The notes under the pieces were generated by a model. That model worked only from the letters and a program-made list of their open reading frames with translations. It had not been told where the DNA came from and did not search any database. The position numbers and the translations under genes were made by a program. 64,000 nt of DNA. Source: Pseudomonas floridensis (GTDB taxonomy: Bacteria; Pseudomonadota; Gammaproteobacteria; Pseudomonadales; Pseudomonadaceae). Below, in pieces: positions 1 through 64,000 of the stretch. The first letter of the stretch is position 1. Every line of letters begins with the position of its first letter. The DNA lies in contig NZ_MUIO01000012.1 of the NCBI RefSeq assembly GCF_002087235.1, forward strand, positions 62,001-126,000, given 5' to 3'.

Positions 1-979
<979 letters not shown>

Positions 980-1184
980 TCATGGCCATGCCGGTACAGG
1001 TTAGCCGGTGTAACGAGAATTTGCCGTGCTCACTCGAAGTGAAGAAACACGCCGTTCCTTCCGCTCATCGCAGACGCGTGGTTTCGCTTGCGATAGAAAA
1101 TCGTGAGAATTCGTTACAGATGTGTTTGCCGTATCACAAAAAGCAAAATGCCTGACGGACTGCACTCATCCTGACTACGCTTAT

Positions 1185-1192
1185 GCCGATAA
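1185..1192 (+). promoter_or_regulatory. FliA (sigma-28) -10 box candidate
   Basis: GCCGATAA at 1185-1192 exactly matches the flagellar sigma-28 -10 element. The expected -35 (TAAA, 15 nt upstream) is poor: TCAT at 1166-1169. The predicted transcript start near 1199 would exclude the ATG at 1183 and fits translation from 1222. The rest of 857-1221, between the gmd and chemoreceptor starts, shows no other clear gene or site. Confidence 0.4.
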
Positions 1193-1221
1193 GGTCGTAC
1201 AACCCACGTATCGGTGCAGTC

Positions 1222-2535
1222 ATGTTCAATACCCGCTTGAAAAAGGAATTACAGGCTCAACAGGCCGAGTTGTCGGTTTTTCGGCAGATGCAGAAGGGTA
1301 TCGATGCCTGCATGGTGGGACTGGTACTTGATGCCAATAACCGCGTTGCTCACGCCAATGACAACTTTCTCAAGATGCTCGGCTACAGCAATGAGCAATT
1401 GGTAGGCAGGAATCTGGACGATCTGGTCCCGCCTTACGTCAAGCAGCTCGAGTGTTACCGAAACCTCAAGGCCGCCGTGCAGAAAGGCGAATCGGTCATC
1501 GACAATTACCGCTTTTTGCGCGCCGACGGCAGCCTGGCGTGGATACGGGCCATGTGGCAGCCGGTTCTCGATGAGACCGGCAAGTTGATGACGTTACAGT
1601 GCTATGGCTCCGACATCACCCAGACCGTCGAAACCGCCGCGGAAAACTCTGCCTTCATTCAGGCCTTGCTGCGCTCCACCGCAGTGATCGAGTTCGATCT
1701 GGGTGGGCATGTCCTGACGGCCAACGAACAGTTTCTGCGTGGGATGGGCTACAACCTGGGGCAGATCAGGGGCAAGCATCACAGCATGTTTTGCGACCCT
1801 CATGAGACGTCACAAACGGCATATAAGGATTTCTGGGCGACCCTGAACCGTGGCGAATTCGTTGCCAGCCGATTCAAGCGCGTTGACAGCAATGGCCGCG
1901 ATGTCTGGCTTGAGGCCACTTACAACCCGGTCCATGATGCCCAGGGCAAACTCTATAAGGTGGTCAAGTTCGCAACCGTGGTGACCGATCAGGTCGCTCG
2001 CGAAGAAGACGTCAGCCAGGCGGCAAGCGTGGCCTTCGAAATTTCCCAGCAGACAGACGTCAGCGCTCAGCGCGGTGCCGACGTGGTGCAGAACACCGTG
2101 CAGACCATGCGCAAGATTTCCCAGGAAATGGAATCGGCGTCATCCGGCATCGAAGCGCTGGGCAAGCAGTCGCTGCTGATCAGCTCCATTGTGCAGACCA
2201 TTGGCGGTATCGCCCAGCAGACCAACCTTCTGGCCCTCAACGCAGCCATCGAAGCGGCGCGTGCCGGCGAACAGGGCAGGGGCTTTGCGGTAGTGGCCGA
2301 TGAAGTGCGGCAACTGGCAGGCCGAACCAGCGCCGCCACCGAAGAGATCGTCAGTGTCGTGCAGCAGAACCAGGCACTGGCAGACGAGGCCGTACGTGGC
2401 ATGGCTAACAGCCGAACCCAGGCCGAACAGGGCTTGATGCTGGCTAACGAAGCCGGGTCGGTGATCGTCGAGATTCAGGAAGGGGCGAAACAGGTGGTGG
2501 GCGCGGTCGGGCGGTTTGCCAATCAGTTGAAGTAG
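1222..2535 (+). CDS. PAS-PAS methyl-accepting chemotaxis protein (soluble, BdlA/Aer-like)
   Basis: Cytoplasmic chemoreceptor of 437 residues with no transmembrane segment. A short helical start ([14 protein letters not shown]) is followed by PAS 1 at about residues 20-130, PAS 2 at about 135-255 and a short signalling domain at about 260-437. The latter carries the conserved hairpin tip [20 protein letters not shown], which binds CheA and CheW. The architecture is that of BdlA of P. aeruginosa (417 residues) and related energy or redox sensors; the ligand or cofactor cannot be told from sequence. I chose the ATG at 1222 over the in-frame ATG at 1183 because the earlier one lies inside a sigma-28-like -10 box and many Pseudomonas relatives begin MFN. 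There is no strong ribosome binding site. It stands alone, convergent with phoD. Confidence 0.88.
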
Positions 2536-2627
2536 TGGCGCAGTGTTTAGATCTTGCAACGCCGCTAAACGATAAGCCCCTTGTCTGCGGACAAAAGCGG
2601 GGGCGTTCACCGGGTTGGCGCAAAGCC

Positions 2628-4199
2628 CTAGACTTGCACCGCCCCGGTCTTTCCCGCGTCCACAACAAAGCGCTTGAGCGTCGATACGGTAGCCGCCGGG
2701 TCGAGCACGTCCGAGATCACTTGAAACCGTGTCTGCATCTGTCGCTCGCTCAGGTCCACCGATACATACCCGCGTTGACGGCTGTCGAAGAACTTGATGT
2801 GTGGGTTAAGCCCTAGTACCGAGTTGAAGGCTTCGAACGATGGTCCGCTGGAGGTCACCGAAGTGCCGACAAACTCGGTGGCGACGATTCTGGAGTCCGG
2901 ATTGTTGGCGTCGGCATGCAGGTCGGTGGTCCAGAATGAATGGATGTCTCCGCCCCAGAACACCGGGTTGCGGGTCTGATGACGCTCCAAGGAGGCCAGC
3001 ATGCGCTCGCGCGTTGCGATGTAGCCGTCCCAGCCGTCGGTCCAGCGGCCCAGTGCTTGAGTGTTCGGATTGCGCTGCGTCAGGGGCGCGACCAGCAGGT
3101 CCTGCGCGATGACATTCCATTGCCCTGGCGAGCGCGCAAAGCTGCGGTCCAGCCAGGTTTCCTGCTCCCAGCCGAGCATGGTGCGTTTCGGGTCGCGCAG
3201 GTCCGGGCAGTCATTACTCACGACGCGGCCTCCTCGGGTGACATTGGCCTGAAGGCAAGGTTGCTCGGAGCGGTACTGTCGACCGTCCAGCACGTTAAAA
3301 CGTGCCAGCCGTCCGTAGTCGAGATGTCGATAAATACGCATGTCAGCACCTTTTGGCAGACTGCTGGCGCGCAAGGGCATGTGCTCGTAAAACGCCTGGT
3401 AGGCGGCGGCTCTGCGACGCAGAAAGCTTCCTGTCGAGACGCGTGGATCCTGCGACCACTGGGCGGCGTAGTCATTCTGCACTTCATGATCATCCCAGGT
3501 GGCTACACATGGCGCGCAGGCATGCAGCGCCTGCAGGTCCGGGTCGGTCTTGTACTGGGCATAGCGGTTGCGGTATCCGGCCAGATCGATCGGTTCCGAC
3601 GTTAGATGACGGCGTGGAACATTGGCGTTTTGCGGAGCAACGCCTGACTCGTAAATGTAGTCGCCCAAAAAGAACACCAGGTCCGGACGCTCATTGGCCA
3701 GATGTCGGTACGCGCTGAAATACCCGGCCTCCCAGTGCGAGCAGGAAACGAACCCGAACCGGGCCGTTGGCATGGCTGCCAATGGCGGTAACGTGCAGGC
3801 TTGGCCTACCATGCTTTGCGCCCCCAGGCTTTCGAACTGATACCAGTAATGCCGACCGGGCTGCAAGCCGCTCACTTCCACATGCACCGAATGCGCAAAA
3901 CGCGGTTGAGCCGTGGCCTGCCCGGTGCGAACGATCCGGGTCATTGCCGCGTCGCTGGCAATTTTCCAGCGGACCGCCACTGGTTTGTGCAGACCGCCGT
4001 CACCCGGGGCGGTCGTCACCTGCGGGGCCAACCGGGTCCAGATCACGAAGCCATCCGGCAGCGGATCCCCGGATGCCACGCCCAGCGTGAACGGATAATC
4101 GACACCCGCACTGCGGGCAAACGGGCTGAGGATCGAGAACAGGGCGGCACCGGCCACACCGGTGATGATGCGACGACGATCCGGATCGAAATCAGTCAT
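2628..4199 (-). CDS. phoD: PhoD-family alkaline phosphatase, Tat-exported
   Basis: Secreted phosphomonoesterase/phosphodiesterase that releases phosphate from organic esters; the family uses Ca and Fe. The 523-residue protein begins with a twin-arginine signal (DPDRRRIITGVAGAALF), then a PhoD N-terminal domain (about 35-130, 'PFTLGVASGDPLPDGFVIWTRL'). The metallophosphatase domain contains SCSHWEAGYF, FFLGDYIYESG, TWDDHEVQNDY, LDGRQYR and WGGDIHSFW. These are the conserved metal and active-site segments of the family. It is divergent from the exbD-tonB operon, and a PHO-box-like site lies about 100 bp upstream. Induction under phosphate starvation is inferred from that and from family behaviour. 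Confidence 0.93.
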   Translation of the reverse strand: MTDFDPDRRRIITGVAGAALFSILSPFARSAGVDYPFTLGVASGDPLPDGFVIWTRLAPQVTTAPGDGGLHKPVAVRWKIASDAAMTRIVRTGQATAQPRFAHSVHVEVSGLQPGRHYWYQFESLGAQSMVGQACTLPPLAAMPTARFGFVSCSHWEAGYFSAYRHLANERPDLVFFLGDYIYESGVAPQNANVPRRHLTSEPIDLAGYRNRYAQYKTDPDLQALHACAPCVATWDDHEVQNDYAAQWSQDPRVSTGSFLRRRAAAYQAFYEHMPLRASSLPKGADMRIYRHLDYGRLARFNVLDGRQYRSEQPCLQANVTRGGRVVSNDCPDLRDPKRTMLGWEQETWLDRSFARSPGQWNVIAQDLLVAPLTQRNPNTQALGRWTDGWDGYIATRERMLASLERHQTRNPVFWGGDIHSFWTTDLHADANNPDSRIVATEFVGTSVTSSGPSFEAFNSVLGLNPHIKFFDSRQRGYVSVDLSERQMQTRFQVISDVLDPAATVSTLKRFVVDAGKTGAVQV

Positions 4200-4299
4200 G
4201 ACGCGCCTCCGAAGATTCGTACTGCGAGCGCAATAGCCCGAACACCAGCATGTCCTTGAACACGCCGTCTAATTAAATGCCCGAATCTGCCCAGCTTGA

Positions 4300-4345
4300 A
4301 TGTCGGTTTCGTGACAGATGCAAGAATCCTTCAAGTGTCACGAAA
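4300..4345. promoter_or_regulatory. PHO-box-like site and 10-bp inverted repeat between phoD and exbD
   Basis: On the minus strand 4317-4300 reads CTGTCACGAAACCGACAT. That is two 7-mers four bases apart, matching the PhoB consensus CTGTCAT-N4-CTGTCAT at 11 of 14 positions and oriented toward phoD. The same block is part of an exact inverted repeat: TTTCGTGACA (4307-4316), 19 bases, then TGTCACGAAA (4336-4345). The repeat could serve both divergent promoters. The PhoB assignment is inference. Confidence 0.5.
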
Positions 4346-4442
4346 TGTGCGATTCAGAGACACGCAACGGTCATTGAAAACTAACCGGTCGGACATATTC
4401 GGTTGCTAGATTCTCGGCCTCTGACAAGTGGCGGATGACGGC

Positions 4443-4850
4443 ATGAGAACGTGGGACGAACCCAGGAAACGCAAGGCGCACATCGAACTGATCCCGATGA
4501 TCGACGTGATGATGTTTCTGCTGGTGTTTTTTGTACTGGTGAGCCTGAACGTGATTCCGGCGCTGGGCATGAAGACTCAGTTGCCCAGCGCCAGCAGTGC
4601 CCAGCAGCTCAAGCCGCAGAACAAGTCGATTCTCACGTTGGGGCTTAACGGCGAGCTGCAACTCGACGGCAAGGCAACCACGGTCGACGCCCTTGTGCCT
4701 GCGTTGAAAGCGCTGGAAAAACCCGACACCAAAACCACCATCATCGTTAACAGCGACAAGGGCGTTGAAGTGGCGCGTCTGGTCGAAATCATGGACACCC
4801 TGCGCCTGGGTGGTTTCACGTCCGTGTCCATCGCCACGCGTAAATCCTGA
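4443..4850 (+). CDS. exbD: ExbD/TolR-family energy-transducing subunit
   Basis: Inner-membrane partner of ExbB and TonB that helps convert proton motive force into outer-membrane transport. About 135 residues: a short charged cytoplasmic N-terminus, one transmembrane helix (ELIPMIDVMMFLLVFFVLVS) with the conserved membrane Asp in 'PMIDVM', and a periplasmic ExbD domain to the end. The ATG at 4443 is preferred; an in-frame GTG at 4428 would add five residues. It is first in a tight run of exbD, tonB, receptor and exbB, with 2 bases to tonB. Having exbD first and exbB last is an uncommon order. Confidence 0.85.
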   Translation: MRTWDEPRKRKAHIELIPMIDVMMFLLVFFVLVSLNVIPALGMKTQLPSASSAQQLKPQNKSILTLGLNGELQLDGKATTVDALVPALKALEKPDTKTTIIVNSDKGVEVARLVEIMDTLRLGGFTSVSIATRKS

Positions 4851-4852
4851 TC

Positions 4853-5632
4853 ATGTACGTCCTGTTTCGCATGCGTCAGTGGCTGGGCGGCTTGCCTGCC
4901 CTGCTGGCGCTCGTCGCAATCGTGATGGGCATGCAGACCCGGCCTTTGAAAGTGGAACCGGTCTACGACGAGTCGGCCGTAGAGCTGGCATTGGTCGAAC
5001 CGCAGCCGCCTGAACCTGCGCCTGAGCCTGTCGTGCCGCCAGAGGTTCAACCCTTACAGCCCGATGAGTCGCCGCCGCCTCTGCCTGTCGTTGACAGCGA
5101 AGAGGCCGAGCCGCCGCCTCCGCCGCCCAGACCCGTTCCTAAACCTGAGCCCAAGCCGAAACCTGAGCCCAAGCCAGAACCCAAACCTCGTCCGAAACCC
5201 GTGCCCAAGCCAGCGCCTGCGGCAGCCAAACCGGTCGAGCCGATGCCCGCGCCGCGCCCGGCGGTGGCCAGCGCGCCTGCTGCGGTGGCGCCGCCTGCGC
5301 CACCTTCACCGCCCAAGGTCGACACGCAAGGGCTGGAAGGCGGTTACCTCAAAGGTTTGCGCAACGAACTGGACGGCTACAAGCAGTACCCCACCGGACG
5401 CCAGGCATCGCTGGAGCGCCCGAGCGGTGAGGTGGTCGTCTGGCTGCTGGTTGATCGTCAGGGACGCGTGCTGGATTCCGGCATTCAGAGTCAGGCCTCC
5501 AGCATGCTGCTCAACCGTGCAGCGACCAGCAGCCTGCGACGCATCAAACAGGTCAAGCCATTTCCCGAACAAGCTTTTTGCGGACGCAGCGAGCAGCGCT
5601 TCACCGCTACCTTCAACTACAGCGTGCAGTAG
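4853..5632 (+). CDS. tonB: TonB energy transducer
   Basis: Periplasm-spanning protein of 259 residues that couples ExbB/ExbD to an outer-membrane receptor. A single N-terminal membrane anchor (LGGLPALLALVAIVMGMQ, about 11-28) is followed by a long Pro-, Glu- and Lys-rich linker (about 45-150) with KPEPKP-type repeats. The C-terminal TonB domain (about 165-259) contains 'GEVVVWLLVDRQGRVLDSGI' and 'NRAATSSLRRIK'. The linker length is usual for TonB. The dedicated receptor directly downstream suggests this TonB serves that receptor. Confidence 0.9.
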   Translation: MYVLFRMRQWLGGLPALLALVAIVMGMQTRPLKVEPVYDESAVELALVEPQPPEPAPEPVVPPEVQPLQPDESPPPLPVVDSEEAEPPPPPPRPVPKPEPKPKPEPKPEPKPRPKPVPKPAPAAAKPVEPMPAPRPAVASAPAAVAPPAPPSPPKVDTQGLEGGYLKGLRNELDGYKQYPTGRQASLERPSGEVVVWLLVDRQGRVLDSGIQSQASSMLLNRAATSSLRRIKQVKPFPEQAFCGRSEQRFTATFNYSVQ

Positions 5633-5652
5633 TACTGACAAGGAACAATGTG

Positions 5653-7935
5653 ATGAAGCTTTCCAGGATTCACCTTGCGTTGGTCGCCGCCGGTATGAGC
5701 CACGGCATGGTCATGGCTGACACGGATGCCAGTGATGTCGGCACCATTGGCGTACAAGGCAGAGCGACCGCAGGCGGCGGCTACATGGTCCAGGAGGACA
5801 GCATCAAGGCGCGCTCCACGGTGACCAAAGAAGCACTCGACAAGCAGACGGCGACAGGCAACGCGATCGACAAGCTCAAATATACGCCCGGATTGAACAT
5901 ATCGAGCGAAGACGCCACAGGCCTCTCCGGCTTCCGCTTCACGATGCGGGGTCTTAATTCCGATCAGGTCGGGATGTCGGTAGACGGCATGCCGATCAAC
6001 GACTCCGGCAACTACGCGCTGTATTCAAACCTGCTGGGCGACCCGGAAAATATCGATCAGATTTTCGTGACTCAGGGCTCTGCCGAAAGCGACGGACCGC
6101 ACATTGGCTCGAGCGGCGGCAATATCGGCATCGTAACGATCCGGCCGACCAGGGAGACTGGCGCATTCGTCAAACAGACGGCAGGCAGCAATGGTACCTA
6201 CAAGACCTTCGCCAGGCTGAATACCGGCGAGGTCAACGGGCTGAGCAACTGGCTGTCGCTGTCGCACACCGAGGGCGAGAAGTGGCGTGGTGACGGTGCG
6301 GTTCGCGCTGACAAGGTCGAATGGAACAGCTTTTTTGACATGGGCTCGGGCAATACCGCCAACCTGATCCTCAAGTACCACGAGCAGGACAACAACAGTT
6401 ACAGCCAGTTAACCAAAAGCCAGTTTCAGCAGAACGGTCGCAAGTTCGACCCGTACCCCTCCACGCCGACATTGGGCAGCAATGGCAAACTGTCCAGCTA
6501 TTACGAGTTGGCACAGAACCCGTTCCAGACGTTTACCAGCGTGCTCAATACCCAGTTCAAACTGGCCGATAACGTCTCGCTGTCGGTCATCCCGTATTAT
6601 TTCTGGGGCAACGGCAGCGGCGTGGCGAGTTCTTCCTTTGCGCTCAACCGAGGCTCCAGTCAAGGTGGCGTCTTCGACCTGAGCAACCTGCCGACCGCCG
6701 CAGCCTACAACGCCGATGGTTCGTCGACGACGGGCGTTTACTACCGGCCTTCGCGCACGCAAACCTGGCGTCCAGGCATCACCACCAAGCTGAACTGGGA
6801 CGTCAACGACGAGCACAGCGTGCAGGTCGGCTATTGGTACGAGCGCGCGCGTCAGTTGCAGACTCAGCCCTTCATACGGCTGAAGAGCAATGGCAAGCCG
6901 GAGAGCATCTGGCCTGATTCGGACTACATGGTCGATGCCAACGGCAACGAGATTCAGGGCCGTGACCGCTACACCGTGACGCCCGCGCAAAAAGTCTGGG
7001 CGCAGGACACCTGGTACTTCGCCCCTGACTGGACCCTGATCGGCGGGCTGGCCTACATGAATGTCGAACGGGAAGGGGATAACCACGGCAGCCTGACCGA
7101 GCGCCCGGAAAAACGCGATCAGACCTATAACAAGCTGTTGCCCAACGTCGGCCTCAAATACCAGCTGGATGAGCGCGATCAGTTGTTCTATAGCCTGTCG
7201 CGCAATATGCGGGTGCCACAGAACTACGTGCTTTACGATCAGGGTGCAGGCTCGATCGACAGCAAGCCGGAAACCAGCTGGAACCATGAGCTGGGCTGGC
7301 GCTTTACCGATCAGGACATGACCCTGGCAGCGACGCTGTTCTACATGCAGTTCAAGGATCGGCAAGTGTCGTCTCGGGACATCAATGGTGATTTCGCGGA
7401 CATCAACGCCGGTGCCGTGGACAACAGCGGTCTGGAGCTGGAATGGAGCGGCCTGTTACCCCATCACTTCAACTACTACACCTCTTATACCTATACCCGC
7501 GCCAGACAGAAGGATGACCTGACGGTTTTCAATAACGGCGCGGCCATTGACCTGCCGACCAGCGGCAAGCAATTCGCCAACGTGCCGAAGAACATGCTGG
7601 CGGCCAACCTGGGTTACGACGACGGCAGCTACTACGGCACCTTCGGCGGCAAGCTGACCAGCAAGCTCTATGGTGACCTGACCAACGATGAAAGCATCCC
7701 CGGCCGCGCCATTTTCAATCTGGGTGCCGGTATCTACCTGCCCGTAGACAAGAAAGTCGTCAAGGACGCGACCCTGCGACTGAACGTCGACAACCTGTTC
7801 GACAAGAAATACCTGGACGGCGTGTACACCACCAAGACCAACGCGGCGACCTACAGCGGTTTCCGCGATGGCGACCCGGCCTACATCGTCGGCGTGGAGC
7901 GTACGGTCACCGTCTCTCTGGAAGCCAACTTTTAA
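5653..7935 (+). CDS. TonB-dependent outer-membrane receptor
   Basis: Outer-membrane 22-strand barrel with plug, 760 residues, for uptake of a large or scarce substrate. A signal peptide (MKLSRIHLALVAAGMSHGMVMA, cleavage near residue 22) precedes the plug domain (about 45-170). The plug contains 'RFTMRGLNSDQVGMSVDG' and 'IFVTQGSAESDGPHIGSSGG'. The barrel follows, ending in the OMP-type terminal Phe (VERTVTVSLEANF). I chose the ATG at 5653, preceded by AAGGAAC, over upstream in-frame starts inside tonB. The substrate is unknown. Siderophore uptake is the default guess, but phoD next door and a phospholipase D-like gene downstream make a phosphorus-related substrate possible. Confidence 0.9.
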   Translation: MKLSRIHLALVAAGMSHGMVMADTDASDVGTIGVQGRATAGGGYMVQEDSIKARSTVTKEALDKQTATGNAIDKLKYTPGLNISSEDATGLSGFRFTMRGLNSDQVGMSVDGMPINDSGNYALYSNLLGDPENIDQIFVTQGSAESDGPHIGSSGGNIGIVTIRPTRETGAFVKQTAGSNGTYKTFARLNTGEVNGLSNWLSLSHTEGEKWRGDGAVRADKVEWNSFFDMGSGNTANLILKYHEQDNNSYSQLTKSQFQQNGRKFDPYPSTPTLGSNGKLSSYYELAQNPFQTFTSVLNTQFKLADNVSLSVIPYYFWGNGSGVASSSFALNRGSSQGGVFDLSNLPTAAAYNADGSSTTGVYYRPSRTQTWRPGITTKLNWDVNDEHSVQVGYWYERARQLQTQPFIRLKSNGKPESIWPDSDYMVDANGNEIQGRDRYTVTPAQKVWAQDTWYFAPDWTLIGGLAYMNVEREGDNHGSLTERPEKRDQTYNKLLPNVGLKYQLDERDQLFYSLSRNMRVPQNYVLYDQGAGSIDSKPETSWNHELGWRFTDQDMTLAATLFYMQFKDRQVSSRDINGDFADINAGAVDNSGLELEWSGLLPHHFNYYTSYTYTRARQKDDLTVFNNGAAIDLPTSGKQFANVPKNMLAANLGYDDGSYYGTFGGKLTSKLYGDLTNDESIPGRAIFNLGAGIYLPVDKKVVKDATLRLNVDNLFDKKYLDGVYTTKTNAATYSGFRDGDPAYIVGVERTVTVSLEANF

Positions 7936-7960
7936 CGATCATCGACCCGAGGTCTGCGTC

Positions 7961-8611
7961 ATGGATATGAATCAGCTGCACGACATCACGTTCTATGTGA
8001 TGTACGCCGCCATCGCGATCGCGATTTTCGTCGCCATCGAACGGGGCATTTATTTCGCCTATGTACGCCGTCAGGTTCGCGATCTGCAAGCCGCGCTGAA
8101 GGCGTCCGTGCACAGTGAAAAGGATCTGCCCGAAACACTGACGCGTCGGTCCGGCCTGCCGCTTGAGATGGTCTTGCCGGTCCTGGCGCAAAAAAATGCG
8201 CAGGGTTCTCGCAGGGATCTGGATGACGTCATCGAAACCCAGTACCTGAGCACTCGGGCGCCGCTGTCCCGTAGCCTGTGGCTGATCGAAACCATTACCA
8301 CCGCCGCTCCGTTACTGGGCCTGCTGGGGACCATTCTGGGAATCATCGACACGTTCAAGGCCTTGGCCAGCGCGGGTGTATCGGATCCGGGGCAGATTTC
8401 CGCCGGCATCGGTACGGCGCTTTACGCCACGGGACTGGGCATTGCCATCGCATTATTCTGCGTGGTGTTTCACAACTTCTTTCAGAACAGCCTGGAGCGT
8501 ATCAACGATCAGCTCAAGATTCTGCTGATCCGTGCTGCCAGCGGCGCGCGGGTTCAGGATGAAACGGCCCATCCGGTCGCTGCAGCCCCGCTGAACTACC
8601 GGACGGCCTGA
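7961..8611 (+). CDS. exbB: ExbB/TolQ/MotA-family proton channel
   Basis: Inner-membrane proton channel subunit of 216 residues that powers TonB. TM1 is at about 8-28 (FYVMYAAIAIAIFVAIERGIY). A cytoplasmic helical part follows, then TM2 at about 108-130 (APLLGLLGTILGIIDTF, the conserved family core) and TM3 at about 145-172 (GIGTALYATGLGIAIALFCVVFH, with the conserved Thr). The ATG at 7961 has GAGG nearby upstream, and 25 bases separate it from the receptor stop. Last of the exbD-tonB-receptor-exbB set. Confidence 0.88.
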   Translation: MDMNQLHDITFYVMYAAIAIAIFVAIERGIYFAYVRRQVRDLQAALKASVHSEKDLPETLTRRSGLPLEMVLPVLAQKNAQGSRRDLDDVIETQYLSTRAPLSRSLWLIETITTAAPLLGLLGTILGIIDTFKALASAGVSDPGQISAGIGTALYATGLGIAIALFCVVFHNFFQNSLERINDQLKILLIRAASGARVQDETAHPVAAAPLNYRTA

Positions 8612-8667
8612 ACGCACGCGGCGTGCGTCTCTGATGCGCGTCGGTGGATACCAGCAACGGGATACTT

Positions 8668-9924
8668 ATGGCCTTCACATTCTTTTTTCGCGACCGGCAG
8701 CGTCTGCGCCACGTCAGTCTGACGGTCGCGTTCTGGTTGTTGAGTTCGGTTGCTCACGCCGGGTTTGCTATCAAGGGCTTCGAACTGGTCCACACCGTTC
8801 CGGTAGGCACCGATCTTCAAACGCCCGATCTGCGTACGCCGGGCGAGGTATGGTGCGAGCTGTTCGACAGCGCACGACAGCGCATCGACATCGAGCAGTT
8901 CTACGTGGCCGACCAGTCCGGCTCGGTCATGGAGAAGGTTATCGAAAGTCTGCGGGCTGCCGGGCAGCGCGGCGTTCATATCCGCTTTCTTCTTGAAGAG
9001 AAAGGCTTGAAGCTTTCCGATCCGGCAACGCTTGAACGGCTGCGCGCCATTCCTAACCTCACATTGCAGGTGCTGCCTTACGCCAGGCTGACGGGCAGTG
9101 GCATCATTCACGCCAAGTTTTTTGTGGTGGATAGCCAGCAGGCGTTCATCGGGAGCCAGAACTTCGACTGGCGCTCGCTCGAACACATCCATGAAACGGG
9201 GCTGCGCGTGAGTGAGCCGAGTCTGGTGCGACAGGTCCAGGCCATCTTCGATCAGGATTGGCGTGCGCAGGCGGCGCTTGCCGAGGGTAGAACGGTGCCG
9301 ATGCCTGCGGGCACTGCTTCGCCTGTGGATAATCATGTGCCTGTGGGTAACTACCTGGTCGCCAGCCCGCAACGCTACAACCCGCACGGCGTTGTCGATT
9401 CGCAAATCGAGCTGCCGCGTTTGCTGGCCGAAGCCAGGCGCGAGGTGCGCGTGCAACTGCTGGACTACGCCCCGTTGTCCTACGGGCCGGACGAGAGCCG
9501 ACCCTATTATCCGGTGATCGACAACGCCATCCGCAGTGCGGCGGCCCGCGGCGTGTCGATCAAACTGATGGTTTCAGACTGGAACACCGGCATGCCGGAG
9601 GTGGCATACCTGAAGAGCCTGGCGCTGGTGCCCAACGTGCAAGTACGGATCGTCACGCTGCCCATCGCCGCACAAGGTTTCATTCCCTACGCGCGGGTGA
9701 TTCACAGCAAAACGATGGAGATCGATGATCAGGTCGCGTGGGTCGGGACCAGCAACTGGCTCGGTGGTTACCTCGACAATTCGCGCAATCTGGAAGTGGT
9801 GATGCATGACAGTGGCATGGCCAAACGTATTGGCGAGTTGCACCGCCAGCTGTGGGACGGGCCGTATGCGAGTCCGCTGGATATCAATCGTGATTATCCC
9901 ACGCCGCACCCCGGCCAGCCGTGA
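8668..9924 (+). CDS. secreted phospholipase D-family protein
   Basis: Likely periplasmic or secreted phosphodiesterase of 418 residues. The signal peptide ends near 'LLSSVAHA' (about residue 31). Two PLD catalytic HxKxxxxD motifs are present: HAKFFVVD followed by GSQNFDWRS in the N-terminal half, and HSKTMEID followed by GTSNWLGG in the C-terminal half, the pair needed for an active site. The ATG at 8668 is chosen over an in-frame GTG at 8644. It lies 56 bases downstream of exbB and may be co-transcribed with it, which would link the receptor to lipid or phosphodiester breakdown. Related 'cardiolipin synthase-like' proteins share this domain; the substrate is unknown. Confidence 0.85.
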   Translation: MAFTFFFRDRQRLRHVSLTVAFWLLSSVAHAGFAIKGFELVHTVPVGTDLQTPDLRTPGEVWCELFDSARQRIDIEQFYVADQSGSVMEKVIESLRAAGQRGVHIRFLLEEKGLKLSDPATLERLRAIPNLTLQVLPYARLTGSGIIHAKFFVVDSQQAFIGSQNFDWRSLEHIHETGLRVSEPSLVRQVQAIFDQDWRAQAALAEGRTVPMPAGTASPVDNHVPVGNYLVASPQRYNPHGVVDSQIELPRLLAEARREVRVQLLDYAPLSYGPDESRPYYPVIDNAIRSAAARGVSIKLMVSDWNTGMPEVAYLKSLALVPNVQVRIVTLPIAAQGFIPYARVIHSKTMEIDDQVAWVGTSNWLGGYLDNSRNLEVVMHDSGMAKRIGELHRQLWDGPYASPLDINRDYPTPHPGQP

Positions 9925-9976
9925 CGGTGATGCACATCTGGCACCCTTCAATGAGCGGATGCCAGACGCACAACCA

Positions 9977-10450
9977 TCAATTTCCTTCCAGCAACGTACG
10001 CAGCATCCACGCGGCCTTTTCGTGCACTTGCATGCGTTGGGTCAGCAGGTCGGCGGTAGGTTCGTCGCTGACTTTTTCCAGCAGAGGGAACAGACCGCGT
10101 GCGGTGCGGACCACGGCTTCCTGGCCTTCCACCAGTTGTTTGATCATTTCAGCAGCGTCCGGGACGCCGGGCTCTTCCTTGATTGAAGACAAGCGAGCGT
10201 AGGTTGCATAAGTGCCGGGTGCCGGGAAGCCCAGTGCGCGGATTCGCTCGGCGATGGAGTCCACCGCAGTGGCCAGTTCCGTGTACTGCTCTTCGAACAG
10301 CAAGTGCAAGGTGCGGAACATCGGGCCGGTGACGTTCCAGTGAAAGTTATGGGTTTTCAGGTACAGCACATAGGTGTCGGAAAGCAGGTGCGACAAACCG
10401 TCGACGATCTGTTGGCGATCCTGTTCGTTGATGCCGATTTCAATACGCAT
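9977..10450 (-). CDS. dps: Dps/ferritin-like DNA-protection protein
   Basis: Starvation and oxidative-stress protein of 157 residues that forms dodecamers, oxidises and stores iron and protects DNA. The Dps di-iron residues are all present at the spacing of the family: His37 and His49, then Asp64 and Glu68 (NFHWNVTGPMFRTLH and AVDSIAERI). I start at the ATG at 10448-10450, with GAGG on the minus strand just upstream; in-frame starts further up lack support. Convergent with the phospholipase gene. No OxyR site was identified upstream. Confidence 0.92.
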   Translation of the reverse strand: MRIEIGINEQDRQQIVDGLSHLLSDTYVLYLKTHNFHWNVTGPMFRTLHLLFEEQYTELATAVDSIAERIRALGFPAPGTYATYARLSSIKEEPGVPDAAEMIKQLVEGQEAVVRTARGLFPLLEKVSDEPTADLLTQRMQVHEKAAWMLRTLLEGN

Positions 10451-10696
10451 ATCAGTCCTCAATGGGTCAGATGATTCAAAAGTTGGGTTCATTCTAGAAA
10501 GGGCAGGCTTGCGGCGGAAATCACCGTTGCCAATGACGGTCATCCACACAACCTATGGGATGAACAGGGCCGCGCCCTGTCCATCAAGCCTCGATGGGAT
10601 GTTTCAGAAATACCCCACTAGGTGACAGCGCTCGCTTGGGCCACAATGACGCTTTTTACCCTCATGCCTGCTGCGGCTGTATAAGGATTCGCGCTG

Positions 10697-11869
10697 ATGA
10701 CGATCTCTTTCAAACCCTGGCAACGCCGTTTGACGCTGGCTTTGCCGCTGCTTGCAATGCTGGCGGCGTGTGACAAATCCGACAAGCCCGCCCCCGCACC
10801 CAAACCGCCGCACACCACTTACGTTCAGGCCGACTGGGACGCGCTGCCCGCGGTGTCCGATGCCGACTTGCAGGCTGGATTCGCATCGTGGCGCAGCGCC
10901 TGCACGCGGCTGAAGGCGGATGCGGTCTGGGGACCGACCTGTGGCGCCGCGAACGGCCTGGCGACTGCGCCGGGGCCTGAAGAGATTCGTACCTTTCTGC
11001 ACGATCAACTGCAGGTCTACAGCCTGCGCGCCGACAATGGCAGCGCCGACGGTTTGATCACCGGCTATTACGAACCGGTCTACCCCGGCAGCCTTACGCA
11101 GACCGAGACCGCCAACGTGCCGGTGTATGGCGTTCCGGACGATCTGATTGTGGTCAATCTGGACAGTGTCTATCCCGAGCTCAAAGGCAAGCGTCTGCGT
11201 GGACGTCTTGAAGGTCGCGTGCTCAAGCCCTATGACGATGCCGCCACCATCGGCGCGCAGGGGCTGAATGCACCGATCGTGGCCTGGTTGACCGATCCGA
11301 TGGACTTGCAGTTTCTGCAGATTCAGGGCTCGGGCCGCGTGCGGCTGGACGATGGCTCGCAACTTCGGCTGGCGTATGCCGACCAGAACGGCCGCCCTTA
11401 TCGCGCCATCGGGCGATGGCTGGTGGAGCAGGGCCAGTTGAAGAAGGAAGAGGTGACCATGGGCGCCATTGCCGCCTGGGCCAAGGCGAACCCGCAACGT
11501 GTTCCCGAGTTGTTGGGCAGCAATCCGAGCTATGTGTTCTTCGGCCGTAACCCGGACAGCAATGAAGGCCCACGCGGCTCGCTCAACGTGCCGCTGACGG
11601 CTGGCTATAGCGTGGCGATCGACCGTAAGGTGATTCCGTTGGGCAGTCTGCTGTGGTTGTCCACGACGCGTCCGGATGGCAGCAGTGTGGTCCGTCCGGT
11701 GGCCGCCCAGGACACTGGCGGTGCCATTGCCGGTGAAGTCCGGGCGGATCTGTTCTGGGGAACGGGCGAGGAGGCGGGCAAGCTGGCTGGCGACATGAAG
11801 CAGAAAGGTAATATCTGGCTGCTATGGCCCAAGAATATGCCGCTTCCTCAAGTGGCTGAAACCCCATAA
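10697..11869 (+). CDS. mltA: membrane-bound lytic murein transglycosylase A
   Basis: Peptidoglycan-cleaving lipoprotein of 390 residues. Lipobox LAAC has Cys25 as the lipidated residue, followed by Asp, which in E. coli would favour inner-membrane retention (Pseudomonas sorting rules differ). The MltA domain contains 'GLITGYYEPVYPGSL' and 'FLQIQGSGRVRLDDGS'. The C-terminal 3D domain contains 'AAQDTGGAIAGEVRADLFWG' with the catalytic Asp. Length is close to that of other MltA proteins. It appears monocistronic; the next genes begin 290 bases later. Confidence 0.93.
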   Translation: MTISFKPWQRRLTLALPLLAMLAACDKSDKPAPAPKPPHTTYVQADWDALPAVSDADLQAGFASWRSACTRLKADAVWGPTCGAANGLATAPGPEEIRTFLHDQLQVYSLRADNGSADGLITGYYEPVYPGSLTQTETANVPVYGVPDDLIVVNLDSVYPELKGKRLRGRLEGRVLKPYDDAATIGAQGLNAPIVAWLTDPMDLQFLQIQGSGRVRLDDGSQLRLAYADQNGRPYRAIGRWLVEQGQLKKEEVTMGAIAAWAKANPQRVPELLGSNPSYVFFGRNPDSNEGPRGSLNVPLTAGYSVAIDRKVIPLGSLLWLSTTRPDGSSVVRPVAAQDTGGAIAGEVRADLFWGTGEEAGKLAGDMKQKGNIWLLWPKNMPLPQVAETP

Positions 11870-12159
11870 AACAAGCAAATTATTGAGTTTGCTATCAACC
11901 TTTCCGTGCGGATGAATGGCGCCCATCAGGTCATTTATCCGTACGCGACATGTCACTTGCCTCGCGCTCCTTTCAAGTCATTCAAAACCACGGTTTTTCA
12001 GCGCCAATAATATGACTTATGTTCGCCAATTTACCGCTCGTCGGTGGATTGTAGTTGTCATATAGCATTTTATTGACACCATCATAGTGATATTACACAT
12101 TAGTATTAATGCTTTTCAGCTGGGTCTGTGGTTGAGGACCTTCATCGAGGTTTTACTGA
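11870..12159. other. AT-rich leader upstream of the cellulose operon
   Basis: This stretch is clearly richer in A and T than its surroundings and must hold the wss promoter. A TTGACA hexamer lies at 12073-12078, but no convincing -10 sits 16-18 bases downstream. A weak hairpin (AGCAAA/TTTGCT, 11875-11893) follows mltA. I could not recognise FleQ, AmrZ or other operator sequences with confidence. Confidence 0.35.
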
Positions 12160-13263
12160 ATGAATCGTGCTGATGATGTGGCTAGTTTGTTTCAGCGTTT
12201 TGGCGCGAGTTCTGACAGTTACTTTGAGATCGAAAACGACCTGGATTACCAGGAAACACCCGCTGCTCCAAAGCCAGTCGTGGCGCTGCAACGCGTGATC
12301 AATCCGGTGGTGTTGCAAGCGCCGCTGCCGCAACCGCCCGTTGAAAAACCGTTGCCGCCTCAAGCTGCGCCTCTGGCCCACCTGCTGACCGAAGTCGCCC
12401 AGGCGCGCCAGGCAGAAGCGCTGGCGCGCAACCATGAAGCCCTGACGCAATCGCTGCCCAAGGACGAGCCGTTGAAGACGCCGGCACACGTGATCGCTGT
12501 GATCGCGGCCAAAGGCGGGGTTGGCAAAAGTACCGTATGTGCCGCGCTGACCAGTTCGATGAAGTTGCCAGGTGGCATGACCCTGGCCATCGACCTCGAC
12601 CCGCAGAACGCGCTGCGTCATCACCTCAATGTCAGTCCGGATATCGCGGGGCTGGGGGATGCCAGTCTGAGCGGGGAAAACTGGCGTGAATTGTTGCTGC
12701 CAGGTTCAGCCGACACGCACGTGCTGCCCTACGGTTCGCTCAAGCCGGACGAGCGTCGCGCCCTGCAGCATTTTCAGGAAAACGACCCCGACTGGCTGAC
12801 GCGCCAGATCGCCCGCATGCAATTGAGCGCCCGCGATGTGGTGCTGCTCGATGTGCCGTGTGGCGATTCACAAGCACTGCAGCAGGCCCTGAAAGTAGCC
12901 AGCCAGATTCTGGTGGTGCTCACCGCCGACGCCGCTTGCTACCTGACCCTCGATCAGGTGCAAGGGTGGGTCGAGCCGACGCTGGCGAACCGACAGCCGC
13001 CCGCTTGCGATTACGTCATCAACCAGTTCGATGCCTCGCGCACGTTCTGCCGCGACATGCGTGAAGTGATGTCGCGTCGTCTGGGTGAGCGTCTGCTGGG
13101 CACCGTACACAAGGACGATGCGCTCGCAGAAGCCCTGGCGTACGGCCATAACCCGGTGCTCGCGCCGGGTGCCGCTCAAGGCACTCAGGACCTGCTGATG
13201 CTGGGCCACACGTTGATTTCCCGTCTGCTCGATCAGGATATTCAAGGGACTGCAGTGTCATGA
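12160..13263 (+). CDS. wssA: WssA/BcsQ-family cellulose-synthesis ATPase
   Basis: MinD/ParA-like ATPase of 367 residues, first gene of the cellulose operon; the family helps position or assemble the synthase complex. The ATPase domain starts near residue 110 with the deviant Walker A AAKGGVGKST, then 'LAIDLDPQNALRHHL' and 'VVLLDVPCGDS'. The first 25 residues (DDVASLFQRFGASSDSYFEI) are a separate motif resembling short N-terminal segments of other Bcs accessory proteins, joined by a Pro-rich linker (about 30-100). The stop overlaps the bcsA start as ATGA. Confidence 0.85.
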   Translation: MNRADDVASLFQRFGASSDSYFEIENDLDYQETPAAPKPVVALQRVINPVVLQAPLPQPPVEKPLPPQAAPLAHLLTEVAQARQAEALARNHEALTQSLPKDEPLKTPAHVIAVIAAKGGVGKSTVCAALTSSMKLPGGMTLAIDLDPQNALRHHLNVSPDIAGLGDASLSGENWRELLLPGSADTHVLPYGSLKPDERRALQHFQENDPDWLTRQIARMQLSARDVVLLDVPCGDSQALQQALKVASQILVVLTADAACYLTLDQVQGWVEPTLANRQPPACDYVINQFDASRTFCRDMREVMSRRLGERLLGTVHKDDALAEALAYGHNPVLAPGAAQGTQDLLMLGHTLISRLLDQDIQGTAVS

Positions 13264-15479
13264 CCGACCTGTCACTCGACGTGTCCGCACCCCGGACACG
13301 CACTTCGCTGTGGCTGAATGCCTGGCGAACCGGCTTCGTCAGTCTGCCGAACCGCCTGCAGCGAATCCTCAAAACCACAGCGGCGGTCGTCGGTCTGCTG
13401 CTGATGGCGCTGGTCATCACCGTGCCGCTGGACCTCTACGCCCAGTGCATCTTCGGGCTCGCGTGCTTCGCCGCGATGCTGATGATTCGCAGGCTGCCCG
13501 GCCGCATTCCGGTGCTGGCGCTGGTCGTCCTGTCACTGCTCGCTTCGTTGCGCTACATGTACTGGCGTCTGACCTCGACCCTGGATTTCGAGAACTGGCT
13601 GGACAGCCTGCTGGGCTACGGCCTGGTCGTGGCCGAGTTCTATACGCTGGTGGTGATCGTGCTGGGCTACGTGCAGACCGCATGGCCGCTGCACCGCAAG
13701 CCGGTGATCATGCCCAGCGACATCCGTGAGTGGCCGACGGTGGACGTGTTCATTCCGTCCTACAACGAAGCGCTGAGCATTGTGAAACTGACGATCTTTG
13801 CGGCGCAGTCCATGGACTGGCCGAAAGACAAGCTGCGGGTTCATGTCCTGGATGACGGTCGGCGTGAAGACTTTCGCGAGTTCTGCGAGCAGATCGGCGT
13901 GGGCTACGTGACGCGTGACAACAATCGGCACGCCAAGGCCGGCAACCTGAACGAAGCGCTCAAGGTTACCGATGGCGAATACGTCGCCATGTTCGATGCC
14001 GACCACGTGCCGACCCGCTCCTTTCTGCAAGTCACCATGGGCTGGTTTCTCAAGGACCCGAAGCTTGCGATGCTGCAGACGCCACACTTCTTTTTCTCTC
14101 CGGATCCGTTCGAAAAGAACCTCGACACCTTCCGCACCGTGCCCAACGAAGGCGAGCTGTTCTACGGCTTGCTGCAGGACGGCAACGACCTGTGGAACGC
14201 TACGTTTTTCTGTGGCTCCTGTGCCGTTCTGCGTCGCTCCTCGCTGCTGGAAATCGGCGGCGTCGCCACCGAAACCGTGACCGAAGACGCGCACACCGCG
14301 CTCAAGCTCAACCGTGCCGGTTACAACACCGCTTACCTGGCGATCCCGCAGGCGGCGGGCCTGGCCACTGAAAGCCTGTCGCGTCACGTGGCCCAGCGCA
14401 TCCGTTGGGCGCGGGGCATGGCGCAGATTTTTCGCACCGACAATCCGTTTCTGGGCAAGGGCCTGTCGCTGGGCCAGCGGCTCTGTTACGCCAACTCCAT
14501 GCTGCACTTTTTCTACGGCCTGCCGCGTCTGGTGTTTCTGACCGCGCCGCTGGCCTATCTGCTATTCGGCGCGCAGATCATGCACGCCTCGGCGCTGATG
14601 ATCACCGCCTACGTCATCCCGCACATCCTGCATGCGAGCCTGACCAACTCGGCGATTCAGGGCCGCTTCCGGCATTCTTTCTGGAACGAGGTCTACGAGG
14701 CAGTGCTGGCCTGGTACATCATGGGCCCGGTTCTGATGGCGCTGGTCAATCCGAAATTCGGTGGTTTCAACGTCACCGACAAGGGCGGCGTGATCGAGGA
14801 GCAGTTCTTCGACTGGAAGCTGGCGCGGCCTTACATCGTGCTGCTGACCCTGAACGTAGTGGTCTTCGGCATCGGCCTGATGACCCTCTATGAGCTGGGC
14901 TGGAACAACGATGCGATCACGCTGACGATCGTGATCAACATGGCCTGGACGATCTACAACATCATCATCACCAGCGCGGCAATTGCCGTGGCCAGCGAGA
15001 TTCGGCAGGTGCGCGCCGAACCCCGCGTGCAGGCCAAACTGCCGATCCGCATTACGCGGGCCGACGGCGTGGCGTTCGACAGCACCACCCAGGATTTCTC
15101 GCAGACCGGGCTGGGCCTGGTGTTGCCCGCCAATGCCGGAATCCAGAGCGGCGACACCATCACGGTTTCGCTGTTTCGCGGCGCGCAGAGCAACGATTTT
15201 CCGGCCAGGGTGATGTTCTGCCGCGACGGCTATCTGGGCGCCCGTTTCGACGATTTATCGCTGCGCCAGCAGAGCGAACTGGTGCGCCTGACCTTCGGGC
15301 GTGCCGACACCTGGGCGTCGACCTGGGGGCATGGCAAGCGGGATACGCCGCTGATGGCGTTGCGCGAAGTCAGCCATATCGGCGTTCGCGGCATCGTCGA
15401 GCTGCTCAAGGCCACCCGCAAAGACTTCGCCAGGCTATTGCCGTTACGCAAAAGACCTTCTTCCCCTCCCGCTAACTGA
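13260..15479 (+). CDS. bcsA: cellulose synthase catalytic subunit
   Basis: Inner-membrane GT2 processive glycosyltransferase of 739 residues (WssB in Pseudomonas) that polymerises UDP-glucose and threads the glucan through the membrane. The active-site series is complete: DDGRREDF (about 198), DADH (about 245), TED (about 340) and QRIRW (about 378). Several transmembrane helices flank it. The C-terminal PilZ domain has RAEPR (the RxxxR motif, about 585) and DFSQTGLG (about 613), so c-di-GMP control is expected. Translationally coupled to wssA and followed after 13 bases by bcsB. Confidence 0.97.
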   Translation: MTDLSLDVSAPRTRTSLWLNAWRTGFVSLPNRLQRILKTTAAVVGLLLMALVITVPLDLYAQCIFGLACFAAMLMIRRLPGRIPVLALVVLSLLASLRYMYWRLTSTLDFENWLDSLLGYGLVVAEFYTLVVIVLGYVQTAWPLHRKPVIMPSDIREWPTVDVFIPSYNEALSIVKLTIFAAQSMDWPKDKLRVHVLDDGRREDFREFCEQIGVGYVTRDNNRHAKAGNLNEALKVTDGEYVAMFDADHVPTRSFLQVTMGWFLKDPKLAMLQTPHFFFSPDPFEKNLDTFRTVPNEGELFYGLLQDGNDLWNATFFCGSCAVLRRSSLLEIGGVATETVTEDAHTALKLNRAGYNTAYLAIPQAAGLATESLSRHVAQRIRWARGMAQIFRTDNPFLGKGLSLGQRLCYANSMLHFFYGLPRLVFLTAPLAYLLFGAQIMHASALMITAYVIPHILHASLTNSAIQGRFRHSFWNEVYEAVLAWYIMGPVLMALVNPKFGGFNVTDKGGVIEEQFFDWKLARPYIVLLTLNVVVFGIGLMTLYELGWNNDAITLTIVINMAWTIYNIIITSAAIAVASEIRQVRAEPRVQAKLPIRITRADGVAFDSTTQDFSQTGLGLVLPANAGIQSGDTITVSLFRGAQSNDFPARVMFCRDGYLGARFDDLSLRQQSELVRLTFGRADTWASTWGHGKRDTPLMALREVSHIGVRGIVELLKATRKDFARLLPLRKRPSSPPAN

Positions 15480-15492
15480 TGGACAGGCTGTA

Positions 15493-17739
15493 ATGACTAA
15501 ACGGTATTTTCTCGGCGCCGAGCGCTTTACTGCGCGGCGCCCATGGGCGCTGTTGGCGTGCGCACTGTCTCTGCTGTCCAGTGGCGGGATCGCGATGGCC
15601 GAAACGGCCGCTGCGGACGATGGCTACAGCGTGTCGCTCAAACAGCTGGGGCGTAACTACCCCATGACGCTGCGTGGTGTCGAAGCCACCGACAGCGTCA
15701 ACTTCAACGTGCGCGCCGATCAGGTGGTGACCGGCGCCAGCCTGCAACTGAGCTACAGCTATTCGCCTTCGCTGTTGGCTGATCTGTCGCAGATCAACGT
15801 GATGATCAACGATGAAGTGGCCGCCACGCTGGCGCTGCCCAAGGACGGCGCGGGCAAGCCTCAGACCCAAGTGATTGAAATCCCGCCGCAGATGATCACC
15901 GAGTTCAACCGTCTGAGCCTGCAATTCATCGGTCACTACACGATGAGTTGCGAAGACCCCAAGCATTCCAGCCTGTGGGCGCGCATCAACAACGACACGC
16001 GCCTGGATATCCGGGTCACGCCATTCGTGTTGCCAAATGACCTGTCGATCCTGCCGCTGCCGTTTTTCGACCGCCGCGATGATCGTGACGTGACCCTGCC
16101 GGTGGTGATGGGCGCATCGCCCGACAACGCCACGCTGGAAGCGGCGGGCGCGCTGGCCTCGTGGATCGGCGCGGCCAAGACACGTTCGCGCATGGCCACG
16201 TTCCCGGCGCACTTCGACGAATTGCCCGCCAAAGGCAATGCGCTGGTCCTGCTCAACGGTGACGGCCCGCTGCAGCTTGGCGCGCTGAATATGCCTGCGG
16301 CCAAAGGCCCGACCCTGACGATGATGGCCCATCCGGGCGACCCGAACAGCAAGTTGCTGGTCATCACCGGTCGCGATTCGGCCGAACTCAAGCAGGCCGT
16401 CAATGCCTTGGTGGTCGGAGGCCAGAGCCTGGTCGGCAGCAGCGCGCTGATCAATAGCCTCGATACGCTCAAGCCGCGCAAGCCCTATGACGCCCCGAAC
16501 TGGCTGCCCAGCGATCGTCCGGTCAAACTGGGCGAGCTGATGCCGGTCAACAAACTCAACGTGGCCGGTTACGATCCGGGTGACATCACCGTGCCGTTGA
16601 ACCTGCCGCCAGACCTGTTCAACTGGCGCGAAGACGGCGTGCCATTGAACCTCAAATACCGCTACACGCCGCAGGAGCGCTCCAACAACTCCTCGATCAT
16701 GGTCAGTCTCAACGACACCCTGATCAAGGCCGAGCCGCTGCCATCGGTTGAAAACCTGGGCAGTTCGATCGTCGCCAGACTCACCGGCGGCAACGACACG
16801 ATCAGCCGCGAAGCGCGCCTGTACTTGCCGCTCAATGCTGCAGCGCTGCAATCGCGCCTGCAGTTGCGCTACATGTTCGATTACCTCAAGCAGGGCGAAT
16901 GTGGCGACATCATCATCGACAACATGCGCGGCAGCATCGACCCGGAATCGAGCCTGGATTTCAGCGGCTATGACCATTTCATCGCGATGCCGAATCTGGG
17001 TGTATTCAAGGATTCGGGCTTCCCGTTCACGCGCATGGCCGATCTTTCTCAGACGGCTGTGGTGCTGGATGACAACGCTACTGCGGCAGACGTCACGGCG
17101 TACCTGAGCGTGCTCGGCCGCTTTGGCGAGTCCACCGGTTACCCGGCGACGAATGTTTCGGTGATTCAGGCGGCGCAGATCGCCAGTGCCGCCGACAAGG
17201 ACATTCTGGTCATCTCTTCATCCGCCAGCCAGCCGTTGCTCAAGCAATGGGCCGACCGTCTGCCGATGGCCGGCGAGGGCCAACAGGGTTTCGAACTGTC
17301 GGACCTGTCGTTCCGCCTGCGTGAGTGGATGAGCCCCGACCCTGATGAAAATCAGCGACGCGCGCGGGTGGCGATGACGTTCTCCAGCGACAAGCGCAAC
17401 ACCTTCCTGACCGGCTTCGAATCGCCGCTTCAGAAAGGGCGCAGCGTGGTGCTGATCTCCAGCGGCCAACCGGACGAACTGGCGAGTGTCACCCGAGCGC
17501 TGAGCACCAGCGATAAGGTGCAGGGCAGTCTGGTGGTGGTGCATGGCGACTCGGTCGAGGCGCTGGTGGCCGAGCAGCGGTATTACGTTGGCGATCTGAA
17601 CCCGATCAAATACCTGCAATGGCTGATGTCGCGCAATGTGCTGTGGCTGCTGCTGATCGTGGCGGTCGGTGTGTCTCTGGTGACAGCTGTGACTTACCTG
17701 ACCCTGCGTTCGCTGGCCCGACGCAGGCTCGAGCAATGA
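15493..17739 (+). CDS. bcsB: cellulose synthase regulatory/periplasmic subunit BcsB
   Basis: Periplasmic partner (WssC) of BcsA, 748 residues, guiding the glucan out of the membrane. A signal peptide (to about residue 35, 'SGGIAMA') is followed by two rounds of carbohydrate-binding and flavodoxin-like domains. A single C-terminal membrane anchor (VLWLLLIVAVGVSLVTAVTY, about 714-736) is needed for BcsA activity in the known complex. The stop overlaps the bcsZ start as ATGA. Confidence 0.95.
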   Translation: MTKRYFLGAERFTARRPWALLACALSLLSSGGIAMAETAAADDGYSVSLKQLGRNYPMTLRGVEATDSVNFNVRADQVVTGASLQLSYSYSPSLLADLSQINVMINDEVAATLALPKDGAGKPQTQVIEIPPQMITEFNRLSLQFIGHYTMSCEDPKHSSLWARINNDTRLDIRVTPFVLPNDLSILPLPFFDRRDDRDVTLPVVMGASPDNATLEAAGALASWIGAAKTRSRMATFPAHFDELPAKGNALVLLNGDGPLQLGALNMPAAKGPTLTMMAHPGDPNSKLLVITGRDSAELKQAVNALVVGGQSLVGSSALINSLDTLKPRKPYDAPNWLPSDRPVKLGELMPVNKLNVAGYDPGDITVPLNLPPDLFNWREDGVPLNLKYRYTPQERSNNSSIMVSLNDTLIKAEPLPSVENLGSSIVARLTGGNDTISREARLYLPLNAAALQSRLQLRYMFDYLKQGECGDIIIDNMRGSIDPESSLDFSGYDHFIAMPNLGVFKDSGFPFTRMADLSQTAVVLDDNATAADVTAYLSVLGRFGESTGYPATNVSVIQAAQIASAADKDILVISSSASQPLLKQWADRLPMAGEGQQGFELSDLSFRLREWMSPDPDENQRRARVAMTFSSDKRNTFLTGFESPLQKGRSVVLISSGQPDELASVTRALSTSDKVQGSLVVVHGDSVEALVAEQRYYVGDLNPIKYLQWLMSRNVLWLLLIVAVGVSLVTAVTYLTLRSLARRRLEQ

Positions 17740-18929
17740 TCGTTCTGCCTCGCTGGGCCCGTCGGGCCCTGAGCCTGATCACGCTGCTGAGTGCCTCGAG
17801 TCTCGCTGCGGCCGAGCACTGCGAGCAGACGCAGTGGCCGCTCTGGCGGACGTTTCACGAGCATTTCGTTCAGGCTGACGGACGCGTGCTGGACGCCAGT
17901 ACGCCGCAACAGCACAGCTCTTCGGAAGGCCAGTCCTATGCGATGTTCTTCGCCCTGGTGGCCAATGATCAGGCGGCGTTCGAGGCTTTGTGGCGCTGGA
18001 CGCAGAACAACCTGAGTCAGGGCGATGCGGCGACGCATCTGCCCGGCTGGTTGTGGGGGCGTGACGAAAAAGGCGCGTGGCGCCTGCTGGATGACAACTC
18101 CGCGTCCGATGCCGACCTCTGGTTCGCCTACGCGCTGCTGGAAGCCGGACGGCTTTGGCACCGCGATGACTACACGCGTTCAGCCCGACAGCTTTTGCGC
18201 AATGTCGTCGCGCAGGAAGTCGCCGACCTGCCGGGCCTGGGCAAGATGCTGATGCCGGGCTTTCGCAGCTTCATCAAACCGGGCCTGTGGCAGCTTAACC
18301 CCAGCTACATGCCGGTCCCGCTGCTGCGCCGTTTCGCCAGTGTCGACCCGACAGGACCCTGGAACGAAATCGCTCGCAACACCGCGACGCTGCTCAAGTC
18401 GGTTGGCAAAAAAGGTTTCGTGGCCGATTGGGTGTCTTACCGCGAGACCGGAACCGGCAAGGGCGAATTCATCGTTGACCCGGTCAAGGATGATCTGGGC
18501 AGCTATGACGCCATCCGGGTGTACCTGTGGGCCGGCTTGATGCCGCGTCACGATCCGTTGACCAGACCGATACTGAGCAGCGTGATCGGCATGTTGAACG
18601 CCACCGCCGACAGCGGCCAGCCGCCGGAGAAGGTTCAGACCCGGACGGGCGTTTCGAGCGGCACCACCGGATTCGGTTTTTCCGCCGCGCTGCTGCCGTA
18701 CCTGGACGCGCTTGGGCAACCGGCCCTGCGTGACGCGCAGGCGCAGCGCGTGCGCGAAGGCATGGCCCAGAGCCTCACGGCCGATGCGCTCAAAGTCGCC
18801 CAGCCGCCGTATTACCACTTCGTGCTGAGCCTTTTCGCCCTCGGCTTCATGGACCAGCGTTATCACTTCTTCGATAACGGCCAATTGCACACTGCCTGGG
18901 AGGCGACATGCGCGCACATCGCTCAGTAA
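17736..18929 (+). CDS. bcsZ: GH8 endo-1,4-beta-glucanase of the cellulose operon
   Basis: Periplasmic endoglucanase (WssD), 397 residues, needed for normal cellulose export. A signal peptide ends near 'SASSLAAA' (about 26). The GH8 fold shows 'SSEGQSYAMFFALV' with the catalytic acid Glu and 'SDADLWFAYALLEAGRLW' with conserved Asp residues. The ATG at 17736 overlaps the bcsB stop and is preferred over in-frame codons inside bcsB. The end overlaps bcsC by 22 bases. Confidence 0.94.
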   Translation: MIVLPRWARRALSLITLLSASSLAAAEHCEQTQWPLWRTFHEHFVQADGRVLDASTPQQHSSSEGQSYAMFFALVANDQAAFEALWRWTQNNLSQGDAATHLPGWLWGRDEKGAWRLLDDNSASDADLWFAYALLEAGRLWHRDDYTRSARQLLRNVVAQEVADLPGLGKMLMPGFRSFIKPGLWQLNPSYMPVPLLRRFASVDPTGPWNEIARNTATLLKSVGKKGFVADWVSYRETGTGKGEFIVDPVKDDLGSYDAIRVYLWAGLMPRHDPLTRPILSSVIGMLNATADSGQPPEKVQTRTGVSSGTTGFGFSAALLPYLDALGQPALRDAQAQRVREGMAQSLTADALKVAQPPYYHFVLSLFALGFMDQRYHFFDNGQLHTAWEATCAHIAQ

Positions 18930-21900
18930 TCGTTTCAAGCGTATTCGCGGCATTGTTCAGCTCCTCGGGCATCGCTGCGCCGGACAGCGCCGCCCAGGCG
19001 TTGCTGGAGCAGGGGCGCTACTGGCAGAACCAGAACGATTCGGCGCGGGCCACGCAGGTCTGGAAAAAGCTGCTGGTGCTCGACCCGCAGCAGATCGACG
19101 CGATCTACAACCTGGGCCTGCTGGAACTCAAGGCCAAGCGCCTGCCGGGCGCCAAGGGTTATCTGGATCAATTGCGCGCGATTTACCCTGGCGCGCCGCA
19201 GACCCTGCAACTGGAGCAGGCTATTGCCTTGCAGACCGGCGATGCGCCGCAACGTCTGGAAGATGCGCGATTGGCGGCTGAGTCCGGCGAGCTGGACAAG
19301 GCCATCGTGCTGTATCGCCAGTTGCTGGCAGGCAAGCCGCCGCAGGGCGATCTGGCGCTGGAGTTCTACGGTTATCTGGGTTACGCCAGCAATGGCTGGA
19401 ACGAGTCGCGCCAGGGCCTGGAGCGTTTGCTGCAGCAACAGCCGGATGATGCCAAGGTCCGGCTGGTGCTGGCCAAGCTGCTGATCCGCAACGAAGCCAC
19501 GCGTATCGAAGGCATTCGGCGGCTGGCGCAATTGTCGACGCTGCCGGAGCTGGGCGGTGAAGCCACCGAAAGCTGGCGTCAGGCACTGCTCTGGCTGGGT
19601 CCGCCGCGTCCTGCCGAGGTTGCTCTGTTCGAGGGCTATCTGAAGGCGCATCCGGACGACAGTGAAATTCGTACCCAACTGACCCTTCGCGCCGCCGGTG
19701 CTAACGCGCCCACGCAACAGAGCCCACTGTTGAGCCGCGGCTTCAAGGCGCTGCAGGACAATCAACTGGACAGCGCCGAGCAGGCGTTCCAGGCACGCCT
19801 CAAGGAGCAGCCGCAGGACGCCGACGCTATGGGCGGGCTGGGCGTGGTGCGTCAGCGTCAGGGGCGATTCGGTGATGCCAACGAGTTGCTCGGTCGCGCC
19901 GTTGGCCGTGGCGGCAATCCACGCTGGCAGCAGGCGCTGGACGCCAACCGTTATTGGGCTTTGCTTGCCGAGGCCGGTGATGCGCGTGCCGGTCAGGATC
20001 TGCCCGGTGCCAGCCGCCTGTTGCAGCGGGCTATCGCGATGAAGCCACGCCAGATCGAAGGGCTTCTCGCCCTCGCCAGCCTGCAGGCTGAACAAGGTCA
20101 ACCGGACAGTGCGCAGGCGGGTTACCGGCAGGCGCTGAACCTTGATCCGGACAATGCCGAGGCCGTTGAAGGGTTGGTCACGCTCATGGCCCGCAATGGT
20201 CAGGCGAGCGAGGCCATGCGCATGGTTGAAAGTCTGAGCGCCGCTCAACGGCAGCGTCTGGGCGATTTGCGTCCGCTGCGGGCGGCGGTGGCCGTCGGCC
20301 AGGCCCAAAACGCTGAGCGCGCCGGTAACTTGAAGGGCGCGATTGCCGCCCAGCAGGACGCGGTGCGCAATGATCCGCAGAACCCCTGGACTCGCTACGA
20401 TCTGGCGCGTCTGTATGTACTGACGCGGGCCGACGATCAGGCGCGCAAGACAGTCGATGAGTTGCTCAAGGTCAACCCGCGAGACCCGCAGGCGTTGTAT
20501 GTCAGTGCCTTGCTGGCCAGCCAGTTGAATGACTGGGCGGCCGCGCAACGTTCGCTCGCCGCCATTCCGGCTGCGCAGCGCACACCCGTGATGAAGGCCC
20601 TGGCGCGGGATGTTCAGGTTCAGTCCCTGGCGCAACAGGCCTCGACGCTGGTCCGTCAGGGTGAGCGTCAGCAGGCGGTCGCGCTGTTGCGCCAGGGCGA
20701 GGCCAGCGCCAGCGATGATCAGGTGGGCGTTGTGGCGCAGGGGTATGTCGAGGCCGGTCAGGCCGAATACGCCCTGGCGATGCTGCGCAAGACGATGGCC
20801 CAGAGCAGCGCGCCGTCGCCGTCTTTGCGCCTGGCTTATGTCGGCCTGTTGCTCAAGACCGGCGACGACGTCCAGGCCAGCCAGATTCTCCATGAACTGC
20901 AAGGCCAGCCCTTGCAACCCGGCGAGCAGCGTCGCTACGAAGACGCGGTGTTTCAGTACAGCGTCCGTCAGGCCGATCAGTTGCGCGAGAAGGGCGATCT
21001 GGTCGCGGCCTACGACACACTGGCGCCGTCACTGGCCCAGCGTCCCAAGGACCCTCAGGCGGTGGCCGCACTGGCGCGCATGCACCTGGCCAACAACGAT
21101 CCGCGTAAAGCCATCACGCTGTATCAACCGCTGGTGAGCGCCAACCCTCAGGACCCCGACCTGCAATCAGGTCTGGCTCAGGCGCTGAGCAAGGCAGGCG
21201 AACGTCGTCAGGCTGAAGAGGCGATGGACAAGGCGTTGCAACTGGCACCGAACGACCCACAGATTCTGACGACGGCCGCCGGGCTGTATCGCGCCCACGG
21301 CAAGAGCGCCAGAGCGGCTGAACTGTATTCACGTGCGGTGGCTTTGCAGGCACCTGTCAGTCAGCCCGAGACCAATCCATTTGCCGGTGCGGTGGCGGCC
21401 AACCCGTTCGTGGGGTTGCCCGGTCAGCGTAGCCAGTCGCGTCTGGCGCAAAGCAGCCTGTCGCAGATCCCGGAACCGGCGCAGGTCCAGCTCGAGACCG
21501 CACGCGAAGCCGAACAGCCTGCCGCAGCCGGTCCGGGCTTGGCTTCGCGGACGTTGATGGGTTCAGATAACGCTGAACGTTCTGCATCGTCCGCAGCTAA
21601 TCAGCGCAGCCGCCAGCAGGCCGATCCGGCACTCGACGAACGTCAGGCGGCGCAGCAGGCGCTGGCGCAGATCCGGCAGGAACGCAGCCCGCAGGTGACC
21701 CAGGGCGTGGCGGTGCGCAGCAATAACAGTGAGTCTGGCCTGAGCAAACTCACCGATGTGCAGGCACCGCTGGAAGTCAGCCTGCCGGTGGGGGATGACC
21801 GTCTGGCGCTGCGGGTCACGCCGGTCTGGCTCAACGCGGGCGGCATTGGTGACCAAGCGCAGACCCGCTTTGGTTCCGGCCAGCTCAACGCCTCGAACAG

Positions 21901-22834
21901 TGGCTCGCCCGGTGCCCAGAAAGACGACGGCATCGGTCTGGCCGTGGCCTATGAAAATCCTGAGCTGGGCCTCAAAGGCGATGTCGGCACCAGCCCCATG
22001 GGCTTTCTGTACAGCACCGTGGTGGGCGGCATCAGCCTGGATCGCTCGTTCGCCGAAGGCAGCAACTGGCGTTACGGGCTGAACCTGTCGCGCCGCTCGG
22101 TGACCGACAGCCTGGTGTCTTTCGCCGGGGCGCGGGATGCGCGCAGCGGCCTCGAGTGGGGCGGTGTCACGGCCAACGGCGCACGGCTGCAAGTGGGCTA
22201 TGACAATGGAGACTTCGGTGTCTACGGCGGCGGGGCCGTGCACAAACTGGTCGGCAATAACGTCGAAGACAACAGCCGTGTCGAGGCGGGGGCCGGAAGC
22301 TACTGGTACCTGCTCAACGACGACAGCACGCAGGCGACGGCGGGCATCAACGCGACCGCCGTCAGTTACGACAAGAACCAGAGTTTCTTCACCTACGGCA
22401 ACGGTGGTTACTTCAGCCCGCAGAACTTCTTCTCGATCGGCTTTCCGGTCAGTTGGTCGCAGCGCACCGATCGTTTGAGTTACTCGCTGCGCGGTTCGGT
22501 GGGCCTGCAACACATCGAGCAGGATTCGGTGCCGTATTTCCCCAACGACAACGACATGCAAAGTGCCTTGCAACAGACCGTCACCGCGTCGGGCGCCAGC
22601 GTGCCGTCCCGGTACGCCAGCCAGAACAAGACCGGTCTGGGTTACAACCTGTCCGCCGCGGCCGAGTACCGCATGGGCAGCAATTTCTTTCTGGGGGGCA
22701 ATTTCGGGCTGGATAACGCCCGGGATTACAAGCAGTGGAGCGGCGGCGTGTACCTGCGCTACATGTTCGAGGATTTCGCCGGGCTGATGGCCCTGCCGGT
22801 CAGTCCTTATCGCTCCCCGTATTCCAATCAGTAG
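18908..22834 (+). CDS. bcsC: cellulose export TPR/outer-membrane porin BcsC
   Basis: Outer-membrane export component (WssE) of 1308 residues. A signal peptide (to about residue 24) is followed by a long run of TPR repeats (about 30-820, many with the A-L-x-L-x-P-x-N/D pattern, such as 'LNLDPDNAEAVEGLV'). A Gln- and Ser-rich low-complexity linker spans about 830-930. The C-terminal BCSC barrel (about 960-1300) ends in aromatic-rich strands ('GGVYLRYMFEDF'). It begins inside bcsZ, which implies translational coupling. Confidence 0.95.
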   Translation: MRAHRSVIVSSVFAALFSSSGIAAPDSAAQALLEQGRYWQNQNDSARATQVWKKLLVLDPQQIDAIYNLGLLELKAKRLPGAKGYLDQLRAIYPGAPQTLQLEQAIALQTGDAPQRLEDARLAAESGELDKAIVLYRQLLAGKPPQGDLALEFYGYLGYASNGWNESRQGLERLLQQQPDDAKVRLVLAKLLIRNEATRIEGIRRLAQLSTLPELGGEATESWRQALLWLGPPRPAEVALFEGYLKAHPDDSEIRTQLTLRAAGANAPTQQSPLLSRGFKALQDNQLDSAEQAFQARLKEQPQDADAMGGLGVVRQRQGRFGDANELLGRAVGRGGNPRWQQALDANRYWALLAEAGDARAGQDLPGASRLLQRAIAMKPRQIEGLLALASLQAEQGQPDSAQAGYRQALNLDPDNAEAVEGLVTLMARNGQASEAMRMVESLSAAQRQRLGDLRPLRAAVAVGQAQNAERAGNLKGAIAAQQDAVRNDPQNPWTRYDLARLYVLTRADDQARKTVDELLKVNPRDPQALYVSALLASQLNDWAAAQRSLAAIPAAQRTPVMKALARDVQVQSLAQQASTLVRQGERQQAVALLRQGEASASDDQVGVVAQGYVEAGQAEYALAMLRKTMAQSSAPSPSLRLAYVGLLLKTGDDVQASQILHELQGQPLQPGEQRRYEDAVFQYSVRQADQLREKGDLVAAYDTLAPSLAQRPKDPQAVAALARMHLANNDPRKAITLYQPLVSANPQDPDLQSGLAQALSKAGERRQAEEAMDKALQLAPNDPQILTTAAGLYRAHGKSARAAELYSRAVALQAPVSQPETNPFAGAVAANPFVGLPGQRSQSRLAQSSLSQIPEPAQVQLETAREAEQPAAAGPGLASRTLMGSDNAERSASSAANQRSRQQADPALDERQAAQQALAQIRQERSPQVTQGVAVRSNNSESGLSKLTDVQAPLEVSLPVGDDRLALRVTPVWLNAGGIGDQAQTRFGSGQLNASNSGSPGAQKDDGIGLAVAYENPELGLKGDVGTSPMGFLYSTVVGGISLDRSFAEGSNWRYGLNLSRRSVTDSLVSFAGARDARSGLEWGGVTANGARLQVGYDNGDFGVYGGGAVHKLVGNNVEDNSRVEAGAGSYWYLLNDDSTQATAGINATAVSYDKNQSFFTYGNGGYFSPQNFFSIGFPVSWSQRTDRLSYSLRGSVGLQHIEQDSVPYFPNDNDMQSALQQTVTASGASVPSRYASQNKTGLGYNLSAAAEYRMGSNFFLGGNFGLDNARDYKQWSGGVYLRYMFEDFAGLMALPVSPYRSPYSNQ

Positions 22835-22848
22835 CAGGAGTTTTCAGC

Positions 22849-23511
22849 GTGGCAACAGCATCGATTATTGCGGGCATGACGATTTTGATCATCGGGGATA
22901 GCCATCTGGCAACGCCTGATTACCTGATCCATACCTTGCACGACAACCTGGTCCAGCAAGGCGCCAAGGTTCACTCGCTGGGCATCTGCGGGGCCAACGC
23001 CGGAGACTGGCTCAAAGCCACGCCAGGCACCTGCGGCGGAGCCGAGCGCCGTGACGCGCAAAAGACCGAGGTGCTGGGCAGCAAGGCGTCGACCCTGCCG
23101 ATCGGTGAACTGCTGGCCAGCGACAAACCGGATCTGGTTCTGATCGTGATGGGCGACACCATGGCCAGCTACACCAAACCGGCGTTTCCGAAAGCCTGGC
23201 TGTGGCAGCAGACCACCGCGTTGACCAAGGAAATCGCCGCCAGCGGTACACGTTGCGCCTGGGTCGGTCCCAATTGGGGCACCGAAGGTGGCAAGTACGG
23301 CAAAACCTTTGCACGAGTGGAACTGACTTCCAAATTCCTCGCTGCCAACGTTGCGCCGTGCAGCTACATCGATTCATTGCAGTTTTCCAAACCCGGCCAG
23401 TGGGCCACGGTGGACGGCCAGCATCTGACCGGTCCGGGCTACAAGACCTGGAGTGACAGCATTAGCAAGGCACTGCTCGAAACGCCGGCTGTGAAGGATG
23501 CGCATAAATGA
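22849..23511 (+). CDS. wssF: WssF, SGNH-like cellulose acetylation protein
   Basis: About 220 residues. It has a GDSH block I (TILIIGDSHLA) and, near the C-terminus, a block with Asp and His ('VDGQHLTGPGYKTWSD'), the pattern of an SGNH esterase or acetyltransferase fold. In P. fluorescens SBW25 WssF takes part in cellulose acetylation with WssG-I. Start: GTG at 22849 has CAGGAG eight bases upstream; the later ATG at 22876 is possible and would give a protein starting directly at MTILIIGDSH. It is followed by wssG with an ATGA overlap. Confidence 0.85.
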   Translation: MATASIIAGMTILIIGDSHLATPDYLIHTLHDNLVQQGAKVHSLGICGANAGDWLKATPGTCGGAERRDAQKTEVLGSKASTLPIGELLASDKPDLVLIVMGDTMASYTKPAFPKAWLWQQTTALTKEIAASGTRCAWVGPNWGTEGGKYGKTFARVELTSKFLAANVAPCSYIDSLQFSKPGQWATVDGQHLTGPGYKTWSDSISKALLETPAVKDAHK

Positions 23512-24176
23512 TCGCTCGTTTCGGTGCACTGCTGATCTGCCCTGTTCTGAGTCTCAACGCGTTGGCGGCTGAGGTGGCGTTGTACCCCACCGGCCCCGCG
23601 CAGGATTCGGCGTTCATTCGTTTCATCAATGCCGCTGCCGCGCCGCTGCAAGTGCAGGCCAGCGAAGGGCAGGCGCCGTTGACGCTTGCGCCTGCGCAGC
23701 CGGTCTCGACGTTCTTCCCGGTGCAGGCGAGCCGTTCGCTCAAGGGCCTGCTGACCAGCGGCCAGCAAGCGCTGCCCATGGATGTTGGCGTCGAACCCGG
23801 CGAGTTCGCCACGGTGGTGGTGATCCCGCAGAGCGAAGGCGGCGTGAGTCAGGTGACCGTGCGTGAGCAGCCGGACGACTTTAACGGACTGAAGGCGTCA
23901 CTGGCGTTCTTCAGCCTCGACGCCGGGTGTGCCGATGCCAGCCTGCGTCCTGCCGGGCGCACGGCCGATCTGTTCAAGGCCGTGGCGACCGGCACTCTGC
24001 AGCGGCGCTCGATCAACCCGGTGAACCTGTCGGTGCAACTGGTCTGCGCCAACGCGAACGTCGGCGCGCCGCTGGTGCTGGGAGACCTCAAGGCCGGTGA
24101 GCGCTACAGCGTGCTGCTGGTGCCTTCCGCCACGGGGCCGCGCCTGATGTCGGCGATGGACACGCTGTCTAACTGA
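23508..24176 (+). CDS. wssG: WssG, AlgF-like periplasmic acetylation protein
   Basis: 222-residue exported protein: signal peptide MIARFGALLICPVLSLNALAA, then an AlgF-like beta-rich domain ('FIRFINAAAAPLQVQAS', 'LKGLLTSGQQALPMDVGVEPG'). By analogy with AlgF in alginate, it would help pass acetyl groups to the polymer in the periplasm. Its start overlaps the wssF stop as ATGA and its stop is 18 bases before wssH. Confidence 0.85.
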   Translation: MIARFGALLICPVLSLNALAAEVALYPTGPAQDSAFIRFINAAAAPLQVQASEGQAPLTLAPAQPVSTFFPVQASRSLKGLLTSGQQALPMDVGVEPGEFATVVVIPQSEGGVSQVTVREQPDDFNGLKASLAFFSLDAGCADASLRPAGRTADLFKAVATGTLQRRSINPVNLSVQLVCANANVGAPLVLGDLKAGERYSVLLVPSATGPRLMSAMDTLSN

Positions 24177-24194
24177 TCGAGCCTCGTCGTCGTC

Positions 24195-25610
24195 ATGGTA
24201 TTTGCCTCGCTTGAGTTTCTGATGGTGTTCCTGCCAGCGTTTGTGCTGGTGTATGCGCTGGCGCCCGCCGCTTGGCGCAACGTCATCCTGCTGATGGGCA
24301 GCTGGCTGTTCTACGGCTGGCTGAGCCCGCTGTTTCTGTCGCTGCACATCGTGCTGACCATCGTTGCGTGGGTCGGCGGTCTGCTGGTGGACCGGGCGCG
24401 GCAAGGTTCGCGGGGGCGGGTGCGCCTGCTGGCGGCGTTGATCGTGTTCAATACGGCGGTGCTTTGCTGGTACAAGTACGCGAACATCGTGGCCGGGAGC
24501 TGGAATGAGCTGGTGACCTGGTATGGGGCGATGCCAATGGAATGGCAGCGTGTGGCGCTGCCGGCCGGGTTGTCGTTCATTGTGTTGCAGGCGATTTCCT
24601 ACCTGGTGGACGTGCATCGGCGCACGGTGCCGGTCGAGCGCAGCTTCATCAACTATGCGACCTATATCTCGATGTTCGGCCATTCGATTGCCGGTCCCAT
24701 CATCCGCTATGACTGGGTACGCCGCGAGCTGGTGCAGCGCTCCTTCAACCGGCAGAATTTCGCCTTGGGCGCGCGGCGTTTTATGGTCGGCATGAGCATG
24801 AAAGTGCTGGTCGCCGATACCCTGTCGCCGCTGGTGGACGTGGCGTTTCATCTGCCGAACCCGTCGCTCGTCGATGCCTGGATCGGTTGCCTGGCGTACT
24901 CGCTGCAGCTGTTCTTCGACTTCGCCGGTTACAGCGCCATGGCCATCGGTCTGGGCCTGATGCTGGGCTTTCACTTTCCGGAAAACTTCAACCGGCCTTA
25001 TCTGGCCAGCAGCATTCAGGACTTCTGGCGTCGCTGGCACCTGTCGCTGTCCAGCTGGTTGCGGGACTACCTGTACATCGCGCTGGGCGGCAATCGGCAT
25101 GGGGTCTGGAACACCTATCGCAACCTGTTCCTGACCATGGCCATCGCCGGGCTGTGGCATGGCGGGGACAGCTGGAATTACCTGCTATGGGGCGCGGCGC
25201 ACGGTGTTGCCTTGTGTGTCGATCGTGCCTGGTCGCGCTCCCGTCTGCCGGGTATCCCGAGACCTTTGGCGCACTTGCTGACGCTGCTGTTCGTGTGCCT
25301 GGCCTGGACCCTGTTCCGTGCGCCTGACTTTGCGACCGCGATGGCGATGTATGCCGGTCAGTTCGGCCTGCACGATCTGGGACTGGGTGACGCGCTGGCT
25401 GTGACGCTGCGTCCGGCGCATGGCATGGCAGCGTTGCTGGGCGTGGCCTGTGTGATCGCGCCGGTGTGGCAGGCGCGTTGCGAACAGCGGTTTGGCCGTC
25501 ATTCGGCCTTTGTGGCGGGCGCTGCGTGGTGGCCGGTCGCAGGGTTCCTGTTGTCGTTCGCGCTGATCGCCAGCCGCGAAACGGTTCCGTTTCTGTACTT
25601 CCAATTCTGA
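24195..25610 (+). CDS. wssH: WssH, AlgI-like MBOAT acyltransferase
   Basis: Polytopic inner-membrane O-acyltransferase of 471 residues, counterpart of AlgI, thought to move acetyl groups across the membrane for cellulose acetylation. MBOAT signatures are clear: 'GPIIRYDWVRREL', 'SSIQDFWRRWHLSLSSWLRDYLYIALGG' and 'NLFLTMAIAGLWHGGDSWNYLLWGAAHG', which contains the catalytic His in LWHG. Many hydrophobic helices span the length. A plain ATG with a weak ribosome site suggests coupling to wssG. Confidence 0.93.
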   Translation: MVFASLEFLMVFLPAFVLVYALAPAAWRNVILLMGSWLFYGWLSPLFLSLHIVLTIVAWVGGLLVDRARQGSRGRVRLLAALIVFNTAVLCWYKYANIVAGSWNELVTWYGAMPMEWQRVALPAGLSFIVLQAISYLVDVHRRTVPVERSFINYATYISMFGHSIAGPIIRYDWVRRELVQRSFNRQNFALGARRFMVGMSMKVLVADTLSPLVDVAFHLPNPSLVDAWIGCLAYSLQLFFDFAGYSAMAIGLGLMLGFHFPENFNRPYLASSIQDFWRRWHLSLSSWLRDYLYIALGGNRHGVWNTYRNLFLTMAIAGLWHGGDSWNYLLWGAAHGVALCVDRAWSRSRLPGIPRPLAHLLTLLFVCLAWTLFRAPDFATAMAMYAGQFGLHDLGLGDALAVTLRPAHGMAALLGVACVIAPVWQARCEQRFGRHSAFVAGAAWWPVAGFLLSFALIASRETVPFLYFQF

Positions 25611-25621
25611 GGCCGGTGCCC

Positions 25622-26761
25622 ATGACTCCGTCATCTGCTGTACCTCCTGCGCCGACAGAACGGGCGGTGCGCACTGCTGGCGCTGCGGGCGTAACGCTGG
25701 CGGTGTTCATGGGGGCTGGCTTGCTGGCGTCGGTGCTGCTGCTAGCCAGTGGCAAGGTCGAACTGCTGCCCAAAAACCTGACCCTCGACGGAGCGCTGCA
25801 CGGTGAGGTCACCCATGCACTCGCCCAGCAATTGTCCGCGACCTTTCTGGCACGGCAAGCGGCCGATCTGGAACGCGGCGCCAGCTGGCTGCTGTTCCAC
25901 GATACCGGGCCGCGAGTGCGTGAAGGCTGTCCGGGCTGGCTGTTTCTGGCCGATGAGTTCAAGCTCAATCGCAACGCCCAAGCCAATGCGCAACGCAAGG
26001 CTCAGGCGGTGATCGACGTGCAGCGCAATCTCGCCGGTCGCGGCATCCAATTGCTGGTGGCCGTGGTGCCGGACAAGAGCCGAATCGCTGCGACGCGGTT
26101 ATGTACGCTCTATCGTCCCGGCGTTCTGCAGACACGTATCACGGACTGGACCCGCAACCTGCAAGCCGCAGGCGTCGACGCTCTGGACCTGAGCGCCTCG
26201 TTGCAGCCGTTGCACGCGCTGGCGTATCTGCGTACCGACACCCACTGGAGCGAAAGCGGTGCCAATGTTGCGGCCAGGGCCGTTGCGCTGAGTGTGCGGC
26301 AGATCGGCGTCGAGGCCACTCCGCGCAAACAGTTCGAGACAGCCATAGCCCCGGCAGCGGTACGCCCCGGCGATCTCGTGCGGCTGGCCGGCCTCGATTG
26401 GCTGCCGCAGTCGCTGCAACCGCCCGCCGAAAGCGTGGCCGCGACGCAGATCAGTGAGCAGGCCAGCGAAGCGGCCGCCAGTGGCGATAATCTGGACGAC
26501 CTGTTCGGCGATAGCAACCTGCCCAACGTCGCGCTGATCGGTACGTCGTTCTCACGCAACTCGGGGTTCGTCGGTTTTCTGCAACGCGCACTCGGTGCAC
26601 CGATCGGTAATTTCGCCAAGGATGGCGGCGAGTTCTCGGGCGCGGCCAATGCCTACTTCGACAACCCGGCGTTCCGCCAGACTCCACCGCGACTGCTGAT
26701 CTGGGAAATTCCCGAGCGCGACCTGCAAACACCGTATGAGGCCGTCAGACTGGATCGCTAG
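25622..26761 (+). CDS. wssI: WssI, AlgJ/AlgX-like acetyltransferase
   Basis: About 379 residues with one N-terminal membrane anchor (about 23-46, 'VTLAVFMGAGLLASVLLLA') and a periplasmic SGNH-type domain. Key segments are 'GWLFLADEF', 'LLVAVVPDKSRIA' and the catalytic 'RTDTHWSESG' (Asp-x-His); 'VALIGTSFSRNSGF' carries the candidate nucleophile Ser. This matches AlgJ/AlgX-type alginate acetyltransferases. The ATG at 25622 follows wssH by 11 bases. It is the last gene of the operon here; I see no wssJ. Confidence 0.9.
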   Translation: MTPSSAVPPAPTERAVRTAGAAGVTLAVFMGAGLLASVLLLASGKVELLPKNLTLDGALHGEVTHALAQQLSATFLARQAADLERGASWLLFHDTGPRVREGCPGWLFLADEFKLNRNAQANAQRKAQAVIDVQRNLAGRGIQLLVAVVPDKSRIAATRLCTLYRPGVLQTRITDWTRNLQAAGVDALDLSASLQPLHALAYLRTDTHWSESGANVAARAVALSVRQIGVEATPRKQFETAIAPAAVRPGDLVRLAGLDWLPQSLQPPAESVAATQISEQASEAAASGDNLDDLFGDSNLPNVALIGTSFSRNSGFVGFLQRALGAPIGNFAKDGGEFSGAANAYFDNPAFRQTPPRLLIWEIPERDLQTPYEAVRLDR

Positions 26762-26785
26762 GCATCGTCATTCGCAGCGCCCGTG

Positions 26786-27250
26786 TCAGCTTTTCAAGCG
26801 TGGATCCACGGCAAATTCCAGCGCTCTGGCGGTCGCTACCACGGCGGCGAACGCGGGGTGGTGCACGTTGAGCAGGTAGTTGGACTCGCGTGGAATGATC
26901 ACACTGGGCACGGCCAGCGCCAGACTCTGGCCGGAGGCAAGCCAGGCATCGCCAAACGAAGCGGTGGCGGGCGGGGCCGGTTCCTCGCGCCAGTCCGTCG
27001 GCAAGGTGTCGGGGCGCGCATTGAGGATATGTTCTTCTTCGATCTGCAGTTCCAGCATCGCGTAGTGCTGAGCGACCGCTGCGTTGCCCAGATGGACCAG
27101 CACTTCCAGCAGCGCCAGCGACTCGCTGCCTGCGCAATACACACATGCGTTGCCCTTGCTGTTCCAGCGTCCGCCGTAGAGTTTTGCGCCTTCGCCGTCG
27201 AATGCCTGGGCCAGCCACTTGCGCTTGACCAGGCGATAGACCGGAATCAA
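26786..27250 (-). CDS. RES-domain toxin
   Basis: Toxin of a type II pair, 154 residues. RES enzymes act on NAD (degradation, or ADP-ribosylation in the ParT branch). The core is easily seen: 'YGGRWNSKGNACVYCAGS', 'SLALLEVLVHL', 'LALAVPSVIIPRESNYLLN' and 'HPAFAAV', covering the conserved Arg, Glu and Ser of the name. It is downstream of its antitoxin with a 4-base ATGA overlap. Convergent with wssI. Confidence 0.92.
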   Translation of the reverse strand: MIPVYRLVKRKWLAQAFDGEGAKLYGGRWNSKGNACVYCAGSESLALLEVLVHLGNAAVAQHYAMLELQIEEEHILNARPDTLPTDWREEPAPPATASFGDAWLASGQSLALAVPSVIIPRESNYLLNVHHPAFAAVVATARALEFAVDPRLKS

Positions 27251-27696
27251 GCCACGACCCCGTGCTCGAGACGACCGATCAGATCAAGCACCGCCTGGGA
27301 CTCTGCGGACGTGGCGAGCATTTCCAGTGGACGACGATTGCCGAGGCCGTAGACCGGGTTCGCCAGCCAGCGGCGAGTGGCCTCGGTGTCGTCTTCGAAC
27401 AGGTCCAGCGTGGCCTTGTAGACCGCCGCCAGACGGAACAGACGGTCGCTTTCTTCGGCATTGAACTGACGCACTTTCAGGCGCCGTTGCAGGGTCGCGG
27501 GCGCAATGCCCAAGTGTTCGGCCAGGGCCGAGCGGTTCAAATCGGTGTAATGCGCCAGGCGCTCGAATACTTCGTACGGCAAGCCATCATGCAGCGCAGC
27601 GTACAAGCGGTCACCGCGTGGCGGAATGCCCAACTGTTGCCAGAAATCCTGCTTCTGCAGAACCGCTGGCTGGTAGTCGCGGATGGCGAGAGACAT
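27247..27696 (-). CDS. Xre/MbcA/ParS-type antitoxin
   Basis: Antitoxin of 149 residues. The N-terminal Xre-like helix-turn-helix region is at about 45-80 ('NRSALAEHLGIAPATLQRRLK'). The C-terminal toxin-binding domain (DUF2384) has the family hallmark 'RRWLANPVYGLGNRRPLEML'. Such proteins neutralise the RES toxin and repress their own promoter. The repeats just upstream (27709-27746) are candidate binding sites. Confidence 0.92.
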   Translation of the reverse strand: MSLAIRDYQPAVLQKQDFWQQLGIPPRGDRLYAALHDGLPYEVFERLAHYTDLNRSALAEHLGIAPATLQRRLKVRQFNAEESDRLFRLAAVYKATLDLFEDDTEATRRWLANPVYGLGNRRPLEMLATSAESQAVLDLIGRLEHGVVA

Positions 27697-27708
27697 ACGT
27701 CACCTCTA

Positions 27709-27746
27709 CTATCGATTGATTATTCAGAAATCTATCATTTGATCAT
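27709..27746 (-). promoter_or_regulatory. paired operator candidate of the RES/Xre pair
   Basis: Two 15-base direct repeats, CTATCGATTGATTAT (27709-27723) and CTATCATTTGATCAT (27732-27746), match at 12 of 15 positions and start 23 bases apart, about two helix turns. The second lies within a near-palindrome ending ATCATAG. Position directly upstream of the antitoxin start fits autoregulation. The rest of 27747-28011 holds one perfect palindrome (27893-27907) and no recognised gene. Confidence 0.45.
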
Positions 27747-28011
27747 AGGCTGAATGCCCGCGCAGCGGTAGCGTCCTGGGTGGGAAATCCTTGCTGCAGA
27801 TCAATGTTGGCTACGATTGGTTTCAAAACGTGGCGCCTTATGAAACTCTTCTACTATTGCTAAGCCAATGATTGCCATGAGTGGCAGGAGTGATATCAAT
27901 ATGATATGTGTCTGTCTGGTCTGGAACGTTGCCAAGTGCTGAGATGCGACGACGGTCGTGCCGATGCGATCTGCCAGTGGCAGCCTGATTTTTTGCAGTG
28001 AGAATTACTCG

Positions 28012-29025
28012 ATGTCCACTCTAGCGCTATTGATATGCGACGACTCCAACATGGCGCGCAAGCAGTTGATGCGGGCTCTGCCTGCCGACTGGGATGTGTC
28101 AGTAACCATGGCGACGCAGGGGCAGGAAGGCCTTGAAGCGATTCGCAAGGGTCTGGGAAAGGTGGTGCTGCTGGACCTGACGATGCCGGTGATGGATGGC
28201 TATCAGACGCTGGCGGCGATTCGTGCCGAGCAGCTGGATGCCAAAGTCATCGTGGTCTCCGGCGACGTGCAGGACGAAGCCGTGCGGCGGGTCATGGAAC
28301 TGGGCGCGCTGGCATTCCTGAAAAAGCCTGCCGACCCGGACGAACTCAAGCGCACGCTCGAACGCCTTGACCTGCTCGGGACACCTGCCGCCTCGCCAGT
28401 ACCTGCGGTGGTCTCTGCCCAGAAAGCGACGGGGCAGGGGATCATCAGTTTCCAGGATGCGTTTCGCGAAACCGTCAACGTGGCGATGGGCCGTGCCGCT
28501 GCACTACTGGCCAAGGTGCTGGGCGTGTTCGTGCAGTTGCCGGTGCCCAACGTGAACATGCTTGAAGTGGGCGAGTTGCACATGGCGTTGGCCGATGCGC
28601 ACAGCGATCAGCGTCTGACGGCGGTCTGTCAGGGTTATATTGGCGGCGGCATCGCCGGTGAAGCGCTGTTGATCTTCCACGATTCGGAAATTTCCGGTGT
28701 TTCGAAACTGATGGGCGGCAATTCGCCTGACGCCTCCAACATGGAAATGCTGCTGGACCTGTCGACGATTCTGATCGGTGCCTGCCTGAGCGGCATCGCC
28801 GAGCAGATCGACATCGCCTTCTCTCAAGGCCATCCGCAATTGCTGGGCGCTCAAGGCGGCATCGACGAGCTGATCCGGATCAATCGTCAGCGCTGGAAAA
28901 AGACCTTGGCGGTCGAGATCAGTTACACCGTGGAAGGCCACAACATTCACTTCGATCTGCTGATGCTGTTCACCGAGGACTCGGTTGAACTGCTGACGAA
29001 AAAACTCGCCTACCTGATGAGCTGA
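28012..29025 (+). CDS. response regulator with CheC/CheX-like output domain
   Basis: 337 residues. The receiver domain (1-120) has Asp10/Asp11, phospho-acceptor Asp55 in 'VVLLDLTMPVMDG' and the Lys of 'FLKKPADPDEL'. The C-terminal domain (about 145-337) has a CheC/CheX-like pattern ('GEALLIFHDSEISGVSKLMG', 'MEMLLDLSTILIGACLSGI'). In active CheC/CheX phosphatases the helix carries ExxN; here the equivalent positions look like Asp and Thr, so activity is doubtful. The ATG at 28012 is preferred to upstream ATGs on family start. The PAS gene begins 5 bases after its stop, so the two likely work together in signalling. Confidence 0.8.
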   Translation: MSTLALLICDDSNMARKQLMRALPADWDVSVTMATQGQEGLEAIRKGLGKVVLLDLTMPVMDGYQTLAAIRAEQLDAKVIVVSGDVQDEAVRRVMELGALAFLKKPADPDELKRTLERLDLLGTPAASPVPAVVSAQKATGQGIISFQDAFRETVNVAMGRAAALLAKVLGVFVQLPVPNVNMLEVGELHMALADAHSDQRLTAVCQGYIGGGIAGEALLIFHDSEISGVSKLMGGNSPDASNMEMLLDLSTILIGACLSGIAEQIDIAFSQGHPQLLGAQGGIDELIRINRQRWKKTLAVEISYTVEGHNIHFDLLMLFTEDSVELLTKKLAYLMS

Positions 29026-29030
29026 CTCCC

Positions 29031-29510
29031 ATGAGCAACGCTATCGAAATCAACGAGCTGCATTGGTTGCTCGCCGTCACGCAAAACATCGACGTGGGCA
29101 TCGTGGTGCTCGACCTGAACTATCAGGTGTCGGTCTGGAACACCTTCATGGAGAACCGTTCCGGCGTGGTGCCCTACGTGGCCATCGGCAAGACGTTCTT
29201 CGAACTGTTTCCCGACGTGAATCAGGCCTGGTTCAGCAAGAAGATCGACAACGTCGTGACCCTCGGCACGCCGGCGTTCACGATCTGGGAACAGCGGCCT
29301 TACCTGGTACGGTTCAAGAACTACCAGCCCATCACCGGGCAGGAAGAGTTCATGTACCAGAACACTACGCTGTTTCCGTTGCGCTCGACCACCGGCGCAA
29401 TCAGTCATGTCTGCCTGGTGATCTACGACGTCACGGACGTAGCCACCAACCGCCATCAGTTGCAGGCGGCCAACGCCGAACTGCAGAAGCTCTCTGGTAG
29501 CCAGGGCTAA
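29031..29510 (+). CDS. single-PAS-domain sensor protein
   Basis: 159-residue soluble protein with one PAS fold (about 12-140: 'NIDVGIVVLDLNYQVSVWNTF', 'IGKTFFELFPDV', 'FPLRSTTGAISHVCLVIYDVTD') and a short C-terminal helix (ATNRHQLQAANAELQKL) like those leading into histidine kinases. No output domain is present. It is coupled to the preceding response regulator (5-base gap) and may be its sensory partner, feeding a separate kinase or phosphodiesterase. The ligand is unknown. Confidence 0.75.
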   Translation: MSNAIEINELHWLLAVTQNIDVGIVVLDLNYQVSVWNTFMENRSGVVPYVAIGKTFFELFPDVNQAWFSKKIDNVVTLGTPAFTIWEQRPYLVRFKNYQPITGQEEFMYQNTTLFPLRSTTGAISHVCLVIYDVTDVATNRHQLQAANAELQKLSGSQG

Positions 29511-29622
29511 GACCCGGTCCGTTTTTTGTGGGCGATGCCTTGTCTTTTACGCGAGCAAGCCCACGCCCTCGGACCCGTGCTCGTGCTAGGATCGCGATTT
29601 TCCGCTGACGCTCAGGGACATC

Positions 29623-30879
29623 ATGCGACCTCAATCCACTCTCACTGTTTTGCCTGTCGAGCGCCCGCTGATCGGGCGCGTCAGCCCGCCCGGTTCCAAG
29701 TCGATCACCAACCGCGCCCTGCTGCTGGCGGGGCTGGCCAAAGGCACCAGCCGCCTGACCGGCGCGCTGAAAAGTGACGACACCCGGGTGATGTCCGAGG
29801 CCCTGCGCCTGATGGGCGTGCAGGTCGATGAGCCGGATGACAGCACCTTCGTGGTCACCAGTTCCGGGCACTGGCACGCTGTTCAGCAGCCGCTGTTTCT
29901 GGGTAATGCCGGCACCGCAACGCGTTTTCTGACCGCCGCACTGGCCAACTTCGAAGGCGACTTCGTGGTCGATGGCGACGAATACATGCGCAAGCGCCCG
30001 ATCGGTCCGCTGGTCGATGCCCTGCAACGCATGGGCGTCGAAGTCACGGCGCCCACCGGCTGCCCGCCAGTGGCGATCAAGGGCAAGGGTGGTCTGGCTG
30101 CCGGGCGCATCGAGATCGACGGCAATCTGTCCAGCCAATACGTTTCGGCGTTGCTGATGGCGGGCGCGTGTGGCAAGGGTCCGCTGGAAGTCGCCCTGAC
30201 CGGCAGCGAGATCGGCGCGCGCGGTTACGTGGACCTGACGCTGGCGGCGATGCGGGCGTTCGGTGCCCAGGTCGAGGCCATCGGCGATGCAGCCTGGAAA
30301 GTCTCGGCCTCCGGCTACAAAGCCACCGATTTCCATATCGAACCCGACGCCTCTGCGGCCACTTACCTGTGGGCCGCCCAGGCGCTGACCCAGGGCAATA
30401 TCGATCTGGGCGTAGCGACCGACGCGTTCACCCAGCCTGATGCACTGGCCAGCCACGTCATCGAGCGTTTCCCGAACATGCCTGCCGTGATCGACGGTTC
30501 GCAGATGCAGGACGCGATTCCGACACTGGCCGTGCTGGCTGCATTCAACCGGCAGCCGGTGCGGTTCGTCGGCATCGCCAACCTGCGGGTCAAGGAGTGT
30601 GATCGAATTTCGGCGCTGTCACAGGGCTTGTGCGCCATCGCGCCGGGCCTGGCCGTCGAAGAAGGCGATGATCTGCTGGTCAACGCCAATCCCGCGCTGG
30701 CGGGCACCACGGTGGATGCGTTGATCGACACGCACGCCGATCACCGCATCGCCATGTGTTTTGCGCTGGCCGGGCTCAAGATCGGCGGTATTCGTATTCT
30801 GGACCCCGATTGCGTCGGCAAGACCTACCCCGGCTACTGGGACGCGCTCGCCTCGCTGGGCGTGACCATTCAGCGCTGA
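29623..30879 (+). CDS. aroA: 3-phosphoshikimate 1-carboxyvinyltransferase (stand-alone EPSP synthase)
   Basis: Shikimate-pathway enzyme joining PEP and shikimate-3-phosphate. The 418-residue protein has all landmarks: PPGSKSITNRALLLAGL, LGNAGTATRFL (residues 93-103), 'DGNLSSQYVSALLMA', RVKECDR and 'THADHRIAMCFA'. Pseudomonas normally carries an EPSP synthase fused to TyrA elsewhere; this one is free-standing and would be a second copy. At the PEP-loop, the Gly equivalent to E. coli Gly96 is kept, while E. coli Pro101 corresponds to Phe102 here. Its own promoter probably lies in the 112-base gap upstream. Confidence 0.92.
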   Translation: MRPQSTLTVLPVERPLIGRVSPPGSKSITNRALLLAGLAKGTSRLTGALKSDDTRVMSEALRLMGVQVDEPDDSTFVVTSSGHWHAVQQPLFLGNAGTATRFLTAALANFEGDFVVDGDEYMRKRPIGPLVDALQRMGVEVTAPTGCPPVAIKGKGGLAAGRIEIDGNLSSQYVSALLMAGACGKGPLEVALTGSEIGARGYVDLTLAAMRAFGAQVEAIGDAAWKVSASGYKATDFHIEPDASAATYLWAAQALTQGNIDLGVATDAFTQPDALASHVIERFPNMPAVIDGSQMQDAIPTLAVLAAFNRQPVRFVGIANLRVKECDRISALSQGLCAIAPGLAVEEGDDLLVNANPALAGTTVDALIDTHADHRIAMCFALAGLKIGGIRILDPDCVGKTYPGYWDALASLGVTIQR

Positions 30880-30900
30880 GAACGCCGTGCAGCCGCTCGC

Positions 30901-31557
30901 TCAGATCCTGATGAACGGCTGCATCATCCGCGCCAGCAGACCGTGGAAGCGCAGCGGCGAGTCGGTAGCCAGCAGGCAGATGCATTCGCCATAGGCGATG
31001 GGTTGGTGCTGCACGTCGCTGTCCAGATCGGCTACGTCGCCCGGGCGGAAATCGCCCAGTTCATCGTGATACGAGCCCTTCAGCACCATGGTCATCTCAC
31101 TGCCGCGATGGCTGTGCATCGGCATGCTGACGCCCGGGGCGATCTTCAGCAGCAACAGATTGCCGTGCTCGATGCCCTGCGCCTGGACACGCTGTACGCC
31201 CGGAATCAGCGTCTTCCACTTCAACCCACTCAGGGACTGACCGAAGTGCGCCTGCATGCAGGCGGGCAACAGATCGGGATCCTGATTGGACGCCAGCAGC
31301 GGGTTGATCGCCTGAGCCCGTGACGGCGAGGTTTCAGCCAGGCGGTCGAGCATCGCAGTCCGGCCGCGCAGCGGCACCACGGTGCTGCTGTATTGTTCCA
31401 TCAGCACGCCACCAATCTGTTCAGCCTGCCTCAGCCGCGACCTGCACGCCGGACAGCGTTCCAGGTGCGCGGTCGTGACCAGCGCAATGCCTTGTGACAG
31501 CGCGCCTGCGGCATAGCTGACCAGCGTGGCTTCGTCGGGGTGTCGTAATGTGTTCAT
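30901..31557 (-). CDS. chrR: ChrR-type zinc anti-sigma factor
   Basis: Cytoplasmic anti-sigma of 218 residues that holds an ECF sigma inactive until a stress signal such as singlet oxygen. The N-terminal zinc-binding anti-sigma domain has His6 and 'HLERCPACRSRLRQ' (HxxxCxxC). The C-terminal cupin-like domain (about 105-215) has 'GVSMPMHSHRGSEMTMVLKG' and 'LDSDVQHQPIAYGECICL' with clustered His and Glu as in ChrR. Its start overlaps the sigma gene stop by one base. Confidence 0.9.
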   Translation of the reverse strand: MNTLRHPDEATLVSYAAGALSQGIALVTTAHLERCPACRSRLRQAEQIGGVLMEQYSSTVVPLRGRTAMLDRLAETSPSRAQAINPLLASNQDPDLLPACMQAHFGQSLSGLKWKTLIPGVQRVQAQGIEHGNLLLLKIAPGVSMPMHSHRGSEMTMVLKGSYHDELGDFRPGDVADLDSDVQHQPIAYGECICLLATDSPLRFHGLLARMMQPFIRI

Positions 31558-32165
31558 CAGGACTCCTCGATGCGCGAGCGCAGTTTTTGAAAGGCCAGGC
31601 GCAGGCAGGACTTCACGGTGCCCAGCGGCATGTCGAGACGTTCGGAGATTTCACGATGGCTCAGCGCCTCGAAATAGGACATGCGTAACACCCGGGCCTG
31701 ATCGGCCGGCAGGTTCTGAATGGCCACCGCCAGTTGTTGTTCCTGACGCTGGCTGTATTCGAGCGTCCGGTCCTGTGGCGCTTCGAGGCGTTCAAGTTGC
31801 TCCAGCGAATTCTGCACCTGCACCCAGCCGCGATCCTTGCGCACGCTGTCGATGTAGAGGTTGCGCGCGATCCTGAACAGCCAGGTGCCCAGACTCGCTT
31901 TGCTTGGATCGAACGTATCAGCCTTGTGCCACAGCCTCAGCAACACTTCCTGCACCAGCTCCTCGGCCTGACCTTCAGGCACATTCAACCCGGTCAGGTA
32001 ACGCAGCAGGCGCGGGGCGAAGTGATCGTAAATGCGCATGAAACTGTCGCGGTCCTGTTGGCGGGCCACGGCATTGACTTCATTGACCCAAAGTCGGTTT
32101 ATCGGTAAATCGCTGGGAGTGGTGGACAAGTGACAGAAGGTCCTGAGACTGGCGGTTATGCTCAT
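31557..32165 (-). CDS. ECF sigma factor (RpoE/ECF11-like)
   Basis: Extracytoplasmic-function sigma factor of 202 residues. Region 2 runs from about 45-110 ('AEELVQEVLLRLWHKADTFDP', 'GTWLFRIARNLYIDSVRKDRG') and region 4 from about 145-197 ('RVLRMSYFEALSHREISERLDMPLGTVKSCLRLAFQKLRSRI' in two pieces around the helix-turn-helix). The pairing with a ChrR anti-sigma places it in the ECF11 group known from Rhodobacter sphaeroides. A matching promoter lies just upstream, so it is likely self-activating. The start ATG at 32165 is the first of a plausible frame; a shorter start cannot be excluded. Confidence 0.9.
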   Translation of the reverse strand: MSITASLRTFCHLSTTPSDLPINRLWVNEVNAVARQQDRDSFMRIYDHFAPRLLRYLTGLNVPEGQAEELVQEVLLRLWHKADTFDPSKASLGTWLFRIARNLYIDSVRKDRGWVQVQNSLEQLERLEAPQDRTLEYSQRQEQQLAVAIQNLPADQARVLRMSYFEALSHREISERLDMPLGTVKSCLRLAFQKLRSRIEES

Positions 32166-32217
32166 GATCCACCTTCTGATCGCTATTGTCTGGTGTTGGT
32201 TCGGTACGCAAGAGTAT

Positions 32218-32243
32218 TACGCGTGCGTTCAGCGAACGGATCA
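32218..32243 (-). promoter_or_regulatory. ECF11-type autoregulated promoter
   Basis: On the minus strand TGATCC (32243-32238), 16 bases, then CGTA (32221-32218). This is the -35/-10 pair known for ChrR-controlled ECF sigmas. The predicted start, near 32210, gives a leader of about 45 bases to the sigma gene. The same gap also holds a 16-base palindrome CTGTCATTTCTGACAG (32355-32370) nearer the divergent gene. Confidence 0.6.
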
Positions 32244-32434
32244 CAAGGAAACGACAAGGAAAGCGGGCGGTGTCCAGAGGGCGCGAGCGGGAAGCCCGTT
32301 CTTGTCTCGGGTATCAGAGCGACTCAAACAGTTGAGCGACGAATTGCGCTCGCACTGTCATTTCTGACAGTAGCCGCCACGGGCGCAAGCTGATTAATCT
32401 GGGACTGGACAGGGTTACGGTCACGGAGACGATC

Positions 32435-33007
32435 ATGCAGCCCATCGCCAAGCAACCTTTGCCAGGTCTGATCCTGCTTTTCGTATCGCTTGTGGCGAGC
32501 GTTCTGTTACTTCTGCTCAGTGCACCCGAACGCGCGCGGGCTGAAACCGGCAACCAGATCACCTGCCTGTCGGGCGTGCATACCGCGACATGGTCGCCGG
32601 GACTGACCAATACCGCTCAACGGGTCGATGTCTCGACCAAGAGTCATTGGGGGCCGTGTTACTCGCCGTCCTCGGATCTGGGCGTCCTCGCTTCGGCGGA
32701 ACAGCGGTTTCAGGCGACATTTTCCTGCCGGGACCTGCGTAATCTGGCCTCTCCCATTACCTGGGAGATCAGGTGGGATGACCAGACCACCAGCCTCTAC
32801 ACATTCAATACGACCCTGCAGGAAATGGACAATCAGGACACTGCAGTCGTGGGTGTCGGGTACATCGAGAAAGGCCGTTATGAAGGCGCCAGAGCGATCA
32901 CCGTGTTCGTGCTGGGTAACCTCGATTCGATGTCGAACAATGACTGCGCCAGCCCCTCTGGCATGAGTAGGTTGAGTGGCCACTCGATGCTGTTCATATC
33001 GGATTGA
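32435..33007 (+). CDS. secreted protein of unknown function
   Basis: 190 residues with a signal sequence or N-terminal anchor (LILLFVSLVASVLLLLLSAPERARA, cleavage near residue 36). The remainder is a Cys-containing beta-rich domain with Cys at 'ITCLSGV', 'GPCYSP', 'FSCRDL' and 'NDCASP', consistent with two disulphides in the periplasm or outside. I recognise no family. It is divergent from the ECF sigma gene; I found no ECF11-type promoter on its own strand, so membership in that regulon is not supported. Confidence 0.65.
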   Translation: MQPIAKQPLPGLILLFVSLVASVLLLLLSAPERARAETGNQITCLSGVHTATWSPGLTNTAQRVDVSTKSHWGPCYSPSSDLGVLASAEQRFQATFSCRDLRNLASPITWEIRWDDQTTSLYTFNTTLQEMDNQDTAVVGVGYIEKGRYEGARAITVFVLGNLDSMSNNDCASPSGMSRLSGHSMLFISD

Positions 33008-33016
33008 ACGTTCGGT

Positions 33017-33886
33017 CTACAGCGCCCGGTAACGCAGACTGAGCGTCAGCGTCATTGATTCCCCACGCTGTAACAGTTTCAACCCCGGATGCCCCGGCAG
33101 ATGATGGGCGTTGACCGGATGGCTGACCGGTTCGAAGCAGAAGAAGTCCAGACCCGGCGGGCAAAACACCAGAAAGTACTCACTGCCGCTGGCCTGGCAG
33201 TGCAGCTCATAGCCCAGGTCCGGCTGGCGGATGACGCTGCGGCCATCCCAGCCGGTGAAACCGTTGTCCAGCGTTGAGTGAGGCAAGGTGTTGCCGTGAC
33301 GGAAATCCCATTCGGCGGGCAGTTCCCGTAATTCGGAGGGCAGACCCGCTTCGTCGCACAGCCATACCTGCGTGGCGCTGGCCTTCAGGCGCGTGCCCGG
33401 CGTGCGCGGCAGATAAGGGTGCAGGCCCAGTCCGTGCCAGGCGGCGCGGCGGTCCAGATGGGTGGTGCGCAACTCGATGTTTAATTGGCCATCGATCAGC
33501 GTGTAACGCAACTGCGCCTGATAGACGAAGGGCGTCTGGCTGTCGAGTTGCAGGCAGACGTGCGTGTCGGTCTGTTCGATGACGTCCCACGGTTGTTGCC
33601 AGGCACTGCCGTGAATGGGCAGCGCATCGTTGGCGCTGTTGGGCGACAGGGCCAGCCAGCCCTCGGGCGTGTCGAAACCGCCGCTGCCGATGCGGTTTGA
33701 CCACGGCGCCAGCGGATACATCGCCAGTTTGCGAGGCGTACCGGCCGCCAGCGCGTCTTCATGACTGGGCCGCAGCAACGGCTGGCCGCTTTGCAGCACG
33801 GTCCAGTTGACGATACTGCCGCCGATGTCGGGTGCCAGGGTCAGCCGGGTCAGGCTGTCTTCAAGGGTCAGGACGTTCGCGGGCAT
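33017..33886 (-). CDS. aldose 1-epimerase family protein
   Basis: Galactose-mutarotase-like sugar epimerase, 289 residues. Conserved segments are 'MYPLAPWSNRIGSGGF', 'PIHGSAWQQPWDV' with the His, 'WHGLGLHPYLPR' and 'CPPGLDFFCFEPVSHPVNAH' with the catalytic Glu. Substrate not determinable. Its 5' end overlaps the 3' end of the EamA gene by 26 bases, and both may be distal members of the minus-strand uronate transport operon. A REP-like hairpin separates them from dctM. Confidence 0.88.
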   Translation of the reverse strand: MPANVLTLEDSLTRLTLAPDIGGSIVNWTVLQSGQPLLRPSHEDALAAGTPRKLAMYPLAPWSNRIGSGGFDTPEGWLALSPNSANDALPIHGSAWQQPWDVIEQTDTHVCLQLDSQTPFVYQAQLRYTLIDGQLNIELRTTHLDRRAAWHGLGLHPYLPRTPGTRLKASATQVWLCDEAGLPSELRELPAEWDFRHGNTLPHSTLDNGFTGWDGRSVIRQPDLGYELHCQASGSEYFLVFCPPGLDFFCFEPVSHPVNAHHLPGHPGLKLLQRGESMTLTLSLRYRAL

Positions 33887-34850
33887 GGTGCGTTACCTCT
33901 TCCGGACGCGATGAATGTGAGGGGCTGGAAGGCGAGAGCGGCGTGGCGCGACGCCAGGTCAACAGCACAATGCCACTGACCACGATCAACCCGCCGATGA
34001 CCTGGCCGCTGCTGAGCAACTGGTCCAGAATCAGCCAGCCAAACAACAGGCTGGCCACCGGCTCGATGTTCATGACCGGCGCGTTGCGGGCGATGTCCAG
34101 ACGCGCCATGCAGATGAACAGCAATGAGAAACCCACGCCGTACAGCAATACCAGACTGGCCAGCGCGGTCCAGCCGACGCGGCTGGCGGGCAGATCGACG
34201 CCGCCGGGCAACAGACCGCTGGCACCGGCCACGGCAGCGGCGATGAACACCACGACCATGGTCAACATGCTGCGCACGGTGCCACGCATGCTCGACAGCT
34301 TGTTGTCGGTGATCCATAGCGCGAAAGCAAACACCACGGCGGCGGTAAAGGCGTAGGCAATGCCTTCCAGCCACTGCGGCTCGCTGTTGCCGGGGTTGGA
34401 CAGCCGGTGCGGCACATCCAGCGCCAGCACCAGCCCGAACAGAATCAGGCCCATCAACGCAGCCGCCCGACGCGTGGGCGCAGCGCCGCCGAGCGCCCAG
34501 GTCAGCAGCGCCAGCAGGATCGGCGAGACGTTGACCACCAGCAACGCCAGCGCGACCGGAATGCGCGCCACGGCCGAGTAGATACAGAAACTCTGGGTCG
34601 CGATCAGCAGCCCCAGCAGCAATTGCCAGCGCCAGGTGCTGGCAGGCAGGTTGAGTCGTTCGCGCTGCAACAGCACCAGACTGACCAAAACCAACAGGGT
34701 CACGCCGGAGCGGCACAGAATGGCCAGCAGCAGGCCAGTGTCATGGTCGAAGGCAATGCGCGCGGCGATGTGGTTGCCGGCAAAGGAACAGGCCAGCAGC
34801 GCCAGTATCAGGACGGCGATGTGGCGGGGGAACAGGGCAGGGGCGGACAT
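33861..34850 (-). CDS. EamA/DMT-family transporter
   Basis: Inner-membrane exporter-like protein, 329 residues, with ten predicted hydrophobic helices in two EamA repeats ('LALLACSFAGNHIAARIAF' near the start, and the second repeat from about residue 170). Substrates in the family are varied metabolites. Its 3' end overlaps the epimerase gene by 26 bases. Confidence 0.85.
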   Translation of the reverse strand: MSAPALFPRHIAVLILALLACSFAGNHIAARIAFDHDTGLLLAILCRSGVTLLVLVSLVLLQRERLNLPASTWRWQLLLGLLIATQSFCIYSAVARIPVALALLVVNVSPILLALLTWALGGAAPTRRAAALMGLILFGLVLALDVPHRLSNPGNSEPQWLEGIAYAFTAAVVFAFALWITDNKLSSMRGTVRSMLTMVVVFIAAAVAGASGLLPGGVDLPASRVGWTALASLVLLYGVGFSLLFICMARLDIARNAPVMNIEPVASLLFGWLILDQLLSSGQVIGGLIVVSGIVLLTWRRATPLSPSSPSHSSRPEEVTHHARERPDP

Positions 34851-34893
34851 GCGGGACCAGCCTCCTTGGCTGGAAAAAGCAGGGCTGTCATGA

Positions 34894-34919
34894 CCCTCGC
34901 GAGCAGACGCTCGCGAGGG
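34894..34919. repeat. REP-like hairpin after dctM
   Basis: CCCTCGCGAGC, loop AGAC, GCTCGCGAGGG: an 11-bp perfect stem between dctM and the EamA gene. On the minus strand it is followed at a distance by CTTTTT. It resembles Pseudomonas REP palindromes and may act as a terminator or mRNA stabiliser. Confidence 0.6.
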
Positions 34920-34940
34920 CCGACAGTCAATCGAATGGAC

Positions 34941-36221
34941 TTAAAGCACAGCGCCCGGCAGCCACAGCGAGATAGCCGGAATGTAGGTCACCAGCATCAG
35001 CACCATGAACAGTGCCAGATAGAACGGCAGCAGCGCTTTGACGGTGGCTTCGATGGTGACTTTGCCCACCGCAGCACCGACGAACAGCACCGCGCCGACC
35101 GGCGGCGTGATCAGGCCGATACCCAGGTTGACCAGCATGATCATGCCGAAGTGCACCGGATCGACACCGACGCTGGTGATCACCGGCAACAGGATCGGGG
35201 TGAGGATCAGGATCAGTGGTGCCATGTCCATGATGGTGCCCAGCAGCAGCAACATCACGTTGATGCACATCAGGATCACATAGCGGTTATCCGACAGGGT
35301 CAGAAACGCCGTGGTGATCTTCATCGGGATTTCCATCAGCGTCAGGATGTAACCGAAGCTGGCCGCAAAACCGATCAGGATCATCACGATGGAAATGGTC
35401 CGCGCCGCCCGGTGCATCAGCTTGGGCAGGTCGCGCCACTTATAGTCGCGGTAGATGAACATGGTCACGAAGAATGACCAGACCACGGCGATGGACGCCG
35501 ACTCGGTCGCGGTGAACACGCCGGACAGGATGCCGCCGAGAATGATCACCAGCGCCATCAGTCCCCACAATGCCTCGGCGGCGATCCTCAATGCCTGACG
35601 CATTGGGATCACTTCACCCTTGGGGTAGTTGCGCTTGCGGGCGAAGATCATGCACAGACCCATCATCACCGCGCTGAGCAGCAGGCCCGGCATGATCCCG
35701 GCCATGAACAGCGACGCGATGGACACCGTGCCGCCTGCGGCCAGCGAGTAAAGCACCGAGTTGTGGCTGGGCGGAGTCAGCAAAGCCTGCACCGAGCCGC
35801 TCACAGTCACGGCAGTGGAGAAGTCGCGAGGGTAGCCGTTGCGCTCCATTTCCGGGATCAGCACCGAACCCACTGATGCGGTGTCGGCCACCGAAGAACC
35901 CGAGATTGCGCCGAAGAACGTCGAAGCGACGATATTGACCAGCGACAGGCCGCCACGCACGAAGCCCACCAGCACCCCGGCAAAGGCCACCAGCCGTCGG
36001 GACATACCGCCTTCGGCCATGATGGCCCCGGCCAGCACGAAAAACGGAATCGCCAGCAGCGAGAATTTGTTCACCCCGCCTGCGATCTGGATCATCAGGG
36101 CATCGGCCGGAATCTCGATCCACCAAGCCCCGATCAGTGCCGACAGCCCCAGCGCATAAGCCACCGGCATGCCGAGAAGGATCAGCCCTATGAAGCTGCC
36201 CAACAGTATCAATGCGTCCAT
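34941..36221 (-). CDS. dctM: TRAP transporter large permease DctM
   Basis: Large membrane subunit of a tripartite sodium-coupled transporter, 426 residues, about twelve hydrophobic helices. Family segments are 'GMPVAYALGLSALIGAWW', 'FVLAGAIMAEGGMSRRLV', 'GAISGSSVADTASVGSVLIPEM' and 'LGIGLITPPVGAVLFVGAAVG'. It begins immediately after the dctQ stop. Context with Udh and the lactonase points to hexuronate uptake. Confidence 0.94.
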   Translation of the reverse strand: MDALILLGSFIGLILLGMPVAYALGLSALIGAWWIEIPADALMIQIAGGVNKFSLLAIPFFVLAGAIMAEGGMSRRLVAFAGVLVGFVRGGLSLVNIVASTFFGAISGSSVADTASVGSVLIPEMERNGYPRDFSTAVTVSGSVQALLTPPSHNSVLYSLAAGGTVSIASLFMAGIMPGLLLSAVMMGLCMIFARKRNYPKGEVIPMRQALRIAAEALWGLMALVIILGGILSGVFTATESASIAVVWSFFVTMFIYRDYKWRDLPKLMHRAARTISIVMILIGFAASFGYILTLMEIPMKITTAFLTLSDNRYVILMCINVMLLLLGTIMDMAPLILILTPILLPVITSVGVDPVHFGMIMLVNLGIGLITPPVGAVLFVGAAVGKVTIEATVKALLPFYLALFMVLMLVTYIPAISLWLPGAVL

Positions 36222-36749
36222 TTATGCGGCACCTTCGCTTTCTTCAATGACGTCGAACCGCATGACGGAGCGGTGACTCTGGTCACCCAGGAACATCCTT
36301 TCCAGTACGAAAATCAGGGTCACGATGCCGCCGATGGGGATTGGCAGGTACGAGATGCCCACGCGCAGGCCCGGCAGTTCGCCGAGGAACTGGTTCCAGG
36401 TGGTGGCGCACAGCTTGAAACCCTTGAAGATCATGAACAGCGCGACAATGGCCATCAGGACCTGTACGGCCACGCTGGCCACTTTGCGCAACTGCACCGG
36501 CATGCGATCCACCGCCATGGAAACGGCCATGTGCGCGCCTGCGCGATAACTGGCTGCCGCGCCGAAGAAGGTGAATACCACCATCAACAGAATGGCCACC
36601 GGTTCCGGCCAACTGGAGCCGCTGCCCAGTACGTAACGGGCGAAGATGCCCCAAGGAATGATCAGGGTCATGGTCAGTACCGACAGACCGGCAATGCCGA
36701 TACAACCCCGATAAAGCGTGTCGTTGAGGCGCAATAACGTATTTTTCAT
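36222..36749 (-). CDS. dctQ: TRAP transporter small permease DctQ
   Basis: Four-helix small membrane subunit, 175 residues, linking binding protein and large permease. 'WPEPVAILLMVVFTFFGAAASYRAGAH' and 'RVGISYLPIPIGGIVTLIFVLE' are typical DctQ segments. It abuts dctM with no gap and follows dctP after about 60 bases that can fold into a GC-rich hairpin, a common arrangement that lets dctP be made in excess. Confidence 0.92.
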   Translation of the reverse strand: MKNTLLRLNDTLYRGCIGIAGLSVLTMTLIIPWGIFARYVLGSGSSWPEPVAILLMVVFTFFGAAASYRAGAHMAVSMAVDRMPVQLRKVASVAVQVLMAIVALFMIFKGFKLCATTWNQFLGELPGLRVGISYLPIPIGGIVTLIFVLERMFLGDQSHRSVMRFDVIEESEGAA

Positions 36750-36812
36750 GAAGGCTCACCACAGCGGCGGCGAACGAGCTGGCGCTCGCCCCCGCGGCGT
36801 TATCGGACTGTG

Positions 36813-37835
36813 TTATTGGGCTGCCTGGGTTTTCGCGACCAGGGCGGGATCGGTCTGGACCGCTTCGATACGGCTGATCAGATCCTTATAAGGCGCGCCG
36901 TACTTGTCGCGCACCGGCTGGGTCGCGTCATAGAAGGCTTTTTTCTGCTCAGGCGTCAGGGTGATGAATTCCACACCCGCAGCCTTGAGCTTGGCCTCGT
37001 CAGCGGCCGACGCCTTGTCCCACAGGGCGCGTTCTTCCAGCTGCGCTTCGCGTGCCACTTTCTTCACCAGCGCCTGTTGCTCTGCAGACAGCTTGTTCCA
37101 GGTGGTTTTGGCCATCACCACCGGCTCTGGCAGGATCAGGTGCTCGGTCATGGTGTAGAACTTGGCGTTCTGGTAGTGGTTGTGCTGGAAGTAGGTCGGC
37201 GGGTTGTTTTCCGCGCCATCGATCACGCCAGTCTGCAGGGCGCTGAAAATCTCCCCGGTAGCCATGGCGATGCCGTTGCCGCCCATGTCGTTGATGGTGT
37301 CGATGAACACCGGGTTGCCCTGGACGCGAATCTTCATGCCCTTGAGGTCGGCGATGCTGCGCACCGGCTTCTTGGTGTAAAGGTTGCGCGTGCCGCCGTC
37401 CATCCAGGCCAGTGCGACCATGTTGAAGTTGGAGTTGCTGATCTTGTCGAGCATCTCCTGGCCGATTTCACCGTCGATGATGGTGCGCATGTGTGCCTGG
37501 TCGCGGAACACGAACGGCAGGTTGAAGGCGTTGACGTCCGGCACGACCGGCCCGACGATCCCGAGGCTGACGCGGGTCATCTGGATGGCGCCGGACTGCA
37601 CCTGCTCGACGACTTCCTTTTCAGAGCCCAGCACGCCACCGGCGAACATCTTGAAGCTGATCTCGCCCTTGCTTTGTTCTTCCAGCTTTTTGCCCATGTT
37701 CTGCTCGGCCACCACGGGTGGGTAGCCGGCAGGGTGCACTTCGGCGAACTTGATTCTGACGTCCGCCTGGGCCAGGCCTGCCATGCAGAACGCGAGCGGA
37801 AGTGCAGCGGTGAGGAGTGTGCGTTTGAAGTCCAT
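36813..37835 (-). CDS. dctP: TRAP transporter substrate-binding protein DctP
   Basis: Periplasmic solute-binding protein of 340 residues. A signal peptide (MDFKRTLLTAALPLAFCMAG, cleavage near LAQA) precedes the DctP fold with 'FAEVHPAGYPPVVAEQNMGK', 'VSLGIVGPVVPDVNAFNLPFVF' and 'NLYTKKPVRSIADLKGMKIRVQ', where an Arg (KIRVQ) binds the substrate carboxylate. Galacturonate/glucuronate as ligand is inferred from the adjoining uronate dehydrogenase. Confidence 0.93.
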   Translation of the reverse strand: MDFKRTLLTAALPLAFCMAGLAQADVRIKFAEVHPAGYPPVVAEQNMGKKLEEQSKGEISFKMFAGGVLGSEKEVVEQVQSGAIQMTRVSLGIVGPVVPDVNAFNLPFVFRDQAHMRTIIDGEIGQEMLDKISNSNFNMVALAWMDGGTRNLYTKKPVRSIADLKGMKIRVQGNPVFIDTINDMGGNGIAMATGEIFSALQTGVIDGAENNPPTYFQHNHYQNAKFYTMTEHLILPEPVVMAKTTWNKLSAEQQALVKKVAREAQLEERALWDKASAADEAKLKAAGVEFITLTPEQKKAFYDATQPVRDKYGAPYKDLISRIEAVQTDPALVAKTQAAQ

Positions 37836-37891
37836 GGATATCTCCGATTTTCTTGTTTTTGGTCGGTGTCGACAGATTCAGTCTGGTTGTA

Positions 37892-38776
37892 TCAGTCCCG
37901 GAACTGTGGCTCCTCCAGGCCTTTGACGCCGGGTCGCAAGGCGAACACACCACCGGCGAGTGGCTGATCGCTCAGGTCGCCACCAGGGCGGATCGACGTC
38001 ACGAACAGGGTGTCCAGGTTCGGGCCGCCGAAAGCGCACATGGCAGGTTTTTTTACGGGCACGACCAGCGAACGGTCAAGCTTGCCCTGTGGGGTGAAAC
38101 GGTGGATCAGACCGGCGTCGTTGCCGCAGATCCAGTAACAGCCGTCGGTGTCGATGGCTGCACCATCCGGGCGCCCCAGATGATGGTTCATGTCCACGAA
38201 CAGGCGGCGGTTGTGGGGTGTGCCGCTGTCGGTGTCGTAATCGAACGCCCAGATCTTCTGCACGCTGGGGTGCGAGTCGGACAGGTACATGGTCTTGCCG
38301 TCCGGGCTGAACGCCAGGCCGTTGGGCACGATGAAATCCTTGAGCACTGGTTCCAGTGTCTCTTGCCCGGCGCTGTAGCGATACATCGCGCCGACCACTG
38401 CGCCAGCGTTCATGTCCATCAGCATGGTGCCGGCCCAGAAACGACCCTGACGGTCACAACGACCATCATTGAAGCGCATGCCGGATTGAGCATGCTGCAC
38501 GTCGACCAGCGGCGTGCTGCTCAGGGTTTCACCTTCGCCGGGGTGCAGGTGGAACAGGCCGCTTTCCATACCGGCGACCCAGCCACCTTTGCCGTCGGCC
38601 GCGATGCAGGCCAGCATCTGCGGGGCTTTCCAGTGGCGGGTACTGCCATCGCCCGGGTTCCAGCAATGCAGATGACCTGCGGGGATGTCCACCCAGTAAA
38701 GCGCTTGGTCACGCGCGCTCCAGACAGGGCTTTCACCGGTGGCGTTCTGTGCATCGAGAATCAGTTCGGCATCCAT
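37892..38776 (-). CDS. SMP-30/gluconolactonase-family sugar lactonase
   Basis: Six-bladed beta-propeller lactonase of 294 residues. It has 'GESPVWSARDQALYWVDIPAG' with the metal-binding Glu, 'RFNDGRCDRQGRFWAGTM', 'PNGLAFSPDGKTMYLSDS' and 'GRPDGAAIDTDGCYWICG' with metal-binding Asn and Asp. In the uronate oxidation pathway it would open the aldaro-lactone made by Udh to galactarate or glucarate. It lies 45 bases downstream of udh. Confidence 0.9.
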   Translation of the reverse strand: MDAELILDAQNATGESPVWSARDQALYWVDIPAGHLHCWNPGDGSTRHWKAPQMLACIAADGKGGWVAGMESGLFHLHPGEGETLSSTPLVDVQHAQSGMRFNDGRCDRQGRFWAGTMLMDMNAGAVVGAMYRYSAGQETLEPVLKDFIVPNGLAFSPDGKTMYLSDSHPSVQKIWAFDYDTDSGTPHNRRLFVDMNHHLGRPDGAAIDTDGCYWICGNDAGLIHRFTPQGKLDRSLVVPVKKPAMCAFGGPNLDTLFVTSIRPGGDLSDQPLAGGVFALRPGVKGLEEPQFRD

Positions 38777-38821
38777 GGCGGCGAGTGTCTCCAGGGCTGT
38801 TCAGAAAGGGTTGAGCAATGC

Positions 38822-39649
38822 TTACTCGTCGCCGAACGGCCCGGACGCCACGAAAGCGCCGCCCTGATAGACCATCGCCGGGTCATCGGCGGCCGGCATT
38901 GGCTGGGCTTCGACTTTGTCGCGAAACACTTCCGAACTGTCCTTGGGGGTGTAGCCCAGATGGCTGGCCAGACGGTTGTCCCACCACACGGTCTTGTTGT
39001 CCGAGACGCCGTAAACCACGGTGTGGCCGACGTTCGGCGTGTACAGGGAGCGCTCGAGCAATTGGGTCAGGTCGTCGAAGCTGAGCCAGGTGCTCATCAT
39101 TCTGCGGTTCTGCGGTTCTGGAAACGAAGAGCCGATGCGGATGCTGACGGTTTCGATGCCGTAGCGATCGAAGTAAAAGCTGGCCATGTCCTCGCCGTAG
39201 GATTTGGACAGACCGTAATAGCTGTCCGGACGGCGCGGCGAGTGCGCGTCGATGGTCTCGTCCTGCTTGTAGAAACCGATCACGTGGTTGGAACTGGCGA
39301 AAATTACGCGCTTGACGCCATGACGGCGGGCAGCTTCGTAAATGTGGAAAACGCCGCAGATGTTGGCACCGAGGATTTCTTCGAAGGGACGCTCAACCGA
39401 CACGCCGCCGAAATGCAGAATCGCGTCCACGCCTTCTACCAGGCGATGAACGGCGTCCTTGTCGGAGAGATCACAGATCTGGATTTCTTCATGGCTGCCT
39501 GCCGCCGGTGCCATCTCGGCGATATCGGACAGCCGCAGGATGTTTGCATAAGGGCGCAGGGTTTCGCGCAGTACCTTGCCCAGGCCACCTGCCGCGCCTG
39601 TCAGCAGGAGGCGATTGAAGGGAGTTTGGGGGGTGTGAGCCGATGCCAT
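38822..39649 (-). CDS. udh: uronate dehydrogenase
   Basis: NAD-dependent oxidation of D-galacturonate or D-glucuronate to the aldarolactone. 275 residues with Rossmann loop 'LLLTGAAGGLGKVLRE', 'ICDLSDKDAV', 'ILHFGGVSVERPFEEIL', the SSNHVIGFY segment and catalytic 'YYGLSKSYGED' (YxxxK). The enzyme of this type was purified and studied from P. syringae, and the sequence closely fits what I recall of it. First gene of a minus-strand operon (udh, lactonase, dctP, dctQ, dctM), preceded by a clear regulated promoter. Confidence 0.95.
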   Translation of the reverse strand: MASAHTPQTPFNRLLLTGAAGGLGKVLRETLRPYANILRLSDIAEMAPAAGSHEEIQICDLSDKDAVHRLVEGVDAILHFGGVSVERPFEEILGANICGVFHIYEAARRHGVKRVIFASSNHVIGFYKQDETIDAHSPRRPDSYYGLSKSYGEDMASFYFDRYGIETVSIRIGSSFPEPQNRRMMSTWLSFDDLTQLLERSLYTPNVGHTVVYGVSDNKTVWWDNRLASHLGYTPKDSSEVFRDKVEAQPMPAADDPAMVYQGGAFVASGPFGDE

Positions 39650-39681
39650 GGGGACGCTTCCTGATTGTTATTTTTTGTCAT

Positions 39682-39733
39682 CTGTTGTCGTATGACTTGC
39701 CTGATTATCGGCACCGCATACGCTGATTGTCAA
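39682..39733 (-). promoter_or_regulatory. udh promoter with operator at the start site
   Basis: Minus strand: -35 TTGACA (39733-39728), 18-base spacer, -10 GATAAT (39709-39704). Overlapping the start point is the operator-like GTCATACGACAAC (39696-39684 on the minus strand), flanked by a further ATGAC. The layout repeats almost base for base upstream of oprD (41403-41453), so a shared repressor, probably a GntR-family uronate regulator, is likely. Confidence 0.7.
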
Positions 39734-39828
39734 CGCGGCCAAGGTATAAAGTCGTCGCTGCGCGAGCCGCTGCTTAGACGCCTCAACGCGACCGGGCTCA
39801 CGCTGAAAAATGAGCCCGGTGCGCTGCT

Positions 39829-41097
39829 TCAGAGCAACGAAAGCGGGTAGCTGATGAAGATCCGGTTTTCATCGAATTCGTTGGTGCTGAAGTCGCGACG
39901 CAGGCTTGAATTGCGCCACTTGACGTTCAGGTTCTTGAACGTGCCGCTTTGTATGGTGTAAGCCAGTTCAGACTCGCGCCCCCATTCCTTGCCGTCGGTG
40001 ATGTTGCCGGTGTGCACGTTGTCGCCGCTGATGTAACGGTTCATCAGGGTCAGGCCGGGCACGCCCAACACGGCAAAATTATAGTCGTGACGCAACTGCC
40101 AGGATTTTTCCTTGGCGTTATCGTAGCTGGAGTTATAGCTGTCGTTGGCCAGCGTGCCACCACTGGTGCCGTTGACGCGCATCCAGGCGGTGTCGCCGCT
40201 GAGTTTCTGCAGACCGACGTAAAAGGTGCTGCCGCCGTAACGAGCCGACAGCAACGCGTAGGCGGTCTTGTTGTCCAGATCGCCGGCCAGCTTGTTGCCG
40301 TCCTCTTTGCCGATGAAGTAGCCCAGGTTGGCGCCGAGGGTCCAGTCGCCGAACGTCTGGGTGTGCAGCAGATTGAAGAACTGCTGCTGGTAGATGTCCT
40401 GCAGTTCCGAGTACCAGACGCCTACTTGCGTACGTTTTTCATTGAACACGTACTCACCACCGCCGAAGTTGAAACGGTCCGAGGTGAAGGCCCCGCGACC
40501 GTTCATCGACATGTCTTCCATGCTGGCGTCGTTGCGCGGGCTGTTGCCGCGGAACTGGCCGCCGTACAGCGTCAGGCCGTCGATTTCCTTGGAGGTGATC
40601 TGCCCGCCCTGGAAGGTTTGCGGCAGTGAGCGACCGTCATCGGAACGCAGTATCGGCAGTACCGGCATCCATTCGCCGACCTTGAGTTCGGTCTTCGAGA
40701 CGCGTGCCTTGCCCGCCACGCCCAGACGACCGAAGTCATCCGCCGGACGACCATCGCTGTGGATCGGCAGCAACTGCGTGCCGCCGGTGCCGCGCCCGCC
40801 GTCCAGCTTGATTGAATACAGCCCCAGCACATCGACACCGAAACCGACGGTGCCCTGCGTGAAGCCGGACTTGGCGTCGAGGATGAAGTTCTGCGTCCAC
40901 TCTTCGGCTTTGCCCTGCGGCGCAGCGCTGCTGGGATAGGCCGGGTTGGTGAAGTTACGGTTGAAGTAGGCGTTGCGCAGCGTGAGTGTGGCTTTGGTGT
41001 CGTCCACAAAACCTTCTGCCATGCCGAGCATCGGGCAGAGCAGCGTCATGCTGCCCACGCCCATAAGGACGCGTGAACGGGTGGTGTGAGATGTCAT
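39829..41097 (-). CDS. OprD-family outer-membrane porin
   Basis: Substrate-specific porin of 422 residues, 18-strand barrel. A signal peptide (to about residue 27, 'MLGMAEGFVDD') is followed by 'LTLRNAYFNRNF' and 'AEEWTQNFILDAKSGFTQGTVGFGVDVLG', the usual opening of OprD barrels; the C-terminus lacks a terminal Phe but ends in hydrophobic YPLSLL. I use the ATG at 41097; upstream in-frame starts would put extra residues before the signal peptide. The promoter matching that of udh suggests it admits uronic acids or their oligomers. Confidence 0.9.
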   Translation of the reverse strand: MTSHTTRSRVLMGVGSMTLLCPMLGMAEGFVDDTKATLTLRNAYFNRNFTNPAYPSSAAPQGKAEEWTQNFILDAKSGFTQGTVGFGVDVLGLYSIKLDGGRGTGGTQLLPIHSDGRPADDFGRLGVAGKARVSKTELKVGEWMPVLPILRSDDGRSLPQTFQGGQITSKEIDGLTLYGGQFRGNSPRNDASMEDMSMNGRGAFTSDRFNFGGGEYVFNEKRTQVGVWYSELQDIYQQQFFNLLHTQTFGDWTLGANLGYFIGKEDGNKLAGDLDNKTAYALLSARYGGSTFYVGLQKLSGDTAWMRVNGTSGGTLANDSYNSSYDNAKEKSWQLRHDYNFAVLGVPGLTLMNRYISGDNVHTGNITDGKEWGRESELAYTIQSGTFKNLNVKWRNSSLRRDFSTNEFDENRIFISYPLSLL

Positions 41098-41402
41098 TGT
41101 TATTAAGCTCCCTTGCTTGACGAAACTGTCCCTCTTTCTCTGACTGTGCGCAGGCAACAGCCGACAACTGCGAGGATTATGTGATGCCTGTTCAAGGCAT
41201 GATCCCGACCGAAATGCAGCCGGATACCGTTCGCTGGCGATCAGCGAGCGCTATAAAACACGAGTGTCATCGGGTGTTGCGAAAGGACTGCTCCCTGCCG
41301 CGGCGACGGCGATCCAGGGCGTAACGCAAGGTAAGACGGATGTGCAGACGAAGGTCTTCATCGGATGGGCCTCAGCATTGTTTTTATTGTTTTGGCGTCA
41401 TA

Positions 41403-41453
41403 GGTTGTCGTACAACCGCGCTGATTATTTACAGGCTGCGTAAGGTTTGTCAA
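41403..41453 (-). promoter_or_regulatory. oprD promoter with palindromic operator
   Basis: Minus strand: -35 TTGACA (41453-41448), 18-base spacer, -10 AATAAT (41429-41424). The transcription start region is covered by the palindrome GGTTGTCGTACAACC (41403-41417; arms GGTTGT/ACAACC). Spacing of all elements equals that at udh. A leader of about 320 bases to the porin gene follows; I see no gene in it. The divergent SDR gene may share the operator. Confidence 0.7.
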
Positions 41454-41577
41454 CGCGCGTTTGGTCGAAGATTTGCCATTCTGACGGGCCTTGAAAGGCC
41501 GTGCATGAATGAGAGTGAACGCTGGCACGGGCTGCACAGTCCACCAGACACGTATTCACTTTTCAGGAGCGCATTAC

Positions 41578-42342
41578 ATGAATCGTTTCACCGAAAAAGT
41601 CGTGTTGGTCACAGGAGCCGGTTCCGGCATCGGCGAAGCCACGGCCAAGCGTTTTGCCCGGGAAGGCGCCAAGGTCGTACTGGTTGGCCGCAATGAAGAA
41701 AAGCTGAACAAGGTGGTCGCGCAACTGGAAGGCGAGGGGCATCTGGTGCGCGCCACGGATGTCGCCGACCTCAGCGACGTCGAGGCGCTTTTCAAGCAAG
41801 TGGCCAGTCAGTTCGGCCGACTGGACGTACTGGTCAACAACGCCGGTATCGTGAAGTCCGGCAAGGTCACCGAGCTTGAAGTGCAGGACTGGAAAGAGCT
41901 GATGTCGGTGGACCTGGACGGCGTGTTCTATTGCACTCGCACCGCCATGCCTGCATTGATCGCCAGCAAGGGCAATATCGTCAACGTATCGTCGGTGTCC
42001 GGTCTGGGCGGCGATTGGGGCATGAGTTTCTACAACGCGGCCAAGGGCGCAATCACCAACTTCACCCGAGCGCTGGCGATGGATCACGGCGCTGACGGTG
42101 TTCGCGTCAACGCAGTGTGCCCTTCGCTGACGCGCAGTGAACTGACCGAAGACATGCTCGATAACCAGGCGCTGATGGCCAAGTTCAAGGAGCGTATCGC
42201 GCTGGGCCGTGCTGCCGAGCCGGAAGACATCGGCGACGTGATTGCCTTCCTGGCCAGTGACGATGCGCGTTTCGTGACCGGCGTCAATCTGCCGGTGGAC
42301 GGCGGCCTTTCGGCCTCCAATGGTCAGCCACCGCAGGCCTGA
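41578..42342 (+). CDS. short-chain dehydrogenase/reductase
   Basis: Classical SDR of 254 residues: cofactor loop 'TGAGSGIGEATAKRF', 'NNAG', catalytic Ser in 'VNVSSVSGLGGDWG', 'YNAAKGAITN' (YxxxK) and the C-terminal 'DDARFVTGVNLPVDGG'. The ATG at 41578 has CAGGAG upstream. The substrate is unknown; its place beside the uronate genes and the shared operator region suggest a sugar-acid step, which is inference. Confidence 0.88.
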   Translation: MNRFTEKVVLVTGAGSGIGEATAKRFAREGAKVVLVGRNEEKLNKVVAQLEGEGHLVRATDVADLSDVEALFKQVASQFGRLDVLVNNAGIVKSGKVTELEVQDWKELMSVDLDGVFYCTRTAMPALIASKGNIVNVSSVSGLGGDWGMSFYNAAKGAITNFTRALAMDHGADGVRVNAVCPSLTRSELTEDMLDNQALMAKFKERIALGRAAEPEDIGDVIAFLASDDARFVTGVNLPVDGGLSASNGQPPQA

Positions 42343-42354
42343 GTCAGATCTGTT

Positions 42355-42382
42355 CGGTCATGCCCATGCAGGGGCATGACCG
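42355..42382. terminator. hairpin after SDR gene
   Basis: CGGTCATGCCC (42355-42365) pairs perfectly with GGGCATGACCG (42372-42382) across a 6-base loop, 12 bases after the SDR stop. The downstream T-run is weak (TTTTC near 42395). The remaining stretch to 42672 has no gene that I can support. Confidence 0.5.
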
Positions 42383-42672
42383 ATCGGTGACGCGTTTTCG
42401 TGCCTGCACCGCCCTGTAAATCTGCTGAAACGCCCGTTACCACCCATCGCCAAACGCCGCTGGCCTGCGAATTGGCTGCCACACTGACCTTCAGAAAACC
42501 CTGACCGCTCGCCGCGCCATCGGCTTGCGAAAGCGTCAGGCGTTCAGCCACGACTCCGACCTTTCGATCCGTTCAACGCCTGCGAGCCTGCCTCTCGGGC
42601 GGTAGCCATGCCTGTGGCGAGCCTGGCGTCCTGATCACCGATCCCCTTCTCATCCAACACGCTGGAACCCTC

Positions 42673-43503
42673 ATGTTGAGCGCTCACCTTGCGCCGGCTG
42701 CTGGTCCCCTGGATCTGCTGCGCAGTCTCTGGCGCCACCGACAATTGATCATCACCATGACCCGGCGCGAAGTCATTGGCCGCTATCGCGGTTCGGTGAT
42801 TGGTATCGCCTGGTCATTCTTCAATCCGCTGCTGATGCTGGCGGTTTACACCTTCGTATTTTCCGAAGTGTTTCAAGCTCGCTGGGTCGGCCAGGACACC
42901 AGCAAAAGCGGCTTCGCGGTGCTGCTGTTCGTGGGCATGATCGTGCACGGGTTGTTTGCCGAATGCGCGACCCGTTCGCCGTCGCTGATCATGAGCAACG
43001 GCAATTACGTGAAGAAGGTGCTGTTTCCGCTCGAAGTGCTGTCGGTGGTGACGCTGGGGGCGGCGCTGTTCCACACCGGGGTCAGCCTGATCGTGCTGTT
43101 GCTGGCGCAGTGGGTGCTGACCCATACCCTTTACTGGACCGCATTTCTGTTGCCGCTGGTGTTGCTGCCACTGGCGATCGCGACACTGGGTTTCAGCTGG
43201 TTGCTGGCGGCGCTCGGCGTCTATCTGCGCGACGTCGGCCAGGTGATTGGCGTGTTGACCACCGTGCTGCTGTTTATCTCGCCAGTGCTCTACCCGGTGG
43301 CCGCCTTGCCGCCAGCGTATCGGCCGTGGCTACAGCTCAACCCGCTGACCTACATCATTGAAGAAAGCCGCAACGTGCTGCTGTTCGGGCGTTGGCCGGA
43401 CTGGCAAAGCCTGGCGCTGGCGATGCTGATCGCCTGTGCGATCGCCGTCGCGGGCTTTGGACTCTTTCAGAAAGCCCGCAAGGGGTTTGCCGATGTCCTC
43501 TGA
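42673..43503 (+). CDS. wzm: Wzm, ABC transporter permease for polysaccharide export
   Basis: ABC-2 type permease of 276 residues with six hydrophobic helices. The family landmark 'RREVIGRYRGSVIGIAWSF' is near the start, then 'VLFPLEVLSVV', 'GVYLRDVGQVIGVLTT' and 'LNPLTYIIEESRNVL'. Exports lipid-linked O-polysaccharide across the inner membrane with Wzt. The start of wzt lies inside its 3' end (11-base overlap). First gene of the wzm-wzt-glycosyltransferase operon. Confidence 0.92.
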   Translation: MLSAHLAPAAGPLDLLRSLWRHRQLIITMTRREVIGRYRGSVIGIAWSFFNPLLMLAVYTFVFSEVFQARWVGQDTSKSGFAVLLFVGMIVHGLFAECATRSPSLIMSNGNYVKKVLFPLEVLSVVTLGAALFHTGVSLIVLLLAQWVLTHTLYWTAFLLPLVLLPLAIATLGFSWLLAALGVYLRDVGQVIGVLTTVLLFISPVLYPVAALPPAYRPWLQLNPLTYIIEESRNVLLFGRWPDWQSLALAMLIACAIAVAGFGLFQKARKGFADVL

Positions 43504-44863
43504 CGAGATCGCGATCAGCGTGCGCGACATTTCCAAATGCTATTACACCTACGAGCGGCCCGTGGACCGGCTGCTGCATTCACTCGTGCCCAGGCTGCAG
43601 CGGCGTCTGGGAAGGCCGGTCAGCGCCTACGGTCAGGAATTCTGGGCGCTGCGCAACGTCGACTTCGAGATCCGGCGCGGTGAAACGGTCGGCATCGTCG
43701 GGCGTAACGGCTCGGGGAAATCGACGCTGCTGCAAATCATCTGCGGCACCATGCGTCCGTCCGGCGGTTCGGTACACACCGAGGGCCGTGTCGGGGCATT
43801 GCTAGAGCTGGGCTCGGGGTTCAATCCCGAGTTCACCGGCCGGGAGAATGTTTACCTCAACGCATCGGTACTAGGCCTGAGCCGAGAGGAAGTCGATCAG
43901 CGGTTCAGCGCCATCGCCGGGTTTGCCGACATCGGCGATTTCATCGATCAACCGGTCAAGACCTACTCCAGCGGCATGGTGGTGCGGCTGGCGTTTGCCG
44001 TTCAGGCACAGGTCGATCCGCACATCCTGATCGTCGACGAAGCGCTGTCGGTCGGCGACGCAAAATTTCAGGCCAAATGCTTCGAGCGACTGCGGCAACT
44101 CAAGCACAACGGCATCAGCATTCTGTTGGTTACTCATGCCAGCGAACAGGTGGTCACGCACTGCAACCGGGCGATTCTGCTGGAAGGCGGCCGCGTGGAA
44201 ATGAGCGGGCCTCCGCGCGCGGTCGTCAATCGCTACATGGACCTGCTGTTCGGTCGTGATCGACGCATGACGCCAGCGGTGCCAAATGCTGCGACGAATG
44301 ACCCTGTCCCGTCAGCGCCGGTATTCCCCGAGCAAGGCCCGGCCCTGAATTTTGAGCAGGATGCCTTCGATGTCCGGCCTGGTTTCAATCGCCACGAGTA
44401 CCGCTGGGGCGATGGCGCTGCCTGCTTGATGGACTTTCATCTGGCGGTCCGCGACGAGGCGTTTCCCCCGAGCATCGAGTCAGGCAGCGAGGTGCGTCTG
44501 TACGTGGCCATCCGCTTCAACCAGCGGGTCAGCCATCCGGTGTTGGGCTTCACGATCAAGACCAAGGAAGGGGTGACGGTCTACGGCACCAACTCCTACC
44601 TGCTGGACTGTGAAGCCAGCCGACACTTATACGAACCGGGCGCGCAGCTCAGGGCCTGTCTGCGGTTCAGGAACCGACTGGCCACTGGCGATTACTTCAT
44701 TTCGCTGGGTGTCGCTTCCCGCCACGGTGAAGACATCGTGCCTCACGACCGGCGTTACGACGCCATTCACTTTATTGTTGCCCCGACCCCCACGCTGTTC
44801 GGGCTGGTCGATCTGGCCCTCACCATGGACTTCGATCAGGTACAGCACAATGATCCAGCTTGA
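43493..44863 (+). CDS. wzt: Wzt, ABC transporter ATPase with carbohydrate-binding domain
   Basis: 456 residues. Nucleotide-binding domain (about 5-245): Walker A 'GIVGRNGSGKSTLLQII', signature 'YSSGMVVRLAFAVQ' and Walker B 'ILIVDEALSVGD'. A C-terminal domain (about 300-455) of the Wzt-C type ('ALNFEQDAFDVRPGFNRHEYRWGDG', in pieces, and 'VRLYVAIRFNQRVSHPVLGF') binds the polysaccharide; in O9a-type systems it reads a terminal cap. Its end overlaps the next gene by 14 bases. The ATG at 43493 has AAGGGG upstream. Confidence 0.93.
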   Translation: MSSDEIAISVRDISKCYYTYERPVDRLLHSLVPRLQRRLGRPVSAYGQEFWALRNVDFEIRRGETVGIVGRNGSGKSTLLQIICGTMRPSGGSVHTEGRVGALLELGSGFNPEFTGRENVYLNASVLGLSREEVDQRFSAIAGFADIGDFIDQPVKTYSSGMVVRLAFAVQAQVDPHILIVDEALSVGDAKFQAKCFERLRQLKHNGISILLVTHASEQVVTHCNRAILLEGGRVEMSGPPRAVVNRYMDLLFGRDRRMTPAVPNAATNDPVPSAPVFPEQGPALNFEQDAFDVRPGFNRHEYRWGDGAACLMDFHLAVRDEAFPPSIESGSEVRLYVAIRFNQRVSHPVLGFTIKTKEGVTVYGTNSYLLDCEASRHLYEPGAQLRACLRFRNRLATGDYFISLGVASRHGEDIVPHDRRYDAIHFIVAPTPTLFGLVDLALTMDFDQVQHNDPA

Positions 44864-47800
44864 ACAGCGCGGCTACCGTCTGGACCGGCGGACTCGCGTA
44901 TGGGCGCGTCCAGAGTATGAAGGGCTGGCCTACAGCGATGGCGATGAAAACGAAGAACGGCTGGCCAGGATCGTGCGCGAGGCCCAAGACCTGAGCGTGC
45001 TGTCGCCCGAACTGAGTCGGCGCTGCAACGACTGGGTCTCGCTCTATCACCTGGGCCGTGCGCGGGGCAACCTGTTGCGGCCTTTCGAGCATTGCCTGAC
45101 CGGCAGCGTGCTGGAAATCGGTGCCGGTTGCGGGGCGATCAGCCGTTACCTGGGAGAATGCGGTGCAACGGTGCTGAGCCTGGAAGGCAGCCTGCGTCGG
45201 GCCCGCATCGCGGCGAGCCGAACCCGTGACCTGGACAATGTCACCGTGGTGGCCGAGCGTTTCGAGCAGTTTCAGTCGCCGCGTCTCTTTGACGTCATCA
45301 CCCTGATCGGCGTGCTTGAATATGCCAGTCTGTTCAATCAGGGCGACGACCCGGCGCTGGACATGCTCGTCCGGGTTCGCGAGTTGCTGGAGCCCGACGG
45401 CATTCTGCTGCTGGCCATTGAGAACCAGTTAGGCCTGAAATACTTTGCCGGCGCACCCGAAGATCATTTGGGCACGGCGATGGCGGGCGTCGAAGGGCGG
45501 TATCCGGAAAACGGCCCGCAGACCTTCGGACGCAAACGGCTGACTGCTCTGCTGGAGAACGCCGGGTTCAGCCGTTCGGAGTTTCTGTTCCCCGCGCCCG
45601 ATTACAAGCTGCCCAACTCCATCGTCAGCGAACGGGGGTTTCAGCACCCGGACTTCGACGCCGCGGCGCTGCTCTGGCAGAACGTGCGCAAGGACCCGCA
45701 ACTGCCCGGTGCCACGCTGTTCAATCTGGAGCGCGTATGGCCGGTGGTGGTGGATAACGGTCTGGGCATGGAACTGGCCAACTCGTTCTTGATTGCGGCG
45801 TCCCGTTCGCTGACGCCTGTCGTGATGCCGAACTTTCTGGCGGGGCATTACAACGTCACGCGCAAGCCCGGTTACTGCAAGCAGACCCTGTTCATCGACA
45901 CACCGGACGGCATTGAGGTGCGGCATGAACCGCTGCGCACCGACACGTCCCCGCACAAAGACTTTCGCCATGTGCTCTCGCGGGTCGATGCGTACCAGCG
46001 CGGCTGGGTGCTCAGTCAGCAGTTCCTCGACATCGCCAGCACGCCGAACTGGACCGTCAGGCAGTTCGGCGAATTCGTGGCCCGCTATTGTCAGGCGTTG
46101 AAGCACTTGCTGGCAGAACAGGGCCACGACCTGCCGCTGATGCATCTGGATGAGCGACTGCCCGGCGCGCTGATCGATGCCGTACCGCAGAACATCATCC
46201 TCGATGCCGAAGATCGCCCGGCATTGATCGACATCGAATGGGAGGCTGCTGCGGGCATCGAGCTGGGGCATCTGCTGATTCGCTCGTTGCTGGTGCTGAT
46301 CGCCAGTGCCACGCCGTTCTGCACCAGCGTGATGCCGCTGACGCGCCGCCAGTTCGTCACCGAAACGCTGTTTCACGCCGGGCTGGCTATCACGCCTTCG
46401 CAGCTGGACGGCTTCATCGAAAAAGAGGCGCACTTCCAGGCATTCGTGACGGGGATGGACGCGAGTCATTTTCTGAACTGGGAAGCCGATCAGATCATCA
46501 ACCAGCGGGTGTCGCCGACCGCACCGAAAATGGAGGCCAAGCTGTATTACAGCGACGAAACCGGCCACTTCAAGGAAGAAGCGGCGTTGAGCCTTGAGGT
46601 GCTGCCCGGTCACCAGCGTCTGCAGTTTCCCCTGAGCCGTCTGGACACCCGACCCCTGGCGTTGCGCCTCGATCCGGTCGACCGGCGCATGACGTTTTCA
46701 CTGGATAATCTGCGCCTGGTGAAGCGCGGCGTCGATGTCTGGAAGTGGGACGGAGAGATCAGTGGTCTGGGTCCGCTGTCAGGGCTGCGGGAGGTGGAGG
46801 AAAGCGGATCCGCCATGCTTTTTGTCTGCCTCGACGACGACCCTTATCTGCAACTGCCGGTCGATCTTTCGCAACGCGACGATGTTCACGACCTGGCGCT
46901 GACCCTGGACCTGGTGCTGTACACCGATGAAGTGATCGCCCGCCGCCTCAGTCAGGGCCTGAGCTGGAGCGAGCAGCATGAGGCCTCGTTGCGCATCACC
47001 GTGCAGCCCTTGTCCGATCAGATAAAGGCCCTGACGCAACGGGTCAGTCAACTGGACACCGTCACCCAACTGATCGAAAAGCACGTGATCGAGGGCGAGA
47101 TCGGCACTATCCAGACCGTCGAGCGCCTGTTGCAGGAGAACGGCCACGACCTGCGCGAACGTGAGGCGCTCATAAAGCAGTTGCAAGACGCCTTGCTCGG
47201 CCTGCAAGTTGAAAAGGACACCCGCATTCATGAGTTGAACCTGCGCATTCGGGAGCTTGAAAATTCGTACAGCCGCAGGTTGGCAGCACCGTTTCGGCAC
47301 TCGGTGCTGACCACGCACCGGCTAGCGAAAGCCTCGCGACGCCTGCCAGCACTGATTCGTCGGGGCGGCGGCTTCAAGGCTACCGCCCGTCGCGCCGCCA
47401 CTGTGTTGCGAGAGCACGGCGTGCGCGGCCTGATCGAACGCGTGCGTTGGTTCAACGACATCGGACACGTGACGGTCGCGCAGGACACTGCGCCGGAAAT
47501 CGACGTGCCTGATCGCCATGATTACAGCGCCTGGATCAAACGCTACGACACGCTCAGCGACGGTGATCGTCAGGCGATGCTTGACGACATCGTTACCTGG
47601 GACAGCCCGCCATTCATCTCGGTGATCATGCCGGTCTTCGCCCCGCCGCTGGACCTGTTGCGCGACGCCATCGACAGCATTCGGCAACAGGTGTATCCGC
47701 ACTGGGAGCTGTGCATTGCCGACGACGCCTCGCGCCAGCCCGCCGTGCGCGATTTCCTCAAGAAGGTGCAGCGCCAGCATGCGCAGATCAAAGTCGTGCT

Positions 47801-49241
47801 GCGCAGTGAGAACGGGCACATCTCGGCGGCCAGCAACTCCGCCCTGGAGCTGGCTCGCGGACGCTACGTCGCCCTGATGGATCACGATGACCTGCTGCCG
47901 GAACACGCCCTGTACTGGGTAGCGCGCACTATCGTTCGGCATCCGGAGGCGGGGGTGATTTACTCGGACGAAGACAAGATCGATCAGCAGGGGCGACGCA
48001 GCGATCCTTACTTCAAGTCTGACTGGAACGCCTTTCTGTTTCGCTCGCAGAACATGATTTCCCACCTTGGGGTCTATCAGCGAGATCTGGTCAATCGCGT
48101 GGGCCGCTTCCGGACGGGGTTCGAAGGTTCGCAGGATTACGATCTGGCCTTGCGCTGCATTGAAAAACTCAACCCCGCGCAAATCATCCATATCCCGCGC
48201 GTGCTGTATCACTGGCGCATTCATGCGGGCAGCACCGCCGTTGCGCCGGAAGAAAAACCCTACGCCGTGCATGCGGCGGTCAAGGCGCTGAACGACCATC
48301 TGCACCGCACCGGGCGCAAAGCCGAAACCGAACTGTTGCCGTTCGGCATGTACCGGGTGCACTACGCATTGCCTGAGGCCCTGCCGCTGGTCAGCCTGAT
48401 CATTCCGACACGCAATGCCTGGGCGCTGCTCAAGCAGTGCATCGACAGCATCCAGCGTCTGACGACTTACCCGAACTACGAAATCATCGTGATCGACAAT
48501 GGCTCCGACGAAGCCGAGTCGCTGATGTACTTCGCGCAGATCGACCAGCAGTCGAACATTCGTGTGCTGAGGGGCGATGGTCCGTTCAACTATTCCGCCT
48601 TGAACAACCGGGCGGTCAGCCAGGCGCACGGTCAACTGGTCGGTCTGATCAATAACGACATCGAAATCGCCTCGCCGGACTGGCTGGAAAATATGGTCTC
48701 CCTGGCGCTGCAACCGGAGGTCGGCGCCGTGGGCGCGCGGTTGTGGTTTCCCGATGATCGTCTGCAGCACGGTGGCGTCATCCTCGGCATTGGCGGCATC
48801 GCCAACCATGCGCACAAGTTTCTGCCTAAAGGCCAGTACGGCTACTTCGGCCGTGCGATGCTGATTCAGGAGTTTTCCGCCGTCACCGCGGCCTGCCTGG
48901 TGATCCGTAAATCGGTGTTCGAGCAAGTGGGCGGACTGGATGAGGTCAATCTGAAAATCGCATTCAACGATGTCGACTTTTGTCTACGCGTTCAGGAAGC
49001 CGGTTACGTCAACGTCTGGACACCTTATGCCGAGCTGTATCACTACGAGTCGGCTACGCGAGGCTTTGAGGATTCGCCGGAAAAACAGGCGCGCTTCAAT
49101 ACAGAAGTCGCCTACATGGCCCGACGCTGGCCGGGCATCAAGAGCGATTACGCCTACAACCCGAACCTGACACTGGATCACGTGGACTTCGGCCTGGCCT
49201 GGCCGCCGCGCATTGAGGGAGCAAGCGGCTCAGGGGGCTGA
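44850..49241 (+). CDS. methyltransferase / kinase-like / coiled-coil / tandem GT2 fusion protein
   Basis: 1463-residue multidomain protein. The N-terminal SAM methyltransferase is at about 85-200 ('VLEIGAGCGAISRYLGECG', 'FDVITLIGVLEY'). A middle region (about 250-480) ends in 'DAVPQNIILDAEDRPALIDIEW' when read across its two halves, whose D-x-x-x-x-N and IDIE resemble a kinase catalytic loop and metal-binding Asp. A predicted coiled coil spans about 720-810 ('LSDQIKALTQRVSQLD', 'IHELNLRIRELENSY'). GT2 domain 1 is at about 920-1100 ('PFISVIMPVFAPPLDLL', 'DHDDLLPEHALYW') and GT2 domain 2 at about 1180-1440 ('VSLIIPTRNAWALLKQ', 'LINNDIEIASPDW'). Methyltransferase, kinase-like and coil in this order recall WbdD, the O9a chain-terminating and length-measuring protein. 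The start at 44850 overlaps the wzt stop. Confidence 0.85.
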   Translation: MIQLEQRGYRLDRRTRVWARPEYEGLAYSDGDENEERLARIVREAQDLSVLSPELSRRCNDWVSLYHLGRARGNLLRPFEHCLTGSVLEIGAGCGAISRYLGECGATVLSLEGSLRRARIAASRTRDLDNVTVVAERFEQFQSPRLFDVITLIGVLEYASLFNQGDDPALDMLVRVRELLEPDGILLLAIENQLGLKYFAGAPEDHLGTAMAGVEGRYPENGPQTFGRKRLTALLENAGFSRSEFLFPAPDYKLPNSIVSERGFQHPDFDAAALLWQNVRKDPQLPGATLFNLERVWPVVVDNGLGMELANSFLIAASRSLTPVVMPNFLAGHYNVTRKPGYCKQTLFIDTPDGIEVRHEPLRTDTSPHKDFRHVLSRVDAYQRGWVLSQQFLDIASTPNWTVRQFGEFVARYCQALKHLLAEQGHDLPLMHLDERLPGALIDAVPQNIILDAEDRPALIDIEWEAAAGIELGHLLIRSLLVLIASATPFCTSVMPLTRRQFVTETLFHAGLAITPSQLDGFIEKEAHFQAFVTGMDASHFLNWEADQIINQRVSPTAPKMEAKLYYSDETGHFKEEAALSLEVLPGHQRLQFPLSRLDTRPLALRLDPVDRRMTFSLDNLRLVKRGVDVWKWDGEISGLGPLSGLREVEESGSAMLFVCLDDDPYLQLPVDLSQRDDVHDLALTLDLVLYTDEVIARRLSQGLSWSEQHEASLRITVQPLSDQIKALTQRVSQLDTVTQLIEKHVIEGEIGTIQTVERLLQENGHDLREREALIKQLQDALLGLQVEKDTRIHELNLRIRELENSYSRRLAAPFRHSVLTTHRLAKASRRLPALIRRGGGFKATARRAATVLREHGVRGLIERVRWFNDIGHVTVAQDTAPEIDVPDRHDYSAWIKRYDTLSDGDRQAMLDDIVTWDSPPFISVIMPVFAPPLDLLRDAIDSIRQQVYPHWELCIADDASRQPAVRDFLKKVQRQHAQIKVVLRSENGHISAASNSALELARGRYVALMDHDDLLPEHALYWVARTIVRHPEAGVIYSDEDKIDQQGRRSDPYFKSDWNAFLFRSQNMISHLGVYQRDLVNRVGRFRTGFEGSQDYDLALRCIEKLNPAQIIHIPRVLYHWRIHAGSTAVAPEEKPYAVHAAVKALNDHLHRTGRKAETELLPFGMYRVHYALPEALPLVSLIIPTRNAWALLKQCIDSIQRLTTYPNYEIIVIDNGSDEAESLMYFAQIDQQSNIRVLRGDGPFNYSALNNRAVSQAHGQLVGLINNDIEIASPDWLENMVSLALQPEVGAVGARLWFPDDRLQHGGVILGIGGIANHAHKFLPKGQYGYFGRAMLIQEFSAVTAACLVIRKSVFEQVGGLDEVNLKIAFNDVDFCLRVQEAGYVNVWTPYAELYHYESATRGFEDSPEKQARFNTEVAYMARRWPGIKSDYAYNPNLTLDHVDFGLAWPPRIEGASGSGG

Positions 49242-49436
49242 ACGGACCTGCGCATCGCGGCAGTTGCCCTGAGCCTCCCGCCCGGAACCCTCCGGACAGC
49301 AGTCATCCACCACATAGATACGGTCGACTTCTTTTCCGATACCGACGATGACGTTGTTTATAAGCTTTCTTACGTTGCAACAGGGAATGACCACTGCAAT
49401 GTTTAACGCACCTGGTGTCATCGTATTCGCCATCAT
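49230..49436 (-). pseudogene. 5' remnant of a GT2 glycosyltransferase gene
   Basis: Read on the minus strand from the ATG at 49436, the first 52 codons give a typical glycosyltransferase start: 'LNIAVVIPCCNVRKLINNVI' and 'EVDRIYVVDDCCPEGSG'. After 49281 the similarity stops and the frame ends at 49230. The rest of the gene is absent. It is therefore a truncated copy, meeting the end of the fusion-protein gene tail to tail. The stretch 49437-49668 shows no gene. Confidence 0.65.
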
Positions 49437-49668
49437 GACAGTAGCCTGACTGTTCAGATGGTCTTATCGGGAACGGCTGATGGGCTACAGTTAAGTACAG
49501 ATAAAGATGAAGTTCCAGAATCGAAAAAGTTTCAGGGAGTCGATGCCCGGTTAACAGAGTCAACATTGAAACAGTGTCCACTTATATGACAGCGCACGGA
49601 TGACGTTGCCGTTTTATCTGCATCACCTTCATGCGTGGGACCTTTTAATTTTCAAGTCGAATCTACTC

Positions 49669-50289
49669 ATGAATACACCGTCTGAAATCGATATTTCAGG
49701 TCTGAGGTGTTACGACAAGATTGTCGATGATGTCACCTATAGCGTCCCGCGCGGTATCACGCGCGAGGCCCGCGGTCGTGTCTGGATCGTGCGTGTCCTG
49801 AAAAACAAACAGGTTCAGGTCTACGGCCGTTTCCCGGACCTGCGCTTCGCGGGCACGCGGCGTGCACTGAATGCGGCCATCATTCACTTGATCCACAGCG
49901 GCCATGCCTGGCGGCGCGATGATGTGCTTCAGCTCAATGAGCAGGCTGCAGTGCATTGGCGCAAGCGCAGCGGCGTCGGACTGTGCGCCGTGGCGTATGT
50001 CACCCGGCAAGGGCCGGGAAGGGGCGAGACCTTTTTTCTGTCCACCTACAAACGCGTGGCGAGCGGGCGCGGACTGGAGAAGTTCAGATCCCGTCTGGTG
50101 GACGTTCTGGAAAACGCTTATGAGATGCACCACGCCGGCCCGGGCATTCCTTATTCAACTCAGAAGAGGATCCGTCAGGACATAGATCAATTAATGGAGG
50201 GTGATGCGTTTCAGGCATTTATCGAGGCAGGCAAACGAAAAGCCGACCATATTGCAGTGGTGGAATATGTCGAGCGACTGTCGCATTAA
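49669..50289 (+). CDS. hypothetical protein, possibly AP2-like DNA-binding
   Basis: About 206 residues from the ATG at 49669 (start uncertain; an in-frame ATG at 49600 would add 23 residues). Segment 'GRVWIVRVLKNKQVQVYGRF' followed by 'DLRFAGTRRALNAAIIHL' has the short beta-strand plus helix pattern of AP2-like DNA-binding domains seen in bacterial and phage proteins, but this is weak. The C-terminal half is basic and helical. No signal or membrane segment. No operon partner. Product function unknown. Confidence 0.6.
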   Translation: MNTPSEIDISGLRCYDKIVDDVTYSVPRGITREARGRVWIVRVLKNKQVQVYGRFPDLRFAGTRRALNAAIIHLIHSGHAWRRDDVLQLNEQAAVHWRKRSGVGLCAVAYVTRQGPGRGETFFLSTYKRVASGRGLEKFRSRLVDVLENAYEMHHAGPGIPYSTQKRIRQDIDQLMEGDAFQAFIEAGKRKADHIAVVEYVERLSH

Positions 50290-50365
50290 AGCGAAACGGG
50301 AAGAGACAGCGGAATAGCGAAGTAGAGCGTTTGAACGATAAACGGCTGGCTTGCCATGAACATCA

Positions 50366-50384
50366 AGCCCGGTTTCCCCGGGCT
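50366..50384. terminator. hairpin downstream of HBM chemoreceptor
   Basis: AGCCCGG, loop TTTCC, CCGGGCT between the two convergent genes, 20 bases past the chemoreceptor stop. No T-run on either side, so termination is only probable. Confidence 0.4.
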
Positions 50385-50404
50385 CGATCCAGGTGCACTA
50401 ATCG

Positions 50405-52327
50405 TCAGATCTTGAAGTGGCTGACCATGGTCTGCAACTGTCCACCCAGGCGGGCAAGTTCGACGCTGGAGGCGGCGGTTTCTTCGCTGGCAGATGCCGT
50501 CTGTTCCGACACATCGCGCACGTTGACGATGCTGCGGCTGATCTCTTCGGCCACGGCGCTTTGCTCTTCGGCGGCCGCTGCGATCTGCTGGTTCATTGCC
50601 TGAATGTTGGAGACCGTCTGGGTGATGCTGTTCAGCGATGTGCCGGCCTTGCGGCTCAGTTGTACGCTGCTGACGGTCAACTCACGGCTGCTGAGCATGA
50701 TGCTCGACACCTGACGCGTACCGTTCTGCAAGGCCGCGACCAGGTTTTCGATCTCTTCGGTGGACTGCTGGGTACGTTGCGCCAGGCCACGTACTTCGTC
50801 CGCCACCACCGCAAAACCACGTCCGGCTTCACCGGCGCGCGCCGCCTCGATGGCCGCGTTGAGCGCCAGCAGGTTGGTCTGTTCGGCCACGGCCTTGATC
50901 ACGTCCATCACCTTGCCGATCTTGTCGCTTTCCTGCTCGAGCACGCTCATGGCATCGGAAGAGCGCACCACTTCAGCGGCCAGGCGCTCGATCTGCACGA
51001 TCGCCTCGCCCACCACCTGATCACCGGCGCGGGCTTCCTTGTCAGCGGTCGAGGCGGCCTCGGAAGCTTGCTCGGCGTTGCGCGCCACTTCAGCCACGGT
51101 GGCCGACATTTCGTGCATCGCGGTGGCCACCTGGTCGGTTTCGACTTTCTGGCTGTTGACGCCGGCGCTGGTCTGCTCAGTGACGGCCGACAGTTCTTCG
51201 GCGGCGCTGGCAATCTGCACCACGCTGTCGCGGATACCGCCAATCAGCTCGCGCAAGGTCGTGCCCATGCGCTGGATGCCCTGTTGCAGCACGCCCAGTT
51301 CGTCGCGACGGGTCACCACCATGGTCTGCGACAGGTCGCCCGAGGCGATCCGGTCGACCACCGCCATGGTTTCCTGCAGCGGACGGGTAATCTGGCGGGT
51401 GATGATTACTGCGGCAATGATGCCCAGGATCATCGCCAGCAGGGTGCAGCCGATCTGCATCTTGCGGGCCTGTGCGCTTTCCAGATCACGACGATCCAGT
51501 TGCAACTGGTACATGGCTTCACTGAGCTTGACGATGTCCTGGCCTTGCGCGGTCATTTCCTTGCGCGCCTGGGCAATGTCGCCGCTCGCCGTCTTGAAGT
51601 TCTGCAGGGTGGTGCGATAAGCCAGCATGGACGTTTCCAGCTGGCTGAGCGCGTCGGCCTGAGTGGCGCTGAACGTGGTCTTGAGCTGATCCACATCCTG
51701 GATGGCTTCGTTCAGCTTGCCAGCCGCTGACTGTTCATTTTCAGGGTTGATTTCCGTGAGGTAACCACGCACCTCGTAACGTGCCTGCATCAGGTCTTCT
51801 TTGGCGTCTACGATGAGTTCGTATTGTGCGAAACGGTTTTCATCCATGCCGTCCAGTTTCTTCACGTCCGCCAGAATCCGGTCAAGCATCTCGGTGGCTT
51901 TGGTGGCATTGACAGTCAGTTCCTTGCGCAACGCGACGCTGGACTTGTAGCCACTGCGCATGTTGTTCAGGGATTTCTGGTAGTCGGCGATCACCGCGCC
52001 CAGCTGCTGCAGCATTTTCACGTTCTCGGGGCTCTTGAACGAGGTCAGCAGCTTCTCCTGATACGCCTTGAAACCGTCCAGCGAAACCTGGACGGTTTCG
52101 GCGACCTTTTCATCGCCGTCGGCGACCATGTATTGCAGGCGTGTTACCCGTAACTTGGTCAGCTGTGCATTGAGCGAGGTAATGTCGCTCATCCAGTTGC
52201 TTCGGTCGATCAGCCCACTCAGGCTGCTCCATCCGGTGAGCGCAAGAATGGCAGTAAAAACAAGTACTAGCCCGAATCCGAGGGCCAGCTTCATATTCAC
52301 GCTGATGTTTGCGAACCAGCTGTTCAT
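50405..52327 (-). CDS. methyl-accepting chemotaxis protein, HBM (McpS-like) sensor domain
   Basis: Transmembrane chemoreceptor of 640 residues. TM1 (about 12-33), then a long all-helical periplasmic domain of about 265 residues, the size of the helical bimodular (HBM) domain known from McpS, which senses organic acids. TM2 follows ('[19 protein letters not shown]', about 300-319), then HAMP (about 320-373) and the signalling domain with tip '[20 protein letters not shown]'. There is no C-terminal CheR-tethering pentapeptide. Ligand unknown; TCA-type acids are suggested by family. Divergent from the dCache receptor. Confidence 0.9.
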
Positions 52328-52463
52328 GAGTTACTCCAGGTACATCATTCAAAAAGATCAGGCTGCGGGAGGCGTCTTTGATCATCACCGCCCAGGCATT
52401 GGTTACGAACACTATCGGCCGCGTCTCGCCAAGCTGAAACGGTAAAAGCCAATAAAATTAAAA

Positions 52464-52490
52464 AAAGCCTGTCCCCCTTTCACAGGCTTT
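52464..52490 (-). terminator. Rho-independent terminator on the minus strand in the chemoreceptor intergenic region
   Basis: Stem AAAGCCTGT (52464-52472) with ACAGGCTTT (52482-52490); on the minus strand it is followed by TTTTAATTTTATT, so it looks like a strong terminator for leftward transcription. No leftward gene lies to its right. The gap 52328-52703 also has an inverted repeat TGTTCAT-AA-ATGAACA (52602-52617) and GTACCG/CGGTAC (52521-52550). It may end a small RNA or act as a leader attenuator for the chemoreceptor at 52327. Confidence 0.65.
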
Positions 52491-52703
52491 CATTCAGCGC
52501 AGGCCACGGTTATAAAGGGCGTACCGAGAAACATTGAAACAGTGCGGTACTGTCATTAAACAGTCGCCAGAATCCCGCCTGCACACACGCCACGGACTTC
52601 ATGTTCATAAATGAACACTGCGCGTTCGTAAAGTCTCAACTTTTCTTGAATAACCAATTAACAATCCCTGGACCTGCCCGCAACCTAATAGAGATGCTTT
52701 GTA

Positions 52704-54584
52704 ATGACTTTGAAGTTTCGTCATAAAATTCTGCTGGCTGCATCGGGCGTCGTCGTCCTGGCGTTCGCCCTGTTCACGTTGTACAACGATTACCTGCAAC
52801 GCACGACCATCAATCAGAACCTTCAATCTTCAGTGGGGCAGGCCGGCCAGTTGACGGCCAGCAGTGTGCAGAACTGGTTGAGCGGCCGCATTCTGGTTCT
52901 GGAAAACCTGGCACAGGACGTGGCCTTTCAGGGCGTGAACTCCGACCTGAGCGGTCTGGTGTCCCAGTCCTCGCTGGTCTCGACGTTCCAGTTCACCTAC
53001 GTGGGCGACAGCAAGGGCACCTTCACTCAGCGTCCCGACGCCGAGATGCCCGCCGGTTACGATCCGCGCCAGCGCCCTTGGTACAAATCGACCGTCGACG
53101 CCGGCAAGACCATCCTGAGCGCGCCTTACCTGGCCTCGGTCGGTGGTCTGGTAGTAACGATCGCCAGCCCGATCAAGGTCAATGGCCAGGTGGCGGGTGT
53201 CGCGGGCGGTGACCTGAGCCTCGATACACTGGTGAAGATCATCAACTCGGTGGAGTTCGGCGGTATCGGCTACGCGTTTCTGGTCAGCGGCGATGGCCAA
53301 GTGATCGTCAGCCCCGACAAGGATCAGGTCATGAAGAACCTGAAGGATATCTATCCCGGCCAGACCCTGAGTCTGGATGCGCGTATGCGTGAAGTCACCC
53401 TGAATGGCCAGCAACGCATCCTGTCGTTCACCCCGATCACCGGCCTGCCATCGGCTGACTGGTACATCGGTCTGTCGATCGACAAGGACAAAGCTTACGC
53501 GCCGCTGAGCCAGTTCCGCAGCTCTGCCATCGTCGCCGGATTCATCGCGGTGATCGTGATCGCCTTGTTGCTGAGCCTGCTGATCCGGGCGCTAATGCGG
53601 CCGTTGACTGACATGGGCCGCGCCATGCAGGACATCGCGCAAGGGGAGGGTGATCTGACCCGCCGCCTGAGCATTCAGGGCCGTGACGAGTTCGCCGATC
53701 TGGGCAGCTCGTTCAACCAGTTCGTCGAGCGGGTTCACGCCTCCATCGTCGAAGTGTCATCCGCCACGCTGCAGGTGCATGACCTGTCACAGCGCGTGGT
53801 GCAGTCGTCCAACTCTTCGATCGTCGGCTTCGACGAACAAAGCGCCCGCACCAACAGCGTCGCGGCGGCCATCAACGAACTGGGCGCCGCGACCCAGGAA
53901 ATCGCCCGCAACGCGTCCGACGCGTCCATTCAGGCCAGCGAAGCACGCACCCAGGCCGAAGGCGGGCAGGTGGTGGTAGAGAAGACCATCCAGTCCATGA
54001 GCGAACTGTCGACCAAGATCAGCAGTTCCTGCGCCCAGATCGAGCAGCTCAACGCCAGCACCGACAACATCGGCCACATCCTCGACGTGATCAAAGGCAT
54101 CTCGCAACAGACCAACCTGCTGGCGCTCAACGCGGCCATCGAAGCGGCACGCGCCGGTGAAGCCGGTCGCGGTTTTGCGGTAGTGGCAGACGAAGTGCGC
54201 AACCTTGCCCATCGCACGCAGGTGTCTGCCGACGAGATTCACAAGATGATCGGCGAGCTGCAGACCGGCTCTCAGGACGCGGTGCTTAACATGAACGAAA
54301 GCCAGGCGTCCAGCCAGGGCAGCGTTGAAGTGGCCAACCAGGCCGGCAGCCGACTGCGCGATGTCACTCGCCGTATTGGCGAGATCGACGGCATGAACCA
54401 GTCAGTCGCCGCCGCGACCGAAGAGCAGACCGCCGTGGTGGAAACACTCAACGTGGACATCAACCAGATCAACACGCTCAATCAGCAGGGCGTCGCCAAC
54501 CTCAATGAAACATTGAAAGATTGCGCGGCGCTTTCACAACAGGCCGGTCGCTTGAAACAGCTGGTGGCCAGCTTCAAGATTTGA
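52704..54584 (+). CDS. methyl-accepting chemotaxis protein, dCache sensor (PctA-like)
   Basis: 626 residues: TM1 (about 10-30), periplasmic dCache domain (about 35-275), TM2 (about 280-300), HAMP and the signalling domain with '[20 protein letters not shown]'. The sensor carries '[10 protein letters not shown]' and 'GGDLSLDTL', which fit the Y..R.W..Y..D signature of amino-acid-binding dCache domains such as PctA. Amino-acid chemotaxis is therefore likely. The start ATG at 52704 is preceded by a weak ribosome site. It ends at a strong terminator. Confidence 0.92.
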
Positions 54585-54609
54585 TTCAGGTCAGTAACCA
54601 TTGCAACGA

Positions 54610-54636
54610 GGGCCGTCCATGTGACGGCCCTTTTTT
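54610..54636 (+). terminator. Rho-independent terminator of the dCache receptor gene
   Basis: GGGCCGTC (54610-54617), loop CATGT, GACGGCCC (54623-54630), then six T. It lies 26 bases past the stop and is a textbook example. Confidence 0.95.
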
Positions 54637-54932
54637 GTTATGGCTGATGACTGTTTTTTACGGGGTTGAAGGGGTGACAATTAACCGTTTGCGCGTTGTA
54701 CCGTTTTGTACGAATTTATATTTTATTCGGAATACACATATCGGCGAAATACTTTCAACCGCCAAGGTTTGAGTGATCGCTGTCGACATTCAAACGTCTG
54801 ACTTTTTAGACCTCAAATAAACGCAAGGCGCTGATCATGTATATCAGCGCAAAGAATTTCGGTTATAGGATCCAACATATCAGCGCGCACATATTCAGGT
54901 AACTCACGCTATTCCAGTGCGCCGTGGACCAA
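54637..54932. other. AT-rich gap with repeated ATATCAGCGC
   Basis: No gene seen. It contains an 8-bp stem GCGCTGAT/ATCAGCGC (54828-54850), and ATATCAGCGC occurs twice in direct orientation (54841-54850 and 54877-54886). Base composition is clearly more A/T than neighbours. Confidence 0.45.
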
Positions 54933-54960
54933 TGACTGAACGGACAGGCCCGTTCAGTCA
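54933..54960. terminator. hairpin at the end of the Tus-like gene
   Basis: TGACTGAACGG (54933-54943), loop ACAGGC, CCGTTCAGTCA (54950-54960): 11-bp perfect stem, five bases beyond the stop codon of the leftward gene. It lacks a T-run on the minus strand. Confidence 0.5.
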
Positions 54961-54965
54961 GGCAT

Positions 54966-55952
54966 TCACTTTTTTGATTCCTCAGCCGTTCGGGATCGGG
55001 CCCGATCCGAATAGGTTGAGGCTACTTCGCTCGGCTTGCTGGTGATCACCGCGGACTTGCGTTGGCCCACCAGATCGTCCGGGTTCAGGTACAGGTTCAT
55101 ACGCGGAATCACCTCGATGCGCGGCTTTTTGTCGGGCCGTTCCGCCTGACGCGTGTTGCGGTCGAAATTGCGCAACTCATGTACGTTGATCGGCTCTTCG
55201 CCCGCCAGCACGAACATCGGCAGATTGCTGTGAATCATCGCGTCGTAACGAGAACTGGCCGAAAAATACACCATCGCCCTGGGGTGCGGCGCCACCTTCT
55301 TGTACTTGATCAGACTGGCCTGATCCGACAGATTGACGATACGCCGCAACTCCGCACCCGCCGACGTCTGCTCGAGCGCAACACGGTCCTTCGAAGCCTG
55401 CTGCTCGGCGGCCTTGCCCAACAACTCCCGAACCTTGCCCACAGGCACACGCTCGCCACCGGTGGTGTGCCCGGCCCAGGTGAACACGATCAGCCGCGGG
55501 CAGATATCGAATACCTGCGTATGCCGCGCCAACTGCTTCATGCTGAACTGCCCGCCCAATGCCTGCCGAAGAATCTTCGAGCGCGCCGTGGTCGCCAGAT
55601 TGAGCTCGATCCGCGTCTGCTCGATCGCCGCCATCAAATCGTCCTTGAGCTGATTGATCTCCTTCACCCAAGGCAACGCGCTACGACTCAACGCGAAATA
55701 ACCCGGCAACCGCATCACCGTCCCCGGCGCCTGACCGGGCAGCCGCTCGAACAACGCCATCGCCCGCACCGTCGCCTCGATTGCCGCCTGCCCCTCCAGC
55801 GGCTGCACCTCGATCAAATCCAGCGCCTTCTGCTGCGCCAGCACCGGCAACTGCCACACCTGCCCATGCACCACCCACTGAGGCCACATCTGATTGAATG
55901 CCGCGATTTTACTGACCAGCCGGGCGTGCAGGGTCGTTATATCGACAAACAT
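54966..55952 (-). CDS. Tus-family DNA replication terminus-binding protein
   Basis: 328 residues from the ATG at 55952 (GGAG upstream). Order and wording of segments follow E. coli Tus: 'MRLPGYFALSRSALPWVKEI' and 'NQLKDDLMAAIEQ' (Tus: RLPG... INKLKTTFEHI), 'CPRLIVFTWAGHT' (Tus: RTLTV...RFGWANKH) and 'PMFVLAGEEPINVHELRNFD' followed by 'RIEVIPRMNLYLNPDD' (Tus: PLIALINRD...VGELLNYD, LIIPRLHLYVAD). Tus stops replication forks from one side at Ter sites. Tus is best known in enterobacteria and on some plasmids; its role here is unproven. A basic C-terminal tail of about 35 residues is extra. Confidence 0.82.
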   Translation of the reverse strand: MFVDITTLHARLVSKIAAFNQMWPQWVVHGQVWQLPVLAQQKALDLIEVQPLEGQAAIEATVRAMALFERLPGQAPGTVMRLPGYFALSRSALPWVKEINQLKDDLMAAIEQTRIELNLATTARSKILRQALGGQFSMKQLARHTQVFDICPRLIVFTWAGHTTGGERVPVGKVRELLGKAAEQQASKDRVALEQTSAGAELRRIVNLSDQASLIKYKKVAPHPRAMVYFSASSRYDAMIHSNLPMFVLAGEEPINVHELRNFDRNTRQAERPDKKPRIEVIPRMNLYLNPDDLVGQRKSAVITSKPSEVASTYSDRARSRTAEESKK

Positions 55953-56178
55953 GGTGATCTCCAGAAATTTTAATACCACCCCCCAGTGTAGCGCGTGAGC
56001 GTGAGGATGCAATTCGTAGATAACGGTGTTTTAAATGTTGAGCGGGTGATTGAACAGCCGGCGGTGCTAACTTGGACAGCACGGTAGTTGGTTTTATGCA
56101 GTGTAAGGATTAGGCACCGCATGTTGGGTACATGCGATGCCCTAGTGGAATAAATATTTTCCTGAGTAACAGTTGCGT

Positions 56179-56625
56179 TTATTTTATCCAGGCAATTTTT
56201 CCATCGTCCAGATAAGCAAGCCCAGTCAGCGTACCTGTTATTGCTGGCAAATTAGACAAAGCTTGTGATGTGTAGGTGAGCGGCAGCGCGTCTCTCAATG
56301 CCTTCGCCTGTTCTGGATACTCATCCCAAGAAGGTTTCATGATGCCGTTCCAGAATGACACCGCTGTGCTGTCATCAAGAAGAATCACTGGCTTCAAGTA
56401 CTCTACGCTTTCTTCGCCGTCCCAGTACAAATAGCCCAAGTAATGGCTTCCATCCCGGCCTGTAAAATGGGTGCGGACGATAATTTGAGAATCAGTGCTT
56501 GACTCGGTTTCAGAAAGAGGACGTACAGTAAGCTCGTCTTCTACTGAGTCGTCCATAGGAAAAACCCATGTATCGCTGTAGGCCAGATCACCAGGTGTCA
56601 GGTCGTAAACTTGTTTTTCACGCAT
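56179..56625 (-). CDS. probable immunity protein of the adjacent toxin
   Basis: Acidic protein of 148 residues, no signal peptide or membrane segment ('MREKQVYDLTPGDLAYSDTW', many Asp and Glu). I recognise no family. It begins 10 bases after the stop of the nuclease-toxin reading frame, is read in the same direction, and is acidic against a basic nuclease tail, which is the usual setting of an immunity gene. GC is lower than in the neighbouring core genes. Confidence 0.6.
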   Translation of the reverse strand: MREKQVYDLTPGDLAYSDTWVFPMDDSVEDELTVRPLSETESSTDSQIIVRTHFTGRDGSHYLGYLYWDGEESVEYLKPVILLDDSTAVSFWNGIMKPSWDEYPEQAKALRDALPLTYTSQALSNLPAITGTLTGLAYLDDGKIAWIK

Positions 56626-56635
56626 GTTTGAATAC

Positions 56636-57831
56636 CTACCTGATCAGATGTCTTATTGATTCATATAGCTCAGGCCTTCCGATATCTTCGTAGGCTTTGC
56701 GCAGTCCAAGATTTATTTGCTCAGGAGTATAGCGTGCCATTTTTCCGCTAGCCAGAGGCGGTAAATATTTACTTATTGCCTTGTGCATCGCCTCTGGGTT
56801 GATTTTGCCAGTATGGCTGTATTGTGTGATTAAGGTCGCTGGATGCTCCAGCATATCGTTCTTTGTATAACCCAGCATTTTGCCCAAGTATTGAGGCAGG
56901 ATATGGTGTGCCTGGAAATCCTTGTTCAACCCTTGGAGTTCTTTATAAGTTGGGCTTGTGGGTTTGGGTATCACCTTTTCAGCCCTTTTGGCATCAAGGC
57001 GTTTATCCGAAAGGGACTCGATGGAAGGTGATTGGGGCTTCTGATCCCCGAACGTACCTTTGCCGGAGTTCTGCCCTTGAAATTCAGGTCTTTTTCTCAG
57101 GGCATCTTCATGCTCAAGCATCCACTGACCCAAACGCGCGCCCTTGGACTGGCTTGCATTTCCTGCGCGAGGACTGTCGCGTTCCCTCTGCCTCGCGTGA
57201 GGTAGGCGACGATGGCACCCAAAAGCAGGGTGACGACTTCAACATGTCCCTGGGCGATGTGATGAGTCGCGCTCCGTTGAGCGTAAGGATCATCCTGAAT
57301 GAACGGACTCTGGCCGGGTTCGCCACGGGGTCCGTTCCATGCGGCTTTGATGCCTCTCACGTAGTGATCAGCAATCTTCGGTAAGCCGTCGACGAAGAAC
57401 TCGGCGATGGACTCCAGACCGAGCACGCCGAGTATCCAGGTGCTGACCTGCAATCCCATTGCTGCGCCTGCAACACCTGATGGAACCGCGCCTACGCCGC
57501 CGAAGAAAGCTCCGAAACCTGCGCCAAGGGTTGCGCCCGTCAAAACGCTACCTGCGACGATCATTGCCATTTGACTCACGGCGTCCATCAGATCGTTCAG
57601 CACGCTGGAAATGTCGAGGTCTGCGTAGCGTTGCCTCAATAAGCGGCCTGCTTCCCATTCAGCATGGATGAAGGCAGTCCTGACGCTACTGACGCGGCGA
57701 ATCTTGAGCCCAATGGAGTCGACTCGTTCTTTCGAATATGTGCGATAAGTTGCGCCTCCCTGATAGCCCATCGCATGAGTGATGCGGTTTTCTATGTCAA
57801 ACCATGACGGTACGATGCCTCTCAAAAACAT
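56636..57831 (-). pseudogene. frameshifted polymorphic toxin with AHH-type nuclease tail
   Basis: Two overlapping frames make one gene. The first (57831 to about 57140) has the N-terminal part: 'FDIENRITHAMGYQGG', 'RVSSVRTAFIHAEW', then a glycine-rich hydrophobic stretch ('AGSVLTGATLGAGFGAFFGG') and 'IVAYLTRGRGNATVLAQEMQ', as in Pseudomonas toxins I recall as DUF6861. The second (about 57145 to 56636) continues 'KGARLGQWMLEHEDALRKRP' and ends in a nuclease with 'AHHILPQYLGKMLGY' (AHH-like His-His). One base appears missing near 57140-57150, where S-P-K-G would be expected. Joined length is about 398 residues. Probably inactive unless the shift is programmed or an error. Confidence 0.75.
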
Positions 57832-58016
57832 TCATTTCTCCCTGAGCGAATGTTGAGCGGGTGAATCCGTACCAATACATCCGTGTTCCGGTACGTTGGC
57901 GACCCCATAGGGATTCTCCGAACATGTCCCCAAATGTGATGAAATACACCTGACCACCTGATCCGAGCCGCCCATGAACTACCTGGATTTTTACGTGCAG
58001 GGAGCGTGACGCGGGA

Positions 58017-58262
58017 TCAGTCCTTGGGCAGCTCTTCCAGCTTGGCCTCTACCGCGTCATCGAAAATGATGAACAGCGCCTCAGCGTCCGACGAGCGCAG
58101 TTTTCGGGTGCTTTCGAGGCTTTGGATGAGCTCGATCTGGATAGCGCGTTCGGCTTCCAGGTCCTTGCGGGTGCTGGTGGCGTTCAGGGCGCGGAGCAGA
58201 TCGTTCATCTGGTCGCGGATGGGCTTCTGGAGTCGCAGGAGGTCGAGTTTTTCTTGGGGCAT
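58017..58262 (-). CDS. small hypothetical protein
   Basis: 81 residues, wholly helical and charged ('KPIRDQMNDLLRALNATSTR', 'DLEAERAIQIELIQSLESTR'), probably cytoplasmic. Family not recognised. No close operon partner. The 57832-58016 gap before it shows no clear gene. Confidence 0.55.
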   Translation of the reverse strand: MPQEKLDLLRLQKPIRDQMNDLLRALNATSTRKDLEAERAIQIELIQSLESTRKLRSSDAEALFIIFDDAVEAKLEELPKD

Positions 58263-58411
58263 CGGGTGTTGTCTCTTAGGGGCTGCTGGCTAGGCGAGCG
58301 ATACATCTGCTTTTCACCACATTCCCCGCAACAGAGCGGGAAGCCTTCGTATTGATCTGGCATGGTACAGCCAGCTTCGTCGTTCAGCCGAGAGATTACT
58401 GCCTCCATACG

Positions 58412-58582
58412 TCAGCAGGCTGATTCTCGATCAGTCACTGAACCGACTGGCTGTAAAGGATCCACGCTCCGATTTCCAGCAACCCAATTTATTGGCTGCC
58501 GCGGAGTCGCTGCTAAGGTCGTATTGATGGTTCCACAGCCTGCCAGGCTGGTAGAGAACATAAGGGTGCAAAGGATTTTCAC
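58412..58582 (-). CDS. short lipoprotein-like ORF, possibly truncated
   Basis: GTG at 58582 with AGGA seven bases upstream opens a 56-residue product with signal and lipobox ('MKILCTLMFSTSLAGCGTIN', Cys at about 16). The start resembles YceK-type small lipoproteins, but what follows does not, so it may be a damaged copy. Low confidence. Confidence 0.3.
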   Translation of the reverse strand: MKILCTLMFSTSLAGCGTINTTLAATPRQPINWVAGNRSVDPLQPVGSVTDRESAC

Positions 58583-58670
58583 ATTAGCGTCCTGCTTTGA
58601 TTTTCCCAAGGCTAACGAGCCACGCCTCTGCTGGCCATCACAGATTCCATCTGCCGCCGCGCTACGGTGA

Positions 58671-59219
58671 CTACTTCACAAACGCAACCTTCTTCACGAA
58701 GATCAACGAGTCCTCGGCAGCAGGCCCGGCGATGCGGTCGTTGTTGAGCTCGCTGGCAACAGTGACCTTCACAGTCTTGCCAACCATGCTCGGCATCAAG
58801 GTCGCTTCACTTTCATCTTCTGCAACAAACCATTCGCCGCATTGCCCATCGCAATAAGCCGTGAACCGTCGACCGTCATTGACGAGCACCGTGATGGTGT
58901 AGTCATCGATGCCACCGCCAGCAATTAACGCGCCCTGCAAGGTTTCCGGTTTGGTCAGGTTGAAGTGGCAATAGGCTGGCGCGTTCGGATCATCGCCCAG
59001 CAAACCACAACTGCGCTCGACTTCGCTGTTGATCATCGCGCAACTGTTGGCCACGTTGCACGGCGGGTGGGTTGCAGGAGAGACGTTGATGCATTGTTTG
59101 ACCAGAGACTCAGCGCGCTTTTGACCGATGGCCTCGGCGCAGGATTTGTCCGAGGCGTTGGCTTGGAGTGTGGCGAGGAGAGTGATAAGCAGAGAAAGGG
59201 TCAGGCTTGTTGCTTGCAT
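58671..59219 (-). CDS. secreted Cys-rich protein of unknown function
   Basis: 182 residues. A signal peptide (MQATSLTLSLLITLLATLQA, cleavage near NA/SDK) is followed by a Cys-rich first half ('SCAEAIG', 'QCINVS', 'PPCNVANSCAMI', 'RSCGLLG', 'AYCHFN', 'AYCDGQCGEW') with about nine Cys, then a beta-rich C-terminal half ('GKTVKVTVASELNNDRI'). Likely periplasmic and disulphide-bonded. Family not recognised. Confidence 0.65.
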   Translation of the reverse strand: MQATSLTLSLLITLLATLQANASDKSCAEAIGQKRAESLVKQCINVSPATHPPCNVANSCAMINSEVERSCGLLGDDPNAPAYCHFNLTKPETLQGALIAGGGIDDYTITVLVNDGRRFTAYCDGQCGEWFVAEDESEATLMPSMVGKTVKVTVASELNNDRIAGPAAEDSLIFVKKVAFVK

Positions 59220-59365
59220 GAAGGGTCCGGGTAGCGAGTGGGGGATGCGTGAACGATACCGACCTTCAGTTTTTGGGCAAGCGCAGCAGGCCTCTGGTGT
59301 GTATCGGTTTCTCGATTATCTTGGCATTTCCGTACCATTACTCCCACATCCGATGCCTGCCTTCG

Positions 59366-60172
59366 TTATGACTCAACGTCTGCCGTCTCATCGGCCGGCG
59401 AGCGCTTCAAGCCATCCAGCGGAACGAATATCCAACCCTCGATCGGACTGACCTCGGGCATCGGATGCGCCAGTTGCTCCGGCTGATAAACGAACATCCA
59501 TCCCAGCAACGCGCACGTCAGGGCGTCTTGCAGATCGACATGCTCAAGCCTGGACACGAATTGCCTGATGGTCTGGCCGTCCCGCAACGTGTCCTGATAA
59601 AACGAAGACCTCAGCCGTTCAATGGAATCAGACCGTTTGCAGGCGGAAGGGTAAGCCTCAATGGCCTGCAGCATCCGACCATCAGTCCATACCCCGCAAC
59701 GCTCCCGCTCCGGAGCAAATCGCCCCAGCACATGCATGCCCTTGGTCGCCTGACTGCCGATCATGTCCTTGACGGGCGATAGCGGTGACAGGCCATTGAG
59801 GAACAGGAAGTGTTCAGTCTGACGGTGCAAGTAAGGATTTTTGGACGACGTGCCTATGCTCGGCTCGGTGCTGCCGGTAGTGATGAGGTCAATGAACGGC
59901 TTGGAGAACCCCAGCGGCGTGTCGATGGCGAGCGTAGTTTTGATACGCGCAGGATCGACCGATTCGACTCGGCACAGTGCCAACATACGCCGAACGAAAT
60001 CCTCAGTCGTTGCCGACTCATTGATGGTCGAACGCAGATTGCCTCGCCACGGTCTGCCAAGCAGCCGTCGCTCAGAATCCAGGATGACCAACGCATCACG
60101 GCTTTTAGGGTTGTAGTCACAGTTCCAGCCACCCACGTCCCAGCCGATGAAAAGGTTACTTTCGAAAGCCAT
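59366..60172 (-). CDS. DUF429-like protein
   Basis: 268 residues. It starts 'MAFESNLFIGWDVGGWNCDY' with 'RDALVILDSERRLLG' and 'TTLAIDTPLGFSKPFIDLI', the RNase H-like fold pattern of DUF429 proteins (predicted nuclease or ATPase, no settled function), and ends with 'LEHVDLQDALTCALLGWMF'. The ATG at 60172 has GGAG upstream; in-frame starts further up are less likely. It is the last gene before the IS element, and function stays unknown. Confidence 0.6.
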   Translation of the reverse strand: MAFESNLFIGWDVGGWNCDYNPKSRDALVILDSERRLLGRPWRGNLRSTINESATTEDFVRRMLALCRVESVDPARIKTTLAIDTPLGFSKPFIDLITTGSTEPSIGTSSKNPYLHRQTEHFLFLNGLSPLSPVKDMIGSQATKGMHVLGRFAPERERCGVWTDGRMLQAIEAYPSACKRSDSIERLRSSFYQDTLRDGQTIRQFVSRLEHVDLQDALTCALLGWMFVYQPEQLAHPMPEVSPIEGWIFVPLDGLKRSPADETADVES

Positions 60173-60315
60173 CCTGGACTCCATGGGGATGAGGGCATAA
60201 GGCCAGGGTGAGTGTATAAGAATGCGGAGTGGGGTGGTTGGACTTACTGTTTGAACGAGCCCCATGAAAGACAGGACACCGTTCCCCCCTTAAGATAAGG
60301 GATAGGCAAACGGTT

Positions 60316-60708
60316 ATGTTTATGACTAACAGCAACGATAAGGGTGGCGAGCTGCTCGGCCAGGAACGCCGACGCCGCTGGAGCACCGACCAGAAGCTGA
60401 CCATGGTTCGCGAGAGCCTTGAACCGGGGCAAAGCGTGTCCGTGGTGGCCCGGCGCAACGGCATAAACGCCAACCAGCTGTTCCTGTGGCGCAAGCTGTA
60501 CCAGGACGGAAGTCTATCGGCGGTCAGTGCGGGCGAGGCCGTTGTACCGGCGTCGGAACTGAGCGATGCGCTCAAGCAGATCCGAGAATTGCAGCGGATG
60601 CTGGGCAAGAAGACGATGGAAGCCGAAGTCCTGAAAGAGGCCGTGGAGATTGCCCGGTCGCGAAAATGGATTGCGCACTCACCCTTGTTGCCGGGGGACG
60701 ACCAGTGA
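60316..60708 (+). CDS. IS3-family transposase OrfA
   Basis: 130 residues. A helix-turn-helix at about 20-55 ('[20 protein letters not shown]', '[18 protein letters not shown]') binds the IS ends. A leucine-zipper-like helix follows ('[20 protein letters not shown]'). It overlaps orfB as GTGA; in this group a fused transposase can be made by frameshift. Confidence 0.9.
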
Positions 60709-61541
60709 AACTGGTCAGCGAATGTCTCGGTGTGTCGCGCTCGCAATTAACAGTTCGAATCAAGCAATCGGTATCGCCCAAAGTACGGCGACGTCGGCTC
60801 GTGAACGATACGGAGTTGGTCGCCGAGATTAAGCAGCAAGTCAACGAGTTGCCGAGCTATGGCTACCGTCGTGTTTGGGGATTGCTGCGGCGCGAGCGTG
60901 AAGTTCAGTCGCTGGCCCCGATCAATGTGAAACGGGTTTACCGCGTCATGCGCGATCACAATCTGTTGCTGGAACGACGCATCAAGCAGCCTGGCGTGCA
61001 GCGTCGGCATGAAGGCCGAATTGCCGTTAGTACCAGCGATACCCGCTGGTGCTCGGACGGCTTCGAGTTTCGCTGCGACGACGGTGCGAAGTTGAGCGTG
61101 ACTTTTGCCCTGGACTGTTGCGACCGCGAAGCCATCGGCTGGGTCGCCAGCCCGACGGGCTACGGCGGTGATGACATCCGAGACTTAATGTTGGAAAGTG
61201 TGGAGAAGCGATTTGGCGATCAGCTACCGAGCGCGCCGGTGCAGTGGCTGAGCGACAACGGCTCGGCTTATATCGCCGAGCAGACGCGTGTGTTTGCTCG
61301 CCAGATCGGCTTGCAGCCGGTGACCACACCAGTGCGCAGCCCGCAAAGCAACGGCATGGCAGAGAGCTTCGTGAAGACGATCAAGCGTGATTACGTGGCG
61401 CACATGCCTAAGCCGGATCGAGAAACGGCGCTGCGCAATCTGACGATTGCCTTCGAGCATTACAACGAGCAGCATCCGCACAGCGCTTTAAAATATCGGT
61501 CGCCGAGAGAATTTAGGCGTTTGGCAGCAGCATCAATTTAA
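60705..61541 (+). CDS. IS3-family transposase OrfB (DDE integrase)
   Basis: 278 residues from a GTG at 60705. The catalytic core (rve) has the first Asp at '[10 protein letters not shown]' or '[11 protein letters not shown]', the second at '[16 protein letters not shown]' and the Glu at '[18 protein letters not shown]'. The HTH_21 region at about 40-90 ('[19 protein letters not shown]') is usual for IS2 relatives. Intact by sequence, so the element may be active. Confidence 0.92.
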
Positions 61542-61562
61542 CGGGGAGTTGGTGTCCGGTCT

Positions 61563-61859
61563 GGTAGGGGCAAGTCTACCCACTACAACTGCAACGCGCG
61601 CAAACGGTTTTACAAGGAGTGCTTCCTTGGGGTTGTCCATCACACCGACGTCGAAGCCCGTAATGGCTTCGAGCGCTATGCCGAGTACATGACCAAACCG
61701 GATGAGTTCATGCGCCTGGCGTTGCCGGGTTACCGGTGCATGGGCAAGGGCCAGCTAGGCCCGTTACCAGCAGGCCATCGTAGCGGTAGGCCTCGCTCCG
61801 CGGAGAATGGCGTTAGCCAGTGGGTATCAGCCTCGTACTCACCTATTGATATTCGTTGA
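61563..61859 (+). pseudogene. reading-frame fragment next to the IS (mobile-element protein tail)
   Basis: Open frame without a start, from the IS right end to TGA at 61857-61859, about 98 codons. It has a coherent coding look ('HYNCNARKRFYKECFLGVVH', 'GFERYAEYMTKPDEFMRLAL'). The 'YAEYMTK' stretch weakly recalls YagK/YfjJ (inovirus Gp2) proteins, but this is not secure. It probably lost its 5' end to the IS or a deletion. Confidence 0.45.
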
Positions 61860-61950
61860 GCTTTCGATGTTAGTAGAGCGTAAGCGTCCGGCCATGTCAG
61901 ATTGTCCCTCTGGCTAAAATCGGCTTCCGACCGTGCGCTACCTCTTGCGA

Positions 61951-62141
61951 GCGATGCGCCCAGCCCAGATACACGTGCTTGCGCAGCCCAGCGAACTCAA
62001 AAAAAGCATCAACGGGAACACCTTCAACGCAGCTTGAAGCGAATGGATTGCGAGTATAATCTGACTGGCCACGGCATCTGCGGAACCATTTCAACAGCAC
62101 TGAAAGAGATCGGCTACCTCAACACCTGGTTGGATACGTAG
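61951..62141 (+). pseudogene. relic of a P4-type tyrosine integrase gene
   Basis: Two frames give consecutive integrase pieces: 'ELKKSINGNTFNAA' up to a TGA at 62035-62037, then 'LKRMDCEYNLTGHGICGTIS' and 'TALKEIGYLNTWLDT'. Intact relatives read NGNTFNAALKRMGY...TGHGLRGTISTALNEIGY. A frameshift separates the two, and the catalytic Arg of HGxR has become Cys (CGC to TGC). Upstream and downstream parts are missing. Confidence 0.7.
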
Positions 62142-62667
62142 TTGTTCCCATGCGGATCCGAATAAGGTAGTTTCGGCCTATGACCCGGCCAAATAAGTTG
62201 AGGACGAAGAGGGCTAGGTCGATCAAGTCATCAAGCTCTGCCTGGGGGTGATAGCACCGAGTCACGACACAGCGAGGATGAGGAGAACCATAGTCACGCA
62301 TAGGCGTCCCTGGTTTTGGCGGGTTGTGCGAAAAGGCCGGCAAGGGCACACCGAGGATAGAGCACAGAAGCCTATGGAAGGTGTGACAGAGGAAATGTAC
62401 AAAATTGGTAAGGACATACCTATCGTGCCCTCTACATAAATTGATTGCTCGACATCAAAACACCGCACTTGAAGTGCCTTCCAGCGGATTAATATGGATG
62501 CTATCTAGAACAGTCGCACGCAGTTTCGGTGTTGGAAGGGGATTGCTGGTCGAAACGTGGCTCCTGCTTTTATCGGCAGTCGGCGCATGTCCGCTAGAGA
62601 TGCGAAAATAGACTGATCGCCCAATGAAGGGCCCGTTCGGCGGAGATGTTCCGCTAGGGACATGACA
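62142..62667. other. no supported gene
   Basis: About 525 bases between the integrase relic and the helicase gene. Short open frames exist on both strands but none has a family resemblance, signal or good start. No tRNA was found. It is best read as decayed mobile DNA containing the promoter of the following gene. Confidence 0.5.
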
Positions 62668-64000
62668 ATGGACAGTAAGATAGAAGCAGCGACGCCCGAC
62701 TCGCCCATGGATGCGTCGATTTTCCAGAGCGCGCTTCCCAACGCCGAGAAGCTCGAGCACGCGCGCACACAGTTGCTTGACCTCTCAGCGCGAAATCGAC
62801 TCCTTAATATGCCGCGATCGAGCCGTACCTCGGCGATTGCGGTCGTCGATGAGAAGACATCCGAGGTCTATCGCCTCCTCGTTCGGGAAGGAAAAGCGTT
62901 TACCTTCCTGGTCGGCAAGGCGGCAACTGATGAGTCCGATAATGATTCGGCAGCCGACGATGCAAAACCGGCCAAAGACTCCGATGAAATCGACCAGCTT
63001 GCCCAACCCGACGACAGCGTCGACGAGAGGGGCGTGCTCACCCGTCACAGCGACACAAAACTCCAGACTCGCCTCACGGGCAAGGGTCTGCAAAAGCATC
63101 TGCTCGAGCTCTACCTGAACTCAAAGACACTCGAGGAAGAGCAGGGCGTCAACGTCCTCTTTGCCTCCCTTGGCGCTCTCAAGTGGATCGATCCGAACAA
63201 TGCGGCCAACGTTCGCCATGCGCCCCTGATCTTAATTCCGGTCGAGTTGAACCGCGGAACGGCGGGCGAGAAATTCCGACTCAAGGCCCGCGCTGAAGAT
63301 GTCGCATCCAACCTGTCGTTGGAAGCGTACCTGGACCGCATCCACAAGCTTCGTATGCCCGCCTTCGAAGCCAGCGACAGCTTCGACATCGATGCCTATT
63401 TTGCAGAGGTCGCGGCTGCGGTGGCGGACAAGCCCCAGTGGGAAGTGCTGCCGGATGAGATGACCGTCGGGTTCTTTTCGTTTGCCAAATTCCTGATGTA
63501 CAGAGACCTCGACCCTGCCGTGTGGCCCAAGGGCAACACACTCGTCGATCGTGCACTCATTAAGGGCCTGCTCTCAGACGGCTTCCCAGGTGGAGAGGGA
63601 ATGCTCGACGAGAGCGCCAACATCGATCCGGTCATCTCGCCGGCGGACATGCTCCACATCCTCGATTGCGACAGTTCGCAAGCCATTGCCATCCATGAGG
63701 TGCGTCGCGGTCGCGACATGGTCATCCAGGGCCCTCCTGGCACCGGCAAGAGCCAGACGATCGCCAATATCATTGCGTCGGCTATCAAGGACGGCAAAAC
63801 GGTCCTGTTCGTGGCCGAGAAGATGGCTGCTCTGGAGGTGGTAAAACGGCGCCTTGACGAAAAGGGCGTGGGCGATGCGTGCCTGGAACTCCATAGCAAC
63901 AAGGCCAATAAGCGCGCGGTACTCGATGAGCTGCGACGCACCTGGGATCTCGGAGCCCCGAAGCCAGCTCCCACGGGAAGCCTGATTGCTCGCCTGACCG
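62668..64000 (+). CDS. DUF4011-type superfamily I helicase (3' end outside window)
   Basis: 444 codons visible of what is usually a very large protein (about 1500-2000 residues). The N-terminal DUF4011 region has 'EKLEHARTQLLDLSARNRLL' (about 27-46), 'LYLNSKTLEEEQGVNVLFAS' and 'APLILIPVELNR'. The helicase part then opens with Walker A 'IQGPPGTGKSQTIANIIASA' (about 352-371) and 'LFVAEKMAALEVVKRRL'. Family members often end in a Vsr-like nuclease and occur in defence islands. The ATG at 62668 is favoured over 62662 because TAGGGA then sits at a workable distance. Confidence 0.85.
   Translation, partial: MDSKIEAATPDSPMDASIFQSALPNAEKLEHARTQLLDLSARNRLLNMPRSSRTSAIAVVDEKTSEVYRLLVREGKAFTFLVGKAATDESDNDSAADDAKPAKDSDEIDQLAQPDDSVDERGVLTRHSDTKLQTRLTGKGLQKHLLELYLNSKTLEEEQGVNVLFASLGALKWIDPNNAANVRHAPLILIPVELNRGTAGEKFRLKARAEDVASNLSLEAYLDRIHKLRMPAFEASDSFDIDAYFAEVAAAVADKPQWEVLPDEMTVGFFSFAKFLMYRDLDPAVWPKGNTLVDRALIKGLLSDGFPGGEGMLDESANIDPVISPADMLHILDCDSSQAIAIHEVRRGRDMVIQGPPGTGKSQTIANIIASAIKDGKTVLFVAEKMAALEVVKRRLDEKGVGDACLELHSNKANKRAVLDELRRTWDLGAPKPAPTGSLIARLT

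Follow-up and report, generated by a model that had tools for sequence, protein, structure and literature searches.

Two genes of a Pseudomonas floridensis uronate cluster, udh for a uronate dehydrogenase and oprD for an outer-membrane porin, stand behind promoters so alike that they raise the question of whether a single regulator governs both. We examined this question in a stretch of 64,000 nucleotides that contains both genes (hereafter, the window), in the rest of the genome, and in collections of related loci and genomes.

Two promoter-operator modules in a uronate cluster

The cluster was read on the minus strand. The gene of the oprD-family porin (39829..41097; PF03573, 513.7 bits) is followed by udh (38822..39649), whose product matches the solved uronate dehydrogenases 6mfh (3.5e-95) and 3rft (8.5e-85), and by the gene of an SMP-30-family lactonase (37892..38776; PF08450), of the PSPTO_1052/PP_1170 type by context. 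Next come the genes of a TRAP importer, namely the substrate-binding protein DctP (36813..37835; Pfam, NCBIfam and the solved relative 4xfe), the small permease DctQ (36222..36749; PF04290) and the large permease DctM (34941..36221; TIGR00786, above cut-off). Pfam, NCBIfam and comparison with proteins of solved structure bear out the identities of porin, uronate dehydrogenase, lactonase and TRAP importer. For the binding protein, the best match among solved structures is 4xfe, described simply as a TRAP dicarboxylate transporter subunit; the ligand of 4xfe is glucuronate. By their neighbourhood, genes for an EamA-family transporter (33861..34850; PF00892) and an aldose-1-epimerase-like protein (33017..33886; PF01263), also on the minus strand, form a possible operon tail. 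Many of the loci described below (the best 80 of 308) have an aldose-1-epimerase-like gene close to the udh cluster, and the product of this gene may be a uronate mutarotase.

Both promoters are of the sigma-70 type and are likewise on the minus strand, TTGACA-18-AATAAT for oprD (41424..41453) and TTGACA-18-GATAAT for udh (39704..39733), with the same operator 7 nt further on; both were found by sequence check and promoter scan, and the promoter pattern also stands ahead of the operator in other oprD loci. The preliminary description of this DNA had reported these two modules, and they proved to lie where it put them, base for base: GGTTGTCGTACAACC occupies 41403-41417 and CTGTTGTCGTATGAC 39682-39696, and the minus-strand operator cores read GTTGTACGACAAC for oprD (41416..41404) and GTCATACGACAAC for udh (39696..39684). 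The flanking blocks that it held to be common to both modules were also recovered, the two regions aligning as CGCGTTGACAA...ATAATCAG...TACGACAAC..ATGAC. In a 10-kb promoter scan these two were the sole promoter-like matches, each at 11/12; the number of matches at a threshold of at least 9/12 was no higher in those 10 kb than in shuffles (2 vs a mean of 2.3), so the promoter pattern by itself proves nothing.

The 15-base palindrome of the preliminary description could be refined, since a third half-site, AYRAC, follows 2 bp beyond it. The operator is thus 20 bp long and has three half-sites, GTYRT-ACG-AYRAC-NN-AYRAC; exact minus-strand copies precede oprD (GTTGTACGACAACCTATGAC, 41397..41416) and udh (GTCATACGACAACAGATGAC, 39677..39696). 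Its conservation was followed at udh relatives from named genomes, of which the best 80 of 308 were taken; each of the 80 carries the label Pseudomonas, and two of these loci (L058 and L060) are two places on one contig. In 80/80 of the loci GT[CT][AG]TACGAC[AG]AC followed by NN-A[CT][AG]AC was found upstream of udh, with TTGACA ahead of it. The promoter spacer measured 18 in 75 loci and 17 in the other 5, and 7-11 nt separated the -10 box from the operator; CGCG preceded the -35 box in 70 of the 80. The full 20-bp operator was present before oprD in all 62 assessable loci from the same best 80 of 308. This count starts from 63 loci with a porin of more than 70% identity, from which one (L091) was excluded as its porin is cut at the locus end, and the 17 loci without a porin match above 70% stand outside it.

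It had also been suggested that the divergent SDR gene next to oprD may belong to the same regulon, which the analysis did not support. The product of this gene (window 41578-42342) matches the meso-2,3-butanediol dehydrogenase equivalog (395 bits vs a cut-off of 270), the gene adjoins oprD in just 12 of the 80 loci (best 80 of 308), and the promoter scan gave no promoter-like site facing the SDR gene in the interval between it and oprD. It lies probably outside the regulon; judged by position, an effect on it from the operator, 160 bp ahead of its start, is conceivable.

The operator in its genome, genus and class

A genome scan for the palindrome had been suggested as a check. The 13-base core alone was too weak for this: it has 7 exact copies in the genome vs about 3 expected by base counting, and its one-mismatch sites (52 of the 59 matches listed) fell below a reversed control of 298. 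The exact copies of the refined 20-mer all stand ahead of pathway genes. Over 6.10 Mb GTYRTACGAYRACNNAYRAC is matched exactly at 3 places, vs about 0.01 expected by base counting, and the reversed pattern at none; the copies stand before udh, before oprD and, at C24:21968, ahead of the kdgD-MFS-garD galactarate operon, in which kdgD (TIGR03249) and the galactarate dehydratase gene garD (TIGR03248) exceed their NCBIfam equivalog cut-offs. A weaker second operator (L108 9839-9858, equal to C24:21838-21857) precedes that of kdgD by 130 bp, and the two are a possible looping pair.

When 3 mismatches were allowed in the 20-mer, matches in the genome were rarer than those of the reversed control (35+35 vs 93+112); since mismatched sites fall below the reversed control, weak sites are no evidence. 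Three places of this kind, C13, C46 and C9, are suggestive only as members of the regulon. A one-mismatch copy of the 20-mer at C13:22989 precedes an aldehyde dehydrogenase gene; the product reached only 101.8 of 770 bits with the GucD model and was rejected on that score as a ketoglutarate-semialdehyde dehydrogenase, an identity that the gene context makes plausible. Around another one-mismatch copy, at C46:2103, no pathway gene was recognised. A pair of sites at C9:62514 and 62638 stands ahead of the gene of an MFS sugar-acid transporter, the second directly after TTGACA-17-TATAAA.

Among 199 Pseudomonas genomes the exact 20-bp operator occurred in 154 and the reversed control in 1 (G064). 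In a class-wide sample of 274 genomes it occurred in the P. floridensis genome only, and the reversed pattern in 2. We read 29 further loci, taking a single operator site from each genome. Of these sites, 24 face into udh (9), kdgD (10) or oprD (5), three into MFS transporter genes whose products are 82, 81 and 31% identical to transporters of our genome, and two adjoin kdgD or an MFS gene and face away from it. A udh gene was found in 139 of the 199 genomes, 138 of which also have the operator; the exception, G025, has a distant udh only. Of the 60 genomes without udh (40 being so counted as the complement of the listed matches), 16 still carry the operator, which in the two that were read (G047 and G079) stands before kdgD.

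The CA motif and the long oprD leader

Between the operator and the start of udh lies a CA motif (AANAANAA; 39665..39676, minus strand), and an A-rich CA motif of the same type follows the oprD operator (41376..41393, minus strand). Among the 80 udh leaders (best 80 of 308) the motif followed the operator in 70, vs 3.8 expected in shuffles, and in 62/62 oprD loci it stood no more than 40 nt beyond the operator; the shuffle control covers the udh leaders. CA motifs of the AANAANAA type are the recognition motif of Hfq-Crc. The udh motif lies near the translation start, as in an Hfq-Crc target, and the oprD motif of the window, a candidate Hfq-Crc site, is near the operator and a small open reading frame, far from the start of oprD. 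These motifs suggest an extra layer of control by Hfq-Crc.

By the distance from the operator to the oprD start the loci form two groups, a short one of 37 (87-106 nt) and a long one of 25 (289-336 nt), the window being in the latter. In the short leaders that were printed, an in-frame GTG with a Shine-Dalgarno sequence lies closer to the operator (L072 was checked by eye), so the true leader of the 37 loci is shorter still. The long leader of the window carries a small upstream open reading frame of 36 codons (41251..41361, minus strand), the ATG of which is found at the equivalent place, 48-56 nt from the operator start, in 26/26 long leaders. It is followed by four predicted hairpins (41108..41248, minus strand) that end at the oprD Shine-Dalgarno sequence.

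The fold was derived from the last 141 nt of the leader in 13 syringae-type sequences, with 96.5% of cells paired. Double-sided changes were seen in 8 of 38 pairs, vs 4.3 in shuffles, of which 3/500 reached 8, and 0-3 in slid versions; the covariation score was 0.246 vs 0.184 for shuffles (reached in 0/500), as computed on the same alignment from which the structure was derived. The number of further pair types was not above that of shuffles (143/500). A second group of 9 leaders has a similar layout, with double changes in 7 of 44 pairs, and the RNA model of the first group, R1, finds this group poorly; L055 and L066 lack the conserved hairpins. Applied to all 12 long-leader loci beyond the 13 used in training, R1 found L039 (E 1e-10), L105 (0.002), L040 (0.015) and L049 (0.085), and the search also gave one antisense match in a training locus. 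As an RNA spread beyond the syringae type R1 was rejected, with matches in 2 of 59 genomes, our own and G056, one copy each. Rfam 15, run on window 38700-42000 with E up to 5, gave no match to the oprD leader; its sole match falls short of the gathering score and is separated from the leader by the operator.

The long oprD leader of about 320 nt, restricted to P. syringae-type loci and marked by its conserved small reading frame and covarying hairpins, is possibly new, and one might guess that it acts by attenuation or translational coupling. We would put forward only tentatively, as a reading with the balance against it, that uronate uptake of the syringae type is under three levels of control: a genus-wide GntR operator with three half-sites, set apart by its ACG centre from the ATG-centred sites of paralogous sugar-acid regulons; an Hfq-Crc CA motif; and, at oprD alone, a cis-acting leader RNA of small reading frame and four hairpins that would tune porin synthesis once initiation has taken place. 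If functional, the leader would represent an undescribed control of a porin after the start of transcription.

The candidate regulator and known systems

The gene at C24:20940-21686, which is not part of the window and lies 353 bp ahead of kdgD, encodes a protein with PF00392 (76.4 bits, cut-off 27) and PF07729 (88.2 bits, cut-off 24.3), that is, the winged helix and FCD domain of an FCD-type (FadR-like) GntR regulator, of which the genome encodes 19 with an FCD domain. An ortholog with 82-89% identity adjoins the udh cluster in 8 of the 80 loci (best 80 of 308). This survey used 15 of the 19 regulators as queries, and three of the queries (L014, L020 and L024) look like wrong frames; regulator neighbours of other types could therefore be missed. 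A homolog at E<=1e-60, a threshold that mixes orthologs and paralogs and gives 4 matches in our own genome, was found in 168 of the 199 Pseudomonas genomes. All 31 genomes without one (11 being so counted as the complement of the listed matches) lack the operator, and 154 of the 168 with one have it (Fisher p 9e-26, ignoring kinship); in the remaining 14, which lack the exact operator, the best matches were about 1e-114 to 1e-120 in 13 and 5e-134 in G015. The distance of about 80 kb between the regulator gene and udh in our genome counts against a link between the two. A related palindrome precedes the regulator gene in 7/7 readable udh-linked loci, as GTCATCGTACAAC in 6 and GTGATCGTACAAC in 1, and our own regulator gene is preceded by GTGATCATACAAC, which departs from the consensus. 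This last site has no third half-site. The place of the palindromes before the regulator gene suggests autoregulation.

The presence of the same operator before the galactarate operon and the genus-wide co-occurrence of the regulator homolog lend computational support to the central proposal of the preliminary description, one regulator for udh and oprD, which on this evidence is likely right. Its assignment of that regulator to the GntR family agrees with the GntR/FCD gene at the galactarate operon that bears the same operator, and joint control of outer-membrane uptake by OprD, inner-membrane uptake by the TRAP importer and oxidation is likewise supported computationally. The best candidate for the protein that reads the operator is most likely the kdgD-linked FCD protein. 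We thus consider it highly probable that both modules are the window's members of one hexuronate/aldarate regulon under a kdgD-linked FCD-type GntR repressor. The modules, their conservation, their contexts and the co-occurrence of the regulator were observed directly, whereas we infer binding, the sign of control and the ligand.

Under such control, a sigma-70 promoter of the form TTGACA-18-NATANT would drive transcription, and the 20-bp operator, beginning 7-11 nt after the -10 box, would extend over the start site, where the bound FCD-type GntR repressor would block initiation. A pathway acid, for example galactarate or glucarate, would release the repressor and so open OprD, the TRAP importer, uronate dehydrogenase, lactonase and the galactarate pathway together. 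To judge from the motif, the mRNAs are probably also subject to catabolite repression by Hfq-Crc, through the CA element that follows the operator.

The operator might instead be read by a paralogous FCD regulator, either the gudD-linked one at C35 or one of a pair at C57. These paralogs are 54-57% identical to the kdgD-linked regulator, with a near-identical recognition helix, and their neighbourhoods hold related sites, CTTGTATGATGACCGACAAT at MFS-gudD and GTTGTATGACGACATAC at the gene of an enolase-family dehydratase, the latter behind TTGACA-18-AATACT. The paralog sites, however, are centred on ATG and those of udh, oprD and kdgD on ACG, a central triplet that may separate the paralogous regulons. 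At E<=1e-100 the gudD-linked paralog occurs in only 44 and the C57-linked one in only 16 of the 199 genomes, vs 154 for the operator, and each was rejected as the general regulator on its count (these counts cover two of three paralogs, the third being L014); moreover, the regulator that adjoins udh in the 8 loci is of the kdgD-linked type. A paralogous reader is therefore improbable. In their own surroundings, the MFS-gudD operon (L186 1345 and 1395-4149, at C35) has the related site CTTGTATGATGACCGACAAT and an FCD regulator of its own nearby, and C57 (L152 4255-13342) holds two adjacent FCD regulators near a porin gene, ABC transporter genes and the enolase-family dehydratase gene, which has its own module of TTGACA-18-AATACT and GTTGTATGACGAC. 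The C57 porin presumably resembles KdgM.

A still slimmer chance is that the regulator is an activator and the operator position a coincidence. The sign of control is indeed taken here from position, but in 80/80 udh loci (best 80 of 308) a near-consensus promoter stands before the operator, and a protein bound 7-11 nt past the -10 box would block initiation. It is scarcely credible that the modules are alike only because a promoter segment was recently duplicated, with no control in common: they do align from the -35 flank through the CA motif, yet the operator is kept at every udh (best 80 of 308) and every assessable oprD locus despite diverging spacers and flanks, and it recurs at the unlinked kdgD.

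If control by the kdgD-linked repressor is confirmed, the operator pattern would offer a handle on the use of pectin-derived uronic acids by plant-associated pseudomonads, from the outer membrane to 2-oxoglutarate, with a candidate regulator named for work on the operator and a substrate context for a porin of the OprD family.

The enzymes are those of the Pseudomonas oxidative uronate pathway (PP_1170/PP_1171, PSPTO_1052). In P. putida KT2440, the lactonase and uronate dehydrogenase PP_1170/PP_1171 are needed on glucuronate and galacturonate, in a description that, in its available part, leaves regulation aside (PMC9007349); UxuL and UxuF are named lactonases in the available part of PMC6353982. 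The literature searched, which omits most subscription journals, gave no paper on this Pseudomonas operator. The likeness of AANAANAA after the udh and oprD operators to Hfq-Crc CA-motif control is one of motif. ExuR and UxuR, enterobacterial FCD-type GntR repressors of hexuronate genes, belong to the same superfamily as the kdgD-linked regulator; unlike theirs, the enzymes controlled here belong to an oxidative pathway, and the regulator scored 99.5 bits for ExuR (cut-off 396) and 87.9 for the Uxu regulator (442). The closer parallel is GguR, for which the main paper is reportedly that of Bouvier et al. As far as the available part of its description goes, GguR belongs to the GntR family and controls galactarate/glucarate genes; in one Halomonas its regulon also holds Udh, later lactone enzymes and UxuPQM (PMC5507952). 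Here, too, a GntR-family regulator is encoded with galactarate/glucarate genes, upstream of kdgD, MFS and garD, and udh, the lactone step and a TRAP importer would be under its control through an operator common to udh, oprD and kdgD. The likeness is by description, not by sequence or motif: OprD, the third half-site and the leader RNA do not figure in that part of the GguR description, and the exact Pseudomonas 20-mer is found in 0/273 other genomes of the class. By this analogy, the regulon most probably belongs to a Pseudomonas branch of GguR-type regulation.
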